A stretch of 61,059 bases of DNA from Thermodesulfobium sp. 4217-1 (lineage in GTDB: Bacteria; Thermodesulfobiota; Thermodesulfobiia; Thermodesulfobiales; Thermodesulfobiaceae): assembly GCF_039822205.1 (NCBI RefSeq), contig NZ_JBAGBW010000013.1, positions 1 through 61,059 of the forward strand, read 5' to 3'. Position numbers and translations under genes: made by a program. Every line of letters starts with the position of its first letter. Position 1 is the first letter of the stretch. Of the stretch, positions 1-61,059 are shown piece after piece. Under the pieces are notes generated by a model, which was not told the DNA's origin, searched no databases, and worked only from the letters and a program-made list of their open reading frames with translations.

Positions 1-13
1 TCTTCTATTATAT

Positions 14-80
14 AAATATAATACTATTTAGTTTAGATATGTCTGTTTAGATATTCGTCTAAGTAGTATTATATTTTTTT
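14..80 (+). terminator. Hairpin terminator of a gene left of the window
   Basis: Positions 14-31 and 59-76 form an 18-bp inverted repeat with one G-T pair, followed by a run of seven T (74-80). This is the layout of an AT-rich intrinsic terminator read on the plus strand. The 27-nt loop holds a direct repeat of GTTTAGATAT (31-40 and 45-54). The gene it would end lies outside the window. Confidence 0.6.
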
Positions 81-102
81 AATAAAAAATTAATTTTTGA
101 GA

Positions 103-113
103 TATAATATAAT
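103..113 (+). promoter_or_regulatory. Possible -10 region of the gene at 143
   Basis: Two overlapping TATAAT hexamers (103-108 and 108-113) lie 30-40 bases before the TTG start at 143. No convincing -35 box is visible at the right distance, so the promoter call rests on the -10 only. Confidence 0.3.
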
Positions 114-142
114 TCTTATGTTTTATTCTAACTTATTAAAAT

Positions 143-1144
143 TTGAAAAATAGAAAAATTAAATCAAATAATCCAAATAATAAACTTTCTTTGAAAAAGA
201 TTGTCATATATAGTCTTTTTCAAATTTTGCTGGCGTGCATTGTCATTCCTGCGCTTGTTTTCTATGGTCCTTTTTCAAATATTAGGGATATGTGGGTTGA
301 GTCTGCAATGACCACTTCCAGTCATCAATTTCTGGCTACTCTCTTTTTACCTGAGCAGAAAATAAAAACTATTATGGATAAAACCAATTCTATTATTTTC
401 GGCAATTCCGATCCAAATCTTCTTAAATTTGTAAATCATCATGACAATACTATCAATGTGTATGAGATTAAAAGTAAGTATTTTGTAGGTAAGGTTTTGC
501 TAATAAAGGATCCTACTCGAGTAAAGGTTGGCGTCTCGAAGCTCCTCCCAAAAGAAGGTCAGACTGTTAGCCAGATTGCTGATGAAAACAATGCTATTGC
601 CGCTATAAACGCTGGAGGGTTCTTAGGCCTTGAGAATGGTTCATGGAGCGCTACTGGTGGTGTTCCTGAGGGTATTATTATCCACGATGGGAAGGTTTTC
701 TATAGCGATTTTGTAAACGATAAAATTAAGAGAGATATTGTAGGTTTTACTGCTGAAGGGAAGTTAATAGTAGGAAAATTGAATTTTGATGAAATTAAGA
801 ATCTTGATATAAAAGAAGCGGTAAGTTTTGGGCCTCCTCTTATCGTTAATGGACAGCCAATGATAAAAAACGGCGATGGCGGTTGGGGAATAGCTCCTAG
901 GACTGCAATTGGTCAGAAAGCTGATGGAACTGTAATATTTCTGACTATTGATGGCAGGGCGCTTGAAAGTGTAGGCGCCACCCTTAGAGATGTTCAGGAT
1001 ATTATGCTTAAATATGGTGCCTATAACGCTGCCAACCTTGATGGCGGCTCGTCTACTACAATGTTCTACAAGGGAAGAGTAATCAATAATCCTTCTAACC
1101 CTCTTGGAGAGAGAACTGTGCCAACAGTTTTTTTAGTTAAATAA
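143..1144 (+). CDS. Phosphodiester glycosidase (NAGPA/DUF2233 family), membrane-anchored
   Basis: The protein has 333 aa. A basic N-terminus and one hydrophobic segment (about 19-42) suggest a membrane anchor or uncleaved signal. The C-terminal half matches the phosphodiester glycosidase family by its signature pieces: NAAINAGGF near 150, PRTAIGQ near 252 and NLDGGSSTTM at about 298-307. In that family the domain removes sugar residues linked by phosphodiester bonds, as in human NAGPA, and bacterial members are exported, so a role on surface glycans is likely but the substrate cannot be read. The start is TTG with no clear Shine-Dalgarno; the next in-frame ATG would remove the membrane segment, so TTG is preferred. 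The next gene follows after 6 bases. Confidence 0.85.
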   Translation: MKNRKIKSNNPNNKLSLKKIVIYSLFQILLACIVIPALVFYGPFSNIRDMWVESAMTTSSHQFLATLFLPEQKIKTIMDKTNSIIFGNSDPNLLKFVNHHDNTINVYEIKSKYFVGKVLLIKDPTRVKVGVSKLLPKEGQTVSQIADENNAIAAINAGGFLGLENGSWSATGGVPEGIIIHDGKVFYSDFVNDKIKRDIVGFTAEGKLIVGKLNFDEIKNLDIKEAVSFGPPLIVNGQPMIKNGDGGWGIAPRTAIGQKADGTVIFLTIDGRALESVGATLRDVQDIMLKYGAYNAANLDGGSSTTMFYKGRVINNPSNPLGERTVPTVFLVK

Positions 1145-1150
1145 TCTCCT

Positions 1151-2155
1151 ATGAAAAAAAGATTTTTAACCTGGTTTATCATACCTGTCTTGATTCAAAT
1201 CTTGATTTTACTTTATATAAACAATGTCTTTCTTACTTCTGGAAATATTGATATAAAACAAATTACTGATAATTCTGATTTGCCTAAAGAAATTAAGGTT
1301 AAGCTCGCTTACAAGGCTAATTACATTAATGCTTCATATGATGGAAAGTATATTTCTTTTTTAAATGACGGCAAAATCTTTGTTTTAAATTCTAAGGATT
1401 CTAGCTTACAAAAGATTATTGATGTGGATGATGGGGCTGTAGAATATTATACCTGGCTCCCGGACAGGGATAGGATTTTGTACTTTTATAAAAAAAATCT
1501 GGGTTACGAATATGAGATTTCGTTGGTCGCTTATGACTTTAATAATTTTCATTATATGGAAGTTGGAAAGATATATGTTCGAAGTGGGGAGGACGTTAAA
1601 GATGTAACCCTCTCAACCTTAACCAATATGATTTATGTGAATATTGTTAATAGGCTTGGCAATAGCACCCTTTATAGAATAGATATAATGGGTCAATTTG
1701 ATCATGTTTACTTGCCCTTTAATAGAATCAGCAGAATGTCTGAATTAAGGCACAGAGATCAAATTTTTATACAGTCAACCGATGGAAGAATATATCTATT
1801 TAAAAATAAGATTGGCAGCCTATTTTTAAATAAGGGATATGAGCTTTTGGGAATCGGTCTTGACGACTCCGTTTACATAGGAAAAGTTGAAAATAACAGT
1901 ATTACAAAAATATTTGTTGGCAAGACAGATCAGATTTTTAGTAATTGGAATGAAATTAATTTAGAAATTCCTGTAAATGTAAATTCAATTTTAATTTTCC
2001 CGAAGAACAACGAAGTTGGATTGCTAAAATACAATAATGAAATAAAAATTATTTCTTCAGGAAAAGTAATCTCTCCAGATGGGCAATATATTGACCATAA
2101 TGAAAACTATATTATTTATAAAAACTCAAATCATATTATTTTGAAGCTTTATTAG
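1151..2155 (+). CDS. Membrane-anchored protein of unknown function, possible beta-propeller
   Basis: The 334-aa product starts with a hydrophobic segment (about 5-28) and is otherwise polar, so it is probably anchored with its bulk outside the membrane. The body is made of short repeating beta-type stretches such as YDGKYISFLNDGKIFVLN and SPDGQYIDHNENYIIYKN, resembling TolB/WD-like propeller blades, but no family signature is firm. It follows the phosphodiester glycosidase by 6 bases and is probably cotranscribed, which hints at a shared envelope role. It ends about 10 bases from the convergent transporter gene. Confidence 0.7.
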   Translation: MKKRFLTWFIIPVLIQILILLYINNVFLTSGNIDIKQITDNSDLPKEIKVKLAYKANYINASYDGKYISFLNDGKIFVLNSKDSSLQKIIDVDDGAVEYYTWLPDRDRILYFYKKNLGYEYEISLVAYDFNNFHYMEVGKIYVRSGEDVKDVTLSTLTNMIYVNIVNRLGNSTLYRIDIMGQFDHVYLPFNRISRMSELRHRDQIFIQSTDGRIYLFKNKIGSLFLNKGYELLGIGLDDSVYIGKVENNSITKIFVGKTDQIFSNWNEINLEIPVNVNSILIFPKNNEVGLLKYNNEIKIISSGKVISPDGQYIDHNENYIIYKNSNHIILKLY

Positions 2156-2165
2156 CGACGCCTAC

Positions 2166-3260
2166 TTATTTTACCTGCTTTGGAAAAAGATATTTTCCGC
2201 TAAATGTTCCATAAATAGAGCTAATAAAAGTTAATATCCAAAGAAATGTTAAAAGCGTTGCAAGAGCTACTGTGTACCAATAAACGTATTCGACTTTGCA
2301 GTATTGGTATATGCTATAGCTTGACAGCGTATATGCTGCAAGAGGAAATATAAATGCCCACCAAGAAAGTGTAAAAGGTATATGTTTCTCGCTTATCAGA
2401 TATTTTAAGGTTATTATAACAACCAGTAAAAATGCCCAAACGCCAAAACTCCAAAATATTGCACCCATAAAATTAATTGTCCCCAATCCTGCTGATTCAA
2501 TTATATTTAGAGATGCTGAAACGTCTGCAATACCGAGCAGGCTAAGCGTTCCTACTCCTATTGGACCAAGTATTATCCAGAAGGTAGGCGTCGCAACAGA
2601 TCCTGGCAATTTGTGAACTATAAATCTATTTAATAGAATGCTGTTTAGAAGGATAAATAAAGAAAGACCAATCCCAAAAAAGATGATGTCTGTAAAATTA
2701 ACCGCACGTGCATATTCTATATTTGTGTTTAGATAAGATCTTGCTACCATATTTCCCAAAAGAGGAACGACTATTGTTGCAACTGGGGGTATATACCATG
2801 AGAAATTTATAAATTCTGGTTCTATTTTTTCTTTAACAACCATATTGTAAGTTACAAGAACTCCAAATATCAGACAAAGTATTACGCCATTTAGCCATAA
2901 TAAATTACCTATAAATACAATATTTTCGTGGCTGAAAAAATCTTTGCCTATTAGAAAGAAGTTCGTTCCAAGTACGAGCCCTCCAACTGGCATTGTTGGG
3001 AAAAAATTTGACATTATTGGATGGCTCAAATCTTCTAATAGCTTATTGATGTGTAAAAACCATCTCAATACCCATGGAATTATTAAAATCAGAAAAAGAA
3101 AGATATTTAAAAAAAACAGCGATTGAGCGACAATCTTTAAAAAGGTAAAATGTGTACTAAGCGAATATAAAACGTTTGCAAGACCGCCTGTGCCCATGAC
3201 AGAAGCAAACCATGCTGGTGAAAAGTGCTTGATTAACGAATTAAAATCGTTTTCAGCCAT
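2166..3260 (-). CDS. TDT/SLAC1 family transporter (TehA-like)
   Basis: A 364-aa hydrophobic protein with about ten membrane segments. The N-terminal motif HFSPAWFASVMGTGGLA is typical of the tellurite-resistance/dicarboxylate transporter (TDT) family, which includes TehA, Mae1 and plant SLAC1 anion channels; members move small anions such as malate, sulfite, chloride or nitrate. The substrate here is unknown. The start is set at the ATG at 3260, because the upstream in-frame TTG at 3275 lies inside the ribosome site TTGGGAGGAATTTAT that serves this ATG. It is monocistronic and convergent with the upstream plus-strand pair. Confidence 0.85.
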   Translation of the reverse strand: MAENDFNSLIKHFSPAWFASVMGTGGLANVLYSLSTHFTFLKIVAQSLFFLNIFLFLILIIPWVLRWFLHINKLLEDLSHPIMSNFFPTMPVGGLVLGTNFFLIGKDFFSHENIVFIGNLLWLNGVILCLIFGVLVTYNMVVKEKIEPEFINFSWYIPPVATIVVPLLGNMVARSYLNTNIEYARAVNFTDIIFFGIGLSLFILLNSILLNRFIVHKLPGSVATPTFWIILGPIGVGTLSLLGIADVSASLNIIESAGLGTINFMGAIFWSFGVWAFLLVVIITLKYLISEKHIPFTLSWWAFIFPLAAYTLSSYSIYQYCKVEYVYWYTVALATLLTFLWILTFISSIYGTFSGKYLFPKQVK

Positions 3261-3283
3261 ATAAATTCCTCCCAATATTAGTT

Positions 3284-3311
3284 ATGAAACATATTTCATT
3301 AGTAAATTATA
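3284..3311 (-). promoter_or_regulatory. Extended -10 promoter and palindrome before the TDT transporter
   Basis: On the minus strand an extended -10 TGATATAAT (TATAAT at 3311-3306) is followed by the palindrome ATGAAA-N4-TTTCAT at 3284-3299, near the expected transcription start and just before the ribosome site. The palindrome could be an operator. No -35 is obvious. Confidence 0.4.
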
Positions 3312-3430
3312 TCATAAAACTTATTTAATTTTATAATATAGTATATAGTTCAATTCTATGTATTCTTTATAAGATCAAGCAGTTTTGAAATATTTTTGTT
3401 GAACTTGGACGAAGAATATACGAATGGATA

Positions 3431-3479
3431 AAAAATTTAGCCAGAAATTATCTAAAAAATAATTTCTGGCTAAATTTTT
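3431..3479 (-). terminator. Perfect 21-bp hairpin terminator after AOR
   Basis: Positions 3431-3451 and 3459-3479 are perfectly complementary with a 7-base loop. The arms begin and end in A/T runs, so an intrinsic terminator could work in both directions. It sits 19 bases beyond the stop codon of the AOR gene and probably ends that operon. Confidence 0.8.
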
Positions 3480-3497
3480 AAATGAAGCTTTTAAGAA

Positions 3498-5255
3498 TTA
3501 GCGAAAATCTTTTTCTAATCTATCTCTAAAATGATCTATTGCCTTTTTCATATAGTCTTCAGAAATCTTTCCAAATGGAGCTGGGGTTTCAAATATTCTT
3601 TTTGGGAGATCTAAGTGGCTTGGCAGCCATCCTTCCTGAGTTTTATATGACATCTTTTGTCTATAAATTTCCATACCTAACTCTTTAAGCTCTTCTTTCG
3701 TTAGATCTATGCCGACTGTTTTTAGACAATTTATAGTATTGTCAAAATTTAGATATATTGCCCTTGCAAAGAAACAAACCACAAGGCTTGATAGAATTTG
3801 CCTGTTTGCCTCTTCTTCTATTAGGTTGTCTACCAATTTTTCTGGTTCTGGATAGTCTCCTTTCAGGCTCTGATCCATGCTGTAGCCTGCATTGTCCAGA
3901 TGACTGTGTCTTGCTCCTAAAAACCATCCAAGGTGGGTAGCTGCTCCGGTATGATATCCTGGCATCTCATTTTTTCCAAAGTTAAGTGCAAAATCTTTGC
4001 CACCGTAAATTTCTGATGCATAACTGGTGCCTCTTGAAAGCGCTTTATAAAAATCATTTGGCATTAATACAATATTTTCTAAGCCTTCAATATACTTCTC
4101 CCAGTCTCCAAAAGAAAACTTAACCAATGTCTCGCTTTCAGTAACAATATTTTTGTTAAGCATCTCTGTGGCCCAGGCAAGGGCTACTCCAGATGACATT
4201 GCATCAAGACCTAACTTTTCAGTTCTGTCCATCAACTTCAGAAAACCCTTAGCGTCTTTGATTCCAAGCATCGTTCCTAGCGAATAAATGGGTTCGTAAT
4301 CATATCCAATCATAGATGTCTTGTAAAAATATTTTTCTTCTTCGTGCGGATCTCTGAAGGCTGCTATATGAACGCATGCAACTGGACATCCAGTGCAGGC
4401 TATTCTTCTGCCCAGATAATTTTGAGCAAGATTTTCCCCAGAGAGCTCAGCTGCACCCTCATAAGAGATTTTATTTAGATTTTCAATAGGGAGGCCGCCA
4501 ATTTCATGAAGAGGGAGGACATTCACAGCGGTTCCAAGGTCGTGATATTTCTTCATCAGGCTTGATGTGGTTTCATCCAAAATATTTTTATAGACTCTCA
4601 AATATGCTTTTGGGTCTGTTAAATTTATCGTTCTTTTACCCGCTATCACTAAAGCTTTTAAATTCTTACTGCCAAAAACTGCTCCTAAACCCAATCTGCC
4701 AAAGTGTCTATATGTTTCAGTGTTTAGCGATGCAAAACTTACAAGATTTTCTCCAGCTCTGCCTATTCTCATTATGCTTCTTTGGCCTGAAAAGGTCTCT
4801 CTTTGTCTGATTATCTTTCCAACGGTGATTGCATCCTTTATTCCCCAAATAGCCCTTGCATCATGGAATCTAACTTCATTGTCAAATATTGAAAGATAAA
4901 TTGGAATGTCTGATTTTCCTTTAATAACTATTGCACCGTATCCAGCCATCATAATGCTTACTGCGCTTCTGCCGCCAGCGTGGCTTTCCCCAAGGTTGCC
5001 TGTCAAGGGGGATTTGAACATTGCTACTGTTTTGGATGCAAGAGGATAAAGAGAAGTAATAGGTCCTACTGCAAATATTATTGTGTTTTCCGGGCTAAAG
5101 GGATCTGTATCTTTTGGACACTCCTCTTTCAATAGCTGAATTCCCACACCCGATCCGCCTAACCACTTCTCAAACAAATCGGGCCTTGATTTTATCGCAA
5201 AACTCTTTTTTGATAAGTCTATATAAAGAACGCGAGTAAATTTGTCTTCAAACAT
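3498..5255 (-). CDS. aor: Aldehyde:ferredoxin oxidoreductase (tungstopterin AOR family)
   Basis: The 585-aa protein is close to the usual AOR length of about 600. The N-terminal half carries the pterin-binding features of the family (GNLGESHAGG, then GYGAIVIKG). Cys287, Cys290 and Cys294 (CTGCPVAC) with Cys494 are the expected [4Fe-4S] ligands. AOR enzymes oxidise aldehydes to carboxylic acids with ferredoxin, or run backwards to reduce acids; the exact subfamily and substrate cannot be told. The start ATG overlaps the end of the upstream polyferredoxin gene by 8 bases, so the two are translationally coupled and the polyferredoxin is the likely electron partner. A strong hairpin follows. Confidence 0.9.
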   Translation of the reverse strand: MFEDKFTRVLYIDLSKKSFAIKSRPDLFEKWLGGSGVGIQLLKEECPKDTDPFSPENTIIFAVGPITSLYPLASKTVAMFKSPLTGNLGESHAGGRSAVSIMMAGYGAIVIKGKSDIPIYLSIFDNEVRFHDARAIWGIKDAITVGKIIRQRETFSGQRSIMRIGRAGENLVSFASLNTETYRHFGRLGLGAVFGSKNLKALVIAGKRTINLTDPKAYLRVYKNILDETTSSLMKKYHDLGTAVNVLPLHEIGGLPIENLNKISYEGAAELSGENLAQNYLGRRIACTGCPVACVHIAAFRDPHEEEKYFYKTSMIGYDYEPIYSLGTMLGIKDAKGFLKLMDRTEKLGLDAMSSGVALAWATEMLNKNIVTESETLVKFSFGDWEKYIEGLENIVLMPNDFYKALSRGTSYASEIYGGKDFALNFGKNEMPGYHTGAATHLGWFLGARHSHLDNAGYSMDQSLKGDYPEPEKLVDNLIEEEANRQILSSLVVCFFARAIYLNFDNTINCLKTVGIDLTKEELKELGMEIYRQKMSYKTQEGWLPSHLDLPKRIFETPAPFGKISEDYMKKAIDHFRDRLEKDFR

Positions 5256-5661
5256 TTTCTTTACCCCATTCCTTGTTAAAATAAAGTACGTGATGAGGGC
5301 AGTTCATGGCACAAAATCCACAGTAAATGCATATATTTGGCTTATTTGCCTCATTATCCCAGAATATTGAATTTACCGTACATGCCTCAACACAATTTTT
5401 GCAACCTATGCACTTTTCTGAAATAAGATTTACCCCTCCATCTTTTCTTACTTCAAGAGCATTTGTGGGGCACACTGCTGCACAGGGTGGGTCTGAACAG
5501 GCTCTGCAAACTAATACAGTAAAGCCCTTTTCCATGCCGCCCGAAGAATGAACTGCGATCTTTGACTTGGCAAGTCCTGCAAATCCTTGCCTTCTGACAC
5601 AAGCGAGCATACATATTTCACATCCTACACAGCGATCTGGATCTATTATCTCTATTCTCAT
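5248..5661 (-). CDS. Polyferredoxin subunit with four [4Fe-4S] clusters, AOR partner
   Basis: The 137-aa protein has sixteen cysteines in four blocks: CVGCEICMLAC, CRACSDPPCAAVC, CIGCKNCVEAC and CIYCGFCAMNC. This matches HycB/DmsB-type electron-transfer subunits that bind four cubane clusters. No export signal is seen, so it is cytoplasmic. It overlaps aor by 8 bases, and family precedent makes it the electron acceptor subunit of the aldehyde oxidoreductase. It begins 39 bases after the cytochrome-b5-like gene, in the same direction. Confidence 0.9.
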   Translation of the reverse strand: MRIEIIDPDRCVGCEICMLACVRRQGFAGLAKSKIAVHSSGGMEKGFTVLVCRACSDPPCAAVCPTNALEVRKDGGVNLISEKCIGCKNCVEACTVNSIFWDNEANKPNICIYCGFCAMNCPHHVLYFNKEWGKENV

Positions 5662-5700
5662 AGGTTGTATCTCCTTTTTGCTGGCTTGCTTTATTTAAAA

Positions 5701-6420
5701 TTATTTTTTAGTTGGAAAAGCTAACTCTCCTCCATTGTATCCTATAACTGCTGTAAGTGGAGTGAGAAGCAGTATTAGGATTAGATAGATATATGTTGAG
5801 GTGTGGGGGTTGGCGTGTATTGAAGAGAGTATTGATGGATTGTTTAATCTCATATATAGCAATACGATGGCATCAAGATCGACTAAGATGGTAAATATTA
5901 TTTTTAGTTTTATATGGATAGATGGGTTTAGCCTATAGTTTAGCCACCAGGTAAATAATCCCGTAAAAATTGCAGGTATAGTAGAAATTAGACCTGCTGT
6001 AAAAAGATAAAAGGAAGTGCTCTCAAAAGATTTGTGCCCGAAAAACAAGAAAATTAATGCAAACAAGCTAGAACCCATCATAAAAGCCAGTGGCAAGTGT
6101 ACTGAAATAGGGTGGGGATGTCTTTTCAAAGTTGGGTGCGCTTCTAAAATATTATTTAGCCAGGTGGGCACTCTTTCGTCTTGGGGGTCTTCTTTGTATG
6201 TCCCAATGACGGTTAACCTTTCCAACATGCTTTCGTTGTGAGGCGCTGCTGATATTTCTGCTGTGAGGTCCTTGCCAGAGGTATGGGTATTCATGTGTGT
6301 CCCAGTTTTCCATAGTTTGCTGCCTGTGGCGTCGTACACATTTCCTTTGTAGGCAATATAAACGCTCTTATCATCTTTTCCGTTAAACTTTTTCAGTGAA
6401 CTTTCAGTGAACTCTTTCAC
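5701..6420 (-). CDS. Cytochrome b5-like domain fused to DUF2231 membrane domain
   Basis: The 239-aa protein has two parts. Residues 1-80 form a cytochrome b5-like heme/steroid-binding domain (FTESSLKKFNGKDD, VYDATGSKLW, GTHMNTHTSGKDLT, VIGTYKED). Residues about 105-239 form four membrane segments of the DUF2231 type, with HPLPI-like motif HPHPISVHLPLAFM. The start is set at GTG 6420 with GGGGTG 5 bases upstream (an in-frame GTG at 6426 is an alternative); a longer frame to 6516 would run through a large inverted repeat. It precedes the polyferredoxin and aor genes in one direction, so it may link AOR electrons to the membrane. That link is inferred. Confidence 0.75.
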   Translation of the reverse strand: MKEFTESSLKKFNGKDDKSVYIAYKGNVYDATGSKLWKTGTHMNTHTSGKDLTAEISAAPHNESMLERLTVIGTYKEDPQDERVPTWLNNILEAHPTLKRHPHPISVHLPLAFMMGSSLFALIFLFFGHKSFESTSFYLFTAGLISTIPAIFTGLFTWWLNYRLNPSIHIKLKIIFTILVDLDAIVLLYMRLNNPSILSSIHANPHTSTYIYLILILLLTPLTAVIGYNGGELAFPTKK

Positions 6421-6465
6421 GCTCACACCCCGCTTTTTAATATAATTATTATTATAACCTAAATC

Positions 6466-6516
6466 TTGTGTGTTATAGCGAGCTAAAGAATTATAAAAGC
6501 GCTCTATAACACACAA
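6466..6516. repeat. Long inverted repeat upstream of the cytochrome b5/AOR operon
   Basis: TTGTGTGTTATAG at 6466-6478 is repeated as its exact reverse complement at 6504-6516, 25 bases apart. The inner sequence (CGAGCT, AGCGCT) is partly complementary too. A TATAAT lies downstream on the minus strand at 6456-6451. The repeat lies between cbiO and the cytochrome-b5 gene and has no T-run, so it looks more like an operator pair or an RNA structure than a terminator. Confidence 0.6.
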
Positions 6517-6565
6517 AGGCTATCGAAGCTGAAATTTATTAATTAAATAGACGACAAGAACAAAT

Positions 6566-7372
6566 TTATTCGTGTGAGTGAAAGTGCAGGTGGTCTCCTG
6601 TATGGACATGTTTGTGAAAGTGTTCATCGATAAGATTTACCTTTATAAGCAAATCTTTGTTGTTTAAGATTTCTTCTGGCGATCCTGATGCAATGATTTT
6701 GTGGTCTTCAGAGAAGACATAGACTTTGTCAGCCAATTCATATATTAGATCAAGGTTGTGGGTGGATATAACTACGGTTTTATTCTGTTTGTGAAAGTCT
6801 TTTATAAGATTTATCAAATGTCTTTGAGTTCTGGGATCTAAGCCGTTGGTTGGCTCATCTAATAATAAAACCTCTGGCTCGATTGAAAGTATGGATGCAA
6901 TTGCTTCTTTTTTCTTCTCTCCACCGCTCAGCTTGAAGGGTGGTCTGTCTTTAAGTCGTTTCAAGCCCAATAGATCTAAAGTTTTTTCTACTCTATCCCT
7001 GACAGCAGTTTTGCCTAATCCTAATTGCAAGGGTCCATAGGCTATTTCATCCCAGACCGTTGGGTTGAAGAGCTGAACGTCTGATTCTTGAAAAAGAAAC
7101 CCTATCCTCTTTCTGAACGAGTAGAAAAATTCTTCGTTTGAAAGGGTCTCTTCGGTTATAAGATTCCCAAATGCATAAAATTCTCCCTCTTGAGGGAATA
7201 TAAGGGCATCTAAAATTTTTAACAGGGTTGACTTACCGCACCCGTTTGCCCCTAAAAAGATTGATAATTCTCCCTTTTTAATTTCCAAATTAATTCTTGA
7301 AAGCGCTTCTTCACTGCTTGGGTATCGATAACTAATTTCTTTTAGTGCAAAAATATTATTATTTCCAGACAA
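6566..7372 (-). CDS. cbiO: Cobalt/nickel ECF transporter ATPase CbiO
   Basis: A 268-aa ABC ATPase of the energy-coupling-factor type. Walker A GANGCGKST, signature LSGGEKKKEAIAS and Walker B VLLLDEPTNGLDP are all present, followed by the H-loop STHNLD. The C-terminus is rich in histidine (HFHKHVHTGDHLHFHSHE), which could bind the transported metal. It is the last gene of cbiM-cbiQ-cbiO and overlaps cbiQ by 14 bases. The complex imports Co2+ (for cobamides) or Ni2+ (for hydrogenases); the sequence does not decide which. Confidence 0.9.
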   Translation of the reverse strand: MSGNNNIFALKEISYRYPSSEEALSRINLEIKKGELSIFLGANGCGKSTLLKILDALIFPQEGEFYAFGNLITEETLSNEEFFYSFRKRIGFLFQESDVQLFNPTVWDEIAYGPLQLGLGKTAVRDRVEKTLDLLGLKRLKDRPPFKLSGGEKKKEAIASILSIEPEVLLLDEPTNGLDPRTQRHLINLIKDFHKQNKTVVISTHNLDLIYELADKVYVFSEDHKIIASGSPEEILNNKDLLIKVNLIDEHFHKHVHTGDHLHFHSHE

Positions 7373-8273
7373 ATAAATGATCTCCTCCGATAAAGAATAA
7401 ACAAACTATTATTATGAAAAATAGCCAGAGCCAATCGAATGCTTTCAATTTAAACTCTGTAAGAACCAATGTATTTCCATTATAACCTCTTGAAAGCATT
7501 GCAGAGTAAACTTCATTGCTAATGAAATAGGATTTTCCAAGAAGTATAGACATCGAGTTTGATACGAATTTTCTTTCCTCACCTGTAGTTGTATGTCCTA
7601 CACTTCGGCTTTTCTTTGCAGTAAACATATCAACTGTTGTTTGCAAAAGAAGATAAATATATCTGTGAGCCATTTCTAAAATTGTGATGAATATAGTCGG
7701 TATACATATTTTACTTAAGGCTTTTAACAATAGCGACCATTTTGTAGTAAGAGTTAGCAATAAGCTCAATGAAACACATATTCCAACTCTGAGCACCAAT
7801 ACAACAGCAGCCAAAACTCCTTGCTTGGTTATGGATATAACTTGTGGAATTTGCCAGAACAGAACTTGAACAGGATGTGGCAATTGAAATAAAATTAATA
7901 GAGGCTCACCTGGTAAAAATGGACTGAAAATAGTAGGTATCACCATAACTCCAGTAAAAAGAGGAACAACTAACCATATTTTTTTTAAAAATGAGCCAAG
8001 AGGAACGAGCGACACCTTTGCTAACCAGATAACCCAGAAATTGAAAAATAATAATACCAATGGTTGATGGATAAAGTTCGCAGAAATTATAAGCAGCAGT
8101 GTCGCTAAAAAATTGATCCTTGGATCAAGGTTTTGTAAAAGGCCGTGCCGGGAAGCTATCTTCCCGGCAACAAATTCTTCTTTCATAACATTATTTAATT
8201 CATTGATCGTTTTTTCCAAAAATCCAGGTTTAGTAGATTTTGTAAAACTTAATTTAAAACACTTTGGACACAT
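7359..8273 (-). CDS. cbiQ: Cobalt/nickel ECF transporter transmembrane subunit CbiQ
   Basis: The 304-aa membrane protein carries the CbiQ/EcfT coupling motifs SRSVGHTT and AMLSRGYNG, which contact the ATPase. About five membrane helices are visible. It is somewhat longer than a typical CbiQ (about 225-260 aa) because of an N-terminal extension of roughly 40 residues starting with CPKC; ribosome site GGTGG precedes the chosen ATG. It starts 17 bases after cbiM stops and overlaps cbiO, so the three form an operon. Confidence 0.88.
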   Translation of the reverse strand: MCPKCFKLSFTKSTKPGFLEKTINELNNVMKEEFVAGKIASRHGLLQNLDPRINFLATLLLIISANFIHQPLVLLFFNFWVIWLAKVSLVPLGSFLKKIWLVVPLFTGVMVIPTIFSPFLPGEPLLILFQLPHPVQVLFWQIPQVISITKQGVLAAVVLVLRVGICVSLSLLLTLTTKWSLLLKALSKICIPTIFITILEMAHRYIYLLLQTTVDMFTAKKSRSVGHTTTGEERKFVSNSMSILLGKSYFISNEVYSAMLSRGYNGNTLVLTEFKLKAFDWLWLFFIIIVCLFFIGGDHLFVWK

Positions 8274-8290
8274 ATAACCACCGTTTTAAG

Positions 8291-9319
8291 TTATTTAGTT
8301 TCATGAATCTCCTTATCTTTATTTTTCAAAGTTTTCCCAAACAAGTATGTGATAAGGCTTATAAGAATTATACCAACTATTGCTGCTGCTATGTATCCTA
8401 CTGCAGATTGTAAGAAGCTCTGGTCAAAACCCGGAATGCCATAATCTTGCATAAGTGCGTGCCACTTGTCGGACATCTGAGCGAGACCCTCTGGAACAAA
8501 CCCAATCTTGTCCTTTATTTCATCTGCTCCCCATTCTCCCCATGCGCTACCTGACGCAAGAAGTCCGAGTGGAGTAAGGACTGCAACTATTGCCATACCT
8601 ATCCAAATTTTTGCATAGCCAAAAGCTTTTGATGGGGCCTTAATTTTTTCTATACTGAGCATTTCTGGGTTGCTTGCCTGTAAATATTTTATTGCAAGTG
8701 CAGTTACTACCCCCTCAACGGGGCCAGCTACTGTCAAGTGCGCGAATGCCATTGCTGGTACTGCAAGACTTAATGGATAAGGACAGTACAAGGGAACTCC
8801 CGCAGCTGTATGAAATAGCAAAGGTTGTAGTCCTAACTCTATTCCTGCGCAGATTGCTGCAAGAACTATGCCGATGTAGCCTGCAATAAACCCTGATATG
8901 TACCGCCTTGCACTGGATATATCAGAATTTGTTGTTAATATTTTGTAAATGAAATAAGAGCTAAATGGCAAAACAAAAGCCATATTAAAACAGTTAGCAC
9001 CGAAAGAAAGTATGCCTCCGTCGCCAAAGAGAAGCGCTTGGATTGCTAAAGCGATTGTTATACACAGCGTTGCAGCCCACGGACCAAATATTATTGCAAG
9101 AAGTGAACCTCCAACTGCATGTGCAGTAGTGCCATCTGGAATTGGAACGTTGTACATCATTATTACAAAAGAAAAAGCTGCACCAAGTGCCATTAACGGC
9201 ACATATTTTTTATTAATGGTGCTCTGGACCTTTTTTACCGATGTCCACCAAACAGGAAGCATAACAGCTCCCATTACCGCGCACGTTTGCGGACTAAGAT
9301 AACCATCTGGAATGTGCAT
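8291..9319 (-). CDS. cbiM: Cobalt/nickel ECF transporter substrate-binding subunit CbiM, with CbiN-like tail
   Basis: The protein begins MHIPDGYLSP, the hallmark of CbiM/NikM: the free N-terminus and His2 coordinate the metal. At 342 aa it is longer than CbiM alone (about 220-250). The extra C-terminal part has a soluble loop (GSAWGEWGADEIKDKIGF, QMSDKWHALMQDYG) and a final membrane helix, as in CbiMN or NikMN fusions where CbiN is attached. No separate cbiN gene is present, which supports the fusion. SD GGGAGG precedes the ATG. The 5' region is structured. Confidence 0.9.
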   Translation of the reverse strand: MHIPDGYLSPQTCAVMGAVMLPVWWTSVKKVQSTINKKYVPLMALGAAFSFVIMMYNVPIPDGTTAHAVGGSLLAIIFGPWAATLCITIALAIQALLFGDGGILSFGANCFNMAFVLPFSSYFIYKILTTNSDISSARRYISGFIAGYIGIVLAAICAGIELGLQPLLFHTAAGVPLYCPYPLSLAVPAMAFAHLTVAGPVEGVVTALAIKYLQASNPEMLSIEKIKAPSKAFGYAKIWIGMAIVAVLTPLGLLASGSAWGEWGADEIKDKIGFVPEGLAQMSDKWHALMQDYGIPGFDQSFLQSAVGYIAAAIVGIILISLITYLFGKTLKNKDKEIHETK

Positions 9320-9364
9320 TTACTCCTCCCTATCCTCGTGATAAATTTTCTTTCAAAAAATTTT

Positions 9365-9382
9365 GTAATCTAAGTAGATTAC
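9365..9382. promoter_or_regulatory. 18-bp palindrome in the cbiM leader
   Basis: GTAATCTA-AG-TAGATTAC has perfect 8-base arms around a 2-base centre, 46 bases before the cbiM ATG. It could be an operator for a metal-responsive repressor or a small RNA hairpin. It does not match the NikR consensus GTATGA-N16-TCATAC known to me. Confidence 0.5.
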
Positions 9383-9423
9383 GATAAAAAATTTAATCTT
9401 ACACCCCCTTTAAAAACCTTGTA

Positions 9424-9477
9424 AAAACAAAAGCCATGAAAGCTAACCCTTTCTGGGGTTAAGAGCCTTCATGGCTT
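9424..9477 (-). terminator. Terminator-like hairpin between the Opu operon and cbiM
   Basis: Positions 9431-9440 pair with 9468-9477 (AAGCCATGAA arms), and inside them TAACCC (9444-9449) pairs with GGGTTA (9456-9461). On the minus strand the stem is followed by TTTTGTTTTT. It would end the Opu operon. Because a promoter-like site lies just upstream (9516-9488), it may instead be an attenuator in the cbiM leader. Confidence 0.65.
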
Positions 9478-9487
9478 ATTTGTAACT

Positions 9488-9516
9488 AAACTATCACTTT
9501 TGTATTTGCCTGTCAA
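9488..9516 (-). promoter_or_regulatory. Candidate promoter for cbiMQO
   Basis: On the minus strand TTGACA (9516-9511), a 17-base spacer and TAGTTT (9493-9488) form a promoter with a perfect -35 and weak -10. Initiation near 9481 would put the terminator-like hairpin at 9477-9431 inside the cbiM leader, about 160 bases before the ATG. Confidence 0.5.
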
Positions 9517-9575
9517 GACCCTTGTAAGCTTTAAGTTGGACAATAAAAATTAAAAAATTTGCCTAAGAGTCCTTT

Positions 9576-10199
9576 CTAGGGATGATTTTTGTTTATGATA
9601 TCCTGGTAAGTAAAGAATTTTTTCTCTATCATTGAAAAGCTTATGTCCATAAATAATGCAATAAGAATTGCTGGTATTGAGCCAGCCAGAATTTTATTTA
9701 TGTTAAAACTTGCCAGACCTTCAAATATTATTGATCCAAGACCACCGCTTCCAATTATAGCGGTCAAGATAGCGACAGAATTTGACAATATAGATGCAAA
9801 CTTTATTCCAGCAAATATTGATGGATAGGCATTTGGAAATCTTATATATCTTAATATCTGCCACTCGCTCAAACCCATTCCTTTTGACGACTCTAATACT
9901 AAAATATCTATGTTAATTAGTCCATCATAAGTGTTTTTTACAATAGGCATCAATATTCTAAGAAATATTGCCAATATTGCTGGCTTAAATCCTATACCAA
10001 ATAAAGGCACAACTATAGCTACCACTGCAAAGCTAGGTATTGCCTGGACTAAATTGCAAAATCCTATTATGAAATTTGCAATGTGGCGATTTTTTAAAGA
10101 TATTACCGCAAGGGGTATGCCTATAACTATGCTTAAGATTAAAGATATGTATGTAAGCAGTATGTGAACGTAAAATGAGCTTAATATTTCGTCAAACAT
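9576..10199 (-). CDS. Osmoprotectant ABC transporter permease (OpuBD/OpuCD-type)
   Basis: A 207-aa membrane protein with about six helices and the permease coupling loop of the BPD family (SSKGMGLSEWQILRYIRFPNA). It resembles OpuBD/OpuCD permeases of glycine-betaine/choline importers. The start is set at ATG 10199, overlapping the end of the preceding permease gene by 8 bases; the longer frame back to 10250 would cover 59 bases of that gene. It is the last gene of a four-gene operon, and a hairpin follows at 9431-9477. Confidence 0.85.
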   Translation of the reverse strand: MFDEILSSFYVHILLTYISLILSIVIGIPLAVISLKNRHIANFIIGFCNLVQAIPSFAVVAIVVPLFGIGFKPAILAIFLRILMPIVKNTYDGLINIDILVLESSKGMGLSEWQILRYIRFPNAYPSIFAGIKFASILSNSVAILTAIIGSGGLGSIIFEGLASFNINKILAGSIPAILIALFMDISFSMIEKKFFTYQDIINKNHP

Positions 10200-10833
10200 T
10201 ATTGAATCTCTTTTGTAAAAATCTTTCAACCAGATAGGCCAATGCGTCAAAAAAAAGGGCTAATATCCCTACCCATACTGCAGATACATATATTAAGGTT
10301 TTATCATAAAGCTGTACGCCAGTTTGAATGCTAGCGCCTAGACCTCCTGCTGCAATAAGACCGCCAAGCGTTACTACACCCATTGTAAATACGATAGAAA
10401 TTCTGATGCCTGAAACTATCGTAGGTAGGGCAAGCGGAATCTCTATTTTTGTTAGAATCTCGAATTCGTTTAAGCCAATGGAACGCGCTACTTCAATGTA
10501 ATTTTGTTCAACGTTATTTAGGCCTACATAACAGTTTCTTGCAATTGGCAGTATCGCATAAAGAACTGATACGAAGATCGTGGGCTTCATCCCAAGTCCT
10601 AAAAATGGAAGCAATAAAACTAAAAGTGCTATTGTGGGCAGAGTTTCTATGATATTTAAAATATTAAATACTATATTTGACAATTTTTGTGCTCTATGTA
10701 AGACGATGCCTATGATTAAGCCAAACACAATCGACAACAATATTGCAATTGAAAACATATATATTTGTTCAGCTGTTCTTTGGACAAGATCTTGAAAATT
10801 TATGAAGTTTATAATTTCAGAAAGCTTTATCAT
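10192..10833 (-). CDS. Osmoprotectant ABC transporter permease (OpuBB/OpuCB-type)
   Basis: The 213-aa protein has about six membrane segments and the permease loop ARSIGLNEFEILTKIEIPLA. It is a paralogue of the following permease; Opu systems use two such subunits. Its ATG overlaps the ATPase gene's stop by 4 bases (ATGA), a sign of translational coupling. Substrate is probably glycine betaine, choline or a related quaternary amine, by family. Confidence 0.85.
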   Translation of the reverse strand: MIKLSEIINFINFQDLVQRTAEQIYMFSIAILLSIVFGLIIGIVLHRAQKLSNIVFNILNIIETLPTIALLVLLLPFLGLGMKPTIFVSVLYAILPIARNCYVGLNNVEQNYIEVARSIGLNEFEILTKIEIPLALPTIVSGIRISIVFTMGVVTLGGLIAAGGLGASIQTGVQLYDKTLIYVSAVWVGILALFFDALAYLVERFLQKRFNNV

Positions 10834-11948
10834 ATAAGCCTATTTAAAATCTCACTTGATAGGATTATGCCTATTGGCATATCTCTTTCCAATACGACAG
10901 CAATTGATATATTTGATTTTTTCATTTCAGCCAGTGCGTCATAAAGTGGCTTTTCTGGGCCAAATTTTAGCGTTTCTTTGTTGTAAAGGTTTTCAATTTT
11001 TTGATCGTTTTTTATAAAATTGCTATTTAAAAGGGCTTTTAGGTCTGTTGTGCCTAAAAATTTATCTTCTTTAACAATGATTCCAAATTCTATATTATTT
11101 TTCAACATAAATTTAATAGAATCAGAAATTTTTGCTTGTGAATCAATCGTATAATTTTTCACTGGTATCATAACATCTCTAACTTTTAAATTTGAGATGT
11201 GTTTATACTTTTTATCCGACTCTACAAGGTTTAAAACGAAAGAGTCAGCAGGGTTTAAAATTAGATCGTTTGCCTCACCAATTTGTTTTATTTTTCCGTC
11301 TTTCATTACAGCAATCCTGTCACCAAGTCTGAATGCTTCTTCTATATCATGGGTTACAAATACAATAGTTTTTCCAAGCACCTTCTTGATCTGTAAAAAT
11401 TCATCTTGCAATTGTCTTCTTAGTATTGGATCGACAGAACCAAAAGGCTCGTCCATTAGAAGAAGCGGTTGGTTTAGTGCTAACGCTCTTGCAAGACCTA
11501 CTCTTTGCTGCTGTCCACCACTTAATTGATTTGGGAATTTTCTTAGATAAATTTCATCTAAGAAAACTATTTTTAAAATTTCTTTAACTCTTTTGTCTAT
11601 TTTTTCTCTGGGCCAGCCCTCAAGTTTTAAAATTAAAGATATGTTGTCCTTTATGTTCATATGAGGGAAGAGCCCAACTTGTTGGATTACGTATCCAATA
11701 TTTTTTCTTAATTTCACTACATCGAGATTTCTTATGTCGTTGTTATTGATAAATACGCCGCCGCTGTCGGGCTCAACCAACCTGTTTATTGTTTTTAAAA
11801 GAGTTGTTTTTCCGCATCCACTAGGTCCGATTATCACAAAGAGCTCTTTGCCATTTATTTTCAAACTTACATCGTCTATGGCCATAAAATTGCGATAATT
11901 TTTTACTAAATGGACGATTTCTATACTATCTACATTTTTAAAAATCAT
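10830..11948 (-). CDS. Osmoprotectant ABC transporter ATPase with CBS domains (OpuCA/OpuBA-type)
   Basis: The 372-aa ATPase has Walker A GPSGCGKTT, signature LSGGQQQRVGLARALA, Walker B LLLMDEPFGSVDP and H-loop VTHDIEEA. After the ABC domain (to about 245), two CBS repeats occupy about 250-372. In OpuA-type systems the CBS pair senses ionic strength or nucleotides such as c-di-AMP and gates transport. The gene starts 12 bases after the binding-protein gene. Confidence 0.9.
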   Translation of the reverse strand: MIFKNVDSIEIVHLVKNYRNFMAIDDVSLKINGKELFVIIGPSGCGKTTLLKTINRLVEPDSGGVFINNNDIRNLDVVKLRKNIGYVIQQVGLFPHMNIKDNISLILKLEGWPREKIDKRVKEILKIVFLDEIYLRKFPNQLSGGQQQRVGLARALALNQPLLLMDEPFGSVDPILRRQLQDEFLQIKKVLGKTIVFVTHDIEEAFRLGDRIAVMKDGKIKQIGEANDLILNPADSFVLNLVESDKKYKHISNLKVRDVMIPVKNYTIDSQAKISDSIKFMLKNNIEFGIIVKEDKFLGTTDLKALLNSNFIKNDQKIENLYNKETLKFGPEKPLYDALAEMKKSNISIAVVLERDMPIGIILSSEILNRLI

Positions 11949-11960
11949 ATTATTTTATTT

Positions 11961-12860
11961 CTACTTTTTTATTAAACCCTTTTTGATCAAAAATTCTTTT
12001 GCAATGCTATCCGCACTTTCTTTTTCAACGTCAAATTTATAGTTTAGTTTTCTCATTTCATCTGTGTTGATAACGTTGTTCAACTTCTGAAGTACTTTGA
12101 TAGCCTCCGGGTATTGTTCTGCAAATTTTTTGTTCACAATGATTATTGCGTCATACGGGGGCAGGGCAGATTTGTCATCTTCTAAGACTTTGAGCCCAAA
12201 CATATCCACTCTTGAATCTGTGGTGTAGCTTGAAATTGCGTTTACTTGATTGTTCTTTACGGCCTCGTACATTAGCGTGGGTTCCATCTGTTTTACGTTT
12301 CCAAATGAGTAGCCGTATATCTCTTTTATCCTTGGCAGGCCATCTTGTCGGGTGGCAAATTCTGGATCGGTGCCAAGGGTCATTGATGGAGCATACTTTG
12401 ATAGCTCGCTCAGGTTATTTATATCGTGTTTTTGCGCAAAATCCTTTTTTATCGCTATAGCATAGTCATCTCTGAAGCCAAGCTTCGCAATGGTAAGTAT
12501 TGAATATTTAGATAGCATTTCTTCTTTGCTTTTCTCGTAAACATAATCTGGGTTCCAACTCTTCAAAGGCGGCAGCTTTAAGATTACATTATATGCCGTG
12601 CCTGTATATTCAAGATAGGCGTCAATTTGATCCTTTTTCAATGCTTCAAAGTTAATTAAAGATCCGCCCAGGCCTTGTTTTATCTCTACATTAAATCCAT
12701 TTTCTTTCAATAGTATTGCCATCATATTTGCAACTATATACTGTTCATTAAATGGTTTCGATCCAATGACTATGGTTTTAGTTCTATTGTTGTTAGAACA
12801 ACCTATAGATACAAATGAAGCAACTGCAATTACTAACAAAAGAACAAAAATCTTTTTCAC
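11961..12860 (-). CDS. Osmoprotectant-binding lipoprotein (OpuAC/OsmF family)
   Basis: The 299-aa protein begins with a lipoprotein signal peptide ending in SIGC, so Cys21 is the probable lipidated residue. The mature part shows the OpuAC-type fold: VIGSKPFNEQYIVANM, GLGGSLINFEALKKDQID, YLEYTGTAY. It captures the substrate for the ATPase and two permeases encoded next. It is the first gene of the operon, with a GTG start behind AAAGGGGTGG. Confidence 0.9.
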   Translation of the reverse strand: MKKIFVLLLVIAVASFVSIGCSNNNRTKTIVIGSKPFNEQYIVANMMAILLKENGFNVEIKQGLGGSLINFEALKKDQIDAYLEYTGTAYNVILKLPPLKSWNPDYVYEKSKEEMLSKYSILTIAKLGFRDDYAIAIKKDFAQKHDINNLSELSKYAPSMTLGTDPEFATRQDGLPRIKEIYGYSFGNVKQMEPTLMYEAVKNNQVNAISSYTTDSRVDMFGLKVLEDDKSALPPYDAIIIVNKKFAEQYPEAIKVLQKLNNVINTDEMRKLNYKFDVEKESADSIAKEFLIKKGLIKK

Positions 12861-12890
12861 TAAGCCACCCCTTTCTGATGATTAGATTTT

Positions 12891-12919
12891 ATTATACATA
12901 AATTTAGTAAATTTTTGAA
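12891..12919 (-). promoter_or_regulatory. Promoter of the Opu operon
   Basis: On the minus strand TTCAAA (12919-12914), a 17-base spacer and a perfect TATAAT (12896-12891) lie 31 bases before the GTG of the binding-protein gene. Confidence 0.6.
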
Positions 12920-12932
12920 ATAAGAAAGATTA

Positions 12933-14222
12933 CTATTTTGACTGTATGTTTTGCGCTCTTTTGAAAATTCTGTAGATAATTTCTGCAATAATTGCTGATA
13001 GTAATCCAGCGCTAAAGCCATTTAAGAAAAGACCTGATAAGATGTTTAACTCTGGCAGAATAATTACTACTTTTTCGAAGATGTATGGAATGATTAAGTA
13101 TCCCAAAAAAGAAATTAAGCCTATGTGAAGGCTGTGATAACCCTTTTCTGATTTTGAAAGCTTTATCGCTGCCTCTATCTGGATATATCCCACCACTAGA
13201 AGAGACGCTGCAATTACCTGAGTAGGTATCTGCACGAAAATTCCAACCAGAGTAGGGTATAGCGAGGCGAGTATAAATATTAAACCAACAAGGTAAAACG
13301 AATACTTTGATGCGTTTTGAGTCATTACTATCAAGGCAGGCGTAAGCGAATAGCTAACAGTTCCAACTGACCCAAAAATCCCAGAAAATATTCCAGATAT
13401 AGCGTCAAATAGAATGCCTTTATTTGTTTTTTCAAGAGATGGGGGAATATTTAGCACTCCGAAAAGAGATTGAGTAGAGCCTATCTCGTTTATTACCACT
13501 CCAAGATAACAAAATAAAAACGATATTGTTATGACGGGATCGAATTTTGGCATTTGGAGTGAAAATAAATTAGCACTTAAAACAGGTTCTGTGTGAATAG
13601 GCTTTATAAATATTAAGAAAATGATTGAAGATATGCTCATAAAGAAGAAGATCGAAAATTTTGATAGGGGGAAGCTTTGTTTAGAAAAGAAAATCGTAAT
13701 TATCGATAATATCAGAATAAAAATTATATTTTCGGTAGAAGTAAAAGGCACCGATGAAAAGGCTAGGCTTATAGAAATGGGAATGAGCGAAATCCCTATT
13801 AGCAAAAGCACGCTTACTGTCACTCCTTTTGACTGAAGTATTGAAAATCGTCTTATGATATTGCTCTTTGCAAGGATTAGTATAAATATGCCTACTGATA
13901 TTGAGGCGAACGAGATCTCTTCCAAAGATGCACCAGGATTCAGGACAAAGCCCAGCATTAGAGCAGTGGATGGCCCAACCAAAAGGGACAATTTGTGACC
14001 AAATTTTAGTTGAAGTATTTGAAAAATGCCTGAAATTAGAAATATCTTTGCAAGAAAATTTACTTCTTCTGAGTATGAGAAGTTGTCTAGCTTTGCTATG
14101 GTGCTGGCTACAATGACTAAGGGTGGGAGTATTAAGACTAGCCATTGTAAACCCTGAAGAAAGATTATGTACAGTGGAGGTCTATCATCAAAATTGTATT
14201 TTAAGTTTACCTTCTCAGTCAT
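12933..14222 (-). CDS. NCS2-family xanthine/uracil permease-like transporter
   Basis: A 429-aa protein with about 12-14 membrane segments. The start (PPLYIIFLQGLQWLVLILPP) and the segment NEIGSTQSLFGVL followed by GIFGSVGTVSYS match nucleobase:cation symporter-2 proteins, in which a QH- or QE-type motif and an (N/G)EXG motif line the substrate site. Purine or pyrimidine bases are the probable cargo; closer assignment is not possible. It is transcribed alone, divergently from tRNA-Arg. Confidence 0.82.
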   Translation of the reverse strand: MTEKVNLKYNFDDRPPLYIIFLQGLQWLVLILPPLVIVASTIAKLDNFSYSEEVNFLAKIFLISGIFQILQLKFGHKLSLLVGPSTALMLGFVLNPGASLEEISFASISVGIFILILAKSNIIRRFSILQSKGVTVSVLLLIGISLIPISISLAFSSVPFTSTENIIFILILSIITIFFSKQSFPLSKFSIFFFMSISSIIFLIFIKPIHTEPVLSANLFSLQMPKFDPVITISFLFCYLGVVINEIGSTQSLFGVLNIPPSLEKTNKGILFDAISGIFSGIFGSVGTVSYSLTPALIVMTQNASKYSFYLVGLIFILASLYPTLVGIFVQIPTQVIAASLLVVGYIQIEAAIKLSKSEKGYHSLHIGLISFLGYLIIPYIFEKVVIILPELNILSGLFLNGFSAGLLSAIIAEIIYRIFKRAQNIQSK

Positions 14223-14252
14223 AGTCTATATTAAAACATAATATTTTTAAAT

Positions 14253-14281
14253 TTGACATAATAGAGCTATTTTGGTAATTT
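14253..14281 (+). promoter_or_regulatory. Promoter of tRNA-Arg and the pilin genes
   Basis: TTGACA (14253-14258), a 17-base spacer and TAATTT (14276-14281) lie directly before the tRNA. The expected start near 14288 gives a very short 5' leader. The minor-pilin genes could be read from the same promoter. Confidence 0.55.
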
Positions 14282-14290
14282 ATTATATGT

Positions 14291-14367
14291 GTCCACGTAG
14301 CTCAGTAGGATAGAGCATCGGATTCCTAATCCGGGGGTCACAGGTTCGATTCCTGTCGTGGACACCA
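14291..14367 (+). tRNA. tRNA-Arg (anticodon CCT)
   Basis: The acceptor stem GTCCACG (14291-14297) pairs with CGTGGAC (14357-14363), followed by discriminator A and an encoded CCA. The D arm GCTCAGTAGGATAGAGC, the anticodon loop TTCCTAA (anticodon CCT, reading AGG) and the T arm with GGTTCGATTCC are canonical. Confidence 0.97.
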
Positions 14368-14393
14368 TGTTACTTTCTAAAGGGGTTTTGGCG

Positions 14394-14753
14394 GTGAGGA
14401 TTCTATATAACAAACATGGAATTACTTTATTGGAGATTTTGGTAAGCATTTTTATTCTATCAATATTTATGTTGGTTTCTTTCGGTAGTCTATCTCGCTC
14501 TATGATAGTGGAAAAGAATCTACACGTTTACAATAAAGCTCTTGAAATTGCGCAAAGTAATTTTGAACGAGCCCTGTCAGATAAAAGCGATCATGACTTG
14601 AGCCTTGAAGAGACTAGCTGCGTTGATAGCGACTGTTTTAAGGTAAACATTCAAAAGATTGCAAACAACAATAAGAAATTGATAATCATAAATGTAGTTG
14701 ACAAAGAGAATCCAAAAAGATTTGAAGATGTTACATTACAAACTGAGATATAA
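14394..14753 (+). CDS. Minor type IV pilin-like protein (PilV/GspI-like)
   Basis: The product is about 119 aa. It begins with a short basic leader and the prepilin peptidase site NKHG|ITLLEILVS, with Glu at mature position 5 and a long hydrophobic helix after it. The start is set at GTG 14394 behind AAAGGGG; a longer frame would begin inside the tRNA. The small size and the IxxxE-type helix match PilV/GspI minor pilins. It lies 26 bases after the tRNA and leads a three-gene minor-pilin set with overlapping frames. Confidence 0.75.
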   Translation: MRILYNKHGITLLEILVSIFILSIFMLVSFGSLSRSMIVEKNLHVYNKALEIAQSNFERALSDKSDHDLSLEETSCVDSDCFKVNIQKIANNNKKLIIINVVDKENPKRFEDVTLQTEI

Positions 14754-15315
14754 AGATAAATTTCAAAACGGACTCTCCTTCTTAGAAGTTCTTCTGTCAG
14801 TTTTATTAGGATCTATTATAATCTTGACCTTGGTAATGAACCTATATAACTCTTCAAAGACTCTAACGAAAATTCAAGGCAAAGATGAAGTTATATCAGA
14901 GAGCTCTTTCGTAATATTGAGAATTGAACAAGAAATTAGACAGAGCGGATACAAGAACCTCTTGTTAGCAAGCGATAAAACTTCAGATCCAGGAATAATC
15001 ATAAACCAGAATGCTATTTATTTTAATCTTGATTTAAACAATATTCCAAGTGAGAGCTTCCCGGATGGAGACGGCAACTACGAGCATGTAGGATATTATG
15101 TTTCGAATGGTTTCCTTATGAGGTATGTAAATGGTAATACAGAGCCTATGAATGCGCCTGACGTATACGTGTCTGGTCTGGTCGCTCTTAGGGGCAGGGT
15201 CGATCGGGGAAATTTTATAGAGGATGCGTCGGGAGATATCGTGAAGATTGCGATTGACATCGATTCACCTGAAAAAACACACATTGAGAAATACATTAAA
15301 CTGCGAAATATATAA
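14728..15315 (+). CDS. Minor type IV pilin-like protein (PilW/GspJ-like)
   Basis: About 195 aa. The prepilin site KFQNG|LSFLEVLLS has Glu at mature position 5, followed by a hydrophobic helix. The downstream part (VILRIEQEIRQSGY) resembles PilW/GspJ minor pilins. The start is taken as ATG 14728, which overlaps the previous gene by 26 bases; a TTG at 14698 is an alternative. No strong Shine-Dalgarno is visible, consistent with translational coupling. Confidence 0.75.
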   Translation: MLHYKLRYKDKFQNGLSFLEVLLSVLLGSIIILTLVMNLYNSSKTLTKIQGKDEVISESSFVILRIEQEIRQSGYKNLLLASDKTSDPGIIINQNAIYFNLDLNNIPSESFPDGDGNYEHVGYYVSNGFLMRYVNGNTEPMNAPDVYVSGLVALRGRVDRGNFIEDASGDIVKIAIDIDSPEKTHIEKYIKLRNI

Positions 15316-16768
15316 AAAGGGTTTTTCTCTTCTTTTTGTGATGCTAACAATGTTTTTCATTATTATCGCACTTTCTACTACTTTTTTAGTTATAAAAAAC
15401 ACTTTAAATACCGATATTGTAGTCAAAACAAACGCTAATTATCTCATTGCCTGTGAAAAGGCCATCAATGATGCTGTGTTGACATTGTCAACGGATCCAG
15501 AATACTCTGGAGAGGATTTAGTAGAGAACTCAATACCTGTAAAGATTGCTGTGTATGATATTGGACAATACAAAAGAATAGTCGCAACCTCTCTTGATAA
15601 GAATGTTGAAGTTTTAGCTGAGCAACAGATCTCTGTTCCAAAATTCGCTCTTGGGGTAAGGAGTCATACTTCTACAATAGGCAGCGTAAAGGTTGTAACC
15701 AATGCTAACGATAAAGCCGTGCCTGGCGTTTTAGTTAATTATGTTGGTGACTCGTATCCTAATATATTTTTCGTTTCGGGTGCAGATGGGGTACTTAGTT
15801 CATCTGATCCCACAAAAGTAAACTTTGACGAAAACTCTGCCTTTTGGCAAGAGTATTTAAAGAATTTGCAAAATCTGCCCTCTGGATTTGTAGTCAACTA
15901 TATGGATCCAGCTAACAGTGCGCCAGTAATAAACTCATTGAATTGTGGCCAGACCTATCTGGTTCCTGTAAAGTTGGGCACAAGTTTGAGGATAAATAAT
16001 CCTCAGAGCAACTGTAAAATTACATTTTCTTCTGACGTCTCTACCTATGGGGATCTGTTGCTTCCATCGAGTGCTAATTTTGACTTCAACGGGCAGCTTT
16101 TTGTGAGAGGGACTCTTTCATTGGGAAGTAAAGAAGTAAATATTAAAAATGGCTTAAATGTCTTGTCGGATTTAAATTTTTTAAATTCTAACAATCTAAA
16201 CGTTGGCGGCGCGCTTTTAGTGTTAAAAAATTTGAATCTGGTAAATTCTTCCAAAGTTTTGGTGAATAACGGAGCTCAGATTAAAGGCGACTTCTTAGAC
16301 GACAAGAGCTCTTTCGCTACCATAAATAAAGCTCTGAATGTAGAGGGCGATTCAAGAATATATGGGCAATTAATTTCAAATAATGCTCAATTAAATTTTA
16401 ATAATATTTATGTTTTGGATGGGGGAGTCTTAGATGCAACGGGTTCCAACATTTATGTAAATAATATTTTTAATATAAGCACGTCAGATCCAGCGTTAAA
16501 GGGTTCTCTAAAAAGCTCATCGCTATATGCCAATTCTATATCTATTGGGCCAAATGAATCGGTCAATTCCACTGTCACCGTTTTTAATTCTGCAGATATA
16601 TCAGGGAATATTTTGGGATCTTTACTGGTGCTCAATGAAGATCCCAACTCTAATACGTTGTTAAATGATGGCTCAAGTGTCGTATTTTTCGATCCGCCAG
16701 AAAATTGGTTTGGGCCGCCTCTTGGATTAAAATTTGTCATAGTAAAAGGTTCCTGGAGGGAATTTTAG
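15284..16768 (+). CDS. PilX/GspK-like pilin tip protein with beta-solenoid-like tail
   Basis: About 494 aa. The N-terminus KKG|FSLLFVML looks like a prepilin cleavage site, but mature position 5 is Phe, not Glu; loss of Glu5 is known for GspK-type tip pilins. From about residue 230 onward short strands rich in Asn, Leu and Val recur (SNNLNVGGALLVLKNLNL, NNAQLNFNNIYVLDGG), suggesting a beta-helix such as in adhesins or bactofilin-like proteins. The start is uncertain: TTG 15284 gives a 13-residue leader, TTG 15248 a longer one. It overlaps the preceding gene by about 32 bases and is the last of the minor-pilin set. Confidence 0.7.
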   Translation: MRNTLNCEIYKKGFSLLFVMLTMFFIIIALSTTFLVIKNTLNTDIVVKTNANYLIACEKAINDAVLTLSTDPEYSGEDLVENSIPVKIAVYDIGQYKRIVATSLDKNVEVLAEQQISVPKFALGVRSHTSTIGSVKVVTNANDKAVPGVLVNYVGDSYPNIFFVSGADGVLSSSDPTKVNFDENSAFWQEYLKNLQNLPSGFVVNYMDPANSAPVINSLNCGQTYLVPVKLGTSLRINNPQSNCKITFSSDVSTYGDLLLPSSANFDFNGQLFVRGTLSLGSKEVNIKNGLNVLSDLNFLNSNNLNVGGALLVLKNLNLVNSSKVLVNNGAQIKGDFLDDKSSFATINKALNVEGDSRIYGQLISNNAQLNFNNIYVLDGGVLDATGSNIYVNNIFNISTSDPALKGSLKSSSLYANSISIGPNESVNSTVTVFNSADISGNILGSLLVLNEDPNSNTLLNDGSSVVFFDPPENWFGPPLGLKFVIVKGSWREF

Positions 16769-16857
16769 TATTTTTAAGTTGTCAATAGAGTATAAATTGA
16801 CTTTGATTATTAGATAATTTAGACTTTTGTTTATAAGTTGTTAATGGAGGTTATAAA

Positions 16858-18189
16858 ATGAAAAATTTAGATTTGGCTACAACTGATTTTTTCAATTCAA
16901 TCGCTCCTTCATGTATTAGAAAGTCCAGCATAGTTTTTTCAGATAGGCTTAAGAGAACTGGTGAACCTGTCAGTGCCATAAACGTTGCTATAGGCAATAT
17001 TTCCTTGCCCACTCATCCTGCAATGTTAAGAAGATTGTTATCTGTGGAGGATGAAAGTCTAAAGAAAGGTATATGGAGATATACTCAGACTGAGGGGATA
17101 GATTCTGTAAATCAGACTTTTAAAAATATTATAAAGTCTTTTTTAAAGCCTGGTTTAGACCCTGAACTTTTTACAATGGTGGATACTGGCGCGTCACATA
17201 TTATGAAGCTGGTGATGTTGGGCGTTTGCGGTAAGTTCAAGGATGCAAATAGACCTCTTATGATGCTCGATCCCGTTTATACTAACTATATTTCAATTGC
17301 TCAGGAATTGGGCAGGGAAATAGTGGCGATAGATAGGGAATTAAATTCTGATGGCATATTTAGTGATGTTGAAATAGACACCATCGAAAAGATAATTGAG
17401 GAAAAGAATCCTTCAGCTTTTCTGATAATACCTTATGACAATCCATCGGGAACGCTTATGACTCAGGAGACTATAAATAAATTCGCAAAAATTTGCATCA
17501 AACATAATATATTTTTCGTAAGCGATGAGGCATACAGAGGGCTTTATTATAGGGATGATATAAAATTTGCTCCTTCAATATGGAACGTTTCTGAAGATGA
17601 GGTTCTTGGAATCAATGAAGCAAAAATAAGGATTAGTATAGAGTCATTTTCAAAGTTATTTAATGCCTGTGGCCTCAGAATGGGGGCGCTTGTCACAGAT
17701 AATCAATTGTTTTTTGAGCAGGCAAGGGCTGCCAATACCACTTATCTGTGTCCTTCTTGCATTGATCAATACATTGCCTCTGCAATTGCACTTGAGGACC
17801 AAAGAGAGCTTCAAGGCTGGGTAATGTCATTGAGATCATACTACAAGAGAATATTGAGCGAGCTTTATAGCGGTTTGAAATCTCTAATGCCAGATCTAAT
17901 TGTTACTCAACCAGAGGCAGCAATATATTCTATGGTGGACGTAAGAAATGTAGTAAAGCCTGGATTCGACGCAAATGACTTTGTTATGTATTGTGCGAGC
18001 GAGGGTAGCGTAGAGATTAATGGAATAAATTATACCCTTCTTGTAGCTCCTGCTGCTGGATTTTATAAAAACAAAAATCCTTACGCTAATACTCAGATGA
18101 GAATAGCTTGCGTTCTAAACGATAAAGAAATGAAATTGGTACCTGAGCTGTTTGCAAGATTGCTTAGAGAGTATGAGGATAAAAGATAG
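16858..18189 (+). CDS. Class I/II PLP-dependent aminotransferase
   Basis: The 443-aa protein has the fold-type I aminotransferase landmarks: PYDNPSGTLM, SDEAYRGLYY and the PLP lysine in SFSKLFNACGLRMG (Lys266). The C-terminal part contains QMRIACV. The amino donor and acceptor cannot be told from sequence alone. TGGAGG precedes the ATG. It is transcribed alone; a strong hairpin follows. Confidence 0.85.
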   Translation: MKNLDLATTDFFNSIAPSCIRKSSIVFSDRLKRTGEPVSAINVAIGNISLPTHPAMLRRLLSVEDESLKKGIWRYTQTEGIDSVNQTFKNIIKSFLKPGLDPELFTMVDTGASHIMKLVMLGVCGKFKDANRPLMMLDPVYTNYISIAQELGREIVAIDRELNSDGIFSDVEIDTIEKIIEEKNPSAFLIIPYDNPSGTLMTQETINKFAKICIKHNIFFVSDEAYRGLYYRDDIKFAPSIWNVSEDEVLGINEAKIRISIESFSKLFNACGLRMGALVTDNQLFFEQARAANTTYLCPSCIDQYIASAIALEDQRELQGWVMSLRSYYKRILSELYSGLKSLMPDLIVTQPEAAIYSMVDVRNVVKPGFDANDFVMYCASEGSVEINGINYTLLVAPAAGFYKNKNPYANTQMRIACVLNDKEMKLVPELFARLLREYEDKR

Positions 18190-18200
18190 TAGATAAATAA

Positions 18201-18245
18201 AAAAAGCCTTCAGACTACGTTGCCCCAAAAGTCTGAAGGCTTTTT
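18201..18245. terminator. Bidirectional intrinsic terminator
   Basis: AAAAAGCCTTCAGACT (18201-18216) pairs perfectly with AGTCTGAAGGCTTTTT (18230-18245) around a 13-base loop. It lies between convergent genes and has A and T runs at its two ends, so it can serve both. Confidence 0.9.
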
Positions 18246-18289
18246 GCTTTAAATAAATTAACTACTGCTAACAAAAACAGAGATAAATT

Positions 18290-18874
18290 TTATGCTATTG
18301 TGTTTAAGATAGATCCAGATGAGCTGCTTGCAAGGTTATTTGAGAGGTTTTGTGAAAGAGTCTGCAAGAAATTCGCAAGTGTAGGATACTGGTTAGATGA
18401 ATTCGCATTTGAAGAGTTATTTTGGGTATTGGTTGATGTAATGGAATTGATCAGATTCGTATAAGAATTATTTAGAGCAGTTATGCTAGCGCTTTGTGTA
18501 CTAGTTGTTCCCTGGGTGTTTTGGAGCGATGAAACCAATGAATTTAGAGATGACAAAAAATTGGTATTGGAATTGGCAGCATTCGTCTGAGTGGAAGTTG
18601 AATTTGTTTGATTCAAGGTTGCAAGTAACTGCTGTACGAATTGACTTCCTGCTCCTCCTCCATTGTGTGCGTGATGATTTCCCTGGGTATTATTTTGCAT
18701 AGCTTGAGGTGTAATGCCATATTGTTGTAAAGTTTGCATTAATGCCTGTCCTAGTTGAGGAGATGCTTGTTGTGTGGACTGTGTCGTGTTGCTCCCAGGA
18801 GTCACATTCGAAGTAGAATTCGTATATAATTGATTTTGAATAAGTAAGGATGAACTAATTCCTTGAACTGACAT
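18290..18874 (-). CDS. Low-complexity Asn/Gln/Ser/Thr-rich protein of unknown function
   Basis: The 194-aa protein has no signal peptide, cysteine or membrane segment. After a short start (MSVQGISSSLLIQNQLY) it is dominated by N, Q, S and T, with a HHAHNGGG stretch and several amphipathic Leu/Phe/Gln segments (QALMQTLQQYG, SQFVQQLLATL, TLANFLQTLSQ). It is probably largely disordered or built of short helical repeats. ATG 18874 follows AAAGGAG at a proper distance; the ATG at 18892 lies at that ribosome site. It has its own extended -10 promoter (18932-18924). Confidence 0.75.
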   Translation of the reverse strand: MSVQGISSSLLIQNQLYTNSTSNVTPGSNTTQSTQQASPQLGQALMQTLQQYGITPQAMQNNTQGNHHAHNGGGAGSQFVQQLLATLNQTNSTSTQTNAANSNTNFLSSLNSLVSSLQNTQGTTSTQSASITALNNSYTNLINSITSTNTQNNSSNANSSNQYPTLANFLQTLSQNLSNNLASSSSGSILNTIA

Positions 18875-18923
18875 TGTATTTTCTCCTTTCATAACATATT
18901 ATTGACGAAAGATTAACTAAAAA

Positions 18924-18932
18924 ATTATATCA
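18924..18932 (-). promoter_or_regulatory. Extended -10 promoter of the Asn/Gln-rich gene
   Basis: TGATATAAT on the minus strand (18932-18924) is a perfect extended -10 box, about 50 bases before the ATG. The same nonamer recurs before the TDT transporter and the MORN-repeat gene. Confidence 0.5.
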
Positions 18933-19108
18933 TATTCCTTATTATCTCTCATTAAGTATTATCGGTTGTATATTGAATAAAATTTATACTGAATTATATA
19001 GATGTTTAGTTATCTTAAAATATTTATGTTAAACATTTACTATTAGAAATTTATTATATAATATCAAGATAAAATTTTATAGTGTTTCTTAAGGAGGTTT
19101 TTGCACAT

Positions 19109-19561
19109 ATGGATAAAGAAGAACTCGTTTTGCAATATTTTCCGAAGCTTGGCAACTGTGCACAGTCAGTTTTACATACCTTTTGTGAAGATTTGGATTT
19201 TGATAGGGATAAGGCTATAAATTTGGCTCGTGGGTTTGGTGCTGGCATTGGCGGAATGGGCGAAATATGTGGTGCTGTAAGTGCAGCTATTATGGTCATA
19301 GGTTTGCATTTAGGCAATGTGGTTAGCGATGAAAGTAAATTGAAAGAACTAACAGAACAAAAAACGACTATATTTTTAGAAAGCTTTAAAGGGATACACG
19401 GTTCATATCATTGTAGAGATTTGTTGGGGGGCTGCTCACTGAAGACGCCTCTTGGCAAAAGTGAGTTTAAAGAAAAAGAATTGCTAAATAACGTTTGTAA
19501 GCAATGTGTGAAAAGTTCGGTAAAGATTACTGATAATATTATTCAAAATCTTGATATATAA
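19109..19561 (+). CDS. C_GCAxxG_C_C family redox protein
   Basis: The 150-aa protein has the pattern of the C_GCAxxG_C_C family: NCAQSV with a second Cys (TFC), GAGIGGMGEICGAVSAAIMVIG, CRDLLGGC and CKQCV. These cysteines are thought to hold a redox centre or disulphide relay; family members sit beside oxidoreductases in anaerobes and have no settled biochemical role. The start is ATG 19109 behind AAGGAGG (19091-19097); the frame can extend to 19082 but that precedes the ribosome site. It lies 49 bases before the first REC-GGDEF gene. Confidence 0.8.
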   Translation: MDKEELVLQYFPKLGNCAQSVLHTFCEDLDFDRDKAINLARGFGAGIGGMGEICGAVSAAIMVIGLHLGNVVSDESKLKELTEQKTTIFLESFKGIHGSYHCRDLLGGCSLKTPLGKSEFKEKELLNNVCKQCVKSSVKITDNIIQNLDI

Positions 19562-19610
19562 TGATAATAATAATTTTTTAATTTTTTAAGAAAGAACCTG
19601 GAGGTGCAGG

Positions 19611-20855
19611 TTGTTTGTATTAATATGTGAATATAGTAAATTTATATCAAAGTATCTTTACAATGCTATCAAACAGGATAGCAATCTCGAACCGATAATT
19701 TTCATTTCTTTTAAAGAATTTGAAGATTTTGTTGGGAACAACTCAGATAATGTTCTTTGTGCTGTTCTTGGTCTAGTCCTGCCAGACGCTCCAAACGGAG
19801 AAGCTGTGGACGTTTGTATAAAAAATAAAATTCCAGCAATTGTTTTTACTTCTACTTTAAATGATGACATCAGGGACACATTGATTAAAAAAGGTGTGGC
19901 AGACTATGTACTAAAAGATAGCAACAATAATCTTGACTATGTTATAAAAATTGTCAAAAGACTCTATAAGAACAAAGATATAAAGGTCCTTATAGTTGAT
20001 GACTCTTCTGTTTCAAGAAAATTTATGGAAGATATATTGAGATCGCATAATCTCCATGTTTTTTCCGCAAAAAATTCTGATGAGGCATTGTCTCTTTTAG
20101 ATAAAAATAAAGACATAAAACTAATTCTTGTTGATGAAAATATGCCAGGAATGAGAGGTTCTGATTTAGTAAACAACATAAGAAAATCTTTTACCAAAGA
20201 ACAAATGGCTATTATAGGTATAAGTTCATACTCAAACAGTTTGCTGACTGTCGAATTCTTAAAGCGTGGTGCAAATGATTTTATATTAAAGCCTTTTTAT
20301 AAAGAAGAATTTTGCTTAAGAGTTATGCAAAATATAGAGATATTAGAGATGTTCGAATCCCAAAAGGTTTACGCAACTACAGACTTTCTTACGGGGCTAT
20401 ACAATAGAAGGTTTTTATTCGATGCAGGTGAAAAACTTTTAGATAATGCTAAAAGAAACAATCTTGAACTTTCTTTGGCCATAATAGACGTTGACAATTT
20501 CAAAGATATAAATGACACGTATGGCCACCTTTTCGGAGATATGGTTTTAAAAACTCTTGCAAAGCTAATAAAAAATAGATTCAGGGCTGGCGATATCGTT
20601 TCCAGGTTGGGCGGAGACGAGTTTTGCGTTATTGGAATTATGGGTGATGATACTGCTGGCATTTTTGAATCATTGAGAAAATATATAGCCTCTTATGAAT
20701 TTAGAGATGCTGAAAACAGCACAAAACTGACCATATCAGTGGGGGTTACAACTAAATTAGCTAATAGTGTCGAGTCTATGATAAAACGTGCAGATAAAAT
20801 GCTTTACAAGTCTAAAAAGTTAGGCAGAAACGTAGTTACTGTAGATAATTTATAA
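19611..20855 (+). CDS. Response regulator diguanylate cyclase (pseudo-REC, REC, GGDEF), intact active site
   Basis: The 414-aa cytoplasmic protein has a first receiver-like domain (1-115), a second receiver (about 123-245) with VDDSS and phosphoacceptor Asp175 in VDENMPG, and a C-terminal GGDEF domain. The active-site motif GGDEF (334-338) is complete, as are DVDNFKDINDTYGH and the inhibitory site RAGD five residues upstream. It should make c-di-GMP under control of phosphorylation. The start is TTG behind GGAGGTG. A closely similar paralogue follows. Confidence 0.92.
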   Translation: MFVLICEYSKFISKYLYNAIKQDSNLEPIIFISFKEFEDFVGNNSDNVLCAVLGLVLPDAPNGEAVDVCIKNKIPAIVFTSTLNDDIRDTLIKKGVADYVLKDSNNNLDYVIKIVKRLYKNKDIKVLIVDDSSVSRKFMEDILRSHNLHVFSAKNSDEALSLLDKNKDIKLILVDENMPGMRGSDLVNNIRKSFTKEQMAIIGISSYSNSLLTVEFLKRGANDFILKPFYKEEFCLRVMQNIEILEMFESQKVYATTDFLTGLYNRRFLFDAGEKLLDNAKRNNLELSLAIIDVDNFKDINDTYGHLFGDMVLKTLAKLIKNRFRAGDIVSRLGGDEFCVIGIMGDDTAGIFESLRKYIASYEFRDAENSTKLTISVGVTTKLANSVESMIKRADKMLYKSKKLGRNVVTVDNL

Positions 20856-20987
20856 TTAATAATTTTTTCTTATTAAGACTTTTTATATTAAAAATTTTTG
20901 GTATAAGCTATAATCATTTATATAACTTTATTTAATGCATTATGCTAAATATTCGGTAATTTTTAATTATTTGGGAGGGTAAATTCG

Positions 20988-22238
20988 ATGGATGTATTGT
21001 TATTGGGGCAGAGTAAGCTTGTGTCCAAATGTATTAATGATGTTATTAAAAAGGGGACTGATTTCAAGCCTGTGTTTCTCGAATTTTTTAGTGAAACGAA
21101 AGACTTTGTCAATAAAAATAAAAGCAATATTTTATGCGGCGTAATTGGTATGTCTGATTTGCCCGATGCAACAGTTAATGAATACGTAGATTATTTAACA
21201 GATAACAAAATTCCTTTATTTATTTTTTCTTCTGCTTTAAATGAAAACATTAGAGAAAAGTTTCTAAAAAAGGGTATTGTGGAATGTATAAATAAAGACA
21301 GAAATTTTAGCTTAGATTATCTATTGAGGCTAATTATTAGGCTGGATAAAGACAAATCTATCAAAGTTTTAATTGTAGATGACTCAGCCATTATGAGAGA
21401 ATATATGGCCTCTCTTTTAAAGACGTATAATTTCCAGGTTATTGCTGTAGAAAATGCAAAAGATGCCATTGAAGTTGTGGGTAAAGTTGAAAATATAAAG
21501 CTTGTTTTAACCGATGAAAATATGCCTGGGATGCGTGGAGTCGAGTTGGTAGACGTCCTTAGAAAAACATATTCATATGAGGAAATGGCAATTATCGGGA
21601 TCAGCGCTATAGAAAACACTATTTTGACCAAGGAATTCTTATTGGTTGGAGCCAATGACTTTATTCTTAAGCCATTTAATAGAGAAGAATTTTTCTTAAG
21701 AGTTTTGCAAAATATCGAAATTTTGGAATTAATCGAAAATAATAGAAAATTTATAACAACTGATATATTAACGGGGCTTCATAACATAAACTTTTTATAT
21801 GAAGCAGGTAGAAAACTTTTAGAGAACGCAAAAAGAAACAATCAAAAGCTTATGCTCTCTGTGATTGACGTTGATAACTTCAAGGACATAAATAATATAA
21901 ATGGACATCTTCTTGGTGATAAGGTTTTAAAAAATATTGCAAAGATTTTCGAAAATAGATTTCGATCTGGAGACATTGTTGTCAGGGTTGGCGCAGGTGA
22001 GTTTTGTGTTATGGGTATAGTAAACAATGACAGCGCTTTCAATATTTTCGAATCGCTTAGAAGACAGATAGAGTCCTATGTATTTGCAATTGATGGCAGA
22101 GAATTAAATTTGACAGTGTCTATTGGCGTAACAACAAAAATAGAAAATAATGTTGAGCTTATGTTAGAACAAGCTTATGAGCTTCTGCATAAGGCAAAAG
22201 ATTTGGATAAAAATAAAGTTATTCTTAATGTTGATTAA
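20988..22238 (+). CDS. Degenerate GGDEF paralogue with receiver domains
   Basis: The 416-aa protein has the same domain order as its neighbour, with REC Asp176 in TDENMPG retained. Its active-site motif reads GAGEF (335-339) rather than GGDEF, and the ND of FKDIND is changed to NN, so cyclase activity is unlikely. The inhibitory-site motif RSGD is kept, so it might bind c-di-GMP. The pair looks like a tandem duplication followed by specialisation. SD GGGAGG precedes the ATG; the exported dehydratase homologue follows closely. Confidence 0.9.
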   Translation: MDVLLLGQSKLVSKCINDVIKKGTDFKPVFLEFFSETKDFVNKNKSNILCGVIGMSDLPDATVNEYVDYLTDNKIPLFIFSSALNENIREKFLKKGIVECINKDRNFSLDYLLRLIIRLDKDKSIKVLIVDDSAIMREYMASLLKTYNFQVIAVENAKDAIEVVGKVENIKLVLTDENMPGMRGVELVDVLRKTYSYEEMAIIGISAIENTILTKEFLLVGANDFILKPFNREEFFLRVLQNIEILELIENNRKFITTDILTGLHNINFLYEAGRKLLENAKRNNQKLMLSVIDVDNFKDINNINGHLLGDKVLKNIAKIFENRFRSGDIVVRVGAGEFCVMGIVNNDSAFNIFESLRRQIESYVFAIDGRELNLTVSIGVTTKIENNVELMLEQAYELLHKAKDLDKNKVILNVD

Positions 22239-22259
22239 CAATTTCAGGAGGTGAATCAC

Positions 22260-23123
22260 TTGAAAAAAATTTTTACTGTTTTATTTTTAGCTTTTATTTT
22301 ATTTCAGAGCAAGTGCTTTGCTGATGTTTGCTATCTAGGACCTGCTGGGACCTATAGCGAAGAGGCGTCAATGCAATATTTTGGCTCCAGTGAGAAGCTA
22401 ATCCCAAACAAAACCGTAACTCAGTCAATAGACATGCTTAAAGAAGGCAAATGTCAGTATGCAGTAGTGCCTGTAGAAAATACCATAGGTGGCCCCGTTT
22501 ATAACTATTTAGAGTTAGTTGCTGAGGATGACAGTTTAACTGTCGTAGGAAAGGTCGATCTGCCTATTAGACAGGCTCTTTTGGTTTGGGGTGATACTCA
22601 GTTAAAAAACATAAAAACAGTATACTCACATCCGCAGGGCATATCCCAGAGCAAGGAATGGCTTAAGCAAAACTTGCCCGATGCTAAAATTGTTGAGGTA
22701 TCTAGTACTGCTGAGGCTTCCAAAAAGGTTTCAGAACTAAAGGATAATTCCAGTGCTGCAATTGCATCAGAAGGTTCTGCAAAAGTCTATCATTTAAACG
22801 TTTTAGCTCATGACATTCAAATGAATGACTCAAACGTTACGAGGTTTTGGGTTGTCACAAATATAAATAGGCAAAACAATAATGGCGATCACTATATCTT
22901 GGTTTTAACTGGTGACGACAATCAGGCAGTAAAATTACTCGACTCTTTAGAAAATAGCGGTTATAAGATTGGCTATATTCATGATATACCCAGAAAGACC
23001 TATTTAGGCGATTATATATACATAGTCGAATTAAATTCAAATTCAAGCACTACCAATATTAATGACCTAATAGATGATGGCGCTTATTCTGATCTAAATA
23101 TCCATATTTTGGGTAGATATTAA
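22260..23123 (+). CDS. Exported prephenate dehydratase-like protein
   Basis: A 287-aa protein with an N-terminal signal peptide (MKKIFTVLFLAFILFQSKCFA, cut near ADVC). The mature part matches prephenate dehydratase: YLGPAGTYSEEA at the start, PVENTIGG, and the catalytic TRF in NVTRFWVV. The C-terminal region is ACT-like but lacks the usual ESRP phenylalanine-binding motif. Dehydratases of phenylalanine synthesis are normally cytoplasmic; export suggests a periplasmic cyclohexadienyl dehydratase or a ligand-binding role. The start is TTG 22260 behind AGGAGGTG; the GTG at 22251 is inside that site. It is 21 bases after the GAGEF gene. Confidence 0.82.
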   Translation: MKKIFTVLFLAFILFQSKCFADVCYLGPAGTYSEEASMQYFGSSEKLIPNKTVTQSIDMLKEGKCQYAVVPVENTIGGPVYNYLELVAEDDSLTVVGKVDLPIRQALLVWGDTQLKNIKTVYSHPQGISQSKEWLKQNLPDAKIVEVSSTAEASKKVSELKDNSSAAIASEGSAKVYHLNVLAHDIQMNDSNVTRFWVVTNINRQNNNGDHYILVLTGDDNQAVKLLDSLENSGYKIGYIHDIPRKTYLGDYIYIVELNSNSSTTNINDLIDDGAYSDLNIHILGRY

Positions 23124-23165
23124 AAAATTTTATAAAGTTATCTTCAATTAAATAGTCCCATTAAG

Positions 23166-25883
23166 TTAAAATTTTTCAATAGCGCAGGCGCATGCCTTGT
23201 ATTCTGGTATCTTTGCCTCAGGATCGAGCGCGTTTATGGTGAGTATGTTTGCATTTGTTTCAGAGAAATGAAAGCTCACAAATATGACGCCTCTCTTGGG
23301 CTTCGTCGAAATTTTTACTTTTACGACGATCTCTCCGCGCCTTGTTCGAATTTTAACCTTATCTTTATTTTTAAGGTTGAGCTCTTTGGCATCTTCAGGA
23401 TTGATCTCTACGAAATTTTCTGGAACGAAATTTTCAAGCACCTTAACCCTTCTGGTTTCATTTCTTGAGTGATAATGGAAAAGCATTCTGCCAGTTGTAA
23501 GAATAAATGGATATTTATCATCGGGTATTTCAATGGGTGGATGAAACTCTACGCCGCTAATAAGAGCTTTCCCGTTAGGGCGCTTGAAGTTGCCATTGTA
23601 GTGGAGAATTTTCGTGCCTGTATGTGTTTCATCAGGACAAGGCCATTGCAGAGAATTTTCTTCCAATCTTTCATAGGTTATCCCTTTAAGTGAAGGCGTG
23701 AGCTCTCTTATTTCGTTCCAAATCATTTCCTCATCCTTATAATGCATTGAATATCCCATACGAGTGGCGACTTCACATACTATTTTCCAGTCATCTTTTA
23801 CAGATGGAGATGGATTCCTTGCAGGTCTCAGGAGCTGAACTCTTCTTTCTGTGTTCGTAAATGTACCAGACTTTTCATAAGCGGCTTTGGCAGGAAAGAC
23901 AACATCTGCAATTTCAGCAGTTTCAGAAAGAAAAATATCCTGTACGGCTAAGAATTCCAGCTTTCCAAGACTCTCTTTTACGTGACGAACGTCTGCTTCT
24001 GTGACCATCGGGTTTTCTCCCATTGTATACACGGCTTTTAGCTTTCCTTCAAGCGTCAGGTCTCCAAATTGTGATACTGCGTAGCCAGTGTTCTTAGGGA
24101 GATCTACCTTCCAGAAATCTTCGAATTTCTTTCTTGCAAATTCGTCTGTTACCCTCTGATAGCCTGTATATACGTCGGGTAATACGCCTACATCACATGC
24201 GCCCTGTACGTTTGATTGTCCTCTTAATGGGTCTATACCGTTTCCTTCTTTGCCTATGTGTCCTGTAATAAGAGCAAGATTTGCAATAGAAAGAACGTTG
24301 TCAACTCCTACATGGTGTTGTGTTATGCCCATTGTGTAGAAAATCATTGAATTTGGACCTTTAGCATAAACAATCGCTGCCTCTTCAATTAGTTTCTTAT
24401 CGACGCCTGTAATCTTTGAAGCATCATCTATATTAAAGTTTTCAAGAATCTTTAAGAGTCTTTCAAAGCCTTCTGTGTGATTGGCAATAAATTCTTTATC
24501 CGTAAGTTCTTGATCGACGATAATCTTCATCATCGCATTTAGAAGTATTACATCAGTTCCGGGGTAGTGTTGGATAAAAGTGTCGGCATATTTTGCAATA
24601 TCTGTATTCCTTGGATCACAAACTATTAATTTCGCTCCTCTTTTTTTCTTATTTTCTTTAATAAATTGAGCGATGACAGGATGAGTTTCGGTTGTATTAG
24701 AACCAATAATAAACATAACATCTGCGTTTTCAATGTCCGAGATTGGGTTTGTTGCAGCACCTGCTCCAAATGCCTTGCCTAATCCTGTAACGGTCGAAGA
24801 GTGGCACAGCCTTGCACAGTGATCTATGTTGTTTGTGCCCAAGGCAGCTCGCGCAAATTTTTGGATTATATAATTATCCTCGTTGGTGCAACGGGCAGAG
24901 CCAAGAACGCCAATGGAATCAGGGCCATATTTTTCTTTAATCTCAAGCAATCTGTTTGCAGTATAGTCAATGGCTTCTTCCCATGAGGCCTCTCTAAAAA
25001 TGCCATCTTCTTTTATAAGAGGTTTTGTGAGTCTCTCGAAAGAATTTACATATTCATAGCCATATCTACCCTTTACACAGAGTCTACCTCTGTTTGGATC
25101 TTTGTTTTCAACGGCTCTTGCCATAACAAGATTATTGTTTTTGTCTTTGTAAAGCGCAAGGTTGCAACCAACGCCACAATAGGCACATACAGTTTCAGTC
25201 TTTTTAAATTTAAATATCTTTCCCTTTCCAATTCGTGGTTTTTCGATAAGCGCACCGGTTGGACATGCTTGAACGCATGCTCCACAAAATTGGCAATTAG
25301 TTTGCTCCAGCGCGAGATTAAAAGGAGTAGAGACAACAGATTTATAACCTCTCATTGCAATGCCAATCGCTTCAACTACTGCCTGATTTTCGCAAGCGCC
25401 CACACAACACCTGCAAAGTATACACTTCTGTGGATCAAATTGAATAAACAGATTTGTATCCCACGCAGTTTCTATTGGACAAGAAAATGTATCTTTTTCG
25501 TCAAGAAATTGGCTCTTCTTTATGCCAAATTGATAAGCAAGATCTTGAAGAACGCAGTCAGAGTCTTTATCACATGTCATACAATCCAATGGGTGATGGG
25601 CCAGCAAGAGCTCAAGATTGATTTTTCTTGCTTCGTGTATAGCTTCTGAGTTTGTAGTGATTTCCATTCCTTCAGCAACTTCTGTAATACAAGCTCTTTG
25701 TAGAGTTTTTATACCTTTAATCTCTACCACACACAAACTGCATGAGCCTTCTTCTGAAATGCCCTCAAGATAGCAAAGAGTTGGTATTTCAAGGCCAACT
25801 TGTTTACATGCTTTTAAAATCGTGTCTCCCTTGTGAAACTGATAAGGTTTTCCGTCAATTTTTACATTTAATAATTCACTCAT
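23166..25883 (-). CDS. fdhA: Formate dehydrogenase catalytic subunit FdhA (Cys-type, NuoG-like N-terminus)
   Basis: The 905-aa protein begins with a [2Fe-2S] domain (SCSLC), then the NuoG-type HHPLDCMTCDKDSDC cluster, two [4Fe-4S] ferredoxin motifs (CILCRCCVGAC, CQFCGACVQACP), then a molybdopterin/tungstopterin oxidoreductase domain from about residue 230 with CAYCGVGCN and RLCVKGRYG. The metal ligand is Cys360 (CARLCHSSTV), where selenoenzymes have Sec. With NuoE/NuoF-like partners upstream it forms a cytoplasmic NAD(P)-linked, possibly electron-bifurcating formate dehydrogenase. SD AAAGGAG precedes the ATG. Confidence 0.92.
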   Translation of the reverse strand: MSELLNVKIDGKPYQFHKGDTILKACKQVGLEIPTLCYLEGISEEGSCSLCVVEIKGIKTLQRACITEVAEGMEITTNSEAIHEARKINLELLLAHHPLDCMTCDKDSDCVLQDLAYQFGIKKSQFLDEKDTFSCPIETAWDTNLFIQFDPQKCILCRCCVGACENQAVVEAIGIAMRGYKSVVSTPFNLALEQTNCQFCGACVQACPTGALIEKPRIGKGKIFKFKKTETVCAYCGVGCNLALYKDKNNNLVMARAVENKDPNRGRLCVKGRYGYEYVNSFERLTKPLIKEDGIFREASWEEAIDYTANRLLEIKEKYGPDSIGVLGSARCTNEDNYIIQKFARAALGTNNIDHCARLCHSSTVTGLGKAFGAGAATNPISDIENADVMFIIGSNTTETHPVIAQFIKENKKKRGAKLIVCDPRNTDIAKYADTFIQHYPGTDVILLNAMMKIIVDQELTDKEFIANHTEGFERLLKILENFNIDDASKITGVDKKLIEEAAIVYAKGPNSMIFYTMGITQHHVGVDNVLSIANLALITGHIGKEGNGIDPLRGQSNVQGACDVGVLPDVYTGYQRVTDEFARKKFEDFWKVDLPKNTGYAVSQFGDLTLEGKLKAVYTMGENPMVTEADVRHVKESLGKLEFLAVQDIFLSETAEIADVVFPAKAAYEKSGTFTNTERRVQLLRPARNPSPSVKDDWKIVCEVATRMGYSMHYKDEEMIWNEIRELTPSLKGITYERLEENSLQWPCPDETHTGTKILHYNGNFKRPNGKALISGVEFHPPIEIPDDKYPFILTTGRMLFHYHSRNETRRVKVLENFVPENFVEINPEDAKELNLKNKDKVKIRTRRGEIVVKVKISTKPKRGVIFVSFHFSETNANILTINALDPEAKIPEYKACACAIEKF

Positions 25884-25978
25884 TTGAAATCTCCTTTGTC
25901 TACTTCTTTAAATACTTCTTTTATAATTTCAAAACACTCGCAATTAACTTTTAACCTTGCTGGCTTTAAACTGACCAA
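25880..25978 (-). CDS. Possible 32-codon ORF overlapping the fdhA start
   Basis: In the 138-base gap before fdhA a short open frame from TTG 25978 ends in the stop of an ATGA overlap with the fdhA ATG. The peptide is Lys/Glu-rich with a CEC motif (KVNCECFEIIKEVFKEVD) and looks codon-like. It has no clear ribosome site. It may be a chance frame. Confidence 0.25.
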   Translation of the reverse strand: MVSLKPARLKVNCECFEIIKEVFKEVDKGDFK

Positions 25979-26021
25979 TTTGATTCAATCACTTCTCAAT
26001 ATAAGTCTTGCACATATCAAA

Positions 26022-27647
26022 TTAATTATTTTTTGCTTTCATTGAGCAAACATTTGCTGGACACACTTTGTCCTTCACGTGTGCTATATATTCATCTCTA
26101 AAATGTCTAAGTGTTGACAATACTGGATTTGGTGCGGTTTGTCCCAGTCCGCAAAGGGAGGTTTGCTTTATAACATTGCCAAGTTTCTCAAGAAGATCGA
26201 GGTCTTCCATTGTACCCAGCCCACTGGTAATTTTTTCCAAGATATTAAGCATTTGTCTTGTGCCTTCTCTGCAAGGTACACATTTACCGCAGGACTCGTC
26301 CACAGTAAATTTCAGGAAGAATTTGGCCACATCTACCATACAGCTTGTTTCATCCATTACAATAAGACCGCCAGAGCCCATAATTGCTCCAAGCTGAGGA
26401 AGATTTTCGTAATCCATAGGTATATCCAGGTGTTTTGCGGGGATAACCCCTCCAGATGGTCCTCCTGTTTGTGCAGCTTTAAATGTATGCCCTTCGGGAA
26501 TTCCTCCACCAATATCAAATACTATTGTTCTAAGAGGGGTCCCCAGTGGAACTTCAATCAAGCCTGCAATGTTAACCTTGCCTACAAGAGAAAAGGCTTT
26601 TGTTCCAGGGCTCTTATCAGTGCCAAACTGTCTAAAGAAATCTGCACCTTTTTCGATAATAATCGATACATTGGCAAGAGTTTCAACATTGTTTATAACT
26701 GTGGGTTTTCCAAATAGGCCGCTTTCAACTGGATAGGGCGGTTTCTTTCTTGGCTCACCACGTTTTCCCTCAGTAGAATTTATTAGGGCGGTTTCCTCTC
26801 CGCAAACAAATGCTCCCGCACCCATCCTCAGCTCTACGTCGAATGAAAAGTTTGTTCCCAGAATACCCTTGCCTAATAGGCCCGACATTCTTGCTTGTTT
26901 TATAGCAATCTCAAGCCTTTTAATTGCAAGGGGATATTCTGCTCTTATATAAATAAATCCCTTTTGAGCTCCGACTGCATATCCTGCTATTGCCATTCCT
27001 TCAAGAACAGAATGTGGGTCTCCTTCAAGGACAGATCTATTCATATAAGCGCCAGGATCTCCTTCGTCTGCGTTGCATATTATGTACTTGATATCAGATA
27101 TTTGTTTATTTGCAAGCTCCCATTTTAGTCCTGTAGGGAATCCCGCTCCTCCTCTTCCACGCAGTCCAGAATCCTTTATAATTTTTATTACATCTTTAGG
27201 GGTCATCTCGGTTATGCATCTGGCTAATGATTCATAACCTCCTTGCGCAATACATTCGGTTATGTCTTCCGGATTTATAAAACCGCAATTTCTCAAAACT
27301 ATTCTTGTCTGTTTTGCAAAGAATGGGGTCTCGTTTAATGTGAGAAATTGTTTTTCATCTTGTTTCCAGAGAAGTCTTGTTACAGGTCTTCCTCTAAGAA
27401 AATCTTCTTCTACAATCTCTTTTGCATCTTCTGGGCTAAGCCTTGTGTACATTATTCCTTCAGGATAAACAACCATTCGAGGGCCCAATTGGCAGGATCC
27501 CATACAACCAGTTTCGACAATAAGCACCTCTTCTGTTAGACCGTGTTGTTTCAATTCTTCTACTAGTGCATCTTTAAAGCCATTGCCTCCTGCTGCAAGA
27601 CATTGTGTTCCAGCACATACTAGTGCATGAATTCTATAAGTTTTCAT
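26022..27647 (-). CDS. NuoF/HndC-like NAD(P)H- and FMN-binding subunit of the formate dehydrogenase
   Basis: The 541-aa protein has an N-terminal thioredoxin-like [2Fe-2S] domain (CAGTQC and ETGCMGSC), then the NuoF core: GLRGRGGAGFPTGLKW for FMN/NADH, NADEGDPGAYMNR, GAYVC-like GAFVCGEETALI, and the C-terminal [4Fe-4S] site CGKCVPCREG. It ends soon after this site, so the extra C-terminal ferredoxin domain of HndC/HydB is absent. ATG 27647 lies behind AAAAGGAG and overlaps the preceding HndB-like stop by 4 bases. It passes electrons between FdhA and NAD(P). Confidence 0.92.
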   Translation of the reverse strand: MKTYRIHALVCAGTQCLAAGGNGFKDALVEELKQHGLTEEVLIVETGCMGSCQLGPRMVVYPEGIMYTRLSPEDAKEIVEEDFLRGRPVTRLLWKQDEKQFLTLNETPFFAKQTRIVLRNCGFINPEDITECIAQGGYESLARCITEMTPKDVIKIIKDSGLRGRGGAGFPTGLKWELANKQISDIKYIICNADEGDPGAYMNRSVLEGDPHSVLEGMAIAGYAVGAQKGFIYIRAEYPLAIKRLEIAIKQARMSGLLGKGILGTNFSFDVELRMGAGAFVCGEETALINSTEGKRGEPRKKPPYPVESGLFGKPTVINNVETLANVSIIIEKGADFFRQFGTDKSPGTKAFSLVGKVNIAGLIEVPLGTPLRTIVFDIGGGIPEGHTFKAAQTGGPSGGVIPAKHLDIPMDYENLPQLGAIMGSGGLIVMDETSCMVDVAKFFLKFTVDESCGKCVPCREGTRQMLNILEKITSGLGTMEDLDLLEKLGNVIKQTSLCGLGQTAPNPVLSTLRHFRDEYIAHVKDKVCPANVCSMKAKNN

Positions 27648-28018
27648 AGATTGCTCCTTTTGGAAGCCCAATCGCTAACAATTTGTCCCTTTATTGCATG
27701 AGAGGCAATAATTTCTCTTGCCATATTTGGTGTGATATTGCTATAGTAAACAACCAAGTCATCTCTCTCCAATGCCATAAATGGTTCTTTTATACCAGAT
27801 CCCATAGGGGCTTTTTCGATAATTTGGAAATCCGAAAAGTTTCTTTCTTTAAGCTCATCAAGGACTGCAAGAAGTACATCTCTTGAAGCATTGGTGTTTT
27901 CTTCTTTGTCAACGCTAATGTAGATTTTAACTTTTACATCCTTTTGCCTTGTTTTAAGAAAAGCCTGTGATTGTTCTTTTAATCTTCGCAATTCATCAAT
28001 TGATTTAATTTTTTCCAC
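27644..28018 (-). CDS. HndB-like thioredoxin-fold protein without cysteines
   Basis: The 124-aa protein aligns with HndB-type [2Fe-2S] subunits in overall layout (ASRDVLLAVLDELKERN, then a beta segment, then ITPNMAREIIASH), and has the operon position of HndB between NuoE- and NuoF-like genes. However, it has no cysteine at all: where HndB has its two Cys pairs, this protein reads DKEENTNAS and KAPMGSGIKEP. It cannot bind the cluster and may be structural. GTG start behind GGAGG. Confidence 0.8.
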   Translation of the reverse strand: MEKIKSIDELRRLKEQSQAFLKTRQKDVKVKIYISVDKEENTNASRDVLLAVLDELKERNFSDFQIIEKAPMGSGIKEPFMALERDDLVVYYSNITPNMAREIIASHAIKGQIVSDWASKRSNL

Positions 28019-28196
28019 CTAAAAACCTCCGTGTAAAGTTTTGCTTAACTTGATTATGAGTTTTTATATTAGTCAAAATCTTTAAAAAAGGTGCTTTATG
28101 TCTAATTTTTAACTCATAATTACCGATCTTAAAAGCTTTTTGTTTTTCAATTTCTATGATTTATTTATGTTATGGGTCTCTAAAGAGGGATCTTTG

Positions 28197-28661
28197 CTAC
28201 ATATACTTTTCAAGGATGTCGATAGCCGTTTCTGGCGTAAGTTTGCCATGAATATCTTTTCCATCCACTACCATAACTGGTGCGAAACCACAGCAACCCA
28301 CACACCTAACAGTTCTTACTGTAAATCTTCCATCTTTTGTGATTTCGTTTGGTTCAATGTCCAATCTTTTGCACAGTGCATTTAATATAGCTTCTCCTCC
28401 TTTAACGTAACACGCGGTACCCAGACAAGTCGTAATCACGTGCTCTGCGTCTTTTGTAAGTTTAAAGAAGTTATAAAAAGTGACAACGCCATAAATTTTG
28501 GATAGTGATACGTTCATTTTTTTTGCAATATAAGATAAAACTTCCTCAGGGAGATAGCCTAAGGACTCTTGAGTGCCATGCAAAACCTGAATTAGAGATT
28601 CGTGTTTTGTTCCCCATTTTCTAATTTCTTTGTCTACTGCGGGTATTTTTTTGCTTTCCAT
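28197..28661 (-). CDS. NuoE/HndA-like [2Fe-2S] subunit
   Basis: The 154-aa protein has the NuoE pattern: HESLIQVLHGTQESLGYLP, YGVVTFYNFF, then cluster ligands CLGTAC and CVGCC (Cys-x4-Cys and Cys-x3-Cys). It carries a [2Fe-2S] cluster and is the first gene of the formate dehydrogenase operon. The start is ATG 28661 behind AAAGGAG; a frame to 28790 adds 43 basic residues without a ribosome site. Confidence 0.9.
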   Translation of the reverse strand: MESKKIPAVDKEIRKWGTKHESLIQVLHGTQESLGYLPEEVLSYIAKKMNVSLSKIYGVVTFYNFFKLTKDAEHVITTCLGTACYVKGGEAILNALCKRLDIEPNEITKDGRFTVRTVRCVGCCGFAPVMVVDGKDIHGKLTPETAIDILEKYM

Positions 28662-29018
28662 TTTATCTCCTTTCAAAATTTTTACTTTAGCCTTTTTACC
28701 CTGCAATCTCTTTAAGCATTTCAACCCCTGCTGCATGCGGACTTTTTGCCATTTATCAACATATCTGCATGTAAACAATATCGATAACAAATTATATTTT
28801 TACCTGTTGTAATAATCATATTTTATAACTTTACCAACATTATGTAACCTTTTTGACTCAAGTTTATTGATAACTTATTTTTATCGTTAAAATAGAGATA
28901 CTTGACATCTTATATTAAATACTTTTAAATATATTAATACAACACAGCATCTTTGAATATAATATTCATTTTTTGTTGTAAAATAGTATTAATTTAAGTT
29001 AATTTTTGGGAGGAAATT
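28662..29018. other. Divergent intergenic region between the fdh and tolC operons
   Basis: The 357 bases hold no convincing gene. A plus-strand promoter for tolC is visible (28902-28930). On the minus side I see no clear promoter for the fdh operon. A 7-codon minus-strand frame (MLKEIAG) behind AGGGG lies in the fdh leader, probably by chance. Confidence 0.5.
28902..28930 (+). promoter_or_regulatory. Promoter of the TolC-RND operon
   Basis: TTGACA (28902-28907), a 17-base spacer and TTAAAT (28925-28930) lie about 90 bases before the GTG start of the tolC-like gene. Confidence 0.5.
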
Positions 29019-30353
29019 GTGAGGTTAATTGTTTTATTTTTTTTATTGTTTTTTCTAACACCCAAAATTTCTTATTCCGAGCCAATGAGTTTGAACTTAA
29101 ACGAGGCTATACAATATGCATTGGTAAACAATCATGAGTTAAAATCTCTTTCTGAGTCTATCCGCGTTAAAGAAGCTGATTTGGGTATTGCCCAAAGCAG
29201 TTATTTGCCAAAGCTCTCTTTCAATGAAACTTATATGAGGACAAACAATCCCACATACGCCTTTATGGCAAAGTTAAATGAAGGAAGATTTGCCCAAAGC
29301 GATTTTGACATAAATTCGCTTAATAATCCTTCTTCCATAAATGATTATCAAACGTCATTTACCGTCGATCAGCTTATATTTTCTAAAAAGGCCATTTTAG
29401 GCATAAGCATGGCGAAAAAAGATCTTCAAGCACAAAAGCTTGATTATCAGAGGAAGAAGGAAGATGTGGTATACAAGGTTATAAAAAGTTATTTGGATGT
29501 CCAGACTGCTAAAGAATATTTAAATGTTGCTCAGAAGGCCCTTGATGATTCTGTCGAACACGAAAAGATTGCTCAGATTAATTATAAAGTAGGGCTTAGC
29601 GTTTATTCTGATGTCTTGAGATCTGAAACCTCTGTTTTAGCTGCAAAAGAGAAGCTTGTAAGCGCTAAGAAAAATTTTCAAGTATTACAAAGGTCACTTG
29701 GCTTGGTTTTGGGTATAGATGATAATGTTCTTCCATCAGGTGATTTTGACTTTCCGATAAAGCTTCAAAGTGAAGACTATTACAAGAGCGCAAGTCTTAA
29801 CAGGGCTGATTTAAAAGCAATTGAATTGAGAAATAAGATTGCAAAAAATAATATTGAATTCGCCTCGGCAGGGTATTTGCCTTATGCTGGGCTATCTGCT
29901 ACTTATCAGATGAACGATCACAGTAATATTTTTGGGTCTGAGGGAGACAGCTATCAATTTCTCGCTTATTTAAGCTGGAACATATTTGACGGCACAAAGA
30001 GAGAAAATGAGATAAAAAAAGCAAAAGCAGAACAAAAAATGGCAGAAGAAAACCTAAAGGCTATGCAGGATGCTATCTCCTTAGAGGTATATAGTTCTTA
30101 CCTTGGGGTAGATGAAGCTAAAAAGAATTTGGAGCTTGCAAAGGGAGCCTTAGCTAGTGCAGAAGAAGACGCAACCATTATTTTACACAGATATCAAAAT
30201 GCCCTTTCTCCGTTTATAGATTTATTGGATGCGCAGACAAATTTGGATAATATAAGAGCAAATCTGGTTGATAAAGAAAATAAATATTATATGTCTATGG
30301 TAGATCTTGATTACAAAAGCGGAACATTGCTTTCAGATCTGGGAATTAAGTAA
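29019..30353 (+). CDS. TolC-family outer-membrane efflux protein
   Basis: The 444-aa protein has a signal peptide (about 1-20, cut after SYS) and two repeats of long heptad helices with Ala/Leu/Asn periodicity, as in TolC. It forms the outer-membrane channel of the RND pump encoded next. Start GTG behind GGGAGG. It leads a five-gene operon. Confidence 0.88.
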   Translation: MRLIVLFFLLFFLTPKISYSEPMSLNLNEAIQYALVNNHELKSLSESIRVKEADLGIAQSSYLPKLSFNETYMRTNNPTYAFMAKLNEGRFAQSDFDINSLNNPSSINDYQTSFTVDQLIFSKKAILGISMAKKDLQAQKLDYQRKKEDVVYKVIKSYLDVQTAKEYLNVAQKALDDSVEHEKIAQINYKVGLSVYSDVLRSETSVLAAKEKLVSAKKNFQVLQRSLGLVLGIDDNVLPSGDFDFPIKLQSEDYYKSASLNRADLKAIELRNKIAKNNIEFASAGYLPYAGLSATYQMNDHSNIFGSEGDSYQFLAYLSWNIFDGTKRENEIKKAKAEQKMAEENLKAMQDAISLEVYSSYLGVDEAKKNLELAKGALASAEEDATIILHRYQNALSPFIDLLDAQTNLDNIRANLVDKENKYYMSMVDLDYKSGTLLSDLGIK

Positions 30354-30373
30354 GATTTTAAAGGGAGGACGAT

Positions 30374-31456
30374 ATGAATAAAAAGTTAAAATCATTTCGC
30401 ATTTATCCAATACTTTTCTTGTTATCATTATTAGCTATTTTTCTTATTTCAGGCTGCTCTTCAAACCAACCAAAGAAAATTGAGAGCAAGACCATAGAAG
30501 GCGTTAAGCTCCAAACGGTAAATCAAGGCGATTTGCCAAACTATTTGGAGGCGACAGGGACAGTAAAGGCTAAGATAATTAGCGTCATTACAAGTAAAGT
30601 TATGGGAACCATTACATCTGTCAATGTAAAAGACGGCGACAGCGTTTCAGAGGGTCAGGTGCTCCTAACCGTCTACGATCAAGATGCGTCTGAAAGAGTA
30701 AGACAAGCAGAAAAAAATCTTGATGCTGCAAGATTGAACATGTCTTTGAGCAATGCTACTTATATGAGGTATAGGGCTCTATATGACGAAAAGGCTCTAA
30801 GCCAACAAGAGATGGATCAGATAATTACCGAGAAGGAACTTGCGAAAGCGAACTATGAAAGGGCAGTGGCAGCAGTAGGCGAGGCTAAGGTTATGAGAAG
30901 CTTTTATACAGTCACTTCTCCGATTTCTGGGATAGTATCTTCTAAAAAAGTTGATGTAGGTACTACCGCTATGCCTGGAATGCCTCTGCTTAATGTAGAA
31001 AATACATCCAGTTTTGAATTGGACGCAAATGTTGACTCAAAATATTCTCAGGATTTAAAAGTTGGTTCCAATGTTGGTGTTAAAGTTGAATCTTTGCCTG
31101 AAATACAGGGCAAAATATCTGAAATAGTGCCCTCTGTAGATCCTATGTCAAGGTCTTTTGTGGTCAAGATTGAACTTGGCTCAGGGAACCTTAGAAGCGG
31201 TATGTATGGAAAGGCATATTTCAATATTGGCACGAAGAAGGCAATTTCTATTCCAGAATCAGCCCTTGTGAGAAAAGGTGGGCTGGTTGGCGTATATGTG
31301 GTAGACGATAAGGGATTGGTAAGTTATAGAATGGTTAAGTTGGGCGAGAAATATGGAAAGAACGTTGAGATTCTGTCTGGCCTTTCTAATGGGGAAAAGA
31401 TAATAGTTGAAGGCACTGAGAATGCTTTTGACGGCGCAATTGTAAAAGGAAGTTAG
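30374..31456 (+). CDS. RND efflux membrane-fusion lipoprotein
   Basis: The 360-aa protein has a lipoprotein signal ending in SGC (ISGCSS). The mature part follows the HlyD/AcrA plan: a beta-lipoyl half (GTITSVNVKDGDSVSEGQVL), a coiled-coil hairpin (about 105-165), the second lipoyl half (VTSPISGIVSSKKVDVGT) and a beta-barrel (MYGKAYF). It bridges the TolC-like and RND proteins. It lies 20 bases after tolC and 10 before the pump gene. Confidence 0.9.
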   Translation: MNKKLKSFRIYPILFLLSLLAIFLISGCSSNQPKKIESKTIEGVKLQTVNQGDLPNYLEATGTVKAKIISVITSKVMGTITSVNVKDGDSVSEGQVLLTVYDQDASERVRQAEKNLDAARLNMSLSNATYMRYRALYDEKALSQQEMDQIITEKELAKANYERAVAAVGEAKVMRSFYTVTSPISGIVSSKKVDVGTTAMPGMPLLNVENTSSFELDANVDSKYSQDLKVGSNVGVKVESLPEIQGKISEIVPSVDPMSRSFVVKIELGSGNLRSGMYGKAYFNIGTKKAISIPESALVRKGGLVGVYVVDDKGLVSYRMVKLGEKYGKNVEILSGLSNGEKIIVEGTENAFDGAIVKGS

Positions 31457-31466
31457 GAGTACAAAT

Positions 31467-34400
31467 ATGAAATTCGGCATTGCAGGTAAAATAGCACAGC
31501 TTTTTATAAGGTCGAAGCTTACTCCTTTGATAGTTATTACTGCTTTGATATTGGGAATTTTTGCAGTAATTGTGACCCCTAGAGAAGAAGATCCACAAAT
31601 AGTAGTTCCAATGATTGACGTTTTTGTGCAATATCCAGGAGCCTCTGCGAAAGAAGTTGAGGAAAGAGTTACGAAGCCTATGGAAAAGTTTTTGTGGGAG
31701 ATTAAGGGTGTAGAGTACATATACTCAACTTCTGAGCCTGGTCTTAGCATGGTAACAGTCAGATACAAGGTCGGGGAAGATATGGAAAAGAGTATTACAA
31801 ACCTTTACACAAAGCTCTTTTCTCACCTCGATCTGATTCCGCCTGGCGTTTCAATGCCAATTGTAAAGCCAAAATCCATAAATGATGTGCCAGTTATGAC
31901 TTTTACTTTGTGGAGCAATGAATATAACGGCTATGATCTTAGGAAAGTTGCACTAGAAACTTGTGATTATATCAAAAAAGATAGAGATGTGTCTGAAACA
32001 CAAATCATAGGTGGTCCAAAAAGAGAAGTAAAGGTTGATCTCGATCCACTAAAATTAAAGTCTTATCACATTTCACCAATTCAGATATCTCAAATGATAA
32101 GTTCTGCTAACGTATCTCTCTCGACAGGTTCTTTCCCGCTAAATAACTACGAATTTTTAGTCGAGACTGGAACATTTCTTAAAGATGCAAATGATGTGGG
32201 CAATGTAATTGTCGGAGTTTTCAATGGTAGACCAGTAAAGTTAAGCGATGTCGCTACTATAACAGATGGACCCCAAGAGGCAAAAAATTATGTGTTTATG
32301 GGTTTTGGTCCGTCATGGGACAAGAGCATACCAGGTATTGAGAGGTCGAGCCTTTATCCAGCCGTTACTATTACAGTAGCAAAAAAGAAGGGCACAAATG
32401 CAACTGATTTGTCCGATAGATTGTTGCATGATATTTCTCGTCTGAAAGGTACTGTTATACCAAAGGGTGTAACTATTACTACTACCAGAAATTATGGAAA
32501 TACTGCTAATGAGAAGTCCAATGAGTTACTAGAACACATGCTTCTTGCTGCTGTATCGGTTACTGTTCTGATAGGCTTGAGCCTTGGAATTAGAGAGGCC
32601 TTAGTAGTTGCTGTAGCCATTCCTGTTACTTTAGCACTTACGCTCTTGGCGACCTACTTATTAGGATTTACCCTTAACAGGGTTACCTTGTTCGCACTGA
32701 TCTTTTCTATAGGTATTCTGGTAGACGACGCTATTGTAGTTGTAGAAAACATACACAGACATTTTAGAGAGAAAGAAGTGTCTATACTAGTTGCCATTCA
32801 AGCAGTAAATGAGGTAGGAAATCCAACCATACTTGCGACTTTTACGGTTATTGCAGCTCTGTTGCCTATGGCTTTTGTGTCTGGCATGATGGGGCCATAT
32901 ATGAAGCCTATACCTATTGGTGCTTCTGCTGCAATGATAATCTCTCTTCTTATTGCATTTATAATTAGCCCATGGCTTAGTTATATTGTGCTGAAAAATG
33001 TTAAAAGAACGGATAAAGAGAAAGAAAATAGAGTAATAGCCTCTTTTAACAAGATATACAGAAAAAATCTTACTTCAATGTTAGAAAGTGGCAAAAAAAG
33101 AGTAGCTTTCATAATTTTTACTATAATATGTCTTTTAGCTGCCGTAGCACTTTTGCCATTAAAAGTAGTTATGGTAAAGATGCTGCCTTTTGATAACAAG
33201 AGTGAGATTCAGGTCTTGATAGATACTCCAAAGGGTACCACTCTTGAGACTACGAATGCGCTTGCTGAAAAAATTGCAGAATATATTAGAACTGTGCCTG
33301 AGGTCGACAACTATCAAATATATTCGGGCACAGCATCCCCAATAACATTTAATGGGCTTGTAAGACACTATTTTCTTAGGAAAGGCGACGATGTAGCCGA
33401 TATCCAGATAAACCTGGTTCCTAAAGATAAAAGAAGTGCGCAAAGCCACGATATTGCTAAGAGAATTAGAGGGCCTATTGATCAGATTGCTAGTCCCTAT
33501 AACGCCAGGATAAAAATTGTAGAGGTTCCGCCTGGTCCGCCAGTACTCAGTACTCTTGTGGCTGAGGTTTACGGTCCTAACTTTAATGAGCAATTGAAAA
33601 TTGCCTCAAAGGTTGAAGATATATTTAAAAAGACGCGCGATGTGGTGGATGTTGATTGGTTACAAAATGAAGAGCAAACAAAATATGTTTTCAAAGTTGA
33701 TAAAGAAAAGGCTGCTTACAATGGCATCTCTACCTATGCTATAGCACAAAGCCTTCAAATGGCACTTCACGGAAGTGATGCAGGACTTTTGCACACCGAT
33801 CACAGCAGAGAGCCTGTGGAGATTTGGGTCCAGGCTCCTTTGAAAAATAGAGCAAGCCTTGATGGGCTCCAAAATGTCTCATTGCCTTCTTCTACAAATC
33901 ATATGGTCTCTCTTGCTGAGTTGGTAACCTTAGAGAAGACAAACGAAGATCAGCCTATTTACCGAAAGAATCTTAGAAGGGTCGTTTATGTTATTGGTGA
34001 TGTTGCAGGCAGAGAAGAGAGCCCTATATATGCAATTTTACATATGAATAAACCTGTTTCTGACATAAAAGTTCCAGGTAGTAATCCTCTTAAGCTTTAT
34101 TTTACCCATGAGCCTCCACTGGGCCTAAACTACTCAGTAAAGTGGGATGGTGAATGGCAGATTACCTATGAGGTGTTTAGAGATTTGGGAATTGCTTTTG
34201 CTGTAGTTCTAATTATCATCTATGTAATGATAGTCGGGTGGTTTAAGTCCTATATTACGCCACTCATTATTATGGCTCCAATACCGCTATCTTTGATAGG
34301 TATATTGCCTGCACACGCTCTTTTGAGTGCATTTTTTACTGCCACTTCAATGATAGGTTTTATTGCAGGTGCTGGTATAGTGGTTAGAAACTCAATTATA

Positions 34401-34706
34401 TTGGTTGATTTTATAGAAATGAAATTAAATGAAGGGGTTCCTCTAAAAGAATCTATAATAGAGGGTTGCCTTGTTAGGTTTAGGCCGATGTTTTTGACTG
34501 CAGCTGCAGTAGTAGTTGGTTCAAGCGTGATACTTTCTGATCCTATATTTCAAGGAATGGCTATATCGTTGATGGCTGGAGAAGTAGCCGTTACGTTATT
34601 CTCATGGACGCTATTGCCTATTTTGTATTTTATATATAAAGACACTGAAATCAAGGTCAAAGAGGGAAAGATAAAGTTCGACATAAAAAAGATTTTTAAG
34701 AGGTGA
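31467..34706 (+). CDS. RND-family efflux pump (AcrB/HAE1-like)
   Basis: The 1079-aa protein has 12 membrane segments and two large periplasmic loops, the normal RND plan. The TM4 proton relay SIGILVDDAIVVVEN carries the paired Asp. The C-terminal half has GIVVRNSIILVDF and VRFRPMFLTAAA. Substrates are likely hydrophobic or amphipathic compounds; the sequence does not tell which. It is followed after 6 bases by a DUF2892 protein. Confidence 0.92.
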   Translation: MKFGIAGKIAQLFIRSKLTPLIVITALILGIFAVIVTPREEDPQIVVPMIDVFVQYPGASAKEVEERVTKPMEKFLWEIKGVEYIYSTSEPGLSMVTVRYKVGEDMEKSITNLYTKLFSHLDLIPPGVSMPIVKPKSINDVPVMTFTLWSNEYNGYDLRKVALETCDYIKKDRDVSETQIIGGPKREVKVDLDPLKLKSYHISPIQISQMISSANVSLSTGSFPLNNYEFLVETGTFLKDANDVGNVIVGVFNGRPVKLSDVATITDGPQEAKNYVFMGFGPSWDKSIPGIERSSLYPAVTITVAKKKGTNATDLSDRLLHDISRLKGTVIPKGVTITTTRNYGNTANEKSNELLEHMLLAAVSVTVLIGLSLGIREALVVAVAIPVTLALTLLATYLLGFTLNRVTLFALIFSIGILVDDAIVVVENIHRHFREKEVSILVAIQAVNEVGNPTILATFTVIAALLPMAFVSGMMGPYMKPIPIGASAAMIISLLIAFIISPWLSYIVLKNVKRTDKEKENRVIASFNKIYRKNLTSMLESGKKRVAFIIFTIICLLAAVALLPLKVVMVKMLPFDNKSEIQVLIDTPKGTTLETTNALAEKIAEYIRTVPEVDNYQIYSGTASPITFNGLVRHYFLRKGDDVADIQINLVPKDKRSAQSHDIAKRIRGPIDQIASPYNARIKIVEVPPGPPVLSTLVAEVYGPNFNEQLKIASKVEDIFKKTRDVVDVDWLQNEEQTKYVFKVDKEKAAYNGISTYAIAQSLQMALHGSDAGLLHTDHSREPVEIWVQAPLKNRASLDGLQNVSLPSSTNHMVSLAELVTLEKTNEDQPIYRKNLRRVVYVIGDVAGREESPIYAILHMNKPVSDIKVPGSNPLKLYFTHEPPLGLNYSVKWDGEWQITYEVFRDLGIAFAVVLIIIYVMIVGWFKSYITPLIIMAPIPLSLIGILPAHALLSAFFTATSMIGFIAGAGIVVRNSIILVDFIEMKLNEGVPLKESIIEGCLVRFRPMFLTAAAVVVGSSVILSDPIFQGMAISLMAGEVAVTLFSWTLLPILYFIYKDTEIKVKEGKIKFDIKKIFKR

Positions 34707-34712
34707 TAATAT

Positions 34713-34937
34713 ATGTATATGGCTCCAACAGACAATTGGTATCTTGAGAGAATCATATTTCTTATTGCAGGTTTATTTATATTAATTAGCTTAGCCCTGG
34801 GACTCTTGTGGAGCCCTTACTGGTTTATATTAACTTTTTTAGTGGGGATAAATTTAATAATATTTGCCCTTACAGGATTTTGTATAATGGCTAATATCCT
34901 TTATAAGTTTGGAGTCAAACCAAAGATAAAACGATAG
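34713..34937 (+). CDS. DUF2892 small membrane protein
   Basis: The 74-aa protein has two membrane segments (about 9-30 and 35-58) and resembles the DUF2892/YgaP-type membrane domain (NWYLERIIFLIAG, WFILTFLVGINL, TGFCIMANIL). Start ATG behind AGAGGTG. Its function is unknown; small proteins like this often follow RND pump genes. Confidence 0.75.
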   Translation: MYMAPTDNWYLERIIFLIAGLFILISLALGLLWSPYWFILTFLVGINLIIFALTGFCIMANILYKFGVKPKIKR

Positions 34938-34957
34938 CTTTTAAAATGGGGTGAACA

Positions 34958-36724
34958 GTGCAAGAAAATTTATTTCAGGAAGAGTTAAATGAAGCTTTAT
35001 CAATAGCAAAGAAGACTGGAACCTATTTTGATAGGCTATTTGTCGAGAATCCAAAATTAGCGTTGAGCGAAATTGAAAATATAGAAGAGAAGATCGGCCT
35101 ACATCTTAGGGAAAAGTTTCCTTACTATGGCTTTCATTGTGAATCTATGGGGATAGTCTCACAATCAACTCACGACAATAATACATATTGGATAGTTTCA
35201 GCTCTTTCTGGATCTGAGCCATATTCAAAAGGTTATAGAGGGTCGTCTGTTTCAATTGCTCTGCTATCAAACAGAGAATTGGTACTGGGAGTAGTGAATT
35301 CTTTTAATTTTGATGACGTGTTTTATTGGGCAAAAGGCTTAGACTGTGTATATAGAAATGGTCAAAAAACTTTCAATTTGTCTAATTCAAATGTTGTCCT
35401 TACTTCTTACGATGCTGATAAAAATAGTATTGCAAATTCAAGGCTTTGCTATCCTTTTAAGTACAAATGCGTGCCATGCTTTTCCTATAGATTGGCATTA
35501 AGCGCTGTGGGGGAGGGCGTTTTTGCAATTGATTGCTCGAGTCCCACGACATTTACATACGCTGCGGCCCACGCTCTTTTAATTGGAAATGGGCTAAATC
35601 TTTTTGATGAGTCGGGCAAGGAGATAGTCTATTCAAAGCAAGGTTATAGCGGTTGCGGTCAAGTATGCTTTGGTGGAGCCTACGAGGTAATAAAAGAATT
35701 TGTGGGGAAGAACTGGAAAAGTGTACTTTATAGGCAGCTCCCTGAGAATATTCTTGATCTCAACCAAACAAATACGCCCAAAATTGGAAAATATGTTAAA
35801 GATAAGGATTTATTATCTAAAGCACAAGGCGCTATGATGGGTTTAGTGATTGGCGATTCTTTTGGATATTCTAACAGCAATGAAAAGATTATTGACTTTA
35901 CTATTGAAAATCAAATGTTAGAGCCTGTAAATTCTGAAATAGTAATCTTAGAATCAAGGGTTCTGTCTAAATATTGTTCATATAACTATAAAAAAGTTGT
36001 TGAGGCTTACCTGTATTGGTATAATTCTGAGCCAGTAGAGGTGGATTTTGCCCAATCGAGCGCTTTTAGCTCTCTTAACTCATTGGGGCATATTCCAGAA
36101 GGATATTCTTCTGAGTCTATTGATGAAGTTTCAAATTCATTTTTATTAAGGACTATACCGATATCAATATTTACTTTAAACTCTTCGCTCCAAGAGGCCC
36201 TTAGCATTGCGGAGCTTGATTGTAAGATAACCAATCCAAATTATATTTGTTTAGAGTGCGCAAAAGTTCTATTGTATTCGCTTAGGTTATCTTTGAAAAG
36301 GAAAATGACAAAAGATGATTTGTATAAGTTCGTTGTTAATTTTGTAAATGAAAATGGTTTCTCGGATATTCTAAAGAGTACTCTTTCCGATGCCCAGAAT
36401 CAACCTCATCCAAAACACGATACAAAACCTGAAAATGTTTTGGTATGCCTTCAAAACTTATTTTATGAGTTGCTACATTCAAATAATTTTGAAGATTCTA
36501 TTTTAAAAACTTCAATAAGAGGGGGAGACACTTCGAAGAACTGTGCTTTAGTGGGATCTTTATTTGGTGCGCTGTATGGAATGGGAAATATTCCCATCTA
36601 TTTTAGGGATAAAGTCCTTTCCAGTAGGTCCATAAAGGGATTGCCAAAAATTACTTACCCAAGGTCTCAGATATTTTGGCCAGTTGATATTTTAATTATT
36701 GCTGAAAATCTTTTAAAATGTTAA
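34958..36724 (+). CDS. Fusion of degenerate IMPase-like and ADP-ribosylglycohydrolase-like domains
   Basis: The 588-aa protein joins two enzyme-like domains. Residues 1-265 follow the inositol monophosphatase layout, but the signature WIxDPxDGT reads WIVSALSGS (78-86), losing both metal-binding Asp. Residues about 285-588 follow the ADP-ribosylglycohydrolase (DraG/ARH) layout, starting AQGAMMGLVIGDSFGY and ending GGDTSKNCALVGSLFGALYG; the second Asp of GGDTD is Ser529 and the usual TDDT is missing. Both active sites therefore look damaged. GTG start. It is the last gene of the RND operon. Confidence 0.75.
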   Translation: MQENLFQEELNEALSIAKKTGTYFDRLFVENPKLALSEIENIEEKIGLHLREKFPYYGFHCESMGIVSQSTHDNNTYWIVSALSGSEPYSKGYRGSSVSIALLSNRELVLGVVNSFNFDDVFYWAKGLDCVYRNGQKTFNLSNSNVVLTSYDADKNSIANSRLCYPFKYKCVPCFSYRLALSAVGEGVFAIDCSSPTTFTYAAAHALLIGNGLNLFDESGKEIVYSKQGYSGCGQVCFGGAYEVIKEFVGKNWKSVLYRQLPENILDLNQTNTPKIGKYVKDKDLLSKAQGAMMGLVIGDSFGYSNSNEKIIDFTIENQMLEPVNSEIVILESRVLSKYCSYNYKKVVEAYLYWYNSEPVEVDFAQSSAFSSLNSLGHIPEGYSSESIDEVSNSFLLRTIPISIFTLNSSLQEALSIAELDCKITNPNYICLECAKVLLYSLRLSLKRKMTKDDLYKFVVNFVNENGFSDILKSTLSDAQNQPHPKHDTKPENVLVCLQNLFYELLHSNNFEDSILKTSIRGGDTSKNCALVGSLFGALYGMGNIPIYFRDKVLSSRSIKGLPKITYPRSQIFWPVDILIIAENLLKC

Positions 36725-36754
36725 TAAATTATTATCATATAAGGAGGCAATACA

Positions 36755-37264
36755 ATGGATGCAATTAACGCATTGTTTAGCAGGAGAAGTATCAGGGCTT
36801 ATACTGATAAAGAAATATCTCAGGAAGATATAGAGACTATTTTAAGAGCTGCAATGTCTGCACCGTCTGCAGGTGGTGGTAACGTTTGTCATTATATAGT
36901 AGTAAAAGACAAAGATTTATTAAAAGAGGTTCTTAAATATCACCAATATGCTCACATGCTCTTACAGGCAAATGCTGCAATAGTTGTAGTGTCCGATCCC
37001 TCTCTGGAAAAATATCCTGGCAGATGGCCCTTGAATAGCTCTGCATCTACTGAGAACATGCTCATTGCCGCTACTGCATTGGGCATAGGATCTTGCTGGG
37101 TCGGCATCTATCCAGTAGAAGAAAGAATGAATGGTCTTAGAAAAATATTTAATATTTCTGATAACTTGATCCCTTTTGCAATTGTGTCGCTTGGATATCC
37201 TGCTGAAAATAAAAAACCACATGGTGAGTTAGATAGTTCAATAATTCATAACAATAAGTGGTAA
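36755..37264 (+). CDS. Nitroreductase-family flavoprotein
   Basis: A 169-aa FMN-dependent nitroreductase. Family landmarks are FSRRSIRAYTDKEIS at the start, APSAGG in the middle and GSCWVGIYP and SLGYPAE toward the end. It probably reduces quinones, nitro compounds or flavins using NAD(P)H. SD AAGGAGG precedes the ATG. The two Opp/Dpp ATPase genes follow after 13 bases. Confidence 0.9.
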   Translation: MDAINALFSRRSIRAYTDKEISQEDIETILRAAMSAPSAGGGNVCHYIVVKDKDLLKEVLKYHQYAHMLLQANAAIVVVSDPSLEKYPGRWPLNSSASTENMLIAATALGIGSCWVGIYPVEERMNGLRKIFNISDNLIPFAIVSLGYPAENKKPHGELDSSIIHNNKW

Positions 37265-37277
37265 AAATAGCTTATTA

Positions 37278-38255
37278 ATGGCATTGTTGGATGTAGAAAA
37301 TTTAACCTTAGGGTTTTATTCTGAAAAGAACAAGAAATGGTCAAAGGTTTTAAATGACGTCAACTTTAGCCTTTATGAAAATGAATTTTTAGGTATAGTA
37401 GGAGAATCGGGTTCGGGTAAAACAATCCTTGCAAATTCTATTTTGAACCTGATACCAAAACAAGGGAATATAGTATCAGGATCTATACTTTTTAAAGATA
37501 GGGATATTTTGAAGCTTACAGAAGATCAAATTAGAAAAGTTAGAGGCAAAGATATTGCAATAATTTTTCAGGACCCGATGAGTTCTCTTCATCCGCTTCT
37601 TACTGTGAAGGACCAAATAGTTGAGACTTTGCAGGCTCATAGGTTGATAAAAAAGTCTGACGCGGTTGAGATTGCAATGAATCTTCTGAGAGATGTCAAG
37701 ATAGATCGGCCAGAATTAGTTCTAAACAAATATCCATTTATGCTTAGCGGTGGCATTAGACAGAGGGTGATGATTGCTATCGCCATTTCTTGCGGTCCAG
37801 AGATAGTTATAGCTGATGAGCCTACAACTGCTCTTGATGTAACAGTGCAAAGAGATATTTTAGCTTTAATAAAAGGTTTTAAAAAAAATTTGAATTTTTC
37901 TTTAATGCTTGTTTCTCATGATTTAGGGGTAATATGGGAAAATACCGATAGGGTTGTGGTGATGTACTGCGGAAGAATAATGGAAAGCGGCAAAACAGAG
38001 GACGTATTAAGAAATCCTCTACATCCTTATACATTTGGGCTTTTGTCTTCGATACCAAGAAAGACTGGTAAAAAATTAGAAATTCTTAAAGGAATTAGGG
38101 GCAGCATCCCTTCTTTGCATGACTTTCCCGATCATATATGCCCATTTTTGCCAAGATGCGATTTTGCAACAGAACAATGTAACGGACCTTTGTTGTTAGA
38201 ACAGGTAGATAGAGATAGATTTGTAGCCTGTTTTAATAAGGGCGCGTTTAAATAG
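37278..38255 (+). CDS. Peptide/nickel-type ABC transporter ATPase, OppD/DppD-like
   Basis: The 325-aa protein has Walker A GESGSGKT, FQDPMSSLHP, signature LSGGIRQRV and Walker B ADEPTTALDV, then the C-terminal Opp-type Cys region (CPFLPRCDFATEQC), a [4Fe-4S] site in some members. It overlaps the next ATPase by 1 base. No permease or binding-protein gene is adjacent. Confidence 0.88.
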   Translation: MALLDVENLTLGFYSEKNKKWSKVLNDVNFSLYENEFLGIVGESGSGKTILANSILNLIPKQGNIVSGSILFKDRDILKLTEDQIRKVRGKDIAIIFQDPMSSLHPLLTVKDQIVETLQAHRLIKKSDAVEIAMNLLRDVKIDRPELVLNKYPFMLSGGIRQRVMIAIAISCGPEIVIADEPTTALDVTVQRDILALIKGFKKNLNFSLMLVSHDLGVIWENTDRVVVMYCGRIMESGKTEDVLRNPLHPYTFGLLSSIPRKTGKKLEILKGIRGSIPSLHDFPDHICPFLPRCDFATEQCNGPLLLEQVDRDRFVACFNKGAFK

Positions 38256-39214
38256 TGCTATTTCAGGCAGAAAATATTTGTAAGACCTTCTATAAAAGAA
38301 ACTTTTTACGCTTAAAAGATGTAGGTTTAGATGCATTAAAGGACATTAAATTTGGCATTCAAGATAGAGATATCATAGGAATAGTTGGAGAAACTGGGTC
38401 AGGTAAGAGCACCCTTGGAAGAATTTTTGTGGGCTTAGAGAAACCTTCTAGTGGGTTTCTTTACTACAACAACAATAATATTTTTAAATTAAGCAAAAAG
38501 GATTTTAGAGAGTTTCAAAAGAGCACTTCTTTCATATTTCAGGATCCATATTCGTCTTTTAATCCTAAAATGAAGGTTTTAGACATACTTCTTGAACCTC
38601 TAATTCTTGGGGGCATTGAAATAATTAAAAGAAAGGACATGGTAGATGAAATAATTGAAAATGTTGGGCTAAAAAGTGATGACCTTGGGAAATTTCCGTA
38701 TCAATTTAGCGGTGGTCAAAGGCAAAGAATAGCAATAGCCAGGTCTTTAATTCTCAAGCCAAAATTCTTGGTCGCCGATGAGCCTGTTTCTTCGCTGGAT
38801 CTCTCTGTAAAGGCTCAAATATTGAAATTATTTGAAGAGATATATGCTAAAAGCGATCTTACAATGATGATAATATCTCACGATCTCTCTATTGTCGAAT
38901 ATCTGTGTAACAAATCAATAGTCCTTTACAAGGGCTTGATGATGGAAGAGGCCTTTACTGATAGTATTTTCAACAATCCCCTTCACCCATATACACGACT
39001 TTTGATTAAATCAGCTCCATCTTTGTATTCTGACAGAGCTAAGAATGTGGAATTAGAAGCTTTTGAATCACCAATTAACCTTGAAAGCGCGAAATTAAAA
39101 TTGTGTCCATTTTTAGAAAGGTGTAAATTAAAAGTTGATAAGTGTAGAGAAAGTTTTCCTGAGATTATAGAAGTAAAAACAAATCATAGAGTGAGATGTC
39201 TCAGGTATATTTAA
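38255..39214 (+). CDS. Peptide/nickel-type ABC transporter ATPase, OppF/DppF-like
   Basis: The 319-aa protein has Walker A GETGSGKST, FQDPYSSFNP, signature FSGGQRQRIAIARSL and Walker B ADEPVSSLDLS, plus a C-terminal cysteine cluster (CPFLERCKLKVDKC). It pairs with the preceding ATPase as OppD/OppF. Start GTG, overlapping the stop of the previous gene by one base. It is convergent with the HD-GYP gene and overlaps it by 4 bases. Confidence 0.88.
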   Translation: MLFQAENICKTFYKRNFLRLKDVGLDALKDIKFGIQDRDIIGIVGETGSGKSTLGRIFVGLEKPSSGFLYYNNNNIFKLSKKDFREFQKSTSFIFQDPYSSFNPKMKVLDILLEPLILGGIEIIKRKDMVDEIIENVGLKSDDLGKFPYQFSGGQRQRIAIARSLILKPKFLVADEPVSSLDLSVKAQILKLFEEIYAKSDLTMMIISHDLSIVEYLCNKSIVLYKGLMMEEAFTDSIFNNPLHPYTRLLIKSAPSLYSDRAKNVELEAFESPINLESAKLKLCPFLERCKLKVDKCRESFPEIIEVKTNHRVRCLRYI

Positions 39215-40401
39215 TATCCCCATAGCATAATTAGATTATATGGAATGCTTTTTATAACCTCCATATCTATCTTCCCCGTTTTTGCCATTTTTTCCAATAT
39301 TTCAATGGCTTCTTCATGCTTCATTCTATCTGTTCTATATGGTCTTTGCTGTCTAAGTGCAGCATAGATGTCTGCAACTGCTATAATTCTTTGTAGTTTA
39401 CTAAGATCATTCCCCTCCAAACCAAATGGATAACCGCTGCCATCTAAACATTCGTGATGAAAAGATGCTATATCTATAATTTCTTTATCTAATCCCAGAG
39501 AGTTTAAAAATGAATATGTATAATAAGCGTGCGATTTCATGGTTAGCCATTCACTTCCTGTTAATTTATCAGGTTTTTCTAGAATATCAAGCGGGATAAA
39601 AATTTTTCCAATATCGTGCAAAAAGCCAGCGGTTTCGATCTTTTGGCAGTCCATTGGGGGAAATCCCATTGCTTTGGCAATTGACACAGCAGTATAGGTT
39701 ACGTCGATCGAGTGAAGTTTGGTAAACTCGCTCTTTGCGTCAACAAAATTTTTTGCAATAGTTTTAGCTAAATCTCCTAATTGCTCATCATTTAGGATTT
39801 CAAATCTATCTTCTACTAACAAAGAATTTTCTTTCTTTAACTCTTCAAGGTTGTTTAGTAAAAATAAGAAGAAATCGTTTTTTGAGACAACTAAATATGC
39901 ATCAAGAATATCTTTGAATGAAGTTTTATCTTTAAAAATTGAGAAAGCTTTTGCTTGAATTTCATTTGCGCTTGTAAAATTGCTGTTTCTAATTAGAACC
40001 TCTATTTCGTCGGCGAAGAATATTATTTTTGAAAGTAAGTTTTGTGTATCTTCATTGTGATGATCCTTGATGACAGATGCGATTTTATCAAAAAAGGGTA
40101 TATCTCTTAATAATTCGTAGCCAGAATGAGCGTGATTTTGAATATTGATTTCTTTCCTTTTGTTTAATTCAAGCAGACAGGAGCTCTCACTTAAAAGAGC
40201 TCCAATATCATGCAATAAGCTGCTAAGATAAAGATCAATTCTCTGAGTTTTTTCTAATTTCATTTCTCTTGATATAAGATTAGAAATAAAGCTTAATTTT
40301 AAGGAATGTTCATAAGGATATGGGTTTAACATAAATAATGTTTGTGAGTAAGAAATATTTTCAACTAATTTAGTTAAATTAATCTTTTTATTATTAATCA
40401 C
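39211..40401 (-). CDS. Tandem HD and HD-GYP domain protein (c-di-GMP phosphodiesterase-like)
   Basis: The 396-aa protein has two HD modules. The first (about 30-160) carries SSLLHDIGALL and KDHHNED. The second (about 215-396) has the HD-GYP motifs FLHDIGKIFIP, HHECLDGSGYPFG and VADIYAALRQQRPYR. HD-GYP domains hydrolyse c-di-GMP or related dinucleotides. No sensor or membrane segment is present. It ends convergently on the OppF-like gene and is preceded by the HAD phosphatase gene, overlapping it by 8 bases. Confidence 0.87.
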   Translation of the reverse strand: MINNKKINLTKLVENISYSQTLFMLNPYPYEHSLKLSFISNLISREMKLEKTQRIDLYLSSLLHDIGALLSESSCLLELNKRKEINIQNHAHSGYELLRDIPFFDKIASVIKDHHNEDTQNLLSKIIFFADEIEVLIRNSNFTSANEIQAKAFSIFKDKTSFKDILDAYLVVSKNDFFLFLLNNLEELKKENSLLVEDRFEILNDEQLGDLAKTIAKNFVDAKSEFTKLHSIDVTYTAVSIAKAMGFPPMDCQKIETAGFLHDIGKIFIPLDILEKPDKLTGSEWLTMKSHAYYTYSFLNSLGLDKEIIDIASFHHECLDGSGYPFGLEGNDLSKLQRIIAVADIYAALRQQRPYRTDRMKHEEAIEILEKMAKTGKIDMEVIKSIPYNLIMLWGY

Positions 40402-41062
40402 TGTTTAAGATAGAGATTATATCTTTTGGCTGATTAATATGTAAGACATTTTTTTCCTTCAAAATTTCATCTGGTCTAAAGCCCCAAAGGACACCAATGG
40501 GTAGGATTTCTGCATTTTTAGCCGTGTTTATGTCTACTGCGGTGTCTCCAACCATTGACCAATTGCAACTTTCTAATTTTGAGAAAGAAATGATTTCGTA
40601 GATTGCCATTGGATCAGGTTTTTTGGGTATCTGGGGTCTTGCACCTAAAATTTTTAGGAAAGGAAATTCTGGAAAGAAGAAATTTGCCATCTCTTTTGTG
40701 AAGGGATCTGGCTTGTTTGAGAGTATTGCTACTAAATAGTCTCTATCTTTTAAAAAATCTAAAATTTCATATATTCCCTCATAGGGTTTGCTATTTTTTG
40801 ACCAGTTTTTCCTATAAATTTCGCTATAATTTTTGAGTAATTTTGATTTTAAATCTTCTGAATATTTCTCTTTTGGGATTATCCTGTCTATTAAAACCTC
40901 TGATCCCTCACCGACAAAGTTTTTGTAGCTCTCGATTGGGTAAGGAGTTAATCCACCTTCTTCAAGAGCCATATTGGCGCTTATGGCAATGTCTGCCAGC
41001 GTGTCAACAAGTGTTCCGTCAAAATCGAAAACTATACCCTTTATGCTGTTTTTTACTGACAT
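40394..41062 (-). CDS. gph: HAD-superfamily phosphatase (phosphoglycolate phosphatase-like)
   Basis: The 222-aa protein has HAD motif I DFDGTLVD with nucleophile Asp, motif II ILSNKP, Lys (KPDP) and motif IV VGDTAVDI. The cap of about 65 residues suits Gph. Physiological substrate is uncertain. It starts 1 base after the TPR gene stops and overlaps the HD-GYP gene by 8 bases, suggesting cotranscription. Confidence 0.85.
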   Translation of the reverse strand: MSVKNSIKGIVFDFDGTLVDTLADIAISANMALEEGGLTPYPIESYKNFVGEGSEVLIDRIIPKEKYSEDLKSKLLKNYSEIYRKNWSKNSKPYEGIYEILDFLKDRDYLVAILSNKPDPFTKEMANFFFPEFPFLKILGARPQIPKKPDPMAIYEIISFSKLESCNWSMVGDTAVDINTAKNAEILPIGVLWGFRPDEILKEKNVLHINQPKDIISILNSD

Positions 41063-41063
41063 A

Positions 41064-42086
41064 TTAATAGTTATATTTATAGATTTCTAAAAAAAGCTTA
41101 TTTGCGAGGTCTGGATTTAAGTTTTTCAGTATTTTTTGTTCTGTCATTGCAAAGTATTTTTCGCCGAGTTTTGCCAAGGCGACACCAATATAGTAGTGGT
41201 AGTTTGCGTTATCAGGATCAAGCCTTATTGCATTTTTATATGCTTGAAAAGTCATGCCATTGTCCGATCTGCTCCTAAAGATGTCTCCAAGCCTAGCTGA
41301 TGCTGTTAGATTATCAGGATCTTTTACTAGAAGATTTTCATACAAGGTTACTGCTTGATCGTAGTTTTTCTTTTCGAATGCTGTATTTGCATTAGTCGAA
41401 AGTTGCTCAGCGCTTTGATCGTTTATCACGTTGACAGGGTAGAGACTTGAAAGACTTTTTATAGTATATATTTTGTCAAAAAGAGAATTCGCAAGATTGG
41501 TATTTGTATCTTTTAGCGATCTAAATTGAGTATATGAGTTGTACAGATCATCTGTGGCCAGATAGGAGAGGCCGAGTTGATATCTGGCATCAGGGAATTT
41601 TGGATTGAGGTTTATTGCCTTAGTATAGTTATCTATTGCTTCTTGATTGTTTTGCTGGTTTGAGTAAACCAACCCTAAATTGTAATAAATATTGGCGTTT
41701 GAAGGATCTTTTTGTGTAGCATTGGTTAAAATTATCATTGCTTCATTATTTCTTCCCAATTTTCTTAGAGCAATTCCCTGAGTGAGCATGGCGTCCACAT
41801 AGTTTGGGTCAATGTTTAATGCTTTAGAAGTGATATCTACAGCTTTAGAAAGTTGATTGGTTCCTATATAACATTTTGCTAACTCGTCATAAGCTTGAAC
41901 ATAACCCTGATCGGTATCAATTGCTTGTTGAAAGAACATCTCTGCTTTGTCGAAGCTTGACTCGTTAAGATATTTTTCACCTAAAACAAAATACTCTCTT
42001 GCTTGATCGTTTGGAGCAGCAGCGTAAGAAATACTTGCAAAGATGAGCATTAGAGAAACAAAGATTAATAACGATTTTTTAAACAT
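41064..42086 (-). CDS. Exported TPR-repeat protein
   Basis: The 340-aa protein has a signal peptide (about 1-23, cut near YAAAPN) and eight or so TPR motifs, for example SSFDKAEMFFQQAIDTDQGY, PSNANIYYNLGLVYSNQQN and DNANYHYYIGVALAKLGEK. It is probably periplasmic and scaffolds other proteins. It lies 17 bases after the FAH-family gene. Confidence 0.85.
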   Translation of the reverse strand: MFKKSLLIFVSLMLIFASISYAAAPNDQAREYFVLGEKYLNESSFDKAEMFFQQAIDTDQGYVQAYDELAKCYIGTNQLSKAVDITSKALNIDPNYVDAMLTQGIALRKLGRNNEAMIILTNATQKDPSNANIYYNLGLVYSNQQNNQEAIDNYTKAINLNPKFPDARYQLGLSYLATDDLYNSYTQFRSLKDTNTNLANSLFDKIYTIKSLSSLYPVNVINDQSAEQLSTNANTAFEKKNYDQAVTLYENLLVKDPDNLTASARLGDIFRSRSDNGMTFQAYKNAIRLDPDNANYHYYIGVALAKLGEKYFAMTEQKILKNLNPDLANKLFLEIYKYNY

Positions 42087-42103
42087 TTTTCCCTCCTGAT
42101 GAT

Positions 42104-42856
42104 TTAAATTATTCTATTTGGTAGGGTTCCTATATTTTCAATTACTACGCTTACATCATCTCCGACTCTCATCGGTCCCACACCTGAGGGTGTGCCAGTC
42201 ATAATTACATCGCCAGGCAACAAGGTCATAACCGAACTGATAAAGCTAACCAAGAAATCAGGTTTAAATATTAAATTGGAAGTGTTAGATTTTTGTTTGA
42301 TTTCGCCATTTAGAATTAATTTTATGTCTAAGGAATTCGGATCGATTTCTGTTTCTATCCAGGGTCCTATTGGGGCAAATGAGTCAAATGACTTTGCTCT
42401 GGTCCACTGGACATCCTTTTTCTGAAGGTCTCTTGCGGTTACATCATTGCCACAGGTGTAGCCCAATATATAATCTTTTGCATCTTCAATCTTGACATCT
42501 TTTGCAGTTTTTCCAATTACTACCACGAGCTCAGCCTCATAGTGCAGGTTCTTTGTTTGCGGCGGATAGGAAATTGGATAATTAGGATGGTTGACTGCAG
42601 TAGATGGTTTTAGGAATAGAACAGGTTCGGTAGGAAGAGATTCTTTCATTTCATTTGCGTGGTCTCTATAGTTTAGGCCTACACATACGAATTTAGAAGG
42701 AGAGACAGGAGACAGAAGCTCTATTTCACTTAGGCTTAGCTTTACTGAGGTCTTCTTAATAGAGTTTAAAAAATTCTCTTCTAATAGTATTACTTCATTC
42801 CCTTCAACTACCCCAAACTTTACTTCTTTGTTGTGAACAAACTTAACTAACTTCAT
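42104..42856 (-). CDS. Fumarylacetoacetate hydrolase family enzyme
   Basis: The 250-aa protein has the FAH C-terminal fold: CVGLNYRDHANEM, LHYEAELVVVIGK with metal-binding Glu, NDVTARDLQ and DVIMTGTPSGVG. Related enzymes hydrolyse fumarylpyruvate, isomerise hydroxyhepta-dienedioate or tautomerise oxaloacetate. The role here is undecided. It starts 23 bases after the MerR-like gene. Confidence 0.88.
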   Translation of the reverse strand: MKLVKFVHNKEVKFGVVEGNEVILLEENFLNSIKKTSVKLSLSEIELLSPVSPSKFVCVGLNYRDHANEMKESLPTEPVLFLKPSTAVNHPNYPISYPPQTKNLHYEAELVVVIGKTAKDVKIEDAKDYILGYTCGNDVTARDLQKKDVQWTRAKSFDSFAPIGPWIETEIDPNSLDIKLILNGEIKQKSNTSNLIFKPDFLVSFISSVMTLLPGDVIMTGTPSGVGPMRVGDDVSVVIENIGTLPNRII

Positions 42857-42879
42857 TATTTAACCCCCTTAAATTTTTT

Positions 42880-43503
42880 TTATTTGGGAAATATTTTTCC
42901 CCACCAAGATTTCTGGACTTCAGTTTGTTGTTCAAGTTTTAAGTTGTTGAATAACTCCATGAGCGTGTTATCAGATTCTTTTTTCAATTTATTTAGATCT
43001 TTTTCGTATGAATTTATCTTTTCTTCCAATCTATTTAAATTTTGCTTTAACTCAAAATTTTCTTTCTTTAAGTTTACAATTTCGATTTCTTTTTTGTAAA
43101 GATCTTTTTTTAGCATGTCGACATCATCTAAAATTTTTATACTATTTTTAATCTCTTCAAGAATTGAAATCTGTTTCAGCAGCAGAGAGTTTTTATCTTT
43201 ACTGTTGTCAAAATCGTCCAAATCCCCCTTTTTATCGATTAAATTCCGCTCAAGATTTATAGCATGATCTTGAGGTTCGCTTTCATCGTTAAATGATTTC
43301 TTAATTTCTTCGGTAGTAAGACCACTTTTGTACATCTCGTTAATTTTAATAAGATAAGGAATACAGCTTTTGTTATAACGCTTCGGTCTTCCTTCGTTGT
43401 TTATGTCGAAAAGGAATTCGAACTTGCTTATGTACCTTCTAATGGTAGACTCAGCAATATTAGATTCTTTTGAAATTTGTTCTAAGTTAATATAATTTTC
43501 CAT
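42880..43503 (-). CDS. MerR-like DNA-binding protein with coiled coil
   Basis: The 207-aa protein starts with a winged-helix domain of MerR/Xis type (ISKESNIAESTIRRYISKF, then GRPKRYNKSCIPYLIKINEMYKSGLTTEEIKKSF). A long charged coiled coil follows (about 105-195). No ligand domain is seen. The ATG is at the predicted transcription start, so the mRNA may be leaderless. It is divergent from gdhA. Confidence 0.8.
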   Translation of the reverse strand: MENYINLEQISKESNIAESTIRRYISKFEFLFDINNEGRPKRYNKSCIPYLIKINEMYKSGLTTEEIKKSFNDESEPQDHAINLERNLIDKKGDLDDFDNSKDKNSLLLKQISILEEIKNSIKILDDVDMLKKDLYKKEIEIVNLKKENFELKQNLNRLEEKINSYEKDLNKLKKESDNTLMELFNNLKLEQQTEVQKSWWGKIFPK

Positions 43504-43509
43504 GTTTTA

Positions 43510-43537
43510 ATTATATGATCTTTTTTAAATATATCAA
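43510..43537 (-). promoter_or_regulatory. Promoter of the MerR-like gene, apparently leaderless
   Basis: On the minus strand TTGATA (43537-43532), a 16-base spacer and a perfect TATAAT (43515-43510) are only 6 bases from the ATG at 43503. This puts the transcription start at the ATG, with no room for a ribosome site. Confidence 0.55.
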
Positions 43538-43623
43538 ATTTGCAAATTTTTTAAAAAACATTTATAATACAAAAAATTGTATGATATAAAAAAATTTTAT
43601 TTAACATATATGTATTTTGTTAT

Positions 43624-43652
43624 TTGTGAAAGTATTAAAAGAATATTAGAAT
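43624..43652 (+). promoter_or_regulatory. Promoter of gdhA
   Basis: TTGTGA (43624-43629), a 17-base spacer and TAGAAT (43647-43652) lie about 50 bases before the gdhA start, with a matching AAGGAGG ribosome site. Confidence 0.5.
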
Positions 43653-43703
43653 ATAAGATGTAAAGAAGAGTTTTAAGGCTTAAAATATAAGGAGGCGGGT
43701 AAG

Positions 43704-44951
43704 TTGAGTTTAATTAACCCATTTGAGGTAGTTCAGGATCAGTTAGATGAGGTTATGCAGATTTTGAGGATAGATAGTGATGTTATGCAGATTCTAAGAA
43801 CTCCCATGAGGGAGATTCATGTATCTATCCCTGTCAGGATGGATAATGGAATCTTAAAGGTTTTTCATGGGTTTAGGGTCCAGTATAACAATGCTCTTGG
43901 TCCTTTTAAGGGTGGGATTAGGTTCCATCCTGAAGAAACAATTGATACCGTAAGAGCTTTGTCTGCTTGGATGACTTGGAAAACAGCTTGTATCGGCCTA
44001 CCACTTGGAGGTGGAAAAGGAGGAGTAATTTGTAACCCTAAAGAAATGTCTATTAATGAATTGGAGAGGTTGGCAAGGGGCTATATCGATAAAGTTTGGC
44101 AATTAATAGGTCCAGACCAGGATATCCCTGCACCGGATGTATATACCAATCCACAAATTATGGCATGGATGATGGATGAGTATTCAAAGATAATTGGCAA
44201 AAACCAGTTTGGTGTTATTACTGGCAAGCCAATTAAGATGGGTGGATCTTTAGGTAGAGGAGATGCTACCGCAAGAGGCGGGATGTATGTTTTAAGAGAA
44301 GCTGCAAAGTTTTTGGGTCTCGATCTTTCAAAATCAACTATAGCAATTCAAGGATTTGGCAATGCTGGATTTTATGCTGCACTGCTTGCAGAAGAGCTCT
44401 TTGGTATGAAGGCAGTAGCACTAAGCGATAGTAAGGGTGGAGTTTATAATCCAGATGGCATTGATGCTGCAGCCTTGAAAGAGCACAAAGACAAGACTGG
44501 ATCTGTTCATGGGTTTGCAGGGGCAAAGGACATATCTAATGAAGAGCTCTTACTTTTGGATGTAGACGTTTTAGCTCCTTCGGCACTTGAAGAGGTTATT
44601 ACAAAAGAAAATGCGAATGAAATTAAAGCAAAAATTGTGCTCGAACTTGCAAATGGTCCTACCACACCTGACGCAGATAAGATTTTGTTCAACAAAGGAG
44701 TTCATCTTATACCAGATTTTCTTGCAAATGCAGGTGGCGTAACAGTATCTTACTTTGAAATGGTTCAGAATTTCTATATGTATTATTGGGATGAAGACCT
44801 CGTTTACAAGAGGCTTGATCACAGGATGTCTGATGCTTACAAAAATGTTTTAAATGCTGCTAAGGAGTATGGCATCAGCATGCGTCAGGCTGCTTATGTG
44901 GTGGCTATCAAGAGAGTTATAGAAGTAATGAAACTAAGAGGTTGGTGCTAA
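43704..44951 (+). CDS. gdhA: Glutamate dehydrogenase
   Basis: The 415-aa protein is a Glu/Leu/Phe/Val dehydrogenase. It shows [22 protein letters not shown] with catalytic Lys, the [20 protein letters not shown] segment and the nucleotide-binding GFGNAG. It interconverts glutamate and 2-oxoglutarate plus ammonia, and cofactor choice cannot be read. TTG start behind AAGGAGG. A terminator hairpin follows. Confidence 0.93.
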
Positions 44952-44961
44952 CTAAATTTTG

Positions 44962-44986
44962 AAGGGGATCGCAGCACCCCCTTTTT
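44962..44986 (+). terminator. Terminator after gdhA
   Basis: AAGGGG (44962-44967) pairs with CCCCTT (44978-44983) and is followed by TTTTT. The stem is short but the T-run is clear. Confidence 0.65.
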
Positions 44987-45028
44987 AATGTTTTAATTCC
45001 AATTAGACAGTCTAAAGGAGCATTTATT

Positions 45029-46414
45029 ATGGATTATTTATCGTTTGTGGAAGGAAAGAAAGCAGAATTTTTAGATGATTTAAAAAAAATTTTGACCTAT
45101 CCGAGCATAATGGGAGAAAAGGTTGATGGGGCACCATTTGGTGTGGAAGTTAGAAAGTGTCTGGATGAAACTTTAAAGATTGCGAGCAGAATGGGATTTA
45201 AAACTTTTGTGGTAAATGATGCAGTAGGGGTAGTAGAATATGGTGACTCTGAAGATTACGTGGCATCTTTGGCGCACCTCGATGTAGTACCTGTTGGTGA
45301 TGGTTGGGATAGCGATCCGTTTGTTGGTAGAATTGAAGGGGATAAAATATTCGCCAGAGGAACAATTGATGACAAAGGACCTGCCATTGCATCTCTTTAT
45401 TCTTTATACGCAATAAAGGAATTGGGAGCCAAGATAGATAAGAAGATAAGGCTTTTGTTTGGCACCAATGAAGAAGAAGGTTCAAACGATATGCCACTTT
45501 ATCTTGCAAAAGAAAAGCCCCCTATATATGCTTTTTCTCCAGATGCAGAGTTTCCCGTAATCCACTCTGAAAAGGGGATGGTCTTTGTTAGAGTTTCTTG
45601 GAAATTTGATCAAAAGAATGATGGAGTAGTTGTTGAAGAGATTGTTGGAGGCACAAAAGCTAATGTGGTACCAGATAAGGCAACTGCTGTTCTAAGCAAT
45701 GTGGATAAAGAAGTAGTATCTAATTTAATAAAGGAATTTGAAGCACAATATCCTTATAAATGGAACGTTCAATACGATAGTAAGATACGTGTACAGTGTC
45801 AGGGAATAAGCACACATGCGGCACATCCAGAAACTGGTTTGAACGCCGTAATGGGTCTAATCGTATTTCTTTCTAAACTATCATTGAATTCAGGAGTGAA
45901 AAATACTTTTGATTGGCTTGCTGCCTACATCGATAGCGAGACAGATGCAAAAAAGTTTGGAATTTTCTGTGAGGACAAATACGGAAAGTTAACTTTCAAT
46001 GTGGGAATTGTTGATTTTAAAAACAGCACTCTATCATTGGATATAAATTATAGGACTCCTGTAACTTTGGATTATGATGCAATTAATGAAAAATTTGTAA
46101 AAATTATTGGGCAGACAGGTGCCAAAATTGAATTTGTGTTAAAAGATAGACCGCTTTTCTACCCAGAGGATCATTTTCTGGTTAAAACTTTGTTAGAGAT
46201 ATATAGAAAGCATGTAAACTCCACTACGCCTCCACTTTCTATTGGTGGCGGTACATATTCAAAACACATACCAAACACTGTTTCTTTTGGACCACTCTTT
46301 GAAGGCAAGCAAGACATGTGTCATGAGGCGAATGAATATGCAAGTATTTCAGACTTAATTACGTGTTCTGCAATATATGCTGAAGCCATGGTGAAATTAT
46401 CTGTTAATAAATAG
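45029..46414 (+). CDS. pepV: Dipeptidase PepV-like, M20 family
   Basis: The 461-aa protein has the M20 zinc-site motifs: ASLAHLDVVPVGDGW, ARGTIDDKGP and GTNEEEGSNDM, and a dimerisation insert. PepV cleaves Xaa-His and other dipeptides. SD AAGGAG. It is followed by the OPT transporter, so it may process imported peptides. Confidence 0.88.
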   Translation: MDYLSFVEGKKAEFLDDLKKILTYPSIMGEKVDGAPFGVEVRKCLDETLKIASRMGFKTFVVNDAVGVVEYGDSEDYVASLAHLDVVPVGDGWDSDPFVGRIEGDKIFARGTIDDKGPAIASLYSLYAIKELGAKIDKKIRLLFGTNEEEGSNDMPLYLAKEKPPIYAFSPDAEFPVIHSEKGMVFVRVSWKFDQKNDGVVVEEIVGGTKANVVPDKATAVLSNVDKEVVSNLIKEFEAQYPYKWNVQYDSKIRVQCQGISTHAAHPETGLNAVMGLIVFLSKLSLNSGVKNTFDWLAAYIDSETDAKKFGIFCEDKYGKLTFNVGIVDFKNSTLSLDINYRTPVTLDYDAINEKFVKIIGQTGAKIEFVLKDRPLFYPEDHFLVKTLLEIYRKHVNSTTPPLSIGGGTYSKHIPNTVSFGPLFEGKQDMCHEANEYASISDLITCSAIYAEAMVKLSVNK

Positions 46415-46477
46415 TTTGTAGCTTTTAGTAAAAATCTATTAAAAACTAGCAGTATATTATTATGAAAGGTGATTGAT

Positions 46478-48394
46478 ATGGAAGAGAGAAAAAAGTTAAA
46501 TTATCTTAATGTTTCAGGGGAAGACTACGTACCTTATATATCTGCAGATAAGGTTATTCCTGAGTTTACTATAACTGCTATTGCCATTGGTGTTTTTTTG
46601 GCGATATTATTCGGAGCTGCAGATGCGTATCTTGGAATGAAAGCAGGATTGACAGTTAGTGCGAGTATCCCTGCTGCAGTAATGTCTATGGGCGTTTTAA
46701 AGGGGATATTCAGAAGGGGTACTATTCTTGAAAATACTATTGCTCAGACAATTGCATCTGCAGGTGAAGCAATTGCATCAGGTGTAATATTTACATTGCC
46801 TGCTTTATTTATTTGGGGATACAATCCAGGTCTTTTAGAGCTTAATACTATGGCTCTATTGGGTGGCATCTTGGGCGTTGTTTTAATGGTGCCTCTTAGA
46901 AAGCTTTTGATAGTAAACGAACACCACAACTTGCCTTATCCAGAAGGCACAGCTTGTGCTGAGGTTTTGGTTGCTGGAGATCAAGGTGGAAGTAGCGCAA
47001 AAACTGTATTTTGGGGCATCGGAATTGGTGCATTGTACCAATTTCTAATGGATGGTTTAGGACTTTGGAACGAGAGCCCTGATTGGGGTATTCCTGGTCT
47101 AAAGGGAGCTGGTATCGGTTTTGATACGCTGCCTGCTCTTTTAGGTGTAGGATTTATTATCGGTCCTAAGGCATCTTTTTATATGTTTGCAGGCGGCATA
47201 CTTAGCTGGCTTGTGTTAATGCCTTTGATTTCATATTTCGGTAGTGGTTTGACAACTCCAATTTATCCATCGACAGTGCCTATAGCTCAGATGGGTTATT
47301 GGGCTCTATGGAGCACATATATTCGTTACGTAGGTGCTGGAGCTGTTGCAGTGGGTGGCTTCATTACTCTTATAAGGTCCTTGCCTACTATACTTGGTTC
47401 TTTTGACGCTACAATCAAAGGTCTAAGCAAAAATAAGGGAACTAATGTTGTAAAAGACATTCGTACTCAAAGAGATACGCCATTTTTGATACTTCTCATT
47501 ATTGTGGGTATCATATTTTTCTATACAGCTCTTACCCCTCAGTTTAACATTGGATTCTTAGGCTCGTTTCTTATGCTAATATTTGCTTTCTTCTTTACGA
47601 CTGTGTCTTCTAGAATCGTAGGCATTATCGGTTCATCTAGCAACCCTGTGTCAGGTATGACGATAGGAACCATTATTTTGGTAGCTGTAATATTTAGGTT
47701 GTGCGGATGGGTCGGAGATACCGCAATGGTAGCAACCCTTATAACAGGCGCTCTTGTCTGTATTTCTATTTGTGTTGCTGGTGACACATCTCAAGACCTT
47801 AAAACTGCATTCCTAGTAGGTGGCACTCCAAGAGCACAGCAATATGGAATGATCATAGGCGCTGTTGCTTCATCGTTTGTAATCGGTTCAGTTTTAGTTA
47901 TGCTTGGTCATGCATACGGTTTTGGTACGAAGGACTTGCCTGCACCTCAAGCTATGCTTATGGCTTTGATTATCAAAGGAGTAATCGGTGGCACTATGCC
48001 TTGGGCTCTCGTAGCTATAGGCGGTTTTGTCGCAATTGCTGCTGAGCTCTTAGGAATTTCTGTATTAGCTTTTGCTGTAGGAATGTATTTGCCAATTCCA
48101 ACTTCTGCAGCAATTGCCACTGGTGGATTTTTGCATCTGATTCTTTCTAAGACAGTTAACAACAAAGAGAAGTTAAGAGCAAAGATAGAAGAAGGTGTTC
48201 TCTTGAATTCGGGATTAATAGCTGGCGGTTCTCTAATGGGCGTAATCCTTGCATTCTTGGTCTATGAAAATATTAATATTTCAGTTAACTTTACCTGGGG
48301 TGGCTTTGTGAATCCTATTTCTCTGCTATTCTATTTCCTCTTAGCTATCGGTGTTTATGTCTATTTGATGAACAAAAAAGTTGAGGTAGAGTAA
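46478..48394 (+). CDS. OPT-family oligopeptide transporter
   Basis: The 638-aa protein has about 14-16 membrane segments. The N-terminal half contains DAYLGMKAGLTVSASIPAAV and NLPYPEGTACAEVLVAG, characteristic of bacterial OPT proteins. It probably takes up peptides or a metal chelate by proton symport. The start is ATG 46478 behind GAAAGGTG; the GTG at 46469 is inside that site. The PqqD-like gene follows after 4 bases. Confidence 0.9.
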   Translation: MEERKKLNYLNVSGEDYVPYISADKVIPEFTITAIAIGVFLAILFGAADAYLGMKAGLTVSASIPAAVMSMGVLKGIFRRGTILENTIAQTIASAGEAIASGVIFTLPALFIWGYNPGLLELNTMALLGGILGVVLMVPLRKLLIVNEHHNLPYPEGTACAEVLVAGDQGGSSAKTVFWGIGIGALYQFLMDGLGLWNESPDWGIPGLKGAGIGFDTLPALLGVGFIIGPKASFYMFAGGILSWLVLMPLISYFGSGLTTPIYPSTVPIAQMGYWALWSTYIRYVGAGAVAVGGFITLIRSLPTILGSFDATIKGLSKNKGTNVVKDIRTQRDTPFLILLIIVGIIFFYTALTPQFNIGFLGSFLMLIFAFFFTTVSSRIVGIIGSSSNPVSGMTIGTIILVAVIFRLCGWVGDTAMVATLITGALVCISICVAGDTSQDLKTAFLVGGTPRAQQYGMIIGAVASSFVIGSVLVMLGHAYGFGTKDLPAPQAMLMALIIKGVIGGTMPWALVAIGGFVAIAAELLGISVLAFAVGMYLPIPTSAAIATGGFLHLILSKTVNNKEKLRAKIEEGVLLNSGLIAGGSLMGVILAFLVYENINISVNFTWGGFVNPISLLFYFLLAIGVYVYLMNKKVEVE

Positions 48395-48398
48395 AATA

Positions 48399-48752
48399 TT
48401 GTTTGGTTTTAATAAAGATAAAGGCAATCTTTTAACGATGTACCCTGTTAAAAGTGTAAATGTTTCAGATGAAATGATAGACGGGCAGCTTCGGCTGACC
48501 GTCTATCATGCTGGTTTCTTCCGTAGAATATTTGAGAAATGGTTTCCAAATTACGGAAAGAGCTTTATTAATTTAGATAAATACGGTCAATTTGTTTGGC
48601 AACACTGCGATGGAAATTTTACTATAAACGATATTCTAATTAATATGCAAAAACAATTTGATGACAATTCAGAATTTGCACTTGAAAGGCTTATTGTTTT
48701 TATTAGGATTCTTGCTAGCAATAAACTAATTAAGCTAATGAGAACAAAATGA
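48399..48752 (+). CDS. PqqD-like (RiPP recognition element) protein
   Basis: The 117-aa protein matches the PqqD fold, with INLDKYGQFVWQHCDGNFTINDILINM typical of this family (shown here in parts: LDKYGQFVW, DGNFTINDIL). PqqD domains bind leader peptides of ribosomal peptides. No RiPP enzyme is nearby, so here it may act with the OPT transporter. TTG start, 4 bases after that gene. Confidence 0.75.
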   Translation: MFGFNKDKGNLLTMYPVKSVNVSDEMIDGQLRLTVYHAGFFRRIFEKWFPNYGKSFINLDKYGQFVWQHCDGNFTINDILINMQKQFDDNSEFALERLIVFIRILASNKLIKLMRTK

Positions 48753-48762
48753 GGTATGCGTT

Positions 48763-49134
48763 ATGAATATTGAGGTTTATATTTTAGGGACTCTCTCTTT
48801 TGCCGTTATGGGTGCGCTGCTTTATATATATGGATATAGGCGTTCTTATAAAATGCCGCAAGAGCTTCAAAAGCAGATTGCTATAAAGCTCGAAAAAAAA
48901 GCTATGTCATTTATTATTAAGAACGCTCAAGGAGTTACGGTAAAGTCTATTGCTAATGAGATTAAAGATGTAAAAGTTGGGAGTCATTTTCAAGGATATA
49001 GGTTTAGCGTAAAAGATTCGTTGGTTACTGCTCAGGCAGTTCTGGACAGACTGCTAGCAGCCAATAAGATTAAAAAAGTGATTGATGGTAAAATAGTAAA
49101 GTATTATCCTATCAGCGATGAGGAAGAAAAATAA
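48763..49134 (+). CDS. Small membrane-anchored protein of unknown function
   Basis: The 123-aa protein has one N-terminal membrane segment (about 5-25), then a helical and winged-helix-like soluble part (KSIANEIKDVKVG, TAQAVLDRLLAANKIKKV). Function is unknown. It lies between the PqqD-like and branched-chain aminotransferase genes. Confidence 0.65.
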   Translation: MNIEVYILGTLSFAVMGALLYIYGYRRSYKMPQELQKQIAIKLEKKAMSFIIKNAQGVTVKSIANEIKDVKVGSHFQGYRFSVKDSLVTAQAVLDRLLAANKIKKVIDGKIVKYYPISDEEEK

Positions 49135-49154
49135 TGTTTATGGAGGGTTAAAGA

Positions 49155-50249
49155 GTGGATATCGCTTATACCTTGAAAAACGCATCTGAGAGAAGAAATG
49201 AACAGTTTAGGCCTGAAGGGCAGCTTTCTTTTGGTCAATTGAGAACGGATCATATGTTTTTGATTGATTATGAAAATTCAAATTGGAAAAACCCAAGAGT
49301 TGTGCCATATTCAAATATTCCGATTGCTCCTGGCGCTATATCAATACACTATGGACAGTCCCTTTTCGAAGGCGCAAAGGCTTTTATGCATGACGATGGT
49401 GAAATATATACATTTAGAATCGATAAGAATGCTAAAAGGTTAAATGTTTCAGCTGATATACTGTGTATGCCATCCCTTGATGAAGAGACTCAAATGAAAG
49501 GTGTCCATGCCCTAATAGATGTTGACAGACTGTGGTTTCCTCTGCAAGAGGGTGCATCACTCTATATAAGACCTTTTATGTTCGCAACAGAAGATTCTTT
49601 GGGGGTTCATCCATCTGGTAAATATATTTTTTGTGTAATACTTTCACCAAGCGGTGCTTATTATCCTGCTGGTTTTACAAAGCCAATAAAGCTTCTAATC
49701 ACCAAAAAATTTCATAGAGCTGTAAGCGGGGGCACTGGTGCTGCAAAAGCTTCGGGCAACTATGCCGCTTCTTTGAAGGCTGGAGAATTTGCAAAAAAAT
49801 TTGGTGCTAGTCAGGTGCTATTCCTTGATTCAGAAAACAAATATATTGAAGAGGCTGGAGCCATGAATCATTTTCACGTTGAAAAGGATGGAACGGTGGT
49901 TATACCAGAATTTACCGATACCATATTGAAGAGCATTACCTCTGAATCAATAATTGAGTTGCAAAAGGAAATAGGCCTGAAGGTTGTTCAAAGGAGAGTA
50001 CCTCTTGATGAATTTATTGAAAGTGTGAAATCTGGAGATATTGTAGAAGCGGGTGGATTTGGTACTGCAGCAGTAATATCATCTGTGGGAGAATACGTCT
50101 TCGAAGACGGTTCATCAATTACAGTTGGAGATGGAAAAGTAGGCAAATTTGCTAAACAAATATATGAATATTATGTAGGAGTACAAACTGGCAAAATAAA
50201 AGGTCCTAATGGCTGGTTGAAAAAGGTTGAGAGAAATAGTCTTGGTTAA
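49155..50249 (+). CDS. ilvE: Branched-chain amino acid aminotransferase
   Basis: The 364-aa protein is a fold-type IV aminotransferase of the BCAT type: YGQSLFEGAKAF, FRIDKNAKRLN, RPFMFAT, GTGAAKASGNYAAS with PLP Lys, and EEAGAMNHFHV. It interconverts Leu, Ile and Val with their keto acids. GTG start behind GGAGG. Confidence 0.92.
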   Translation: MDIAYTLKNASERRNEQFRPEGQLSFGQLRTDHMFLIDYENSNWKNPRVVPYSNIPIAPGAISIHYGQSLFEGAKAFMHDDGEIYTFRIDKNAKRLNVSADILCMPSLDEETQMKGVHALIDVDRLWFPLQEGASLYIRPFMFATEDSLGVHPSGKYIFCVILSPSGAYYPAGFTKPIKLLITKKFHRAVSGGTGAAKASGNYAASLKAGEFAKKFGASQVLFLDSENKYIEEAGAMNHFHVEKDGTVVIPEFTDTILKSITSESIIELQKEIGLKVVQRRVPLDEFIESVKSGDIVEAGGFGTAAVISSVGEYVFEDGSSITVGDGKVGKFAKQIYEYYVGVQTGKIKGPNGWLKKVERNSLG

Positions 50250-50278
50250 TATTTCTTAATATTACATAGGAAATTATA

Positions 50279-53200
50279 TTGGGGGATGAAAGAGTAAGAT
50301 TATCTAGTTTGCAGCGCGATGATGAGTTAACATTTCCGCATTTTTATGTGGTAAGCGCATCAGCTGGTTCTGGCAAAACCTATACTTTAAGTATACGGTT
50401 TTGCCAGTTTTTGTTATCAACAAATATATCGAATAACGCTCTGCCAAATATAATAGCTTTGACTTTTACAAAAAATGCTGCAAACGAAATGAAACAGAGG
50501 ATATTGGAATGGCTTAAGAAAATTAATTTAGGTTTATTAAATGAGCCAGATAAAAAAAACTTAACTGCTCTATTGTATGATTCTTTGGAAGATATAATGC
50601 TTCATTCTGAAAAAGCAATTGATCTGATTTTTGAAAATTTTAGTGAGTTTCAAGTAAGCACAATTGATAGTTTTATGGCAAAGATTTTTAGAGTTCTACC
50701 ATTTGAAACAAACATTTTGGCGAACAATATAAAAATTGATAGTGATGAGATATTTGATTTTGCTATTGATAGGCTTATCCAAGAAATTGAATTTCAAAAG
50801 TTAGAAGAATACTTAAGGATTAATGAGACAAACAATATTATTAATTTCAATCCAAAAGAAGAAATAAAAAAAAATCTGTTAGATCTCTTGAATTTAGAGA
50901 ATAAAAAATTAGGATACTTTAAGGAAAATAAGAATATTGAACCATCGATAAATGAAGTAAAAAGACTAATGAAATACTTGGCATCTTTAGCCGAACAAGG
51001 TCTGAAAAAGGGTTTGGCATTAAATGGGAAAATTCATGAAGAAAAATTTATAAAGCTTATTGATAAATTAAACAATCCTGAAATAAATATTGTGGGTATT
51101 ATTAGGAAAATCTATAAAAGCTTTCCATTTAATAAAGAGAAAAGCGATATTTATAGTCATCTAAAGAAGGAATGGGACGCATCTGTTCATCTAATTTACG
51201 GATATTTACCCATTTTATGCCAGGTAAAATATCAGCAATATATAAACTTGTTTACTGAATTTAAGTCAGTCCTTCAAGGTTGCTACAATGAACTTGGGTC
51301 AATTTATATTGGCAACATAAACAAACTAATATTTGAAAATCTTGATAATAATAACATAATTAAAGTTCAGTTCTGTTTGGGAAGTCATATCTATCATATG
51401 ATGATAGATGAATTTCAAGACACAGACGAGGTGCAATGGGGGTGCTTAAAGAGATTTTGTGACGATCTAATGACAAGAAACGGCTCTATGTTTGCAGTAG
51501 GTGACATTAAACAATCAATTTATAGCTTTAGAGGCGCAGATTACAAGATTATGAAAGAAACAATAGATAAGCCAATGAAAAATACCTATCTCTTAAATTT
51601 AGAAAATAACTTTAGAAGCGATGGCGTACTAATTGAAAGTATTAGAAAATTTTTTCAAGAAGACATATTTGATCAAGTATCTACTGCGAATAACCTCTCA
51701 GGCTTAAGCGATTATTTGCAGTTTCCCTTAGAAGAAAGAAGCGATTTAGGTTTTTTCAAGACTCAGGTTGCATTTTTTGACAACACAGGAAGCGATGATG
51801 GCTTGGAAGATGGGCTTGATGACGATTACGATTTGAGGACAAAATTGCTAAATTTGTTGTCTGATTTAAATAAAAGATTTAAATTAAGCGATATTGCAAT
51901 ACTGACCCGATCAAATTCTCAGGTAAATGAAATTTCATCCTGGCTTTTGGAGGGTGGTTATAGCATTGTTTCAGAAAGCTCATTGGACATTAGAGATAGA
52001 AAGATAATTCAAGAGATTATATCACTGTTAAAATTTATCGAGTCTCCTGCTGATAATTTAAATTTTTCTACCTTTTTACTTAGTAAAGTAATGGAAAAGA
52101 TCCTTCTTAGCGAAGGCATATCCCTAAACGAGATAAGAGAATTTCTATTTATCAATCGAGATAAGAATATATATACTGCTTTTAAGGATAATTATATCGA
52201 AATTTGGAATAAATACTTAAGAGAAATATATCTCAAATCAGGATATATCCCCATTTATAACTTGCTTATTTTGATATTTTCTACCTTCAAAATTTCATTT
52301 AATTTTCCAGAGGAATCAGCATATTTAGTAAAATTCTTAGAAATTGTTACCGAGATTGAATCTTCAGGTTATGTGGATATAAACAATTTGTTGCAGGCTG
52401 TTGAAAGGGAGAAGACCGATGTTTTCAAAGTGGAGATTTCTGGTTTCGGTGATGCTATTAGGCTAATGACTATTCACAAGGCTAAGGGGTTAGAATTTCC
52501 AGTAGTTATAAACATTGTAGATGCTGAAAGCAGTTTTGGCATTTCTGGAAAAAATAGATCTATTTCTAACCTTTTTGTGTTAAATGAAGATGATATTCGT
52601 AAGACTGGTGCTCCTACTAATGAGAGTCTTTCTTTGTTACATATTACTAAAGACCTTTCAGAAAAAAACGATCTTCTGGGGGAGGTTTTTTATAATGAGG
52701 AAGTTAATTGTATGATAGACGACTTGAATCTTTTATATGTGGCTATGACAAGGGCAAGGCACGAGCTTTATAACTTTTTGTGTTTTAGAAAAGAGAAAAC
52801 CCTTGAAAATGTGAGAAAGCTTGTAAAAGAAATTGGGAGTATAAATAATTTTATCAATACTTCTTCAAAGAATGCAAGGCTTACTTGTTTAACCTTTGCT
52901 CAATCCTTTCTTAGGGATCCATTGAGGGAAGAAAAAAATTGGAAGAAGGAAGATATAGAAAGCATAAGAAGGGGTGTCTTGATTCATAAGATTTTAGAAC
53001 AAATAAAGTTTAGAGAAGATTTAGTTAATTTAGATAAAATAATTCAAATTTATAAAAAAGATGTTGAACTTTTTGATGAAGAAGTTATGCAAAAAATTTT
53101 TGATGTGGTTTCAAATGAGAAATTTCAAAGATATTTTAGTAATGAAAGTAAAATATATACCGAAGTTGACTTCGTTGACAAGAGGGGTAGGGTTTTTAGA

Positions 53201-53413
53201 ATTGACAGACTGGTAGTAGACAGAGATACTATTTATGTGGTTGATTATAAAACTGGCATAAAAGAATATTATAAAAATCTGGAAAAAGAAAAATATTATA
53301 AACAAATAAGACAATATATGAAGATTATTTACGATGTCTACAAAAAAGATACAATTGGAGTAATATTAGATATCGATAATCTTTCAGAAGAGATTGTATA
53401 CAAGAATGACTAA
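50279..53413 (+). CDS. addA: AddA-like UvrD-family helicase-nuclease
   Basis: The 1044-aa protein has Walker A SASAGSGKTYTLS, motif Ia ALTFTKNAANEMK, Walker B MIDEFQDTDE, motif III GDIKQSIYSFRGAD, motif V MTIHKAKGLEFPVV and motif VI YVAMTRARHE. The C-terminus carries an intact PD-(D/E)XK nuclease (IDRLVVDRDTIYVVDYKTG). It repairs double-strand breaks with AddB. TTG start; the frame overlaps addB by about 8 to 20 bases. Confidence 0.9.
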   Translation: MGDERVRLSSLQRDDELTFPHFYVVSASAGSGKTYTLSIRFCQFLLSTNISNNALPNIIALTFTKNAANEMKQRILEWLKKINLGLLNEPDKKNLTALLYDSLEDIMLHSEKAIDLIFENFSEFQVSTIDSFMAKIFRVLPFETNILANNIKIDSDEIFDFAIDRLIQEIEFQKLEEYLRINETNNIINFNPKEEIKKNLLDLLNLENKKLGYFKENKNIEPSINEVKRLMKYLASLAEQGLKKGLALNGKIHEEKFIKLIDKLNNPEINIVGIIRKIYKSFPFNKEKSDIYSHLKKEWDASVHLIYGYLPILCQVKYQQYINLFTEFKSVLQGCYNELGSIYIGNINKLIFENLDNNNIIKVQFCLGSHIYHMMIDEFQDTDEVQWGCLKRFCDDLMTRNGSMFAVGDIKQSIYSFRGADYKIMKETIDKPMKNTYLLNLENNFRSDGVLIESIRKFFQEDIFDQVSTANNLSGLSDYLQFPLEERSDLGFFKTQVAFFDNTGSDDGLEDGLDDDYDLRTKLLNLLSDLNKRFKLSDIAILTRSNSQVNEISSWLLEGGYSIVSESSLDIRDRKIIQEIISLLKFIESPADNLNFSTFLLSKVMEKILLSEGISLNEIREFLFINRDKNIYTAFKDNYIEIWNKYLREIYLKSGYIPIYNLLILIFSTFKISFNFPEESAYLVKFLEIVTEIESSGYVDINNLLQAVEREKTDVFKVEISGFGDAIRLMTIHKAKGLEFPVVINIVDAESSFGISGKNRSISNLFVLNEDDIRKTGAPTNESLSLLHITKDLSEKNDLLGEVFYNEEVNCMIDDLNLLYVAMTRARHELYNFLCFRKEKTLENVRKLVKEIGSINNFINTSSKNARLTCLTFAQSFLRDPLREEKNWKKEDIESIRRGVLIHKILEQIKFREDLVNLDKIIQIYKKDVELFDEEVMQKIFDVVSNEKFQRYFSNESKIYTEVDFVDKRGRVFRIDRLVVDRDTIYVVDYKTGIKEYYKNLEKEKYYKQIRQYMKIIYDVYKKDTIGVILDIDNLSEEIVYKND

Positions 53414-56264
53414 TTTTGAATTTTTCGAAGAAAATCGTAACAAGATATGCTATCTAAATGAAGATTCTGATATTATCAATGAGGTTGCAAATTATGTCAC
53501 CTCAGATGTATCTTTAGAAGACTGTGTGATTGTTTTTCCAAACAGAAGAGCTATCCATTATCTTTATTCCAAATTTTCTGAATATCTCAAAAATACATTT
53601 AGATCCCCTTTAGTTTATTCTATTGACGATTTTGTTGACAATCTATATGAACAAGGTAAGCAATCATATAGAAAGATAAATCTAATGGAGGCTATTTATT
53701 TATTATTTAATTTATTGAATGGATCAGAAAAATATGAATCTTTTAGTAAGATTCACAACTCATTTGATGAGTTTATTCCATGGGGAAAAGAGTTTTTTAA
53801 AGATTTTGAAGAACTATTTATTAATAAAGTAAATTTTGATGCTTATGAGAAAATAATTAATTTCTCACAGAATGAGTCTAGTGAAAATTTTCTAATCAAT
53901 AAAGTTTTCGAAACCGACTTCTCATATAGAATGAGAGATTTTTTTGTTCTATATAGAGATTTTTATTCTGAAATTGAAGGTAGGTTGGTGTCTACAAGGG
54001 CTACAAGGTACAACTTTGTTTCAAAAGTTAGCTTGCCCGAAAAAAACTTTGTAATTGGCGGCTTTTACAGCCTAAATGAAAGTGAAAAAGAACTTTTCAG
54101 TAATATTTTAAATAATAAAGAATCGCGTTTTTTTGTTAAAAAAAGTTCAAAATTTTGTGATCTAAAAAATAAAAAATTTTATATATTTCAATCCCAAACC
54201 TTAAATGGTCAGATACTGAAATTAAGGGAGTTGTTAGAGCAGAAAAAACCACTGAGCAGTAAGGATCTTATACTCCTTGTATCTGAGGCGAGTCTGTTTC
54301 CTGTATTATACAATGCGATTCCTGATGGCGAAAGGTACAACGTGTCTATGGGGTATCCTCTTTCAAGAACTCCTATATATTCACTATTTGATATGATTGC
54401 TACTTTGCTCTCCAGGATAAATAATTTTAAATTTTATTCTACCGATTATATAAATCTACTATTTCACCCTTATGTAAAAACTTTAAAATTTGATAAATAT
54501 TCTTTTAACTCAGAAGAATCTCAGGACATTCAGAACCTGCAAAGCACTGTTACAAGAACGCTTTTTCAAAAAATTCACGCTTATATTAGGAATAACAACA
54601 AGATTTTTATTTCCCTAAAAGAAATTGAAGAGAAATCTGAAATCTATAACGACGTTATTGATACGATAAAATCTTTAAATATAGAAATAGGTGCTGATGA
54701 TGATTTTAAAAAATACTTAACTGACTTTTTAATTGAGGTTCATAGCAAAATAGTTAGAGCTTTCTTATCAGTGAAAAATTTATCTGACTTTACTGGTAAG
54801 ATTAATGAATTGTTGGACTATATATCAGAAAAGTCATTAGGAAATCTAAATCTGTATGGATCAAATTTTTTTAGATATGCTTATGAGACTGTCTTTGAGT
54901 TACAATCATCAGAAATTTCAGGTTTGAAATCGACAGGGCATAGCCAGTATTTTAATTTATTAAGATTTTTTATGCAAAACGCCAGAATTCCTTTTTCTTC
55001 ATCAATTTTAGATGGCATTCAAATTTTGGGTTCGCTTGAGACAAGAAATATAAATTTTGAAAGGGTTTTTTATATAGATATTAGTGATGATAATGTGCCC
55101 AATGTGATAAAAGAGATGCCTTTTTTAACTCAGGATATTAGACAAATTTTAAATCTGCCTACAGCAAAAGACAACGAAGACCTTCAGAAAGCTAATTTTG
55201 TTAGTTTAATAAATGGCGCAAATGAAATTAATTTCTTCTATTCTAATTCTGTAGGAAAATCACTTTCAAGGTTTGTGGAAAGTATAATTTGGGAACTACA
55301 GAAAATTAATAGATCTATTGAAATGCCTATCCCTAAAGAAAGTATAAATTTTCCAATCTCTTTTACTCAGGAAAACCCAGGCCCTATTGAAAAAAATGAT
55401 GAAATTTTAAAACTTCTTGAAAGCTTTGAATTTAGTCCCTCATCAATTGATAAATATTTAAGATGTCCGCTTTCATTTTATTATTCTTATGTTTTGAACT
55501 TAAAAGAACACAAGAAGATTGAAGAAGATATTAGCAGCAGCGAAATAGGTAATGTGGTACATGAAATATTGTTTTTATATTTTAAACAATGGTTAGGAAA
55601 AGAATTTGCTAACGTAAACTTTGATAATGAAATGAATTTTATCAACTCTTTTTTGGATGAAAAATTTCAAGACAATCATTCGAAAGAAGTCCTGCTTCAA
55701 AAAGAACAATGTAGATTAGCCCTTAAAAGGGTTCTTGAAAAAAATATAAGAGAGCTAAACGGTATGAAAATTTTGTATCTTGAAAAGGAGTTCAAATCTA
55801 ATATTTTTTGTGATAACAAGAAAATAAAGTTAAAAGGTAGGGTAGACAGGATTCATGAATTAAAAAGTGAATACTTTCTAATAGATTATAAGACTGGTGC
55901 TGCCAAGATACCTAAACAAAGCTTTTTGCCTAATATAGAAAATAGAAATACGTGGTACGAAAATATTAGGTCATTTCAACTGCCATTTTATGTATTTTTA
56001 TTTGAGGATTCTGAAAAAGTTGACTTTAAGACGATAACATCTGGTATATGGAGCTTGAGGAACATTGACAATGAAGAGTATTTCCAATTCGATGATGATA
56101 AGCATAGCGCTTATCATGAAGCATTAAAATATTTAATTTCAGAAATTCTAAGCATAGATATTCCATTCTTGCCAGTTTCGAACAAAATTGAAGAAAAATG
56201 CGCTTTTTGCTTGTACCAGACTATTTGTTCAAGACAGTGGGTAAAAAGTAGAAAGTTTTCTTAA
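53406..56264 (+). CDS. addB: AddB-like nuclease subunit with [4Fe-4S] site
   Basis: The 952-aa protein has an N-terminal helicase-like part without a Walker A motif, and a C-terminal RecB-type nuclease: FSPSSIDKYLRCPLSFYY, KGRVDRI and FLIDYKTG. Four cysteines (RCPLSFYY and CAFCLYQTIC) frame the nuclease as in AddB, where they bind [4Fe-4S]. ATG 53406 is chosen; a TTG at 53394 is possible. It pairs with AddA. Confidence 0.85.
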   Translation: MTNFEFFEENRNKICYLNEDSDIINEVANYVTSDVSLEDCVIVFPNRRAIHYLYSKFSEYLKNTFRSPLVYSIDDFVDNLYEQGKQSYRKINLMEAIYLLFNLLNGSEKYESFSKIHNSFDEFIPWGKEFFKDFEELFINKVNFDAYEKIINFSQNESSENFLINKVFETDFSYRMRDFFVLYRDFYSEIEGRLVSTRATRYNFVSKVSLPEKNFVIGGFYSLNESEKELFSNILNNKESRFFVKKSSKFCDLKNKKFYIFQSQTLNGQILKLRELLEQKKPLSSKDLILLVSEASLFPVLYNAIPDGERYNVSMGYPLSRTPIYSLFDMIATLLSRINNFKFYSTDYINLLFHPYVKTLKFDKYSFNSEESQDIQNLQSTVTRTLFQKIHAYIRNNNKIFISLKEIEEKSEIYNDVIDTIKSLNIEIGADDDFKKYLTDFLIEVHSKIVRAFLSVKNLSDFTGKINELLDYISEKSLGNLNLYGSNFFRYAYETVFELQSSEISGLKSTGHSQYFNLLRFFMQNARIPFSSSILDGIQILGSLETRNINFERVFYIDISDDNVPNVIKEMPFLTQDIRQILNLPTAKDNEDLQKANFVSLINGANEINFFYSNSVGKSLSRFVESIIWELQKINRSIEMPIPKESINFPISFTQENPGPIEKNDEILKLLESFEFSPSSIDKYLRCPLSFYYSYVLNLKEHKKIEEDISSSEIGNVVHEILFLYFKQWLGKEFANVNFDNEMNFINSFLDEKFQDNHSKEVLLQKEQCRLALKRVLEKNIRELNGMKILYLEKEFKSNIFCDNKKIKLKGRVDRIHELKSEYFLIDYKTGAAKIPKQSFLPNIENRNTWYENIRSFQLPFYVFLFEDSEKVDFKTITSGIWSLRNIDNEEYFQFDDDKHSAYHEALKYLISEILSIDIPFLPVSNKIEEKCAFCLYQTICSRQWVKSRKFS

Positions 56265-56288
56265 AGTTTTTTGCAAAAGACATAGTTA

Positions 56289-56297
56289 TGATATAAT
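56289..56297 (+). promoter_or_regulatory. Extended -10 promoter of the MORN gene
   Basis: TGATATAAT (56289-56297) is a perfect extended -10 box, 32 bases before the TTG start. A TTGCAA at 56271-56276 could be a -35 box but at a short 15-base spacing. Confidence 0.5.
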
Positions 56298-56328
56298 GAC
56301 AAATATAAAACATTTAGGAGGGTATATC

Positions 56329-57330
56329 TTGGGGAATTTTAAAACTTTATCATTTCTTTCTATTTTTCTATTTTCATTTATGTTTTTTCAGAATACAGGA
56401 TTTGCTATTCAAAGTTCTGCTACCGATCCCAAAACAAATTGCCAGGTGCTTTGGTCATCTGATAGTTATAAAATTATTTCTGTTAATTGGGATGGTGATT
56501 GTGTAAACGGTAAGGCTCAGGGTAAGGGCAAGATAAGTTTAATTTTGCAAGACGATAAAGGTTTAGGCTACAAAGGAAGTGGTGTCGGCGAATTTGATAA
56601 TGGCTACCTCAATGGTCACGCTGCTATGAATTTTTCAGATGGCGATTCCTTTAATGCAGATTTTAAAAACGGGCAGATGAATGGAAACGGAATGTATAAA
56701 TTTTCAGATGGAGCTATCTATGAGGGCGAATTTAAAGATAACAAACCAAATGGACAGGGTACGTATACCTGGGCTGATGGAAGAATTTATAAAGGCGAGT
56801 GGCTAAATGGCTTTATCGCAAGAGATTTAAATGGTTTTATAGGAATTCAATGGGGTTCATCTGTCCAAGAAATGAAAGATGTTATAAAGGATCGACCAAA
56901 TACAAGCTTCTTGAATAAATTGGAGGATAGCAATAGTAAAACTACTACTTACGCTTATTATACGGCTTTCTCTGATAAATTGGCAAAATTATTTTTGAGA
57001 TTTATAGATAATAAGTTTTATTATGGCACTTTTTATATCGAAACCAGTCAAAACGATATGATGAACTATTTTTCTAATTTAAGAGATTCTATTACTCAAA
57101 AATATGGTCCTTATAATACCTGCACAGGCAAGGATTTTGATACTTCTTGTATCTGGACTTTTGCTACAAAGTCAAATTTTCCAAACGCTATTCACTTAGG
57201 GTTCGACAAAAAAGATCCTTCTACCTTGTCTAAAAATGAATTCCCGTATGTAATAACATTAGACTATATAAATGGCGAAATGTACAATAAAATTGAAAAA
57301 GCTACTTCAAAGCCTCCTAGTGATTTGTAA
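56329..57330 (+). CDS. Exported MORN-repeat protein
   Basis: The 333-aa protein has a signal peptide (cut near GFA|IQ). Residues about 55-165 contain MORN-type repeats (YKGSGVGEFDNGYLNGHA, YEGEFKDNKPNGQGTYTW, YKGEWLNGF). The rest (about 165-333) is an unknown domain (GIQWGSSVQEM, DNKFYYGTFYIE). It should be periplasmic or surface-exposed. The start is TTG 56329 behind AGGAGGG; the ATG at 56296 overlaps the promoter. Confidence 0.8.
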   Translation: MGNFKTLSFLSIFLFSFMFFQNTGFAIQSSATDPKTNCQVLWSSDSYKIISVNWDGDCVNGKAQGKGKISLILQDDKGLGYKGSGVGEFDNGYLNGHAAMNFSDGDSFNADFKNGQMNGNGMYKFSDGAIYEGEFKDNKPNGQGTYTWADGRIYKGEWLNGFIARDLNGFIGIQWGSSVQEMKDVIKDRPNTSFLNKLEDSNSKTTTYAYYTAFSDKLAKLFLRFIDNKFYYGTFYIETSQNDMMNYFSNLRDSITQKYGPYNTCTGKDFDTSCIWTFATKSNFPNAIHLGFDKKDPSTLSKNEFPYVITLDYINGEMYNKIEKATSKPPSDL

Positions 57331-57360
57331 ATTTCATATTGTTTTATAAATAAGTTTTGC

Positions 57361-58986
57361 TTATTGAAAGTCTATTTTTATGGAAGAATTTGCTGCTGTT
57401 GGGTTGAATGTAATTTTACTATTTATTGATTTGCTTGGAATTTTTAGACTACTTTCTATATAATTTATAATTGATGCTATTTTTTGTTCTGCTGCACTTT
57501 TAAGCGCATTGTTATTATAATTGCAGTTAATGTTGATAGATATATTTTTATTTGAACTATAGACATTTTTGATTATTTGTAAATTATTAATATCATTGGT
57601 AGAAATCTTAAAGTCATTTTCATTTAAAATCGGAATTGGTGTAAGAAAGGGTTTTGTATTTATAGTTAGGTTGATTTTTGTATTTATTATATTTTCAATA
57701 TAATTTTGTATAAATTTAGTTTCATTTAAAGAAAATATATGGTTTCCTTTTATTTCCAATGTGAGATAGTCTTTACCTTTGTTTGAAACAGCGAAATTAT
57801 AACTTTCTATAAAATCCGGGGATATAAGTTTATTTATTGAATCTGTGATTGTTTTAAAAACATCATTAATATCTTTTGTGGCATTGCTTATTTTTTCTTC
57901 TGGGGTTTGTATTGGAGTTATAGGTTGTTGGGGGTTTTGAAGGCTTAATTTTGGCATTTGACCTATTATTTGGCTTAATTTTAGATCTACGGGCTTTTTA
58001 AATTTATCTTCTAAATTCTTTTTAATTTCTTTAATTTTTTGCTCATTAAGATAGTCTTTTGCTAAAATTATTGCCGAGACATAAATTTTATCAGACTTTT
58101 CTTCTACTTTTAAATAATATAGATTCGCACTATTCTTAATATCCTGTTTAATAATATTTGATACCTGGTTGTTAAGATTTATGTAAGATACTGTGGTATA
58201 TAGAGAATATATCAATGGAATAGAGATAATTATCATGGTAATAAATATCTGTGTTAATCTTTTTCTAATGACAGAGTCTTTTGCTGCAATTTCTATTTTT
58301 GTTAGAAAACCAAAATAAATAAAAGTTATAACAGACGAGAAAAGTATTGCAATAAAATTGGTAAAAAAAAGCAAAAAGGCACCCATAGATATTAGATAAC
58401 TTGAAGTACCTATACCAAATCCTATAATGCTAAGAGGCGGTATGATTGCAGTGGCAATTGCGACTCCTGGTATTATTGTTAAATTATTTTTATTCTTTAT
58501 AGTTGCATAGACTCCAACTATGCCAGAAAATAATGCTATCAATAAATCGTATAAATTTGGATTTGTCCTTGAAATTATTTCTGTAGTAGGTTCTTTTAAT
58601 GGAGAGATTGTGGTAAGAATTGTTGTAAAAACAATAGTTAGAATTACGCTTACAATGATTTTAAATATTAACTTTTTTATCAACTGATTATTTTCAGTTG
58701 TTATGGCTAATCCTAAACCTATAATTGGTTCCAATAAAGGTGAAATAAGCATTGAACCTATTATCACTGCTACGCTGTTTGTAATAAGACCTATAGTGGC
58801 TATTAAAGCGGCTATTATAAGTGATAACAAATAATCAAATGAAATTCCTGCCTTTGATTCTGTATTATAAATTGTTTTTTCTTTGTCTAATGTTTTGTTA
58901 GCATATAAGTAAGGGAAGACATAAGGGAATAATTTTTTTAAAAAGCTGTAAATTAAGATTTTTGGATATTGTTTATCATGTTCCAA
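57361..58986 (-). CDS. DUF389 membrane protein with long C-terminal extension
   Basis: The 541-aa protein has about six membrane helices in residues 45-265 that match DUF389 (SVAVIIGSMLISPLLEPIIGLGLA, AIIPPLSIIGFGIG). The remainder (about 270-541) is an extramembrane part with three or so repeated beta/alpha units (SAIILAKDYLNEQKIKEIK, LEIKGNHIFSLNETKFIQ, NINCNYNNNALKSAAEQK). Function unknown. It follows bcp by 3 bases. Confidence 0.8.
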   Translation of the reverse strand: MEHDKQYPKILIYSFLKKLFPYVFPYLYANKTLDKEKTIYNTESKAGISFDYLLSLIIAALIATIGLITNSVAVIIGSMLISPLLEPIIGLGLAITTENNQLIKKLIFKIIVSVILTIVFTTILTTISPLKEPTTEIISRTNPNLYDLLIALFSGIVGVYATIKNKNNLTIIPGVAIATAIIPPLSIIGFGIGTSSYLISMGAFLLFFTNFIAILFSSVITFIYFGFLTKIEIAAKDSVIRKRLTQIFITMIIISIPLIYSLYTTVSYINLNNQVSNIIKQDIKNSANLYYLKVEEKSDKIYVSAIILAKDYLNEQKIKEIKKNLEDKFKKPVDLKLSQIIGQMPKLSLQNPQQPITPIQTPEEKISNATKDINDVFKTITDSINKLISPDFIESYNFAVSNKGKDYLTLEIKGNHIFSLNETKFIQNYIENIINTKINLTINTKPFLTPIPILNENDFKISTNDINNLQIIKNVYSSNKNISININCNYNNNALKSAAEQKIASIINYIESSLKIPSKSINSKITFNPTAANSSIKIDFQ

Positions 58987-58989
58987 AAT

Positions 58990-59469
58990 TTAAATAATGA
59001 CCTCAAAATATTTTAAAATAGTATCGACATGGCCCTTTGCTTTGACATTTCGCCATGCTTTTTTCAATATCATGTCAGGTGTAATTAAAAATGTAGATCT
59101 AATAACTCCCATACTTGTTTTTCCATAAATTTTCTTCTCACCGTATGCGTCAAAAAGAGTTAAGATTTTCTTCTCAGGATCAGAGAGAAGAGGAAAGTTT
59201 AAACTATGCTTTTCCTGAAATTTTTTGTGTGATGCAATAGAGTCAGGGCTAACACCTGCAATAGCAGCATATTTCAATATGAAGTTCATATTATCTCTGA
59301 AATCGCACGCTTCTGTGGTGCACCCAGGCGTATTGTCTTTTGGATAGAAGTAAAGAATAAGGTTTTTTCTATCTTGTATTAAGTCTTTAAAACAAAAAAC
59401 TTTTTCATTCGAACCTTCATCTATTCCATTAAGACAAAAATCATCAATTTTATCTCCTATGTTGAGCAC
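58990..59469 (-). CDS. bcp: Peroxiredoxin, Bcp/PrxQ type
   Basis: The 159-aa protein has the peroxidatic motif FYPKDNTPGCTTEACDFRD, with the resolving Cys five residues after the first, as in Bcp. It reduces hydroperoxides using thioredoxin. Divergent from acs; DUF389 gene follows. Confidence 0.92.
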   Translation of the reverse strand: MLNIGDKIDDFCLNGIDEGSNEKVFCFKDLIQDRKNLILYFYPKDNTPGCTTEACDFRDNMNFILKYAAIAGVSPDSIASHKKFQEKHSLNFPLLSDPEKKILTLFDAYGEKKIYGKTSMGVIRSTFLITPDMILKKAWRNVKAKGHVDTILKYFEVII

Positions 59470-59541
59470 TGTTAGACCTCCTTTTATTCTAATTATAACC
59501 TATCTACAAACTATTTTTTAGTTCCAGAATCTGCTTCCTTT

Positions 59542-59559
59542 ACAAAATCATAATTTTGT
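59542..59559. repeat. Palindrome between bcp and acs
   Basis: ACAAAAT-N4-ATTTTGT (59542-59559) has perfect 7-base arms and lies ahead of the acs promoter, at a place suited for an operator. AT-rich palindromes are common in such DNA, so this is weak. Confidence 0.35.
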
Positions 59560-59568
59560 TGTAAAATT

Positions 59569-59597
59569 CTGACAATTTATTTTTTTTATGATATACC
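59569..59597 (+). promoter_or_regulatory. Promoter of acs
   Basis: CTGACA (59569-59574), a 17-base spacer and TATACC (59592-59597) with an upstream TGA (extended -10) lie about 50 bases before the acs ATG. Confidence 0.5.
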
Positions 59598-59648
59598 AAT
59601 AACTTTTTTAATTTGCTTGAGACAAATCTATATTTTGGGAGGCGTAAA

Positions 59649-61059
59649 ATGTCTGTTGAAGCGAAAAATGAAACTTTGAATATGATTAAAGAGAGCAAAA
59701 TAATATTGCCAAATAAAGAGAAAGTCAAAGGGACTAATGCTGGTAGCATTCAGGACTTTAATAATTTATTAAAAAAATCTTGGGATGATCCTGAAAAATT
59801 TTGGGAGGATGTAGCGAATGAGCTTTCCTGGTTCCATCCGTGGTCAAAGACTATGGAAGGGGAGTTCCCAGACTTTAGATTTTTTTCTGGTGGAATTACA
59901 AATCCCGCATTCAATATGTTAGATAGGAACATTGAAAAAGGTTATGCAAATAAACTGGCGCTAATATGGGAAGGCGAAAATTATGAAACGAAGTTTTTTA
60001 CCTACAGAATGCTTCTTTGCGAGGTTAATAAATTTTGTAATGTTTTAAAAAACTTTGGATTGAAGAAAGGTGATAGGGTATCAATTTATCTTCCAAATCT
60101 GGCTGAGACGGTCATAGCAGTCCTTGCCTGTTACAGAATGGGGGTATTGTTTAACACCGTGTTTTCAGGATTTTCTGCTAATGCCTTGAGAGAGAGGCTA
60201 AATCATTTTGAGCCCCATGTTTTTATAACTGCGGACGGAATTTACAGACGTGGCAGGGTTATAGGCCTAAAGGAGAAAGCTGATATTGCGATTGAAGGAA
60301 TCAAGAGCATAAAGGCTTCTATAATTATCAAGAGAGCTGATAATCCTGTAAGCATGAAAGCTGGTAGGGATCATTGGTGGGATGAGCTAATGAAAAATCT
60401 GATGCTGAGTTTCAACCTGAATTTATTGAAGCAAATGAACCAGGTCTTGTTTTTTACACAAGCGGAACTACTGGCAAGCCAAAAGGTGTAGTTCATTCAG
60501 GAAATGCTTTTGTGATAAATAACTATATTTATGCAAAGTACCACTTAGACTTGCACCAGGATGATGTTTTTTGGTGTATGGCTGATATTGGTTGGTTGAC
60601 AATGCATATATGGGGTATAGTTGGTGCTCTGTCAAATGGCATTACAACTATTTTTTATGAGGGCTCAATAGATTATCCTGAACAAGATAGAGTTTATCAA
60701 ATTTTAGAAAAGTATAGGGTTAACAAATGGTGGACTTCTCCAACTGCTACCAGAATGTTGATGAAATTTGGAGAAGAAAAATTTCAAACCTACGATCTTA
60801 GCTCATTAGATGTAGTGGCTTTTGTGGGCGAACCTTTAAACCCTGAGGCCTGGAAATGGGTTTATGAGAAAATTGGCAAGGGGAAGATATATCTTAATAA
60901 TACTTATGGTCAGACAGAAACTGCCGGCTGTCCTCTAGCTGGAGCTGCGTGGCTTACTCCAATGAAGGCTGGCTCTTGCGGTATTCAATTCTTAGGCGCG
61001 CACCTTGATATTGTGGATGATCTTGGCAACTCAGTGCCCCCAATGGTAGTGGGTAATCT
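59649..61059 (+). pseudogene. acs: Acetyl-CoA synthetase, frameshifted and cut by the window end
   Basis: The product would be an AMP-forming acetyl-CoA (or acyl-CoA) synthetase. The first frame gives FRFFSGGITNPAFNMLDR, VFSGFSANALRERL and YRRGRV up to WWDELMKN. Near 60393-60400 the reading must shift by one base: the rest continues in another frame with SDAEFQPE, VFYTSGTTGKPKGVVHSG (the ATP-binding P-loop), WTSPTATRML and NTYGQTETAGCPLAG, open to 61059. A missing base at AAAAATCT explains this. The start is ATG 59649 behind GGGAGGCG. It is either a true mutation, slippage or a sequence error. Confidence 0.85.

Follow-up and report, generated by a model that had tools for sequence, protein, structure and literature searches.

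In Escherichia coli, SuhB, an active enzyme of the inositol-monophosphatase (IMPase) fold, has a function in rRNA antitermination beyond catalysis (PMC4807359). In the DraG/ARH family, the vertebrate protein ADPRHL1 (ARH2) is a pseudoenzyme without some residues that catalysis requires, and it has a biological role (PMC7390403, PMC10601310). In the same family, the substitution D77N or D78N alone abolishes the activity of human ARH3 on serine-ADP-ribose (PMC5552275).

Here, we analyze a protein which joins both folds in a single chain. It is encoded in a 61,059-nucleotide stretch of DNA from Thermodesulfobium sp. 4217-1 (contig NZ_JBAGBW010000013.1), which is called the window below. Like SuhB, the protein contains an IMPase fold, but SuhB is an active IMPase and is devoid of a hydrolase half. 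The likeness to ADPRHL1 lies in a DraG/ARH domain in which residues needed for catalysis are missing; in contrast, ADPRHL1 is eukaryotic and has neither a phosphatase half nor a bacterial operon context. In structure and sequence, the C-terminal half matches DraG and the immunity protein Tri1 best. However, the fusion scores far below the NCBIfam equivalog cut-offs of DraG (TIGR02662, 48.1 versus 337 bits) and Tri1 (47 versus 490 bits), and likewise below that of the CysQ equivalog (TIGR01331, 25.3 versus 228.8 bits).

Architecture and fold of the fusion protein

The open reading frame encodes 588 amino acids from a GTG start codon, with a good ribosome-binding sequence (GGGGTGA) upstream. Its parts are as follows:

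34958..36724, + strand: IMPase-like / ADP-ribosylglycohydrolase-like fusion gene (588 aa, GTG start), with orthologues in four of four genomes of the genus
34958..35743, + strand: N-terminal inositol-monophosphatase (CysQ/SuhB) fold, residues about 1-262 (PF00459; the AlphaFold2 model matches SuhB/IMPase)
35744..35803, + strand: linker, residues about 263-282, partly of low confidence (pLDDT below 50 at 264-267)
35804..36721, + strand: C-terminal ADP-ribosylglycohydrolase (DraG/ARH) fold, residues about 283-588 (PF03747; DraG 2woc)

The domain assignment of both halves is settled, since Pfam matches above the curated cut-offs, a confident AlphaFold2 model and Foldseek matches all agree. PF00459 (Inositol_P) matches residues 42-229 with 31.2 bits (cut-off 27) and PF03747 (ADP_ribosyl_GH) matches residues 326-546 with 74.5 bits (cut-off 26.2). 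The model of the whole fusion, built with 13 aligned relatives, has a mean pLDDT of 85.4 and a pTM of 0.88. In Foldseek searches, its N-terminal half resembles chains of SuhB, IMPA and histidinol-phosphate phosphatase, with E-values of about 1e-9 to 1e-10. The C-terminal half adopts the all-alpha DraG/ARH fold of DraG (2woc), MJ1187 (1t5j), the Thermus thermophilus protein 2yzw and also ARH3. The best match of this half is DraG 2woc with a TM-score by target of 0.77, and most fold matches of either half lie at roughly 0.7-0.8. Chance resemblance of either half is ruled out by the Pfam, PDB sequence and fold searches.

The protein is also rich in cysteine, with 15-17 residues in the genus versus 4-14 in relatives. 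Fourteen of these cysteines are invariant in the genus; most of them are scattered and do not occur in the intact family.

The two former metal sites

The positions of the family metal ligands map to the window as follows:

35141..35146, + strand: E62-S63 at the GEE position; the first Glu (E70 of IMPA1) is kept and the second is replaced by Ser
35198..35215, + strand: S81-A-L-S84-G-S86 at the DPxDGT position; two metal Asp are replaced by Ser, and Thr by Ser or Leu
35555..35557, + strand: T200 at the position of the third metal Asp (WDxAAG > FTYAAA)
35852..35866, + strand: G299-D300-S-F-G303, the GDxxG of the hydrolase half, kept
35918..35932, + strand: L321-E322-P-V-N325 at the TDD position (T>L, D>E, D>N)
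36521..36538, + strand: G522-G-D524-T-S526-K527 at the GGDTDT position; the first Asp is kept, the second is replaced by Ser, and Thr by Lys

The phosphatase half has lost three of its four metal-binding acids (D>S81, D>S84 and D>T200). Residues 77-86 read YWIVSALSGS where relatives have WxVDPNDGT, residues 199-204 read FTYAAA where the family alignment has WDxAAG, and position 86 has changed from Thr to Ser or Leu across the genus. The fourth acid, E62, is retained in all fusions. Loss of this residue as well, that is of the entire GEE motif, was considered and ruled out, since E62 is retained in the family alignment and also when the spacing is counted without gaps.

In the hydrolase half, D524 is the only residue left of the T, D, D, D, D, T set. 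The others are replaced (T>L321, D>E322, D>N325, D>S526, T>K527), D>E322 being a mild change. Residues 522-527 read GGDTSK instead of the GGDTDT of relatives, TDD is absent from an aligned stretch which reads QMLEPVNSE, and a stretch upstream of this position is deleted in comparison with active-looking relatives. D300 is kept throughout the genus. Some further pocket positions conserved in active-looking relatives have changed (H>N426, G>S394). They may contact a ligand, which therefore need not be ADP-ribose.

The DPxDGT and GGDTDT substitutions are also seen in pairwise alignments to PDB chains, made independently of the family alignment. Nearly identical replacements occur in all four genomes of the genus (SALSGS or SALSGL, and FTYAA or FSYAA) and are fixed except at positions 86 and 200, which excludes a sequencing error. 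Catalytic positions are changed in 10 of 13 cases, versus 38 of 102 for other family-conserved positions (Fisher p=0.014).

The preliminary description had recognized both halves, had read WIVSALSGS as the replacement of two metal Asp, and had pointed to GGDTSK and the missing TDD. All of this stands, and the Pfam searches and structure prediction which it had proposed as checks recover both families and both folds. Its account of the phosphatase half was incomplete, since the third loss (D>T200) had been overlooked.

Both Asp aligned to D77 and D78 of ARH3, and more, are replaced in the fusion. Since either ARH3 substitution is sufficient to abolish activity, ADP-ribosylhydrolase activity of the window protein is unlikely. 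Judged by its residues, neither half would be catalytically active. E62, E322, N325 and D524 could possibly form a weak residual metal site.

Intact relatives and the history of the loss

By tblastn and genome scans, 20 full-length fusions with the same domain order were found outside the window genus. The architecture, for which a search in related genomes had been suggested, is thus not peculiar to the window genome. It is rare, being carried by no more than a handful of the 386 genomes sampled. Its hosts belong to Myxococcota, Acidobacteriota, Armatimonadota and other phyla, and it is also present on plasmids from Azospirillum, Rhodobacter and Pseudomonas luteola. In nineteen of the 20, the metal-binding residues of GEE, DPxDGT, WDxAAG, TDD and GDTDT are all present. 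The intact fusions (for example G054, G152, G407, L035, L049 and the plasmid copies) share with the window protein the domain order, the length class and a C-terminal PRPxxxWPVDALxLAExLL motif. This motif is common to the fusions and is also carried by some stand-alone hydrolases of the subgroup. Over the whole protein, identity is about 27-31%. In contrast to the window fusion, which lacks most of these motifs, the intact proteins keep GEE, DPNDGT, WDxAAG, PTDDSEMAL and GGDTDTN, and on this basis they are apparently active as bifunctional enzymes. In G054, the phosphatase half scores best against CysQ-type bisphosphate nucleotidases and the hydrolase half against DraG, both far below the equivalog cut-offs. 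PADLOC holds no matching model, so that a reading as an anti-phage system is unsupported, and a search of a paper library found no paper there naming both families (IMPase-type and ADP-ribosylglycohydrolase). Given these scores and both negative searches, the intact CysQ-like/DraG-like family appears to be unnamed. Its members are found at loci L035, L036, L038-L045, L048, L049, L053, L029-L031, L081 and L109.

No conserved neighbourhood of the intact fusions was found in metagenome bins. A phage or viral origin is unsupported, as neither the phage collection nor a peptide-pattern search of IMG/VR yielded a fusion. Individual copies lie near WYL regulators, TM0106 RecB-like nucleases and restriction genes, and in Rhodobacter a NUDIX hydrolase gene lies directly downstream of the intact fusion (L031:2791-12147; L029:10100-17625; L045:6047-7033; L113:13221-14240); a link to defence islands is possible. 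A stand-alone hydrolase of the same subgroup (L115:5522-9959) directly follows genes for an AAA_5 ATPase (McrB-like) and McrC in an operon-like arrangement. In Azospirillum brasilense, a fusion-length match (NZ_CP059450.1:198801-200444) has no gene listed in the plasmid table.

The exception among the 20 relatives is G010 (bacterium SKW228, L005/L050; L005:1345-3234). It has the same fusion with a lost hydrolase site, as in the window; however, its phosphatase site is complete and its hydrolase residues are replaced differently. G010 sits on a long branch and groups with the intact G407 (support 100/98). A single clade of G010 and the window genus, which would make the loss a shared one, is rejected (p-AU 0.028, to be read with caution in view of the long branches). 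From this placement and this test, the hydrolase site was probably lost at least twice. In the fusion tree, the window genus itself stands on a very long stem of 2.86, as against a median of 0.59 for end branches, and its inner branches are short.

Maintenance, genomic context and possible role

A full-length copy is present in four of four genomes of the genus, with 76-96% identity to the window copy. Two genome pairs have unsaturated dS and were used for dN/dS, which is 0.106 for G000/G002 and 0.135 for G001/G003, and similarly low in each half. Both halves are thus under strong purifying selection (dN/dS about 0.1). The presence in four genomes and this ratio rule out sequencing error and a pseudogene. 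That two pseudoenzyme-type modules are joined in one protein, as the preliminary description had suggested, is borne out by this selection and by the existence of active-looking fusion relatives.

Conservation around the former sites was compared within the genus in windows centred on the mapped residues. Near the former hydrolase site, 2 of 34 positions vary versus 91 of 272 in the rest of the half (p=0.0006). The surroundings of the former phosphatase site vary at 6 of 33 positions versus 65 of 228 elsewhere in its half, and are not significantly more conserved (p=0.30). Windows set on the motifs gave p=1e-10; these had partly been noticed beforehand, and the residue-centred test, in which the signal persists in the hydrolase half only, is the fairer one. 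In view of this low variation, the former hydrolase pocket looks like a working surface or pocket. E62, D524, E322, N325 and Lys527 are invariant in the genus, and so are the stretches 573-588 and 225-240, which lie outside the pockets.

The fusion gene lies in a run on one strand, from 29019 to 39214, with gaps of at most 30 bases:

29019..30353, + strand: outer-membrane efflux protein (TolC-like), first gene of the run (Pfam OEP, 203 bits)
30374..31456, + strand: membrane-fusion protein (HlyD/CusB type), conserved order
31467..34706, + strand: RND pump of the AcrB/AcrD/AcrF family (Pfam ACR_tran, 526 bits)
34713..34937, + strand: YgaP-like transmembrane protein of 74 aa, between pump and fusion (PF11127, 33.7 bits), kept in G001 and G003
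36755..37264, + strand: nitroreductase-family protein, conserved order
37278..39214, + strand: two overlapping ABC ATPases of the oligopeptide-transporter (Opp) type, conserved order

The same order, with the fusion between the YgaP-like and nitroreductase genes, is found in G001 and G003; the genes to the left of the run differ in G003. An operon with an RND pump, as previously proposed, is consistent with the sequence. This arrangement supports a unit, which would be co-transcribed. Upstream of the run, genes for cysteine-rich proteins adjoin one for a NuoE-like protein (23166-28790, - strand); together they may encode a hydrogenase or an NADH-linked complex. Elsewhere, the genome encodes a separate complete IMPase (P0006). 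No other PF03747 protein was found in the genome, so the cell has no active hydrolase of this family which the fusion might accompany as an inactive partner. A search of the genome for DraT gave no match, and its control also matched nowhere.

With both metal sites lost and the protein kept intact by evolution, the window fusion probably works by binding and not by catalysis. SuhB and ADPRHL1 provide precedents for a non-catalytic role in both folds. The likely explanation, in our judgement, is a maintained twin pseudoenzyme derived from a bifunctional enzyme, which acts as a non-catalytic binding or regulatory protein and whose former hydrolase pocket binds a ligand. The ancestor of the fusion united a phosphatase of the CysQ/IMPase type with an ADP-ribosylhydrolase of the DraG type, a combination which is active-looking today in other bacteria. 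In the window genus, both metal centres were dismantled and the protein was retained, probably for binding and regulation. The former hydrolase pocket would bind its ligand without the metal pair, Lys527 replacing the metal charge, and the two-domain body may relay this binding to a protein partner. The fusion, the RND pump, the nitroreductase and the ABC ATPases are probably produced together and serve the same stress or export response. The nature of the ligand, which the preliminary description had supposed to be ADP-ribosylated or phosphorylated, and any effect on the pump belong to this conditional part of the proposal. A more specific version, where both former pockets jointly form a ligand sensor controlling the RND efflux and nitroreductase operon, is doubtful.

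A pure scaffold, whose pockets bind no small ligands and whose surface acts as in SuhB with Nus factors or as proposed for ADPRHL1, is a tentative alternative which we hold to be rather unlikely. It has these precedents in both folds, and it accords with a former phosphatase pocket that is not specially conserved and with the invariance of segments away from the pockets (573-588 and 225-240, among others). However, a scaffold need not show the much lower variation found around the former hydrolase site than in the rest of that half. The invariance of the remaining acids and Lys527, and a cysteine content above that of relatives, could befit a re-purposed enzyme. Here, one pocket would catalyze another reaction with a single metal (at E62, or at D524/E322/N325), with none, or through Lys527 or one of the 14 genus-invariant cysteines. 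Such an enzyme is distinctly improbable, as no new catalytic motif is recognizable, most of the invariant cysteines are scattered and missing from relatives, and both original motifs are altered at several positions at once. The long stem branch could also be taken as a sign of a gene being lost with drifting residues, and so could a dN/dS of 0.09 for the fusion versus 0.06 for the nitroreductase and 0.03 for the RND gene in the same genome pair. Against this stand reading frames that are open and equally long in each of the four genomes, the conserved gene order, and substitutions which are fixed and not scattered. Purifying selection at a dN/dS of about 0.1 largely refutes decay, which we regard as hardly credible.

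For the non-catalytic binding protein that we favour, two dead domains in one bacterial chain and active-looking relatives of the same architecture form a natural before-and-after pair, in which the function of a protein after the loss of catalysis can be studied. The family of intact fusions, in turn, may hint at consecutive reactions that act on ADP-ribose or phosphoadenosine compounds.
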